A stretch of DNA of 21,295 bases from a virus. How positions within the stretch are numbered: position 1 is the stretch's first letter; each line of letters starts with the position of its first letter. The stretch is from the IMG/VR virus record IMGVR_UViG_3300018481_000085, positions 1 to 21,295 of that record; one strand, given 5' to 3'. Both the position numbers and the translations under genes were made by a program. Positions 1-21,295 of the stretch are shown one piece after another. The notes below the pieces were generated by a model. That model did no database searches. It was given only the letters and a program-made list of their open reading frames with translations, and was not told where the DNA came from.

Positions 1-2
1 CG

Positions 3-35
3 CCCGCGCCTGCGCCCGCCCGCCTGAGCGCATGA
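3..35 (+). CDS. Possible 3' end of a Pro/Ala-rich protein (partial)
   Basis: In one + frame the first bases read P-A-P-A-P-A-R-L-S-A and then a TGA stop at 33-35. An alternating Pro-Ala tail is a common disordered C-terminus, so this may be the tail of a rightward gene that begins outside the window. It would converge on the leftward operon that ends at 294. Eleven codons are too few to prove coding, and GC-rich DNA gives such strings by chance. Confidence 0.3.
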   Translation, partial: PAPAPARLSA

Positions 36-98
36 CGCACGCGTCACGCGGCCACGCATGACGGGAGGAACGCGTTTCGCATGCCAATTGCTGACCTC

Positions 99-180
99 TG
101 GATGGCCCGCCATCGCGTTGAAATAGGCTGGTCGCTACTGGCCTAGCCAAACGCGTAAAAAACGCGTGGCGGGCCATCCA
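99..180. repeat. 14-bp perfect inverted repeat with flanking extension
   Basis: TGGATGGCCCGCCA at 99-112 is exactly reverse-complemented at 167-180. The match extends a few bases further on both sides with one indel. The 54-bp interior holds a copy of the AATAGGCT motif (122-129) and two ACGCGT hexamers (151-156, 162-167). Two more ACGCGT sites lie at 39-44 and 70-75. It lies between the putative rightward gene end and the leftward operon terminator. Function is not known; operator, processing hairpin or DNA end structure are all possible. Confidence 0.55.
122..133 (+). promoter_or_regulatory. Recurring AATAGGCT motif, copy 1 (right-facing)
   Basis: AATAGGCTGGTC here lies in a 17-base word (117-133) that recurs with one mismatch on the minus strand at 3743-3727; after 2-5 bases both copies continue with TGGCCTA. 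The shorter AATAGGCT also occurs on the minus strand in both 22-bp repeats (4963-4956, 5114-5107), and ATAGGCT at 4698-4692. All are outside genes. Phage-specific promoter or operator is the likely class. Confidence 0.45.
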
Positions 181-202
181 CAGCCCAGCAAAATACGTTT
201 GC

Positions 203-229
203 CATAAACGCATAGCCAATGCGTTTATG
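203..229. repeat. 11-bp inverted repeat next to terminator
   Basis: CATAAACGCAT (203-213) and ATGCGTTTATG (219-229) are perfect reverse complements separated by 5 nt. The hairpin lies just beyond the leftward operon terminator. It has no U-tract of its own on either strand, so it may be a stability or secondary stop element rather than a classical terminator. Confidence 0.45.
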
Positions 230-267
230 CATAAACAAAAACCCCGCCGGATTGCTCCGGCGGGGTT
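228..267 (-). terminator. Rho-independent terminator of the leftward operon
   Basis: A 12-bp perfect stem (240-251 with 256-267, GC-rich) closes a 4-nt loop. On the minus strand it is followed immediately by a U-rich run (TTTTTGTTT). It sits 27 nt past the stop of the vWA gene, so it ends the four-gene leftward transcript. On the + strand no U-tract follows, so it is essentially one-directional. Confidence 0.9.
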
Positions 268-293
268 GGCTGCAACGCCACGGGGCATAACGC

Positions 294-1484
294 TCATGAG
301 GTGTAGAGGCTCACCTTGCCACCATACGGCGGGCGCAGCGCATCGGTCGCTTGGCTGGTCGCAGTCACGGCCCACAGGACCGGGCAAGCCGGGTCCGTTC
401 CCCACGATGAGGTTTGCCCGTCCGTGACAAAGACCATGGCCGCATAGTCACGCGTCGCGGCCATCGCCATGGCGGACTTGAAGTCGGTTCCACCACCATT
501 GGCACCATGGAACGCGATGGTTTGCCCGGCATCAAAGCGCTCAACGCGCTGAACCTTGGTATCGACGTAGACCAGTTCGATTGCGTCGCACGCGCCGTCA
601 TCCAGCGCGGCTTGCGCTTCGCTCAACGCGGCCCTGTTGGCGCGCGTGTCCATTGACCCGGACACGTCGATAAACCAGCCAATCAGGCTTGGCCTGATCG
701 GCAGTTCATCGGGCAAGGCCAGCCCATGGACAACGCCGCGACGATCAAGGGCGGACCAACTTTCTTCGCGGCTGCCCAAGTCATCAATGAAGGCGCGCAG
801 GATGGGACGCCAATCGACCATGGGTGAGGCTAGGCGCGTTTTGATGCTTTGAAGGCTAGCCGGGATGGTTCCCGGCTCCGCGCCAAACGTGGCAGCCTTC
901 CGGGCGGACCCCAGCGCCTGCTGCGTACGCTCAGCCCATGCTTCCGCATGATCCTCCGCTTCCTTGCCAGCCAATGGCTGCCCGGCGTCATCGGACGGCG
1001 CGCGCATCTCATCGCTGCCGGGCTGGTGTGGTTCCGGCCGGCCCTGATCCTTGGCCTGATCATTCTCACGCTGGATCACGTGAAAAATTTGTTCGGCAGA
1101 TAAACCGTCGAAACGCCAGTCCAAGCACACGTCATCGGGCAGCGTGAAACCAGCCTTCACAAGGTCAAGGTTCAACTCATAGTCGGCAGCCATATTCCAG
1201 AGATTGGCGTCACGACCAGCCATGCGCCGGAAGTGATCCAGCGCGGGATGGCTCACCTCGTGAGCGATGGTGCCGATGCATTCCGCTTCGCTGATCGTCA
1301 GTACCCAAGCCGGATTGTAGAAAATTGCCCGGCCATCGGTGGCCATGCGCTCACACGTGTCGTCCGGCACCATCGCAAGCGACTGGCTCAGGATGCACCA
1401 GAATGCATGGCGCGGGTCATTGAGCATGACGCGGCGCGCACGAGAAACCCGTACGCTCGCATCGGTGATCTTTTCCCAAATCAT
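294..1484 (-). CDS. vWA-domain protein with HExxH metallopeptidase-like N-terminus
   Basis: 396 aa. The N-terminal half has HEVSHPALDH at residues 75-84 (HExxH with a further His) followed by NMAADYELN (97-105). This is the pattern of the putative metallopeptidase domain that precedes vWA-like domains in the DUF2201 type family. A charged Gln/Glu-rich linker spans about 138-200. The C-terminal vWA-like domain carries the MIDAS start DVSGS at 273-277, then a GGGTDF motif and VTDG, all expected metal-ion ligands. These families are known to pair with MoxR ATPases as chaperone or metal-insertion machines (compare CobS/CobT). The gene starts 4 nt after the moxR stop, with a GGGAT ribosome site inside the end of moxR, so coupling is likely. 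Whether it cleaves peptides, handles metal or remodels a protein is not shown. Identification is firm at domain level only. Confidence 0.85.
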   Translation of the reverse strand: MIWEKITDASVRVSRARRVMLNDPRHAFWCILSQSLAMVPDDTCERMATDGRAIFYNPAWVLTISEAECIGTIAHEVSHPALDHFRRMAGRDANLWNMAADYELNLDLVKAGFTLPDDVCLDWRFDGLSAEQIFHVIQRENDQAKDQGRPEPHQPGSDEMRAPSDDAGQPLAGKEAEDHAEAWAERTQQALGSARKAATFGAEPGTIPASLQSIKTRLASPMVDWRPILRAFIDDLGSREESWSALDRRGVVHGLALPDELPIRPSLIGWFIDVSGSMDTRANRAALSEAQAALDDGACDAIELVYVDTKVQRVERFDAGQTIAFHGANGGGTDFKSAMAMAATRDYAAMVFVTDGQTSSWGTDPACPVLWAVTATSQATDALRPPYGGKVSLYTS

Positions 1485-1488
1485 AGGA

Positions 1489-2526
1489 CTATATCCCTGT
1501 GTTCGATTGCGTGATCAGGTAAGACACGTGCTCAGGCGTCTCGCGGAAAGCGCCATCCTTTGCACATGCCATGGACCAGAATGAAGCACGGTAGAGCGGG
1601 TCCATGCGATTGATGTAGCTCACAACGGCCGTGAGGTTCCCCATGGTCACGCGCGACACCAGCGCCACGGTAAGTGCATAGTTCACGCTCGGCTCACGAT
1701 GGATCACTGCGCCCATCGGGTCCGCCAATATGGCGTTGAGGTCCGGCAGCAAACGCCATGATGCGAGGAACGCCATGAAACCTTCCGTCCATGTGTCCCC
1801 AACATTGTGGGAGATGTTGCGGCGCAGTTCAGCGTCAGAAAGGCCAAGCGCAGGGTCCAGAAGCTTGGCAGCGCGCGCCAAGCTGCGGGGCCGCAGCACG
1901 GCGATTGCGTCGCTGGTGGCATGGTCCGCACCATCAAAGATCGCTGCAAGGCCAGCCGTTGCAGAGGCCTGATTGCATGACGTGACATAGGCCACGACCT
2001 CCGGCGCGACACCAGCGCCAACAGCCCATGACAGCCACGAGGCCACGTCAGGAATGATCTCAACGATGGTGAAACGGTTAGCCAATGCGCGGCTGAATTT
2101 CTGTGCGGCGGACCGATCAGCCATCGTGTTACCAGCCGCAACAATGTGCCAACCCATTGGCAGCACATAGTCACCTAGGCAACGATCCAGCACCAACTGG
2201 TACAGCGCTGCCTGAACTGCGAGCGACGCATTGGACAGTTCATCAAGGAAGATGATCCCCACGGGTCCATCGCGCTCAACGCGCGGCAGCCAATCGGGCA
2301 GAAAGTCTTTGATCAGGCCGGTCTTTTCGTCCGGCATTGGCAGGCGGGTATCAATCGCGGCCATTTGCGACGCACGTTTGTCGATGACCGGAAGGCCAAG
2401 CTTGGCCGCGACTTGCCGCACAACATCGGACTTACCGACACCATACGGACCGATGACCATGGCTGCATTGCCAACCCTGATTGCTATCTCAAGATCGCGC
2501 GCTGCCTGTGTGACTGTGACTTGCAT
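1489..2526 (-). CDS. MoxR-type AAA+ ATPase
   Basis: 345 aa from the chosen start. Walker A is GPYGVGKS at residues 26-33 and Walker B is GIIFLDE at 90-96. An AAGNTMADR stretch follows in the sensor-1 position, then RALANRF, the usual arginine-finger region of MoxR/CobS-like ATPases. The open frame continues upstream to 2880, but that extension is low-complexity, Arg-rich and antisense to nothing recognisable. ATG at 2526 is chosen because AGGAG (2534-2538) lies 7 nt upstream; the ATG at 2532 would leave only one base. MoxR ATPases work as hexamers with a vWA partner, here the next gene downstream. Two hairpins precede the ribosome site. The target is unknown. Confidence 0.88.
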   Translation of the reverse strand: MQVTVTQAARDLEIAIRVGNAAMVIGPYGVGKSDVVRQVAAKLGLPVIDKRASQMAAIDTRLPMPDEKTGLIKDFLPDWLPRVERDGPVGIIFLDELSNASLAVQAALYQLVLDRCLGDYVLPMGWHIVAAGNTMADRSAAQKFSRALANRFTIVEIIPDVASWLSWAVGAGVAPEVVAYVTSCNQASATAGLAAIFDGADHATSDAIAVLRPRSLARAAKLLDPALGLSDAELRRNISHNVGDTWTEGFMAFLASWRLLPDLNAILADPMGAVIHREPSVNYALTVALVSRVTMGNLTAVVSYINRMDPLYRASFWSMACAKDGAFRETPEHVSYLITQSNTGI

Positions 2527-2543
2527 TTTCATTCTCCTGATTT

Positions 2544-2588
2544 GCAGGGCCAATCCCTGCCCGATGCCGGCCAATCGCTTGGCCGGCA
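2544..2588 (-). promoter_or_regulatory. Tandem stable hairpins in the moxR leader
   Basis: On the minus strand a perfect 10-bp stem (2579-2588 with 2565-2574) closes a GCGA loop, a GNRA tetraloop. Six bases later a perfect 6-bp stem (2555-2560 with 2544-2549) follows. The second ends 5 nt before the AGGAG of moxR. No U-run follows either stem, so mRNA processing, stability or control of moxR translation fits better than termination. Confidence 0.6.
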
Positions 2589-2606
2589 CTAGGGCAATGA
2601 TCGTTG

Positions 2607-2774
2607 CTAGAAGGTGCCTAGGGCGCGCAGGGATGGCCCTAGGTGCGCGTAAACGTATCCGGCAGCGATGATGATGCTGACGAGGATTGCCGCCGTGCCT
2701 AGGGCCAAGCTGGCGATATCGTCGGCATGCATGCGAGCGCGACGGGAACGGCGTGACTTGAGACGCGTTGCCAT
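2607..2774 (-). CDS. Small single-pass membrane protein (55 aa)
   Basis: 55 aa, shorter than most gene finders keep. The N-terminus is strongly basic (KSRRSRRAR, residues 6-14). One hydrophobic segment, about 23-43 (LALGTAAILVSIIIAAGYVYA), should span the inner membrane, with the basic end in the cytoplasm by the positive-inside rule. ATG at 2774 has AGGTG five bases upstream. It starts 8 nt after the stop of the DUF3150-like gene and lies 80 nt before moxR, in the same direction, so it is part of the operon. It could anchor the ATPase/vWA pair to the membrane; that is inference. A holin-like role is possible but there is only one segment and no lysis neighbour. Confidence 0.68.
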   Translation of the reverse strand: MATRLKSRRSRRARMHADDIASLALGTAAILVSIIIAAGYVYAHLGPSLRALGTF

Positions 2775-2782
2775 GGTTGCAC

Positions 2783-3670
2783 CTATGCCATGAAATCGGA
2801 AACGGCCGCGACCACAGCCGCCGCCTGAGCCGCGACGGTCTGGCGAATGTTGTCGGACGCGCGCAGCGTCTCCGCGTCATGCGTCACCAGCGCCTGCATC
2901 TGGATGACCAGATCATTGATGCGCGCATCGCCGGTAAAATTCAGGCCGGGCATGAGGTCCACAAGGTCACGAATATTTTCGACCAAGCTGTCTCTGAATA
3001 TCCCTTCCGTCCGGTCGCCCAGCTTGGCTGCCGGCTTGTAGGCACCCAGCTTGTCAACCATGGCGGATACCTTGTCGTGAACGCGCTCAAACACGTCACG
3101 CACGGCATTGTTGGCGCTTTCGACCAGTCGCGCCTCGATACCGGCTTTGATGCGCTCAACGGCCGCTTGGCCAACATCAACGCGGAAGTCCGATGAGGTC
3201 GGAACCGGCATGAACTCACAACGCCATCCGAACTTGGCCCTGATCCGGCTTTCCTTCGGATAGTCGTTTTCATTGAACAACTGGCCCAGCCCGGCATAGG
3301 ACGCACGCGCCTGATCGATGTAGCGGGGGTAGTTGGCGCAGAAGGTATCGACCAATGGCCAAAATTCGCGCTCAAACGTCTCCATCTCAGAAACGTATGA
3401 GCCATGCATTTTGGCTGCGAGCATGCGCGGCCCGGCGTCAAGCCATGGGGAAGTGAGTTCAACGTGTCGGGCGCGCGCGCGTGAAACACATGTACCGATC
3501 AGGCTGTGCGTGTCCGACAGAATGAGTTTCTTTGAGACGTGAGACGCCTTGCCATTGGCGCAGGCGTTTTCGTTGACAGTCTGAGACATGGCCTTGTCAA
3601 TCTTGCGCGCAGTCCACTGGGATGCGCTGAAATCGACAAGCATAGCGACTGAGGCGAGGTGATTTGTCAT
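2783..3670 (-). CDS. DUF3150-like protein of the MoxR-vWA cassette
   Basis: 295 aa from ATG at 3670; the frame stays open to 3712, but no ribosome site precedes that codon, while TAGGAT lies about 10 nt before 3670. The N-terminus (LVDFSASQWTARKIDK) and the later helical region with FEREFWPLVDTFCANYP resemble the DUF3150 family, known to sit beside CobS/MoxR-like ATPases and CobT/vWA proteins in phages and plasmids. The rest looks mostly alpha-helical, with a coiled-coil-like tail ending in Ala/Val repeats (about 270-290). No catalytic motif is visible. It is the first gene of the leftward operon. It may be an adaptor or substrate of the ATPase; this is inferred from neighbourhood only. Confidence 0.72.
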   Translation of the reverse strand: MTNHLASVAMLVDFSASQWTARKIDKAMSQTVNENACANGKASHVSKKLILSDTHSLIGTCVSRARARHVELTSPWLDAGPRMLAAKMHGSYVSEMETFEREFWPLVDTFCANYPRYIDQARASYAGLGQLFNENDYPKESRIRAKFGWRCEFMPVPTSSDFRVDVGQAAVERIKAGIEARLVESANNAVRDVFERVHDKVSAMVDKLGAYKPAAKLGDRTEGIFRDSLVENIRDLVDLMPGLNFTGDARINDLVIQMQALVTHDAETLRASDNIRQTVAAQAAAVVAAVSDFMA

Positions 3671-3691
3671 GTTGAATATAATCCTATCTAT

Positions 3692-3707
3692 GCGCCACCA
3701 TTGGCGC
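3692..3707. repeat. Operator-like inverted repeat upstream of DUF3150-like gene
   Basis: GCGCCA (3692-3697) and TGGCGC (3702-3707) are perfect reverse complements around a 4-nt centre, between the candidate promoter and the ribosome site of the first leftward gene. It may be a repressor site or a leader hairpin. Confidence 0.4.
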
Positions 3708-3730
3708 GACAAGAAATTAGGCCATTGACC

Positions 3731-3760
3731 AGCCTATTGCAACACAATTCGACAAGGCAA
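3731..3760 (-). promoter_or_regulatory. Candidate leftward promoter for the MoxR-vWA operon
   Basis: On the minus strand TTGCCT (3760-3755) and TAGGCT (3736-3731) are 18 nt apart, which would leave a leader of about 50 nt before ATG at 3670. The -10 is poor for sigma-70. The same bases belong to a 17-bp motif repeated at 117-133, so this could equally be a phage-specific promoter or an operator. Confidence 0.35.
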
Positions 3761-3950
3761 GAGCAGAAAGCGCACGCGTAGCATAAACCATGCCAATTGA
3801 AATCGCAGAAATCAGCCATTCCGTATTTAACCGAAAATGCAAATGAGCCAGAATGCGTTAAAATGAAAAATACGATGGATCGTCCATGCGACCATGCAAA
3901 TCGTGTCAGTGCTCACGTATGGTCGATTAAACCAGTCTACAAAGCAGAGG

Positions 3951-3979
3951 TTGAAAATGTAACCAAAGTGTGCTAGGGC
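3951..3979 (+). promoter_or_regulatory. Candidate rightward promoter before the 132-aa orphan
   Basis: TTGAAA (3951-3956) and TAGGGC (3974-3979) are spaced 17 nt, with TGC just before the -10 as in extended -10 promoters. The leader to the ATG at 4012 would be about 25 nt. The -10 hexamer is weak. The TAGGGCTGGT context resembles the TAGGCTGGT of the leftward candidate. Confidence 0.35.
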
Positions 3980-4011
3980 TGGTTGTAACCGAAAGATAGG
4001 GAATAAATCCT

Positions 4012-4410
4012 ATGACTGCTCTTGAATTGCTAACCCTGCTCGCAAATGCCGATCAGCTAAATCTGCGTTATGGGCGATTGACCAACCATGCGGAGGTTAT
4101 GGCCAAGCGGATATCCAAACAAATGGCGGAAGAGCATTATGAACAAGTGAAACAACGTGCGCAGGAAGAGCGGGAACAACGTAAAGCCAATAACAGCCAA
4201 CGCGTTATCTATGACAATGTAAGTATGGATAAACGTCATAAGGCCATTATTGAGTATAGCGCCAGACAATTGGAATTAGCGCAAGCGCTTGAAATCGCTA
4301 CTGAATTGCATCGTAAGACCAGACAACAGACGTTGAGTGATAACGCGGCCCGCATGCGCGAAGTGAAACTAGCGCAGGCAAAGCGTAACAAATGCGCGCC
4401 TCGGTGGTAA
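4012..4410 (+). CDS. Small charged helical protein, unknown function
   Basis: 132 aa, not recognised. It is rich in Lys, Arg, Glu and Gln and should be almost entirely alpha-helical, with likely coiled coil over about 25-65 (AEVMAKRISKQMAEEHYEQV and on) and again about 75-125. There is no signal peptide or membrane segment. A ribosome site (AGGGA) lies about 9 nt before ATG. The SD side ATAGG (3996-4000) is complementary to CCTAT (4009-4013) overlapping the start codon, so a weak hairpin could modulate initiation. It stands alone in the AT-rich island and its base composition is lower in GC than the virion genes, which suggests an early or recently acquired gene. DNA- or protein-binding early protein is a guess. 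Confidence 0.65.
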   Translation: MTALELLTLLANADQLNLRYGRLTNHAEVMAKRISKQMAEEHYEQVKQRAQEEREQRKANNSQRVIYDNVSMDKRHKAIIEYSARQLELAQALEIATELHRKTRQQTLSDNAARMREVKLAQAKRNKCAPRW

Positions 4411-4793
4411 AAATTTCTATACTGGTAACATGTTGTAATAATCGATGTGAGCATAATGCGTTATGGCGGAAGGCAGCCATTCTTACAATCATGATAAACA
4501 ATAGCAATTTGCTCGCCATGGGCTAGTAACGTATAAAATTACATCTTTTGCTAGATCGTACAGTAAAGGCCACATTGGGAAGGGAGCATACAGCACAATA
4601 TAAAATAGGCACATAGCCACATTTACAATCATGCTCTTCACCAGCATTGTGGGAGTGAACGCGTTATACTTGTATAATACAGTATAAAATCAGCCTATAC
4701 ATGATAAACGGTTGTGGGGAGCGGAGCGGGGAGCAATGCGGAACGCAAGTTTGAGTGTATAGAGCTGAATCATGTAATTTACAGTTGTGGAAA

Positions 4794-4861
4794 GGCCCAT
4801 GTGGTACTGGGATACCACATGAGGACCTAGCGCCTGTAAAGGCTCGCGCCCCAAACGGGCC
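4794..4861 (+). ncRNA. Candidate structured RNA (multi-stem with GNRA loop)
   Basis: GGCCC (4794-4798) can pair with GGGCC (4857-4861) as a closing stem. Inside are a perfect 8-bp stem (4799-4806 with 4813-4820) with a 6-nt loop, and GCCT/AGGC (4832-4835 with 4840-4843) capped by GTAA, a GNRA tetraloop. It matches no tRNA and I do not recognise a riboswitch or ribozyme core. The stems may be fortuitous. Confidence 0.3.
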
Positions 4862-4941
4862 ATTGAAGCAATGAATACGTATAGTCTAACATACTTTACG
4901 TCGCGCCCAATTTACACAAGCTTAGACAAGAGTATATTTCA

Positions 4942-4963
4942 ATACATCGATGTATAGCCTATT
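4942..4963 (+). repeat. 22-bp direct repeat, copy 1
   Basis: Identical to 5093-5114. It begins with the 14-bp perfect palindrome ATACATCGATGTAT and ends with AGCCTATT, the complement of the recurring AATAGGCT motif. With copy 2 it bounds the palindrome cluster. Confidence 0.85.
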
Positions 4964-5092
4964 CTGCCATACCCATGGTGTATGGCCAACGCATGCATAG
5001 CGCGTGCGTGCGTAATGCGTATATGCGCACACGTACATACGTGTATGTACATACACCCATATACGTATATGTACATACGCATGCGTGTATGT
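4964..5092. repeat. Cluster of palindromes in alternating purine-pyrimidine DNA
   Basis: Between the two 22-bp repeats are: CCATAC/GTATGG arms (4967-4972, 4980-4985) around CCATGG; GTACATAC/GTATGTAC arms (5033-5040, 5043-5050); CATATACGTATATG (5058-5071), a perfect 14-bp palindrome; and ACGCATGCGT (5077-5086). Over about 5021-5056 purines and pyrimidines alternate almost without a break. Such DNA can adopt cruciform or Z-form under supercoiling and is typical of protein-bound control or origin regions. It is not coding. Confidence 0.8.
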
Positions 5093-5114
5093 ATACATCG
5101 ATGTATAGCCTATT
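5093..5114 (+). repeat. 22-bp direct repeat, copy 2
   Basis: Exact copy of 4942-4963, 151 bp away start to start. It is followed by GC, so its complement reads GCAATAGGCT as at 3740-3731. Confidence 0.85.
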
Positions 5115-5272
5115 GCGTGTATACGTATGCAACCATGTGGATGCGTAGCATTTTATTCTATGTAAACTGGCAAAATTGTACAACCATGGGGGGTAGGGGG
5201 GAAAACTTTTGTAGCGGCGCGGCGCGTAGCGGAAGTTTGTCCTCTACGAACTTACGATCCAAACCTCTATTA

Positions 5273-5286
5273 CATTTACGTAAATG
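5273..5286. repeat. 14-bp perfect palindrome
   Basis: CATTTACGTAAATG reads the same on both strands. It lies 8 nt before a run of 14 A (5295-5308). A dimeric regulator site is plausible, but no neighbour points to a protein. Confidence 0.5.
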
Positions 5287-5439
5287 CCCAGTATAAAAAA
5301 AAAAAAAATATAAAAGGCTCTAGGCTTTACAAAAAAGATGCAGCCTGAATGTACGGATAACACGTAGGGTACGTAAAGAACGTTGTTGACTGTTCAGCCC
5401 ATACCGTGGTATGTGAGCACTCCCGCCGTTGGGAAAAAA

Positions 5440-5487
5440 GGGGAGGATGGAAAAGTGTCGCAGCTTTGGTGTAACACCATCCTCCCC
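5440..5487 (-). terminator. Inverted repeat: leftward terminator or start-codon hairpin
   Basis: GGGGAGGATGG (5440-5450) and CCATCCTCCCC (5477-5487) are perfect reverse complements, with GTGT/ACAC (5455-5458, 5474-5477) able to extend the stem. On the minus strand it is followed by TTTTTT (5439-5434), as in an intrinsic terminator for terL-terS transcripts, although it is about 370 nt past the terS stop and the loop is long. On the + strand the left arm contains the SD-like GGGGAGG and the ATG at 5447, so it would hide that start. Confidence 0.5.
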
Positions 5488-5998
5488 AACTCGCTTCGCC
5501 ATGGTCAATAGCCCCAAGGATAACGAATGGTGTCGGATACGGCGCAGCCTCGATCCGGTCTATCGGCGTTTGAGGTTGACGACAGAAAGAACCAGCCGGC
5601 TACGGAAGCGTGCCAGAATGTGCCCTGAGTGCAGGATGGTGCGAGACATGGCCATGGCTCCCGGCGATCCGGTCATGTGTCCCATACATGCGCAGGAACG
5701 TGAAGACCTGATACGGTGGTCAAAAGCCTATGGTGATGAGGCGTTTGTGAAAGCTAGGCCGGATGCCACGATTGATGAGATCACGGCTGATAGCCTCAGA
5801 AGGGAAAAAGTCCATCAGCCCAATCAGGCGCTGAAAACACGTGCGGCGAATGAACTCAGGAAATCTCGGCCAGTTCAGCCTGATAGGCCGCTTCATCCCA
5901 TTCTTCAGAAAGCTGAGAAGGAGATGGGATGGCTTGAGCTACGGCGGTGGCTACGCCGTTCAAAAGCGTCAAGTCCAAAATCTCGGAAGCGGCGTTAG
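5447..5998 (+). CDS. Putative small zinc-ribbon-like protein
   Basis: 183 aa from ATG 5447; not recognised as a named family. CPEC and, about 20 residues later, CPIH form a CxxC/CxxH pair that could bind one zinc ion. Around it are Arg/Lys-rich stretches, and the C-terminus is very basic (RRWLRRSKASSPKSRKRR), consistent with nucleic-acid binding. The start is uncertain: GGGGAGG abuts ATG 5447 with no spacing, and the next Met at 5501 has no ribosome site. The last 143 bp overlap the 3' end of terS in antisense, so the basic tail may partly be a by-product of terS coding. The 5447-5855 part overlaps nothing else, which favours a real gene. Confidence 0.5.
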   Translation: MEKCRSFGVTPSSPTRFAMVNSPKDNEWCRIRRSLDPVYRRLRLTTERTSRLRKRARMCPECRMVRDMAMAPGDPVMCPIHAQEREDLIRWSKAYGDEAFVKARPDATIDEITADSLRREKVHQPNQALKTRAANELRKSRPVQPDRPLHPILQKAEKEMGWLELRRWLRRSKASSPKSRKRR

Positions 5999-6398
5999 TC
6001 ACTTTGGTCGTAACGCCTTGCGCGCGGGCCTTGGCGTTTTGCAAGGCGTCCAAGACCTCGCGGTCAACGCTGACGTTCACATCCAGCGAACTCCTCACGC
6101 CATACTGCTTGCTTCTCCGACGCTCCAGTAGCCACTTGGTGTTTGATGACACCACATTGGCCATTTTCGGATCGCCAACTTCCTCGTAGATGTGAATGAG
6201 CTTATCCGCCAGAACGTCATAGCAGCGGTCTTCTGCCTCGATCCGTAAATCCCTTAGCTGCGGATACTTGGCCGTGTACGTGCAGAACGTGTTGTACGAT
6301 ACCCTCATGTCGTCGCAGGCTTTGGTTGGGACATTGCCCTTGGCGATGTGATCCAAGACCTTCATCACGTCGGCAATAGCATCATAGGGTACGGTCAT
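5856..6398 (-). CDS. terS: Terminase small subunit
   Basis: 180 aa. An N-terminal helix-turn-helix-like segment (about 5-50, with ACDDMRVSYNTFCTYTAKYP) should recognise packaging DNA. It is followed by the family's helical core (RCYDVLADKLIHIYEEVGDP, about 58-77) and the WLLERRRSKQYG stretch, common in small terminases of this type. The C-terminal third is less conserved and probably mediates oligomer and TerL contact. ATG at 6398 overlaps the terL stop as ATGA, so translation is coupled. It is transcribed after terL and away from the virion genes, unlike T7 where the small subunit precedes the large one. The 3' end overlaps an opposite-strand frame. Confidence 0.85.
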   Translation of the reverse strand: MTVPYDAIADVMKVLDHIAKGNVPTKACDDMRVSYNTFCTYTAKYPQLRDLRIEAEDRCYDVLADKLIHIYEEVGDPKMANVVSSNTKWLLERRRSKQYGVRSSLDVNVSVDREVLDALQNAKARAQGVTTKVTNAASEILDLTLLNGVATAVAQAIPSPSQLSEEWDEAAYQAELAEIS

Positions 6399-7942
6399 AG
6401 CGCGAACTCGTCATAGTCGATGATGGCCTGCTGTCGTCCTGCGCGCCAGTTCAACTGGCTATCGCGTCGTACCACCTTGATGCCGAATGTCAACATGAAG
6501 GCGTCAGCCCGATCAGGGCTATGCTCGCCTGTGCGTGATTTATAGAGTTCCTTGCTTTCGATCTTCAGCTTCTGCTCGAAGCGATCATAGCCGTATTGCA
6601 TGCCGGTGATCTGCTGATAGAACTCATCATCGTCGTCGATGCAGCCGCCGTCGATCAGCCAGTCCTTGCCCAAGTGCCATATCTCGTCACGCTTGCGATA
6701 GAACTGTTCAGGTTTTGAACTGTTGGCTCCCGGCCAGAACTCATGAACGCGCAGGCTGTGATTATGCCGTAGCTGGTCGATGACGCCATCGCCGCCGCCC
6801 GGAGCTTCCACCACGATGGCATCGGGCCGATGCAGGCTGTATTCCTGTACGATGATGTTGGTCAGTTGTACCGTATTGAGGTTCTTGAATATCCTTCTTT
6901 TGCGTGTGCGCGCATCACGTCCCTGCCGATAGGCAATGACGATCTCATCGCCACCATATCTGGCCACATCGACGCCCATGATCAACGCCGCGCCCGGATC
7001 AGGATGCAAGGCGCGTGTCTGGGCTTCCCTTGCCAAATCCTTGCCGATGAACTCGTTCCACGACTGGTGCGGGAATTGTCCATATACACGAACCCGTGCT
7101 TCGTCACTATCCGCACCGTACATTGCGACAATATCGGCAAGTGCGTTCTTGTTGGTGTGAGAAACGTCGCGACTATCAACAAACTCAATGTCATACATAT
7201 TAGTATGCTTGTCAAAACAATCAGCGAAATCACCAATCGGCTGAGTGGGGTTGCCGAAGACCAAGAAGAACACTTCACCATCGGTGGTCGCCCCGGTCGC
7301 CGCTTCCCATATCTTCGGATGGATGCCAGACGCCTCGTCAAAGATCATCAGCACCGTTGACGTGGCATTGTGCAGTCCCTGAAACGCTTCAACGTTATCC
7401 TCGCCCACCGTCATCGCCGTCATCATGTAGTTCTTGCGTTCGGCGTCGGGAACGATGGCCGATGAGTATGACGTGGCTGTCCAGTTGAACCAGCGCTTGA
7501 ACAGGAACAACTTATGCCATTTGGCCAGTTCCGGCCATGTCTTGTCCTCAAGCTGTTTCTGCGTATTGGCTGTAATCACTCCACGTGCCATCGCACGCGT
7601 CGCCATCACCCATTGAATAACCCATGCTACGAGGGCACTTTTCCCAACGCCGTGTCCAGACGAACGGGCAGAACGCCATACCAGTGGCTGCAGTCCTATC
7701 GAGATACGGGCATCGTTTTCCCTGACGTGGTTGCCCAGCTTGACCAGCAGTCGTTTCTGCCATGGCTCCGGTCCCTTCCGGTCGATCAGCGGGTTGAAAC
7801 TTCCATCCGCCAGAGTTGGCTCGCCCCATGGATAAGCCGCCATGACGAAGCCGTGCGGATCGTCCCGGAACGTCGCCGCGAAATGTGCCAACTGGGCGTC
7901 GGCACTCAAGGTGTTGTGTTGTTGGCTGAACGCGTTTACCAT
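6395..7942 (-). CDS. terL: Terminase large subunit
   Basis: 515 aa, full length for the packaging motor. Walker A is SGHGVGKS (95-102), Walker B is VLMIFDE (197-203), and VFGNPTQP (228-235) is the coupling motif. The RNase H-like nuclease has GVDVARYGGDE with its first Asp at 325, and SPDRADAF near the end supplies a late Asp. It drives ATP-dependent DNA translocation into the prohead through the portal and cuts concatemers. ATG at 7942 is kept because the conserved N-terminal LAHF...FVMAAYPWGE region lies downstream; AGGG is about 8 nt upstream. The gene diverges from the first virion gene with a gap of only 24 bp, so its promoter must lie within that gene or further off. Confidence 0.95.
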   Translation of the reverse strand: MVNAFSQQHNTLSADAQLAHFAATFRDDPHGFVMAAYPWGEPTLADGSFNPLIDRKGPEPWQKRLLVKLGNHVRENDARISIGLQPLVWRSARSSGHGVGKSALVAWVIQWVMATRAMARGVITANTQKQLEDKTWPELAKWHKLFLFKRWFNWTATSYSSAIVPDAERKNYMMTAMTVGEDNVEAFQGLHNATSTVLMIFDEASGIHPKIWEAATGATTDGEVFFLVFGNPTQPIGDFADCFDKHTNMYDIEFVDSRDVSHTNKNALADIVAMYGADSDEARVRVYGQFPHQSWNEFIGKDLAREAQTRALHPDPGAALIMGVDVARYGGDEIVIAYRQGRDARTRKRRIFKNLNTVQLTNIIVQEYSLHRPDAIVVEAPGGGDGVIDQLRHNHSLRVHEFWPGANSSKPEQFYRKRDEIWHLGKDWLIDGGCIDDDDEFYQQITGMQYGYDRFEQKLKIESKELYKSRTGEHSPDRADAFMLTFGIKVVRRDSQLNWRAGRQQAIIDYDEFAL

Positions 7943-7966
7943 ATGCAGACCCTAGCAGGATCAGCC

Positions 7967-8671
7967 ATGTCACTCAACAAGCGCGACAGCGACGTGGGCG
8001 GCATGCTCGGCGTGCCAAGATCGCGTGCGCCGGCTCCGGTCATCAACATCTCCAACACCTACAACACGGCTGCCGGCAAGGACGGCAAGGACGGCAAGAA
8101 CGGTGACGGCGGCACCACCGATCCCACGTGGCCGGATGGTCCCAAGAAGCCAAGGGTGCCCGATGGCCCCGGTAAGCCTGATGGTCCCGGCAAGCCTGAT
8201 AATGGCTACTTCACGCCCGGCGAGACGGTCCCCAAGATCAACCCCGGTGACGATTACGGCACGGCCATCAACAAGCTGACCACCGGTATGGGGGCTTTCG
8301 CCAGCCAGCCGGACAAGGGTCCGGGCTTTGGAGCGGTTGGCGAAGGTCCGCAGAAACCCGGCGAGCTAGGCGGACTGGCCAAAGGCGCGGCCGGGGCAGG
8401 TGGCAACACCCAAGAAAAAGAAAGCATGATAGCCAACCTGTTGAATTTCGGGTTGGCACCAGCCGGTGGTGACAAGGGTAAAGACGACGATGATGGCGGC
8501 GAGCTAAAGGCCATTGAATGGTACGAGGCAAGAGGACGGCCGGTGCCACCCGGTGCCAAGCATCGGGACAGCGGTGGCGGCGGCAATACGCCCGGTGGTT
8601 CAATCATAAACCAGATATTAGGCGGTGGTGGTAACGATAATAAGAACAAGGGTAAGGGTAAGGGTAAATGA
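7967..8671 (+). CDS. Gly/Pro-rich low-complexity protein with collagen-like stretch
   Basis: 234 aa; no family recognised. AGGA lies 6 nt before ATG 7967; the frame extends far upstream only as an antisense shadow of terL. Residues about 36-50 contain collagen-like triplets (GKDGKDGKNGDGG), followed by Pro/Gly repeats (DGPGKPDGPGKPD), a long Gly/Asp/Lys-rich part and a KGKGKGK tail. The protein should be mostly disordered. It is the first gene of the virion operon, immediately before a second small Gly-rich gene and the portal. Roles such as a capsid-associated or portal-proximal linker are guesses; no enzyme motif is present. It overlaps the next start by 4 nt. Confidence 0.75.
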   Translation: MSLNKRDSDVGGMLGVPRSRAPAPVINISNTYNTAAGKDGKDGKNGDGGTTDPTWPDGPKKPRVPDGPGKPDGPGKPDNGYFTPGETVPKINPGDDYGTAINKLTTGMGAFASQPDKGPGFGAVGEGPQKPGELGGLAKGAAGAGGNTQEKESMIANLLNFGLAPAGGDKGKDDDDGGELKAIEWYEARGRPVPPGAKHRDSGGGGNTPGGSIINQILGGGGNDNKNKGKGKGK

Positions 8672-8886
8672 GCATGCTGGGCGGTTTGGGCGGTGGCAGC
8701 GGCGGGAGTGATTACTCTCCGCAGAAAGCACCACGTCCGCCCAAGCGTGCCGACGTGCAGAACGCGGCTTTGAAGCAAATCCAGAAGGCTGCGTCCAAGG
8801 ACAGTTATTCGACCAGCATACTGGGTGGATCAGCCGCTGCCCCGACCAAGAGCTATACGTCGCAATTGTTCGCCGGGGGTATCTGA
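8668..8886 (+). CDS. Small Gly/Ser-rich protein before portal
   Basis: 72 aa, not recognised. The N-terminus is Gly-rich (MLGGLGGGSGGS); a short amphipathic helix (about 28-44, ADVQNAALKQIQKAASK) and a Ser/Thr/Gly-rich tail follow. There are no Cys and no membrane segment. The start overlaps the preceding stop as ATGA, and the stop overlaps the portal start as TGATG, so it is translated within the coupled virion operon. Small proteins in this place in related podophages are usually annotated as hypothetical; a minor virion role is likely but unproved. Confidence 0.72.
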   Translation: MSMLGGLGGGSGGSDYSPQKAPRPPKRADVQNAALKQIQKAASKDSYSTSILGGSAAAPTKSYTSQLFAGGI

Positions 8887-10604
8887 TGGCCGACTACGCG
8901 CCTAACATTATCTCTTTCAATAGTGCCCATCGTACCAATCCACGCGACGTGTTGATGGCCTATAACGACGCCAAGTCGGTACGCATGCCCTACGAAGCCG
9001 ACTGGAAAATGAATGCGGCCTTCTGTCTGCCGCGCCACTACTCAAGCTGGACAAGCGACGGTCCAACTCTCAATGCCCCCAATACGGCGGTCAAGCGCTA
9101 CGCCTATGACGCGACGGGCGCGCGGGCTTTGCCCAAGTGGTCAGCCATCCTGCGTCGGCTGGCGACGCCGGACGGGCATAAGTGGGAACGGCTGACGGCC
9201 AGTGACCCGTATCTGCGCGCGCAATATAACGTGCGTGTGTATTTTGATGCCTTGACCGACATGCTGTTCAAGCTGCGCTATAGTCCGAAAGCCATGTTCA
9301 GCCAAGCGGTGGACGAAGTATATCTAGGCTTGGGATGTTACGGCACGGCACCCATGCGCATGAAGTGGCGGTGGCCAAAGCCGACTGATCCAATCGGCGG
9401 GCTGGGCTACAAGACCATGCCGCTGAAGGACATGTTCCCGCTGGCCAATGCCGATGGTGTGATCGACACCATGTTTGCGAGGCTGTGGTATACGGCACCG
9501 CAATGCCTGAAGGCGTTTCCGCCCGGCACGGTGTTCCCGGCCAGCATCATGGCCGAACTGCAAAAGGCAGTACCTAGCAATTCACGCTACTTCGAGCTTG
9601 TCCACGCCGTCTTCCCGCGCGAGGTCATGCGCTATGACCCCGACAGCCTGTCGGTCAACAAGCATCCATGGGTGGGCTGCATCATCTCGGTGGAGGATGG
9701 TTCCTACATCGGAGCGGAAGATGGCTTTCGCAGTTTCCCCTATCTTGTTCCGCGCACGGCGACCGAACCGGGCGAGATTTTCGGTTTTTCTCCGGCGCAG
9801 CAGGCCAGTCCGGCTTTGGGATCGGTCAATGCGATCAAAAAGTCGATGCTCAGGCTGAGCCAGAAAGCGGCGGACCCGCCACTACTGGCGTCCGACGATG
9901 GCGTGCTTTCCGGCAAGCTGGGACTATCGCCGGGCTATGTCACCTACGGTGCGGTCAACGCCGCCGGCCAGCCATTGGTACGAGCGTTGGAATCGGGGAA
10001 CTTCCAGCCAGCCAAGGAGATACTGGCAGACGAACGCAGCGATATCAACGATGCGTTCTTGGTCACGCTGTTCCAGATACTCATGGAAACGCCAGAGATG
10101 ACGGCAACCGAAGTCATCGAGCGTGTGGCTGAAAAGGCCGCGTTGGCCGCGCCGACCATGGGCAGGCTTCAGTCAGGTCTGCTAGGGCCAGAGGTGGATC
10201 GAGCCTTGAACCTGATTGTCGAGAATGCACCACACTTGATGCCGGTGATGCCGCAGGAACTGATCGAAGCCCAAGGCGAATATGAAATTATTTACACCAG
10301 TCCATTGGCAAAAGGCTTACATGCGGAGGAAGACGCTGGTTTCCTGTGGATGGTGAACACGTCGCTTGAGGTTGCCAACGTCACGGGCGATGCGTCGATC
10401 ATGGACCACTACAATCTGGATGAAGCCATTCCCGAGTTGGCGGAACACCGTTCCGTGCCAACCCGTTGGATGAGTACGCCGGAACAGATCGCGGAGAAAC
10501 GCGCCGGCCGCGCCGAAGCTGCCAAGGAGCAGCAGATGGTGGACGCCGCGCCGGCCATCGCCTCAGTCGCCAACCAGTCGATCAAGGCGCAGCAGCCGGC
10601 ATGA
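8886..10604 (+). CDS. Portal protein (T7 gp8-like head-tail connector)
   Basis: 572 aa, slightly longer than T7 gp8 (536). Identified as the podophage head-to-tail connector family from the N-terminal region (LPRHYSSWTSDGP, then TGARALPKWSAILRRLATPDGHKWERL, about 48-100) and from length and position. It forms the dodecameric ring at one vertex through which DNA is packaged and ejected and onto which the gp11-like protein docks. The C-terminal part (about 520-570) is Ala/Glu/Gln-rich helix, as in portal barrel regions. The start overlaps the previous stop by one base (TGATG); the end overlaps the next start (ATGA). Confidence 0.92.
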   Translation: MADYAPNIISFNSAHRTNPRDVLMAYNDAKSVRMPYEADWKMNAAFCLPRHYSSWTSDGPTLNAPNTAVKRYAYDATGARALPKWSAILRRLATPDGHKWERLTASDPYLRAQYNVRVYFDALTDMLFKLRYSPKAMFSQAVDEVYLGLGCYGTAPMRMKWRWPKPTDPIGGLGYKTMPLKDMFPLANADGVIDTMFARLWYTAPQCLKAFPPGTVFPASIMAELQKAVPSNSRYFELVHAVFPREVMRYDPDSLSVNKHPWVGCIISVEDGSYIGAEDGFRSFPYLVPRTATEPGEIFGFSPAQQASPALGSVNAIKKSMLRLSQKAADPPLLASDDGVLSGKLGLSPGYVTYGAVNAAGQPLVRALESGNFQPAKEILADERSDINDAFLVTLFQILMETPEMTATEVIERVAEKAALAAPTMGRLQSGLLGPEVDRALNLIVENAPHLMPVMPQELIEAQGEYEIIYTSPLAKGLHAEEDAGFLWMVNTSLEVANVTGDASIMDHYNLDEAIPELAEHRSVPTRWMSTPEQIAEKRAGRAEAAKEQQMVDAAPAIASVANQSIKAQQPA

Positions 10605-10951
10605 GCGAAGAAACCCTTGAGCTTGATCCGTTTGACCCGGAGGACGAAAGCCGGGCACTGGCCCAGCGGGACCTGAACAAAGACGAACGGGTTGACTTTG
10701 CCCAGCATATCCTACGTGATCGACGTGATGCCTATTTACGGTTCTTTGGAGGAACGGGTAATCCGGGTGACAAGCGCTTGGTGATGGAGGACTTACGCAA
10801 GTTCTGTCGGGGCGGACAGACGACATGGGCCGATGATGCGCGTTTACATGCGTTACTGACCGGACGTAACGAGGTGTATCAGCGTATCATCGACCACCTT
10901 GAACTGAACTTTGACGACTTGTGGACACGTTATAGTAAGGTGCCTGAATGA
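10601..10951 (+). CDS. Bbp19-like small phage protein
   Basis: 116 aa. The core, about 38-110, has the pattern RDAYLRFFG...VMEDLRKFCR...ADDARLHALLTGRNEVYQRI, which resembles the Bbp19-like domain named after a Bordetella phage protein. In that group it sits between portal and scaffold, as here. The biochemical role is unknown. The N-terminal 30 residues are acidic and probably disordered. ATGA overlaps occur at both ends. There are no Cys pairs or catalytic motif. Family call is by motif memory and moderately secure. Confidence 0.78.
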   Translation: MSEETLELDPFDPEDESRALAQRDLNKDERVDFAQHILRDRRDAYLRFFGGTGNPGDKRLVMEDLRKFCRGGQTTWADDARLHALLTGRNEVYQRIIDHLELNFDDLWTRYSKVPE

Positions 10952-11868
10952 GTACAGGTGGAATACCAGCCGTTAATGGCGGCGCACCAGCAGTCGGTGG
11001 CGACGCTGGTGGTGGCGGCGTGCCGTGGTCAGGCGTGGGCGAAGGCCAGACATGGGAAGTCGGGGGCAAGCCGTGGTTTGAAGCTGCGATCAGCGAGCCT
11101 GATATCCGCGAAGCCATTGCCGCCAAGAAGTACGCCCATCCCGGTGTGCTGGCCAAGAGCTACGTCGAGTTAGAGCGTACCGTAGCATCGCGTGACGACA
11201 GCAAGACCATTCGCATACCGGATGCCAACGCCAAGCCTGAAGATTGGGACGCGGTATACACCAAGCTGGGCCGGCCGGTTAACCCGGACGGCTACAAAGA
11301 GGTGAAGTGGGGCGAGAATGCTGATCCGAAGATGGTGGAGTTTGCCAGTAAGCTGGCGTTCAAGCTGGGGCTTTCACCGAAGGCGGCTGAAGGCATCATG
11401 GCCACCGAATGGAATAATTTTGTCAAGGGCTTTGATGCCGAGGCCATCAAGGCCAATTCAACCGCTAACGAGCAAGCTCTAGCTAATCTACAAGCTGAAT
11501 GGAAGGGCGATTTCGACGGTAATCGGGCGCGCGGGCTACAGGTCATGCAGGCGCTCAACAAGGCTGGCTTCTCCGATCAGGATATGGCCGCAGTCGAGAA
11601 AGTGACTGGCATTGCCCCGGTCGTCAAACTATTGGCGACCATTGGCAAGCTATCAGGAGAGGGTAATTTCTTGGACAACCAAGGCAACGGTGGGCCGACT
11701 GATCCAGCCAACATGACGCAGGATCAGGCTAAGGCAGAGATAACAAAGCGTACGGCTGATGCTGAGTTCCAGAAGACGTACATGACAGCCAATGCGCCCG
11801 GCCATCAAGAAGCCCTTGCACTAATGGAAGGACTGTACAAAAAAGCCGGACAACTGATGACAGGATAG
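10948..11868 (+). CDS. Scaffold / capsid assembly protein
   Basis: 306 aa. A Gly/Ala/Pro-rich disordered N-terminus (1-30) precedes the WF...DIREAIAAKKYAHPGVLAKSYVELE segment (about 43-75) and the IRIPDANAKPEDWDAVYTKLGRP segment (about 88-110). Both are characteristic of scaffold proteins encoded just before the capsid in T7-like and related podophages. A long helical C-terminal part with charged residues should bind the capsid shell during prohead assembly. AGGTG precedes the ATG. The stop TAG is part of the TAGGAG ribosome site of the next gene, so expression is tightly linked. Confidence 0.85.
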   Translation: MSTGGIPAVNGGAPAVGGDAGGGGVPWSGVGEGQTWEVGGKPWFEAAISEPDIREAIAAKKYAHPGVLAKSYVELERTVASRDDSKTIRIPDANAKPEDWDAVYTKLGRPVNPDGYKEVKWGENADPKMVEFASKLAFKLGLSPKAAEGIMATEWNNFVKGFDAEAIKANSTANEQALANLQAEWKGDFDGNRARGLQVMQALNKAGFSDQDMAAVEKVTGIAPVVKLLATIGKLSGEGNFLDNQGNGGPTDPANMTQDQAKAEITKRTADAEFQKTYMTANAPGHQEALALMEGLYKKAGQLMTG

Positions 11869-11877
11869 GAGACAGCA

Positions 11878-12429
11878 ATGGCCAGAGGAACTTCGTGGGA
11901 CGAGAACGAGGAAGACAAGAAGGCTAAGGCCGAGAAGGCTGAAGCCGACAAGAAGGCGGGCAAGACCAAGGATCAGGTGGACCCGCTGGACCCGGCGGCA
12001 GACCCCGGCAACACCGGCAACAGTCCGAAGCTTGGACCGGGCGTGAAAAAGACGCCGACACCGGCCGAAGACGAGGAAGCCAAGGAAAAGGCCAAGTCGG
12101 TCAACGACGAGATCAACGAGGCGTTGAGCAGCGGCTATCGTAAGGCCGCGCAACTCGAAGGTGAAGCCCTTCGGGAAGGTGTCAGCACGCTTGGCAAGGA
12201 AGCCATCGTCGTGCAGGACGATGACGGCAATCCGGTTGTCGGCCGGCGCGGCATGAGTTCGGTGCCGGGTACGGGTGCATCGGCCACCAATCCGGCGCTG
12301 GCGGCGAATGACGCCATTCCGGCACCAGCGGCTGGTCCGGCTGATCAGGCCGAACTGGACAAGCTGGCAGAGGAAGGCAAGACGGTTGTGCCCCTTCACG
12401 GTACGGGTGCCCAGCCATCGGCGGGTTAA
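11878..12429 (+). CDS. Acidic/Lys-rich disordered head-region protein
   Basis: 183 aa, no family recognised. The first 45 residues are almost only Lys, Glu, Asp and Ala (EEDKKAKAEKAEADKKAGK), likely a charged single helix. A short helix about 75-105 (KSVNDEINEALSSGYRKAAQLEGEALREG) follows, and the C-terminal half is Ala/Pro/Gly-rich. The ribosome site GGAGA is 5-6 nt before ATG. Its place between scaffold and capsid, and just before the transcription terminator, suggests an assembly or internal head role, but nothing in the sequence shows it. Confidence 0.72.
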   Translation: MARGTSWDENEEDKKAKAEKAEADKKAGKTKDQVDPLDPAADPGNTGNSPKLGPGVKKTPTPAEDEEAKEKAKSVNDEINEALSSGYRKAAQLEGEALREGVSTLGKEAIVVQDDDGNPVVGRRGMSSVPGTGASATNPALAANDAIPAPAAGPADQAELDKLAEEGKTVVPLHGTGAQPSAG

Positions 12430-12443
12430 CTCGGGGATGCCGT

Positions 12444-12497
12444 GCAAGCAGAGGATCGGGTGCTGCGCTGACCAGCCTCCCCGGTCCTCTTGCTTTT
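12444..12497 (+). terminator. Terminator between assembly genes and capsid gene
   Basis: A long imperfect GC-rich stem (12444-12460 with 12480-12493, one 2-nt bulge and a G-U pair) is followed by TTTT (12494-12497). It lies 15 nt past the stop of the disordered protein gene. It would split the virion genes into two transcription units or act as a partial stop. Confidence 0.65.
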
Positions 12498-12571
12498 CAT
12501 GGTAAACACGTTTAACCGTTAGGTCCGCAGGGGCCTACTCGGATACCCCCTGTTTCCATTCCAGATCAACC

Positions 12572-12605
12572 GCTAGCGCGCACCGTTTGCGCGTGACGCG
12601 CTGGC
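12572..12605 (+). promoter_or_regulatory. Leader hairpin upstream of the capsid gene
   Basis: Nine bases at 12572-12580 pair with 12597-12605 (one U-G), leaving a 16-nt loop. The stem ends 5 nt before the first capsid-frame ATG and is not followed by a U-run. It fits an RNA processing or stability element for an abundant mRNA. No clear promoter was seen between 12498 and 12571. Confidence 0.45.
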
Positions 12606-12624
12606 AAACATGGAGACAGGGCCA

Positions 12625-13518
12625 ATGGCCGAAACCGTAGCCAGTTATTCAGTTCCCGAACATCATGTCGCAATGTTCACGGATAACGTCCGAAACGTTA
12701 TCACGCGAAACGGCGGTATCATTTACCCCCATGTGACGCATGGGTCGTATCGCGGCGAGAAAGTTCAGGTGGTCCAGTTCATTGGACCGGTTGAGTTTAT
12801 CGAGCGTGATACCCCGTATAGCGACACCAAGCTGACAGAGCTTGAGCACACCAGCCGCTGGATCGCAGCCAAGGAATTTGACGTGGCTGTGCTGATCGAC
12901 CGGCTTGATACGCTCAAGATGATCTACGATCCCACCAACCCGTACGTCGAACGTTTCCGGCAGGCGCACGAGCGCAAGCGCGACCACATCATTCTGGAGA
13001 AGTTCTTTGCTCCAGCCAAGACTGGCAAGACCGGCGATGTGGACGTAAGCTACAAGACCACTAACACGGTGGCCGATGGTGGTACCGGCTTCACGCTGGT
13101 CAAGCTGCGCGCCCTGCGCAAGCTGATGAAGAAGCGGAACCTCGATCTGCGGTCGATCAAGCCACTGATCCTCGTCAATGGCGAGGCGATTGACGATCTG
13201 CTTGGTGAAACGCAAGTCACCAGTTCCGACTATGCCGCCGTCAAGGCTCTGGTTGACGGTGAAGTCAACTACTTCATGGGCTTCAACTTCCTCAGCTTTG
13301 AGGACTATAATGGACAGGGCATTCCGGCGGTTAGTACCGTACGCACGTCGCCGGCATGGATACCGGATGGCATGCATTACGGTGCTTGGCAGGAACTGGT
13401 CATCACCATCTCCAACCGGCCTGACAAGAACAACATCAAGCAAATTCACGGCACGTTCACGGCCGGCGCAACGCGCTTGGAAGAAGACAAGGTATTTGGC
13501 CTCGCTTGGGTCGAGTAG
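12625..13518 (+). CDS. Major capsid protein
   Basis: 297 aa. Start taken at ATG 12625: GGAG (12612-12615) lies upstream within the reading frame, whereas ATG 12610 has no ribosome site. The N-terminus (MAETVASYSVPEHHVAMFTDNVRNVI) and the region RDTPYSDTKLTELEHTSRWIAAKEFDVAVLIDRLD resemble a capsid family used by many podophages and presumed HK97-fold; it is not an obvious T7 gp10 relative. A beta-rich part with FMGFNFLSFEDYN and the final stretch complete the fold. It builds the icosahedral shell. Position after the scaffold and a likely strong leader support the call. It has its own terminator before and a small hairpin after it, fitting high expression. Confidence 0.88.
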   Translation: MAETVASYSVPEHHVAMFTDNVRNVITRNGGIIYPHVTHGSYRGEKVQVVQFIGPVEFIERDTPYSDTKLTELEHTSRWIAAKEFDVAVLIDRLDTLKMIYDPTNPYVERFRQAHERKRDHIILEKFFAPAKTGKTGDVDVSYKTTNTVADGGTGFTLVKLRALRKLMKKRNLDLRSIKPLILVNGEAIDDLLGETQVTSSDYAAVKALVDGEVNYFMGFNFLSFEDYNGQGIPAVSTVRTSPAWIPDGMHYGAWQELVITISNRPDKNNIKQIHGTFTAGATRLEEDKVFGLAWVE

Positions 13519-13531
13519 TGGCACTGGGCTG

Positions 13532-13547
13532 CCAGCAATCCCGCTGG
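13532..13547 (+). terminator. Short hairpin after the capsid gene (weak attenuator?)
   Basis: CCAGC (13532-13536) and GCTGG (13543-13547) flank a 6-nt loop, followed by TGTTTGT. The stem is short and the U-run poor, so partial termination or mRNA 3' protection is the most that can be proposed. Confidence 0.3.
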
Positions 13548-13575
13548 TGTTTGTCCAACACAAGGAACCAGAACA

Positions 13576-14052
13576 ATGGCAATTGAGAGTTATGTTCCGC
13601 TAAGCGCATCGGCCAGCTATCGCAAGCGGCCAATCGACAGCCATGGCAAGATCAGGTCGATCTACACCAAGCATGTTGCCGCCCTCGTCGGTGACGTTGG
13701 CAGCAAGTTCCGCTTTGGTCCGCTTCCTCCGGGTGCGGTCAGGCTGCTCTATCCGTTCTGCTTCACGTCATGCAGCGCGGGTGGTGCCGGCCTGTTGATG
13801 AACATTGGCTACGAGACATTCCGCTACAAGCAGGATGGAGCCGCAGCCAATGACGGCATGGAAGCCGCCAACGTCAGCGCATTGGCAGCCAACTTCTCAC
13901 TGGTGACGGCCCAGCGTCAGAACTGGAGTGCGACGCTGATGAAGTACGACTTCTATTCGCTTGCCGGGGTCGAGATCGTCGCGACTTCGGTGGGTGCAGT
14001 GGTGCCAATCAACTTCACCATGGAAACGCTGATTACGTACCTTTACGAATAG
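13576..14052 (+). CDS. Capsid-adjacent small virion protein, unknown
   Basis: 158 aa. Not recognised with confidence. It is beta-rich by composition, with hydrophobic strands alternating with Gly/Ser turns (KFRFGPLPPGAVRLLYPFCF, GLLMNIGYETFRY) and few charged helices. AAGGA is 10 nt before ATG. It stands directly after the capsid gene, where cement, decoration or minor capsid proteins are usually found, and its size fits such a protein. Two Cys near residues 61 and 65 (CFTSC) are not a zinc site by themselves. The role is inferred from position only. Confidence 0.72.
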   Translation: MAIESYVPLSASASYRKRPIDSHGKIRSIYTKHVAALVGDVGSKFRFGPLPPGAVRLLYPFCFTSCSAGGAGLLMNIGYETFRYKQDGAAANDGMEAANVSALAANFSLVTAQRQNWSATLMKYDFYSLAGVEIVATSVGAVVPINFTMETLITYLYE

Positions 14053-14097
14053 CCTGTTGGTACTTCCTTCCGCCACAGGCTTAGGAGCGCGCCCAGC

Positions 14098-14691
14098 ATG
14101 CCAACCATGAAGGACGTTTGTAACCTTGGGTTGGGCAAGTTGGGCGCGAGCCGCGTCAATAACCTGTCGCCGCCAATCAGTACGCTGGAAACCAAGTGTG
14201 CAGCAGAGTATGCACAGTGGAAAGCCAGCGAACTGAAAAAGCGGCGCTGGACTTTCGCCACGGCACTGGTCAGGCTGACAGCACTGTCAGCCCCAGTGAC
14301 CAACCCTATCGATGGGCGTGGCTACCAGTACAATGTGCCGGGTGATATGCTCAGGCCATTACGGCCGAAGAATTGCACATGGGTACAGCGTGGGCAGTTC
14401 CTATATGACCATGGCAACCAGATACTCTTGGAATACATCAGGAACGTACCTGACAACGAGTTGACTGATCCCTGCTTTATCGATGTGCTGGCCTGTCGGG
14501 TCGCCTACGAGTGTGGCGAGTTGGCCACCCAGTCACCGGGCAAGAAGCGCGAAGCCGCCGGCATGCTGGCGACTGCCGCCGACGAAGCCGGCCGGCTGAA
14601 CGCCTTCACGCTTGATCCGCACGAAACCGGGGGAGACGACAAAGCCTATACGTGGGATATCGCCCGGCATAGCCCATTCCTGAGTGGCTGA
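14098..14691 (+). CDS. Tail tubular protein A (T7 gp11-like adaptor)
   Basis: 197 aa, almost the same as T7 gp11 (196). The N-terminus (VCNLGLGKLGASRVNNLSPP) and the segment ELKKRRWTFATALVRLTAL (about 43-61) match the pattern of this family, as do the YQYNVPGDMLRPLRP stretch and the LLEYIRNVPDNELTDPCFIDVLACRVAYE core. It binds under the portal as a dodecamer and receives the nozzle protein. TAGGAG lies 10 nt before the ATG; a second ATG at 14107 is possible. The stop overlaps the nozzle gene start as TGATG. Confidence 0.88.
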   Translation: MPTMKDVCNLGLGKLGASRVNNLSPPISTLETKCAAEYAQWKASELKKRRWTFATALVRLTALSAPVTNPIDGRGYQYNVPGDMLRPLRPKNCTWVQRGQFLYDHGNQILLEYIRNVPDNELTDPCFIDVLACRVAYECGELATQSPGKKREAAGMLATAADEAGRLNAFTLDPHETGGDDKAYTWDIARHSPFLSG

Positions 14692-17600
14692 TGGCCAAGG
14701 TATCGCCGGCCCAGAACGTCTTTGAGGGAGAGTTAAGCCCGCTGGCGGCGGGCCGCACCGACATTGAGCGGTACGGGCGCGGTATGCGCTTCATGAAGAA
14801 CATGGTGGCCTGCCGTACCGGGCCAGCCATCAGCCGGTCTGGCACCTACTTTGAGCAGCGGTGCATGGACCCGGCTTTTCCCAGCAAGCTGTTACCCTTT
14901 GAGTACAATGACGAAGAAACGCTGATGATGGAGTTTGGCCATTATAAGATGCGTTTCCACTATGAGTATAATGGCATTGCAGCCCATCGGGAAATTGGCA
15001 TTACACAGGTTTTGACCACTTCGCCTTTTACGATTGTTGCGACGGGCCATGACTGGGCAATAGGCGAGAGCATAGTTTTCAAAGGCTTTGCCGGCACGTA
15101 TAATGTCAACGGTGTGATTGCTAAAATCGCAGCGATTAGCGGCGATAACATAACCACGGATTATATCGCTAACGGTACTCCTGCCGTATTGCCCGGCGGC
15201 GCAGTTGCCGCCGTGGTCTACGAAGTTGTCATGCCCTATCATCGTGATGATGTGCAGTTTTTGCGCATCGTGCAAGAGCTAAATGTCTGTTACCTGTTTT
15301 GTGGTAAAGCCGATGGTAAGGAGTATAGGCCATACACATTAAAGCGCTATGATACCTTTGATTGGCGGCTGTCTGTCATAGAGATGAAAGACGGGCCGTA
15401 TATGGATATCAATACGACCACGACATATTTGATACCACTGAGCAAGGGTACATGGGTGCCCGACATGACCAGTAATACCACGCCAACGGGCGTGGCTTCA
15501 GCCAGTTCTGCCGTGGCTAACCATGAGGCATGGAAGGCATTTGACGGCGATCTTGACAGCTTTTGGGAAGCCAATGAAAGTCAGGAAGGCTGGCTGGAGT
15601 ATTCGTTTGAGACAACGTTTGTCAACGCCATACCAAACATGACCGGGCCATCGACTGGTGGCGCAACGATTTCGGCGTCATCGAATGCTTCGGGCGACGA
15701 TCCGTGGAAGGCGGGGGACCGGGACGGCAATACCGATTGGCGATCCGGCGGGACATTGCCCCAGTGGTGGCAGATCGATCTGGGTGCGGCACAGACGATT
15801 GGGGTGTATTCCATACGTGCCAGCAAGAACAAGAATGAGTTCGCGCCAGAGGACTGGGTATTACAAGGCAGTGCTGCGGCTGGTGGTCCGTGGACGACAT
15901 TGGACACGCGAACGGGTTTTCAGTGGGATAGCGGACAGAGCCGACAGTTCACTGTGCAAGCGCCTGCGTCGTTTCGTTATCACCGGATCACAGTGACTAA
16001 TGTCAAGCGCAAGACAATCACAGAGATCATTCCCGCACATGGCACAAAAGGCAAGAAGGGCTATCAGCCAAAGCAAACCGTCACTACCAAGACCGACAAT
16101 CGTGCCGGATTTTCCGAAGTTCGTATGTCATATGGCGTAGGCATACCGCGAGCGGTCGATGGCTATGCAATTTATCTAGGCCGGAAGGCCAAAGGCAAGA
16201 ACATCAAGGACCACGCACCACGTACATGGTATTTTGAGGCATGGGATGGTGACGATTGGCGGCTTTTGGACAGTCAACAGGACTTTGAGGACTGGAACCA
16301 ATACCGGTCGCCCTATTTTGAACTGAAAAACGACGAAGCCTATTTGAAGTATCGCATTCGCATCAAAGAAGTCTTTGAGGAAGGCGATACCAACCCACGT
16401 ATTGGCCGTTTAACCCTGTCATCGCCGGATGCACCAGCGGTTACTCTGCAAGCTACCAGTAAACTAGGCATTAACGACGACCGTGGCTTTCTGATCACCG
16501 ACGTTGGCCGGCTGATACGCATCAAAGATGCCGATAACACGTGGCGCTGGGCAACAGTTACTGCCGTAACCAACGAAACCATCATCACCATCAGCGTCGC
16601 CGGCAAAGACCCGCTGGTTTTGAACCAGCAGATCAAATTTTGGCGGCTGGGCCTGTGGTCGGACACCACCGGCTGGCCAAACTGCGGGGTTTTGCACGAA
16701 GACCGGCTGTTTTGTGCCGGCGCGCACGGCTTTCCCGATCATGTCGTGGCCTCGCGCACCGGGCAGCACACCTATTTCCAGCATGTTGGCCCGGATGACG
16801 TGGTGCTGGACGACCACGGCATGGTGCTGCGCTGTAACAGCCGGTACATGAGCCGTATCGTCTGGCTGAAGGCGTCGGAGGAAGCCCTACGCGTCGGAAC
16901 CGGGGTCAACGAGTTCGTTCTGTCCACGCCGGTCGATGAAGCGCTGAATGCGCGCAACGCCAAGATCAGGCAGACGACGCGGCGCGGTAGCGCCAACCAC
17001 GAGCCGGCCGTGGTCGATACCGACGTGATATTTATCCAGAAATCCGGTCGTGCGCTCTACGCCAACACCTACGCCCTCGCGCAATCGGGTGAAGCAGCGA
17101 AGTACGAGAGCACGCTCATGTCAAAACTGGGCGCGCATCTGCTTGAGCCGAAAGTCGTGCAAGTGGTTTACCAGCAGGAGCCGCATAGCGTCATTTGGGG
17201 CCGACGCGAAGACGGTTCCGTCGTTGCGATGACGTATAGTAACGACGACGACATATTCGGCGGGCATAGACACGACTTTTCGGCTACCATCAAAGACCTA
17301 GCGGTACTGTCTAGTCCCACTGACAAGCAAGATAGTCTGTGGATGGTAGCAATGCGTGTCGTTCAAGGCCAGACTGTTCATTACATAGAACGTATGTATC
17401 GGTTTTGGGATTTTGGCGATATCTTGCAGGAAGACGCAACGTATGTGGATAGTGCGTTGCGCTACTACGGCACGACACCAACCAATATACTTTATGGCTT
17501 GCGACACGCGGAAGGTAAGTATCTTGATGTGCTGGCTGATAACATTCCCTACAAGGGACTGGGACCAGTGACCAACGGCATGCTTCAGCTTGAGCGACCG

Positions 17601-17978
17601 GCTTATTGGGCGGTCTGCGGTATAGGCTTTACTAGCGAAGGCGAGATCATCGCGCCGGACGTGGGAGCCGAAGACGGTACGGCGCAGGGCAAGAGCAAAC
17701 GCCCGCACAGCGTGGTGCTCAACCTGTGGGAAACCGCCAGAGGCGAGGTCGGGCGCTGGGACGAAGACCACGGCGAGCTAATGTGGACGCCGGTCGAGTA
17801 CAATTATCCACAGGATGCCAACGTGCCGGAAGTGACGTTACGCACAGTGCAGAGCAAGACGACGGTGCTGCCCGGCGGCTACGGCACCTTGGGAACCGTA
17901 CGGTTCCGGCAGACGGAGCCGTTGCCGTTCAATCTGGTGGCACTTTATCCACAGATGTACGTGGAGGACGAACGCTGA
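14691..17978 (+). CDS. Tail tubular protein B / nozzle (T7 gp12-like) with inserted discoidin-like domains
   Basis: 1095 aa, about 300 longer than T7 gp12 (794). The first 250 residues (FEGELSPLAAGRTDIERYGRGMRFMKNMVACRTGPAISRSGT and on) and the beta-propeller-like part after about 600 (GWPNCGVLHEDRLFCAGAH, VGTGVNEFVLS) are typical of the nozzle protein that ends the tail tube. Between them, about 265-580, are discoidin-like sequences: residues 266-306 read as the first half of one (EAWKAFDGDLDSFWEA), 320-438 as a complete one (WWQIDLGAAQTIGVYSIRAS, WVLQGSAAAGGPW, FRYHRITVTNV), and 485-580 as a second half (VDGYAIYLGRK, TWYFEAWDGDDWRLLD, YLKYRIRIKEV). Such folds usually bind carbohydrate, so surface glycan contact is inferred. 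The stop TGA overlaps a CTG used by the next gene. Confidence 0.9.
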   Translation: MAKVSPAQNVFEGELSPLAAGRTDIERYGRGMRFMKNMVACRTGPAISRSGTYFEQRCMDPAFPSKLLPFEYNDEETLMMEFGHYKMRFHYEYNGIAAHREIGITQVLTTSPFTIVATGHDWAIGESIVFKGFAGTYNVNGVIAKIAAISGDNITTDYIANGTPAVLPGGAVAAVVYEVVMPYHRDDVQFLRIVQELNVCYLFCGKADGKEYRPYTLKRYDTFDWRLSVIEMKDGPYMDINTTTTYLIPLSKGTWVPDMTSNTTPTGVASASSAVANHEAWKAFDGDLDSFWEANESQEGWLEYSFETTFVNAIPNMTGPSTGGATISASSNASGDDPWKAGDRDGNTDWRSGGTLPQWWQIDLGAAQTIGVYSIRASKNKNEFAPEDWVLQGSAAAGGPWTTLDTRTGFQWDSGQSRQFTVQAPASFRYHRITVTNVKRKTITEIIPAHGTKGKKGYQPKQTVTTKTDNRAGFSEVRMSYGVGIPRAVDGYAIYLGRKAKGKNIKDHAPRTWYFEAWDGDDWRLLDSQQDFEDWNQYRSPYFELKNDEAYLKYRIRIKEVFEEGDTNPRIGRLTLSSPDAPAVTLQATSKLGINDDRGFLITDVGRLIRIKDADNTWRWATVTAVTNETIITISVAGKDPLVLNQQIKFWRLGLWSDTTGWPNCGVLHEDRLFCAGAHGFPDHVVASRTGQHTYFQHVGPDDVVLDDHGMVLRCNSRYMSRIVWLKASEEALRVGTGVNEFVLSTPVDEALNARNAKIRQTTRRGSANHEPAVVDTDVIFIQKSGRALYANTYALAQSGEAAKYESTLMSKLGAHLLEPKVVQVVYQQEPHSVIWGRREDGSVVAMTYSNDDDIFGGHRHDFSATIKDLAVLSSPTDKQDSLWMVAMRVVQGQTVHYIERMYRFWDFGDILQEDATYVDSALRYYGTTPTNILYGLRHAEGKYLDVLADNIPYKGLGPVTNGMLQLERPAYWAVCGIGFTSEGEIIAPDVGAEDGTAQGKSKRPHSVVLNLWETARGEVGRWDEDHGELMWTPVEYNYPQDANVPEVTLRTVQSKTTVLPGGYGTLGTVRFRQTEPLPFNLVALYPQMYVEDER

Positions 17979-18406
17979 TCCGGTTCGAGCCATGCAAGGC
18001 TGACCATATCGATCTGATCGACGCACAGGCTGACCAGCTAAGCGAACGGTCCTTCAATGCGCTGGTGACGGAAGAGCTTGTAGAAAACTCGTTGGCCCTG
18101 TCCTGCTGGATCGATGACCAGTGCGTCGGAGCCGGCGGTCTGCGTCCGATCTGGCACGGCCGGGCAGCGGCTTGGGCCTTGCTCAGCCGGAACGCCGGCC
18201 CCGCCATGCTGGCGATCACACGCAAGCTGAGCTTCGTTCTGGCTACGATGCCCGCCAATCGCATAGAGATGACCGTCCGCGCGAATTTCCTGCCGGGGTG
18301 CCGGTTGGCAGCCTTTTTGGGCTTCCGGCTTGAGACGCCCGTCCCCATGCGGTTTTTCTTCCCCGACGGCGAAGACGCGTTCCTGTTTGCGCGGGTGCGC
18401 CCATGA
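17975..18406 (+). CDS. GNAT-like protein at the T7 gp13 position (probable CTG start)
   Basis: 143 aa from CTG at 17975. It contains the acetyltransferase-like run AGGLRPIWHGRAAAWALLS (about 48-66), then MLAITRKLSFVLATMPANRIEMTVRANFLPGCRLAAFLGFRLE, which matches the C-terminal half of GNAT folds and resembles the DUF2833 group that includes T7 gp13 (138 aa). There is no ATG/GTG/TTG near the expected N-terminus; the frame is open upstream inside the nozzle gene. CTG overlaps the TGA stop (CTGA, like the ATGA overlaps elsewhere) and GGAGG lies 7 nt upstream, so a CUG start is the best reading. Catalytic activity is uncertain; in T7 the protein is an assembly/internal component. Confidence 0.8.
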   Translation: MIRFEPCKADHIDLIDAQADQLSERSFNALVTEELVENSLALSCWIDDQCVGAGGLRPIWHGRAAAWALLSRNAGPAMLAITRKLSFVLATMPANRIEMTVRANFLPGCRLAAFLGFRLETPVPMRFFFPDGEDAFLFARVRP

Positions 18407-18861
18407 CCATGCTGTCGGCTGCCATGCAAGTGGTGGGTGGCGCGGTCGGTGCCATGGGAGCCATGAAGCAGGCCGAGGCGGAAGCCAAGGCGCAGGAGTA
18501 CAACGCCGCCGTCGCGACGCGTAACCAACGGATCATCAAGCAGCAGACCAAGGAAGCCAAGGTCGATCAGCGGCTGGAGAACAAGCGGCTCTTCTCTGCG
18601 GTCAGGGCGCAGATGGGTGCTAACGGCTACTCGTTCACCGGGTCAGCCTTGGACGTGGCTCTGGATACGGCCAAGGAGCAGAGGCTGGAAGTGAAACGCA
18701 TCGGCTACAAGGGCAAGCTGGCACAGATCGAACAGCGCGACGCGCGGAACCTCGCCTTGATGGGCGCGGATAACGCGCGGTCGGCTGGCCAGCTTAGTGC
18801 CGTGTCGCAGTTGCTAGGCGGGCTTGGCGGCGCGGCCACGACCATAGCGAGGACCGGCTGA
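18403..18861 (+). CDS. Internal virion protein (T7 gp14-like core protein)
   Basis: 152 aa. A hydrophobic, Gly/Ala/Met-rich N-terminus (LSAAMQVVGGAVGAMGAM, about 4-21) is followed by a long helix (QAEAEAKAQEYNAAVATRNQ) and the family-typical ANGYSFTGSALDVALDTAKEQRLEVKRIGYKGKLAQI segment (about 74-110). In T7, gp14 leaves the capsid and makes the outer-membrane part of the DNA-ejection channel; the hydrophobic start fits that. ATGA overlap with the acetyltransferase-like gene and TGATG with the next gene place it in the ejection-protein block. It is shorter than T7 gp14 (196 aa). Confidence 0.85.
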   Translation: MTMLSAAMQVVGGAVGAMGAMKQAEAEAKAQEYNAAVATRNQRIIKQQTKEAKVDQRLENKRLFSAVRAQMGANGYSFTGSALDVALDTAKEQRLEVKRIGYKGKLAQIEQRDARNLALMGADNARSAGQLSAVSQLLGGLGGAATTIARTG

Positions 18862-21295
18862 TGGCCCGTATCCCGACCGTCACGGCAAGGGCCAGCCCAC
18901 TGGCGGGAGCGCCGCAGTCGCAGGCGTCCGGTGCCGACTTTGGCGCGCAGATCGGTCAGGCCGTGCAAGGGCTTGGCAATACCATCCAGAGCATCGGTGG
19001 GCAGTTTGCGGCGATTGGCGCGCAGCGGCAGGCCAGCGCCGATCAGTTGGCCTTCGCCACCGAGATGGCCAATACCAGCTTTGCGCCTGCCTTCAATGAC
19101 ACGGTTGATAACTATCCTGATCCATCTGGTGATGGGCTGATCAAGACAACGGAGGAAACATACGACGCATACGTGAATGACAAGCTGGCCAACACCAAGC
19201 TGACGGGTAAGGCGCTGGCTGATTATAAAGTCCAGCTACAGGAGGAGAAACGGATTTATCTCGCCAAGGCGGCTGAGCAAGAAAGCACGATGCGGCAGAA
19301 CAATGCCGACGTGCAAGCCGTTTCTGGCATGGATAAAATCACCAATGACATACGAAGCAATGGCGCAACCACGGATGCCGAGTTCGATCTTGCCTTCAAG
19401 AAGGGAATGGACTTGCTGACTGCCCAGCCGGGCATGACGGCATTGGGTATCGAGAAAGGCAAGATCAAGCTAAACGAAGACCTGTCGGTAGCTCATTTTG
19501 AAGCCTTGGCCGAAAGCGCGACCACCGAGCTTGAGATCATGGCCTTACAGGACAAGCTTGAGACGGATGTGTGGGCAGATCGTTTCAGCAATGAAAAATA
19601 CGATGCGATGAAGGCGCATCTGAAGTCTACGCGTAACACCATCAAGGAAGGGACGCGTGTAGAGATTTCATCTACGCTGGACAGCCTATCCCGCAGGCTT
19701 GATGCCGGTGGGCTTCTTACCAAGGCAGAAGTTACGGCGGCGCAAGCGCTGGTCCATAGCGCTGGTAACACAGCGACCATTGCGCAAATCGATGCAATGA
19801 CAAGGATAGAAGTCGTCAACCGGGTTAATACCGATTACAAGAATTTATCTGTAACTGAGCGCAAGCGTAAGATCGCTGACGAGATCAGCGGCGTGCCTAG
19901 CGGTGCCAGTGCGCCATCGGGTAGCAGCGGCTCCTATACGCTGACTTATGCCAACCAGAAGAAAACCCGTAACCGGCCGGTGACGCGGCAACTGGGCAAC
20001 CTGTATGAGCAAGCTGCCAAAAGAGCCGGGGTCACTGAAGTCGTGGTGGTGTCGGGCGGGCAAGCGGCCAAGGGCGAACCCGGTGGGCGAACCGGCTCGA
20101 CCCGGCACGACCACGGTCACGCTGGCGATATCCAGTTGAAGGTCAATGGCCGTACGCTGGATATGAGCAAGCCTGAAGACTTGAAGATCATGTACCGCTT
20201 TGTGCAAGAGGCATGGCGGCTGGGTGCGACCGGGATCGGCGCTGGTACGACCTACATGGGTAATCAAACCATCCATGTTGGCTACGGGGCAAAAGCCATT
20301 TGGGGATCAGCCCGTTCCGGCGGCGCTGGACCGCCACGCTGGCTGCAAGAGGCAACCAGCGGCATTCAGGAAGGTGGGCCGATTGTCGATCCCGTCCTGC
20401 AACGGACGGGCACGGCCTACAACGTGCCGGCGACGATACTGGACGGCATGTGGTTCGCGGAGAGTTCGCGCGGAGCCAATCCCGGCACGTCGTCAGCCGG
20501 GGCGCAGGGTCCATTCCAGTTCACGCGTGACACGTGGGCACAATACGGAAACGGCGGCGATATCAATAACTTCGAGGACGCCGCCGACGCTGCCGGGCGC
20601 TATATGCAGGACTTGCTGAAGCAGTTCAATGGCAACATGACCTATGCGCTGATGGCCTATAACTGGGGGCCGGGCAGCGTGCGGACGTGGATCAAGGAAG
20701 GCTCTGATCCCAACGCCATACCAACGGAAACCGCCGATTACGTCGAGAAAGTCATGTCGGCTGGTGGCTCCGGTGGCGGCGGCACGCCGGACTACACCGG
20801 AGCGACAGGCAGTGGTGGCGGTGGCGGTGGCGGCACTCCGTATTTCGATCCCAGTACGGATGCACCAGCGGCTGGCTATTCATACGCACAGCTTACGGCC
20901 ATGGCGGCGGTGGAAAAGCTGAATGACGCCACCGAAAGCGCGCTCAATGCCAACTCGGTGGACTATGAGCGAACACAAGGCAATATCTCGTCAACGTTGA
21001 GCCTGAATAGCTCGCCGGAAGAATGGGCGCAGCGCGATAAAGACATCTCGGCGTCAACTGTCAGGCATGAATTGCAGGCCAATCAGGTCAAGGTGTTTGA
21101 CAGCAATGAGATGGCGGGTATCGCCAACATCATGGCCAGCGGCGACAAGATGCAGAGGGCTGCGCTGCTGTCCGGCATAACCAACATGTCGGCAGCCAAT
21201 CAGGCGTATGCGTGGAAACAGATTGGCGAGACGGACAAGGTAGCTGGTTACGCTGGTTCGATATACAGCGAAGGCAGGAAGGAACTGGCGCTAGA
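18861..21295 (+). CDS. Ejection protein with M15-like peptidase and lytic transglycosylase domains (3' truncated)
   Basis: At least 811 aa, cut by the window edge. Residues 1-350 are largely helical. Around 355-480 an M15-like peptidase pattern appears: SGG, then HxxGxAxD as H416, G419, A421, D423 and a later IHVGYG with H472, the expected zinc ligands. Around 515-610 a lytic transglycosylase follows, with a WFAESS catalytic Glu at 534, the GAQGPFQF motif and the YNWGPGSV motif. Gly-rich linkers (about 635-665) separate a further helical part. T7 gp16 has only the transglycosylase, so this protein seems able to cut both glycan and peptide parts of peptidoglycan during ejection. It starts at the TGATG overlap with the gp14-like gene. 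Confidence 0.88.
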   Translation, partial: MARIPTVTARASPLAGAPQSQASGADFGAQIGQAVQGLGNTIQSIGGQFAAIGAQRQASADQLAFATEMANTSFAPAFNDTVDNYPDPSGDGLIKTTEETYDAYVNDKLANTKLTGKALADYKVQLQEEKRIYLAKAAEQESTMRQNNADVQAVSGMDKITNDIRSNGATTDAEFDLAFKKGMDLLTAQPGMTALGIEKGKIKLNEDLSVAHFEALAESATTELEIMALQDKLETDVWADRFSNEKYDAMKAHLKSTRNTIKEGTRVEISSTLDSLSRRLDAGGLLTKAEVTAAQALVHSAGNTATIAQIDAMTRIEVVNRVNTDYKNLSVTERKRKIADEISGVPSGASAPSGSSGSYTLTYANQKKTRNRPVTRQLGNLYEQAAKRAGVTEVVVVSGGQAAKGEPGGRTGSTRHDHGHAGDIQLKVNGRTLDMSKPEDLKIMYRFVQEAWRLGATGIGAGTTYMGNQTIHVGYGAKAIWGSARSGGAGPPRWLQEATSGIQEGGPIVDPVLQRTGTAYNVPATILDGMWFAESSRGANPGTSSAGAQGPFQFTRDTWAQYGNGGDINNFEDAADAAGRYMQDLLKQFNGNMTYALMAYNWGPGSVRTWIKEGSDPNAIPTETADYVEKVMSAGGSGGGGTPDYTGATGSGGGGGGGTPYFDPSTDAPAAGYSYAQLTAMAAVEKLNDATESALNANSVDYERTQGNISSTLSLNSSPEEWAQRDKDISASTVRHELQANQVKVFDSNEMAGIANIMASGDKMQRAALLSGITNMSAANQAYAWKQIGETDKVAGYAGSIYSEGRKELAL

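Follow-up and report, generated by a model that had tools for sequence, protein, structure and literature searches.

Sequence evidence for a discoidin domain nested within another in the predicted tail tip of a podovirus nozzle

Host recognition by podoviruses is usually credited to fibres and spikes, with the tail nozzle regarded as a channel and gate. Glycan binding is common among discoidin and CBM32 domains, and discoidin folds also serve in protein or lipid binding or in structural roles. Binding modules inserted in tail-tip proteins are already known from lactococcal phages, in which Dit carries inserted carbohydrate-binding modules that promote adsorption (PMC10688798, PMC6669499), as are inserted domains in the muzzle of phicrAss001 (PMC10172136). 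Tail tubular protein B, the nozzle, has been reported to bind a host receptor (PMC7241545) and, in an Acinetobacter phage, to govern host specificity (PMC10904470). The nozzles of T7 and SU10 have their tip domains inserted at propeller blades 2 and 3 or between them (PMC6702177, PMC9509320). No discoidin in a podovirus nozzle, and no nesting of one in another there, came up in the open-access papers searched.

The window, i.e. the whole stretch of 21,295 nucleotides that was analysed (positions 1 to 21,295 of IMG/VR record IMGVR_UViG_3300018481_000085), encodes a 1095-residue protein that is, by homology, a podovirus tail nozzle of the T7 gp12/Carin-1 type. Its residues 1-1093 match phrog_376 (tail protein) in PHROGs at 6.9e-126, and the family profile of the window nozzle matches PDB 8ck1 (Carin-1 Tail Nozzle) at 2.1e-145. 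Foldseek analysis of the full nozzle model returned the nozzles of Carin-1, LME-1, HRP29, T7 and others as top matches; the 17 best matches were phage nozzle or tail chains, although the global superposition was loose. The gene follows directly on an adaptor (phrog_394) and precedes an internal virion protein (phrog_418), which is the T7 gp12-family position. The features under study are the following.

14098..14691, plus strand: adaptor (tail tubular protein A, gp11-like), directly 5' of the nozzle gene; phrog_394 tail protein, 3.2e-27.
14691..17978, plus strand: tail nozzle gene (tail tubular protein B, T7 gp12-like), 1095 residues; phrog_376, 8ck1 and Foldseek.
15435..16436, plus strand: whole inserted cassette in the predicted nozzle-tip segment, residues about 249-582; from alignments, absent from pelagiphage nozzles.
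15450..15611, plus strand: putative first half of the outer discoidin, residues 254-307; F5_F8_type_C at 0.0026 when searched alone, and the adjacent-match test.
15612..16148, plus strand: insert with the inner, complete discoidin, residues 308-486 (domain about 314-485); from Pfam, missing in loci L104, L204, L212 and L217.
16149..16430, plus strand: putative second half of the outer discoidin, residues 487-580; adjacent-match test and uninterrupted homologue in L212/L217.

Elsewhere in the window, a small gene (phrog_4177, 17978-18406) separates the nozzle gene from that of the internal virion protein; this small gene keeps its position in many distant relatives, and the pelagiphage neighbour is annotated as an acetyltransferase. 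A virion protein with a lytic transglycosylase (SLT) domain, at 18861-21293, is cut by the window end. A trio of genes occupies 294-3712 on the minus strand:

294-1484, minus strand: DUF2201 metallopeptidase/VWA-like gene by Pfam; its PHROGs label, HNH endonuclease, does not fit.
1489-2880, minus strand: MoxR-like AAA ATPase gene.
2783-3712, minus strand: weak DUF3150 match.

In the alignment, the window nozzle has some 335 residues between GPYMDINTTTTYLIP and AVTLQATSKLGINDDRGFLITDVGR that pelagiphage nozzles of 668-854 residues lack. The earlier note had put the surplus explained by the nested domains at about 300 residues; the cassette accounts for about 335. It falls in the segment corresponding to the T7/SU10 tip, past the early propeller strands and ahead of the next blade. 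Since this segment corresponds to the T7/SU10 tip insertion site, the cassette is placed at the distal tip by homology, and the solved nozzles together with the descriptions of T7 and SU10 support its location in the predicted nozzle tip. A separate, unrelated insertion of about 70 residues (residues about 107-175, 15009-15215, SPFTIVATGHDWAIGESIVFKGF...NVNG...) occurs early in the nozzle and looks like a small beta domain; it is common to HTVC010P and a Manatee Spring phage and is missing in HTVC203P and others.

The inner domain was readily recognized by Pfam, with F5_F8_type_C matching residues 327-439 at 2e-12 and F5_F8_type_C_2 matching at 5.2e-13. Both matches exceed the gathering scores when the whole protein is searched (47.8 bits versus 28.2 and 49.9 versus 27.8), and the inner segment searched alone gave 43.0 and 47.4 bits with the same two profiles. 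A complete F5/8 type C domain is thus present where the earlier note had put one, at about 320-438, and the domain coordinates given there were right to within a few residues; the refined bounds start the first outer half near 254 (leader VPDMTS...) rather than 266, set the insert at about 308-486 and end the outer domain near 580.

The evidence that the flanking segments belong together comes from searches with the two halves joined or separate. For the window protein, the joined halves scored 19.8 bits to F5/8C in Pfam, and those of the relative L003 scored 26.4 against a gathering cut-off of 27.8. The joined halves of L003 matched F5_F8_type_C_2 at 1.1e-5 with an alignment crossing the junction, and those of L001, another relative, matched the discoidin domains of the GH92 mannosidase PDB 7nsn at 8e-10. 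A tblastn search of 50,697 phage records with the joined L001 halves matched Brevibacillus phage Sundance (37% identity, 7e-12) and Lysinibacillus phage LC76P1 (2e-9), both in one piece. Searched separately, the halves abut on continuous discoidins in Sundance (274-325 and 328-393), LC76P1 (203-258 and 262-328), a Paenibacillus protein (39-93 and 95-170) and phage G gp364 (463-514 and 522-603). In profile-profile comparison, the joined outer domain aligned end-to-end with the inner one (probability 98.4, E 5.9e-15, score 92), versus scores of 56 for the first half alone, 45 for the second alone, 57 for the reversed order and at most 64 for a column-shuffled second half; these controls rule out chance as the origin of the second half's likeness. 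Because the halves abut on continuous domains and the joined profile beats its controls, the outer domain is delimited as about 254-307 plus 487-580, and there is strong evidence at the sequence level that these residues make up, in two halves, a single F5/8 type C (discoidin, CBM32-like) domain. The comparison of nozzle homologues carries still more weight. The earlier note had read 485-580 as a missing second half and the whole as a discoidin nested within a discoidin; the junction-spanning matches bear out both proposals, as do nozzle relatives with an uninterrupted outer domain at the same site.

The nested cassette was found in all of the IMG/VR relatives that have 54-64% identity along their full length, a set that comes to 13 distinct core sequences once identical cores are removed, several loci being the same contigs, and both outer halves are kept together throughout. 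In the nozzle alignment, the site is empty in HTVC010P, HTVC203P and L067 (the pelagiphage nozzles being empty), is occupied by one uninterrupted discoidin in L104, L204, L212 and L217, and is nested in the window, L001 and L039. The discoidins of L212 and L217 carry features of the outer domain, namely DGYTIY/DGYSIY, an LDxQ stretch and the closing R-L stretch. Further single uninterrupted discoidins occupy the nozzle site in L092, L100, L114 and L142, making dozens of viral contigs in all. A first scan of the wider nozzle family gave a discoidin match in 6 of 115 other nozzle ORFs. A directed scan brought in 74 loci. A single-domain match above 30 bits was seen in 67 of the non-family nozzle ORFs, a number that is not a frequency since this sample was selected for the discoidin domain; nearly all of these matches span the full profile length at the same nozzle site. 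In five related records, F5/8C matches were confined to the nozzle gene. The insert searched against genome contigs returned tandem discoidins only (Paenibacillus, Lysinibacillus) and no nested nozzles.

Single-discoidin nozzles, among them L092, L100, L114 and L155, are common in viral contigs with isolate-like IMG identifiers, and these contigs are therefore probably prophages with identifiable hosts. Other long nozzle frames match neither discoidin profile (L145, 999 residues; L106, 936 residues; L219/L222, 1063 residues).

Taken together, we think it likely that the window encodes a nozzle with a discoidin nested in a discoidin at its tip, whose modules grip host envelope glycans weakly and multivalently. 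The protein would form the hexameric tail nozzle of a T7-like podovirus, in which a discoidin/CBM32-like beta-sandwich would have been inserted into the nozzle-tip segment, between propeller parts by homology. A second discoidin would then have entered the first in the loop after the WLEYSFE strand, giving 254-307 plus 487-580. The N- and C-termini of discoidin domains lie close together in space, so the inner domain can occupy a loop without destroying the outer fold. Six nozzle subunits would present up to twelve modules around the distal tail opening, and their weak, multivalent hold on envelope glycans may help to seat or orient the tail tip ahead of ejection, alongside a separate tail fibre. 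The record of the relative L007 encodes a collar-domain tail fibre separate from the nozzle, for which reason the nozzle discoidins would supplement this fibre and not replace it. What the data show is homology, the nested order, relatives with empty and un-nested sites, and the placement in the trees; tip exposure, glycan binding and an effect on adsorption are what we infer for the nozzle discoidins.

It is also conceivable, though we judge it unlikely, that the nesting is real and the discoidins are structural, enlarging or bracing the tip, docking the fibre or shielding the channel without binding glycans. A separate fibre in a relative fits such a role, as does the variation of nozzle tips by insertion for unknown reasons, for example in the phicrAss001 muzzle (PMC10172136). 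However, most F5/8C and CBM32 relatives serve as binding modules, and Foldseek analysis of the region model returned 7nsn, the CBM32s of NanJ and of a chitosanase, neuropilin and factor VIII domains, the best-fitting solved folds including galactose-, GalNAc- and chitosan-binding CBM32s. The adsorption promoted by modules inserted in Dit (PMC10688798) likewise argues for binding.

The origin of the inner domain was interrogated with trees of the nozzle core and of the discoidin domains, the latter built with FastTree (the larger tree) and with IQ-TREE from 42 sequences (the smaller). The nozzle-core tree recovers the nested nozzles as a clade (support 1.0) whose sister group is L212 plus L217 (support 1.0). 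The outer domains group with the L212/L217 discoidins as well (bootstrap 100 in the smaller domain tree, 0.979 in the larger), so that trees of two protein parts agree on L212/L217 as closest; within this group, the smaller tree gives weak support to monophyly of the outer domains (43) and the larger one strong support (0.981). The inner domains group apart in a clade (100) that has gp193 of Erwinia phage RisingSun as its nearest neighbour (78 in the smaller tree, 0.888 in the larger), and the inner profile scores RisingSun at 80 bits versus 65 for the best outer domain. Outer and inner domains do have a leader motif in common and 26% identity over 126 columns, as expected if the inner one were an in-place duplication of the outer, but such a self-insertion appears distinctly improbable given the separate placements in the trees and the preference of the inner profile for RisingSun over any outer domain. 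Because the inner domain falls elsewhere in the tree, nearest to an Erwinia phage protein, it was probably acquired separately rather than by duplication. The simplest history would have a discoidin enter the nozzle tip first and a separate discoidin later enter that one in this lineage; this order of events is firmer than the origin of the inner domain, whose neighbour has moderate support.

Structure prediction with AlphaFold2, the check that the earlier note had named for the packing of the two halves, gave a mean pLDDT of 61 for the insert region (11 sequences) and 68 for the whole nozzle (20 sequences), the latter model falling below 50 at 253-298, in the first outer half, and at 307-333, at the start of the inner domain. 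Predicted elements of the outer domain lie at 300-306, 491-496, 505-508 (helix), 510-518, 523-529, 553-561 and 571-577, and their order is paralleled by the predicted inner strands at 358-363, 370-377, 386-394, 402-407, 430-438 and 473-481. With the halves about 180 residues apart and model confidence low, half A of one protomer might be paired with half C of its hexamer neighbour, completing the outer sandwich across subunits; this seems very unlikely, for the halves are contiguous in one chain in the single-domain relatives, which makes within-chain pairing the ancestral state. A serial arrangement without nesting, in which a degenerate half-domain would be followed by a complete discoidin and then by a beta domain unrelated to it, might draw on the lack of a Pfam F5/8C match to the second half alone and on the low model confidence in the first half (pLDDT below 50), but it is ruled out for practical purposes by second-half matches lying right behind those of the first half in several unrelated proteins, by uninterrupted versions at the same nozzle site and by the joint retention of both halves in nested relatives.

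For the preferred reading, a nested pair of glycan-gripping modules, a broader proposal can be made, on which we are evenly divided: that the podovirus nozzle tip may be a general site for stepwise insertion of carbohydrate-binding domains (empty, single, nested), that the tip may thereby act, independently of the fibres, as a second device for multivalent receptor binding, and that in this lineage a foreign discoidin was captured in the first. The series from empty through single to nested constitutes a clear record of domain-in-domain insertion within one fold, with every intermediate still extant, and where one binding-type domain, or a nested pair, is present at the tip of the nozzle, tip sensing of the cell surface can be put to a direct test. 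The stepwise series suggests that the tail tip may itself take hold of the bacterial surface.

Compared with the known systems, the window nozzle shares with T7 gp12 and the Carin-1 nozzle (8ck1) its family (phrog_376), the gene position after the adaptor and homology on both sides of the insert; those nozzles are without the discoidin, the tip site being empty or holding other small beta domains. The evolved Dit of lactococcal siphophages (PMC6669499, PMC10688798) likewise carries CBMs inside a conserved tail-tip protein, and an aid to adsorption has been shown for it, but the carrier protein is different, and where one insert has two modules they are given as a proximal and a distal one, not as nested. 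The phicrAss001 muzzle (PMC10172136) is a propeller nozzle with large tip insertions, one of them built into the loops of another (the crass domain in IG2), whereas its inserted folds differ from those found here and include no discoidin. Single-discoidin nozzles (L104, L142, L212, L217 and dozens more, with L212/L217 closest) have a homologous outer domain at the same site, but there it is uninterrupted and without the inner domain. Finally, F5/8 type C and CBM32 domains (PF00754, PF22633; 7nsn, 2v72) have the same fold and belong to the same sequence family as both nozzle domains; they are usually continuous and often in tandem, whereas the outer domain of the window nozzle appears to be split by another of its kind.
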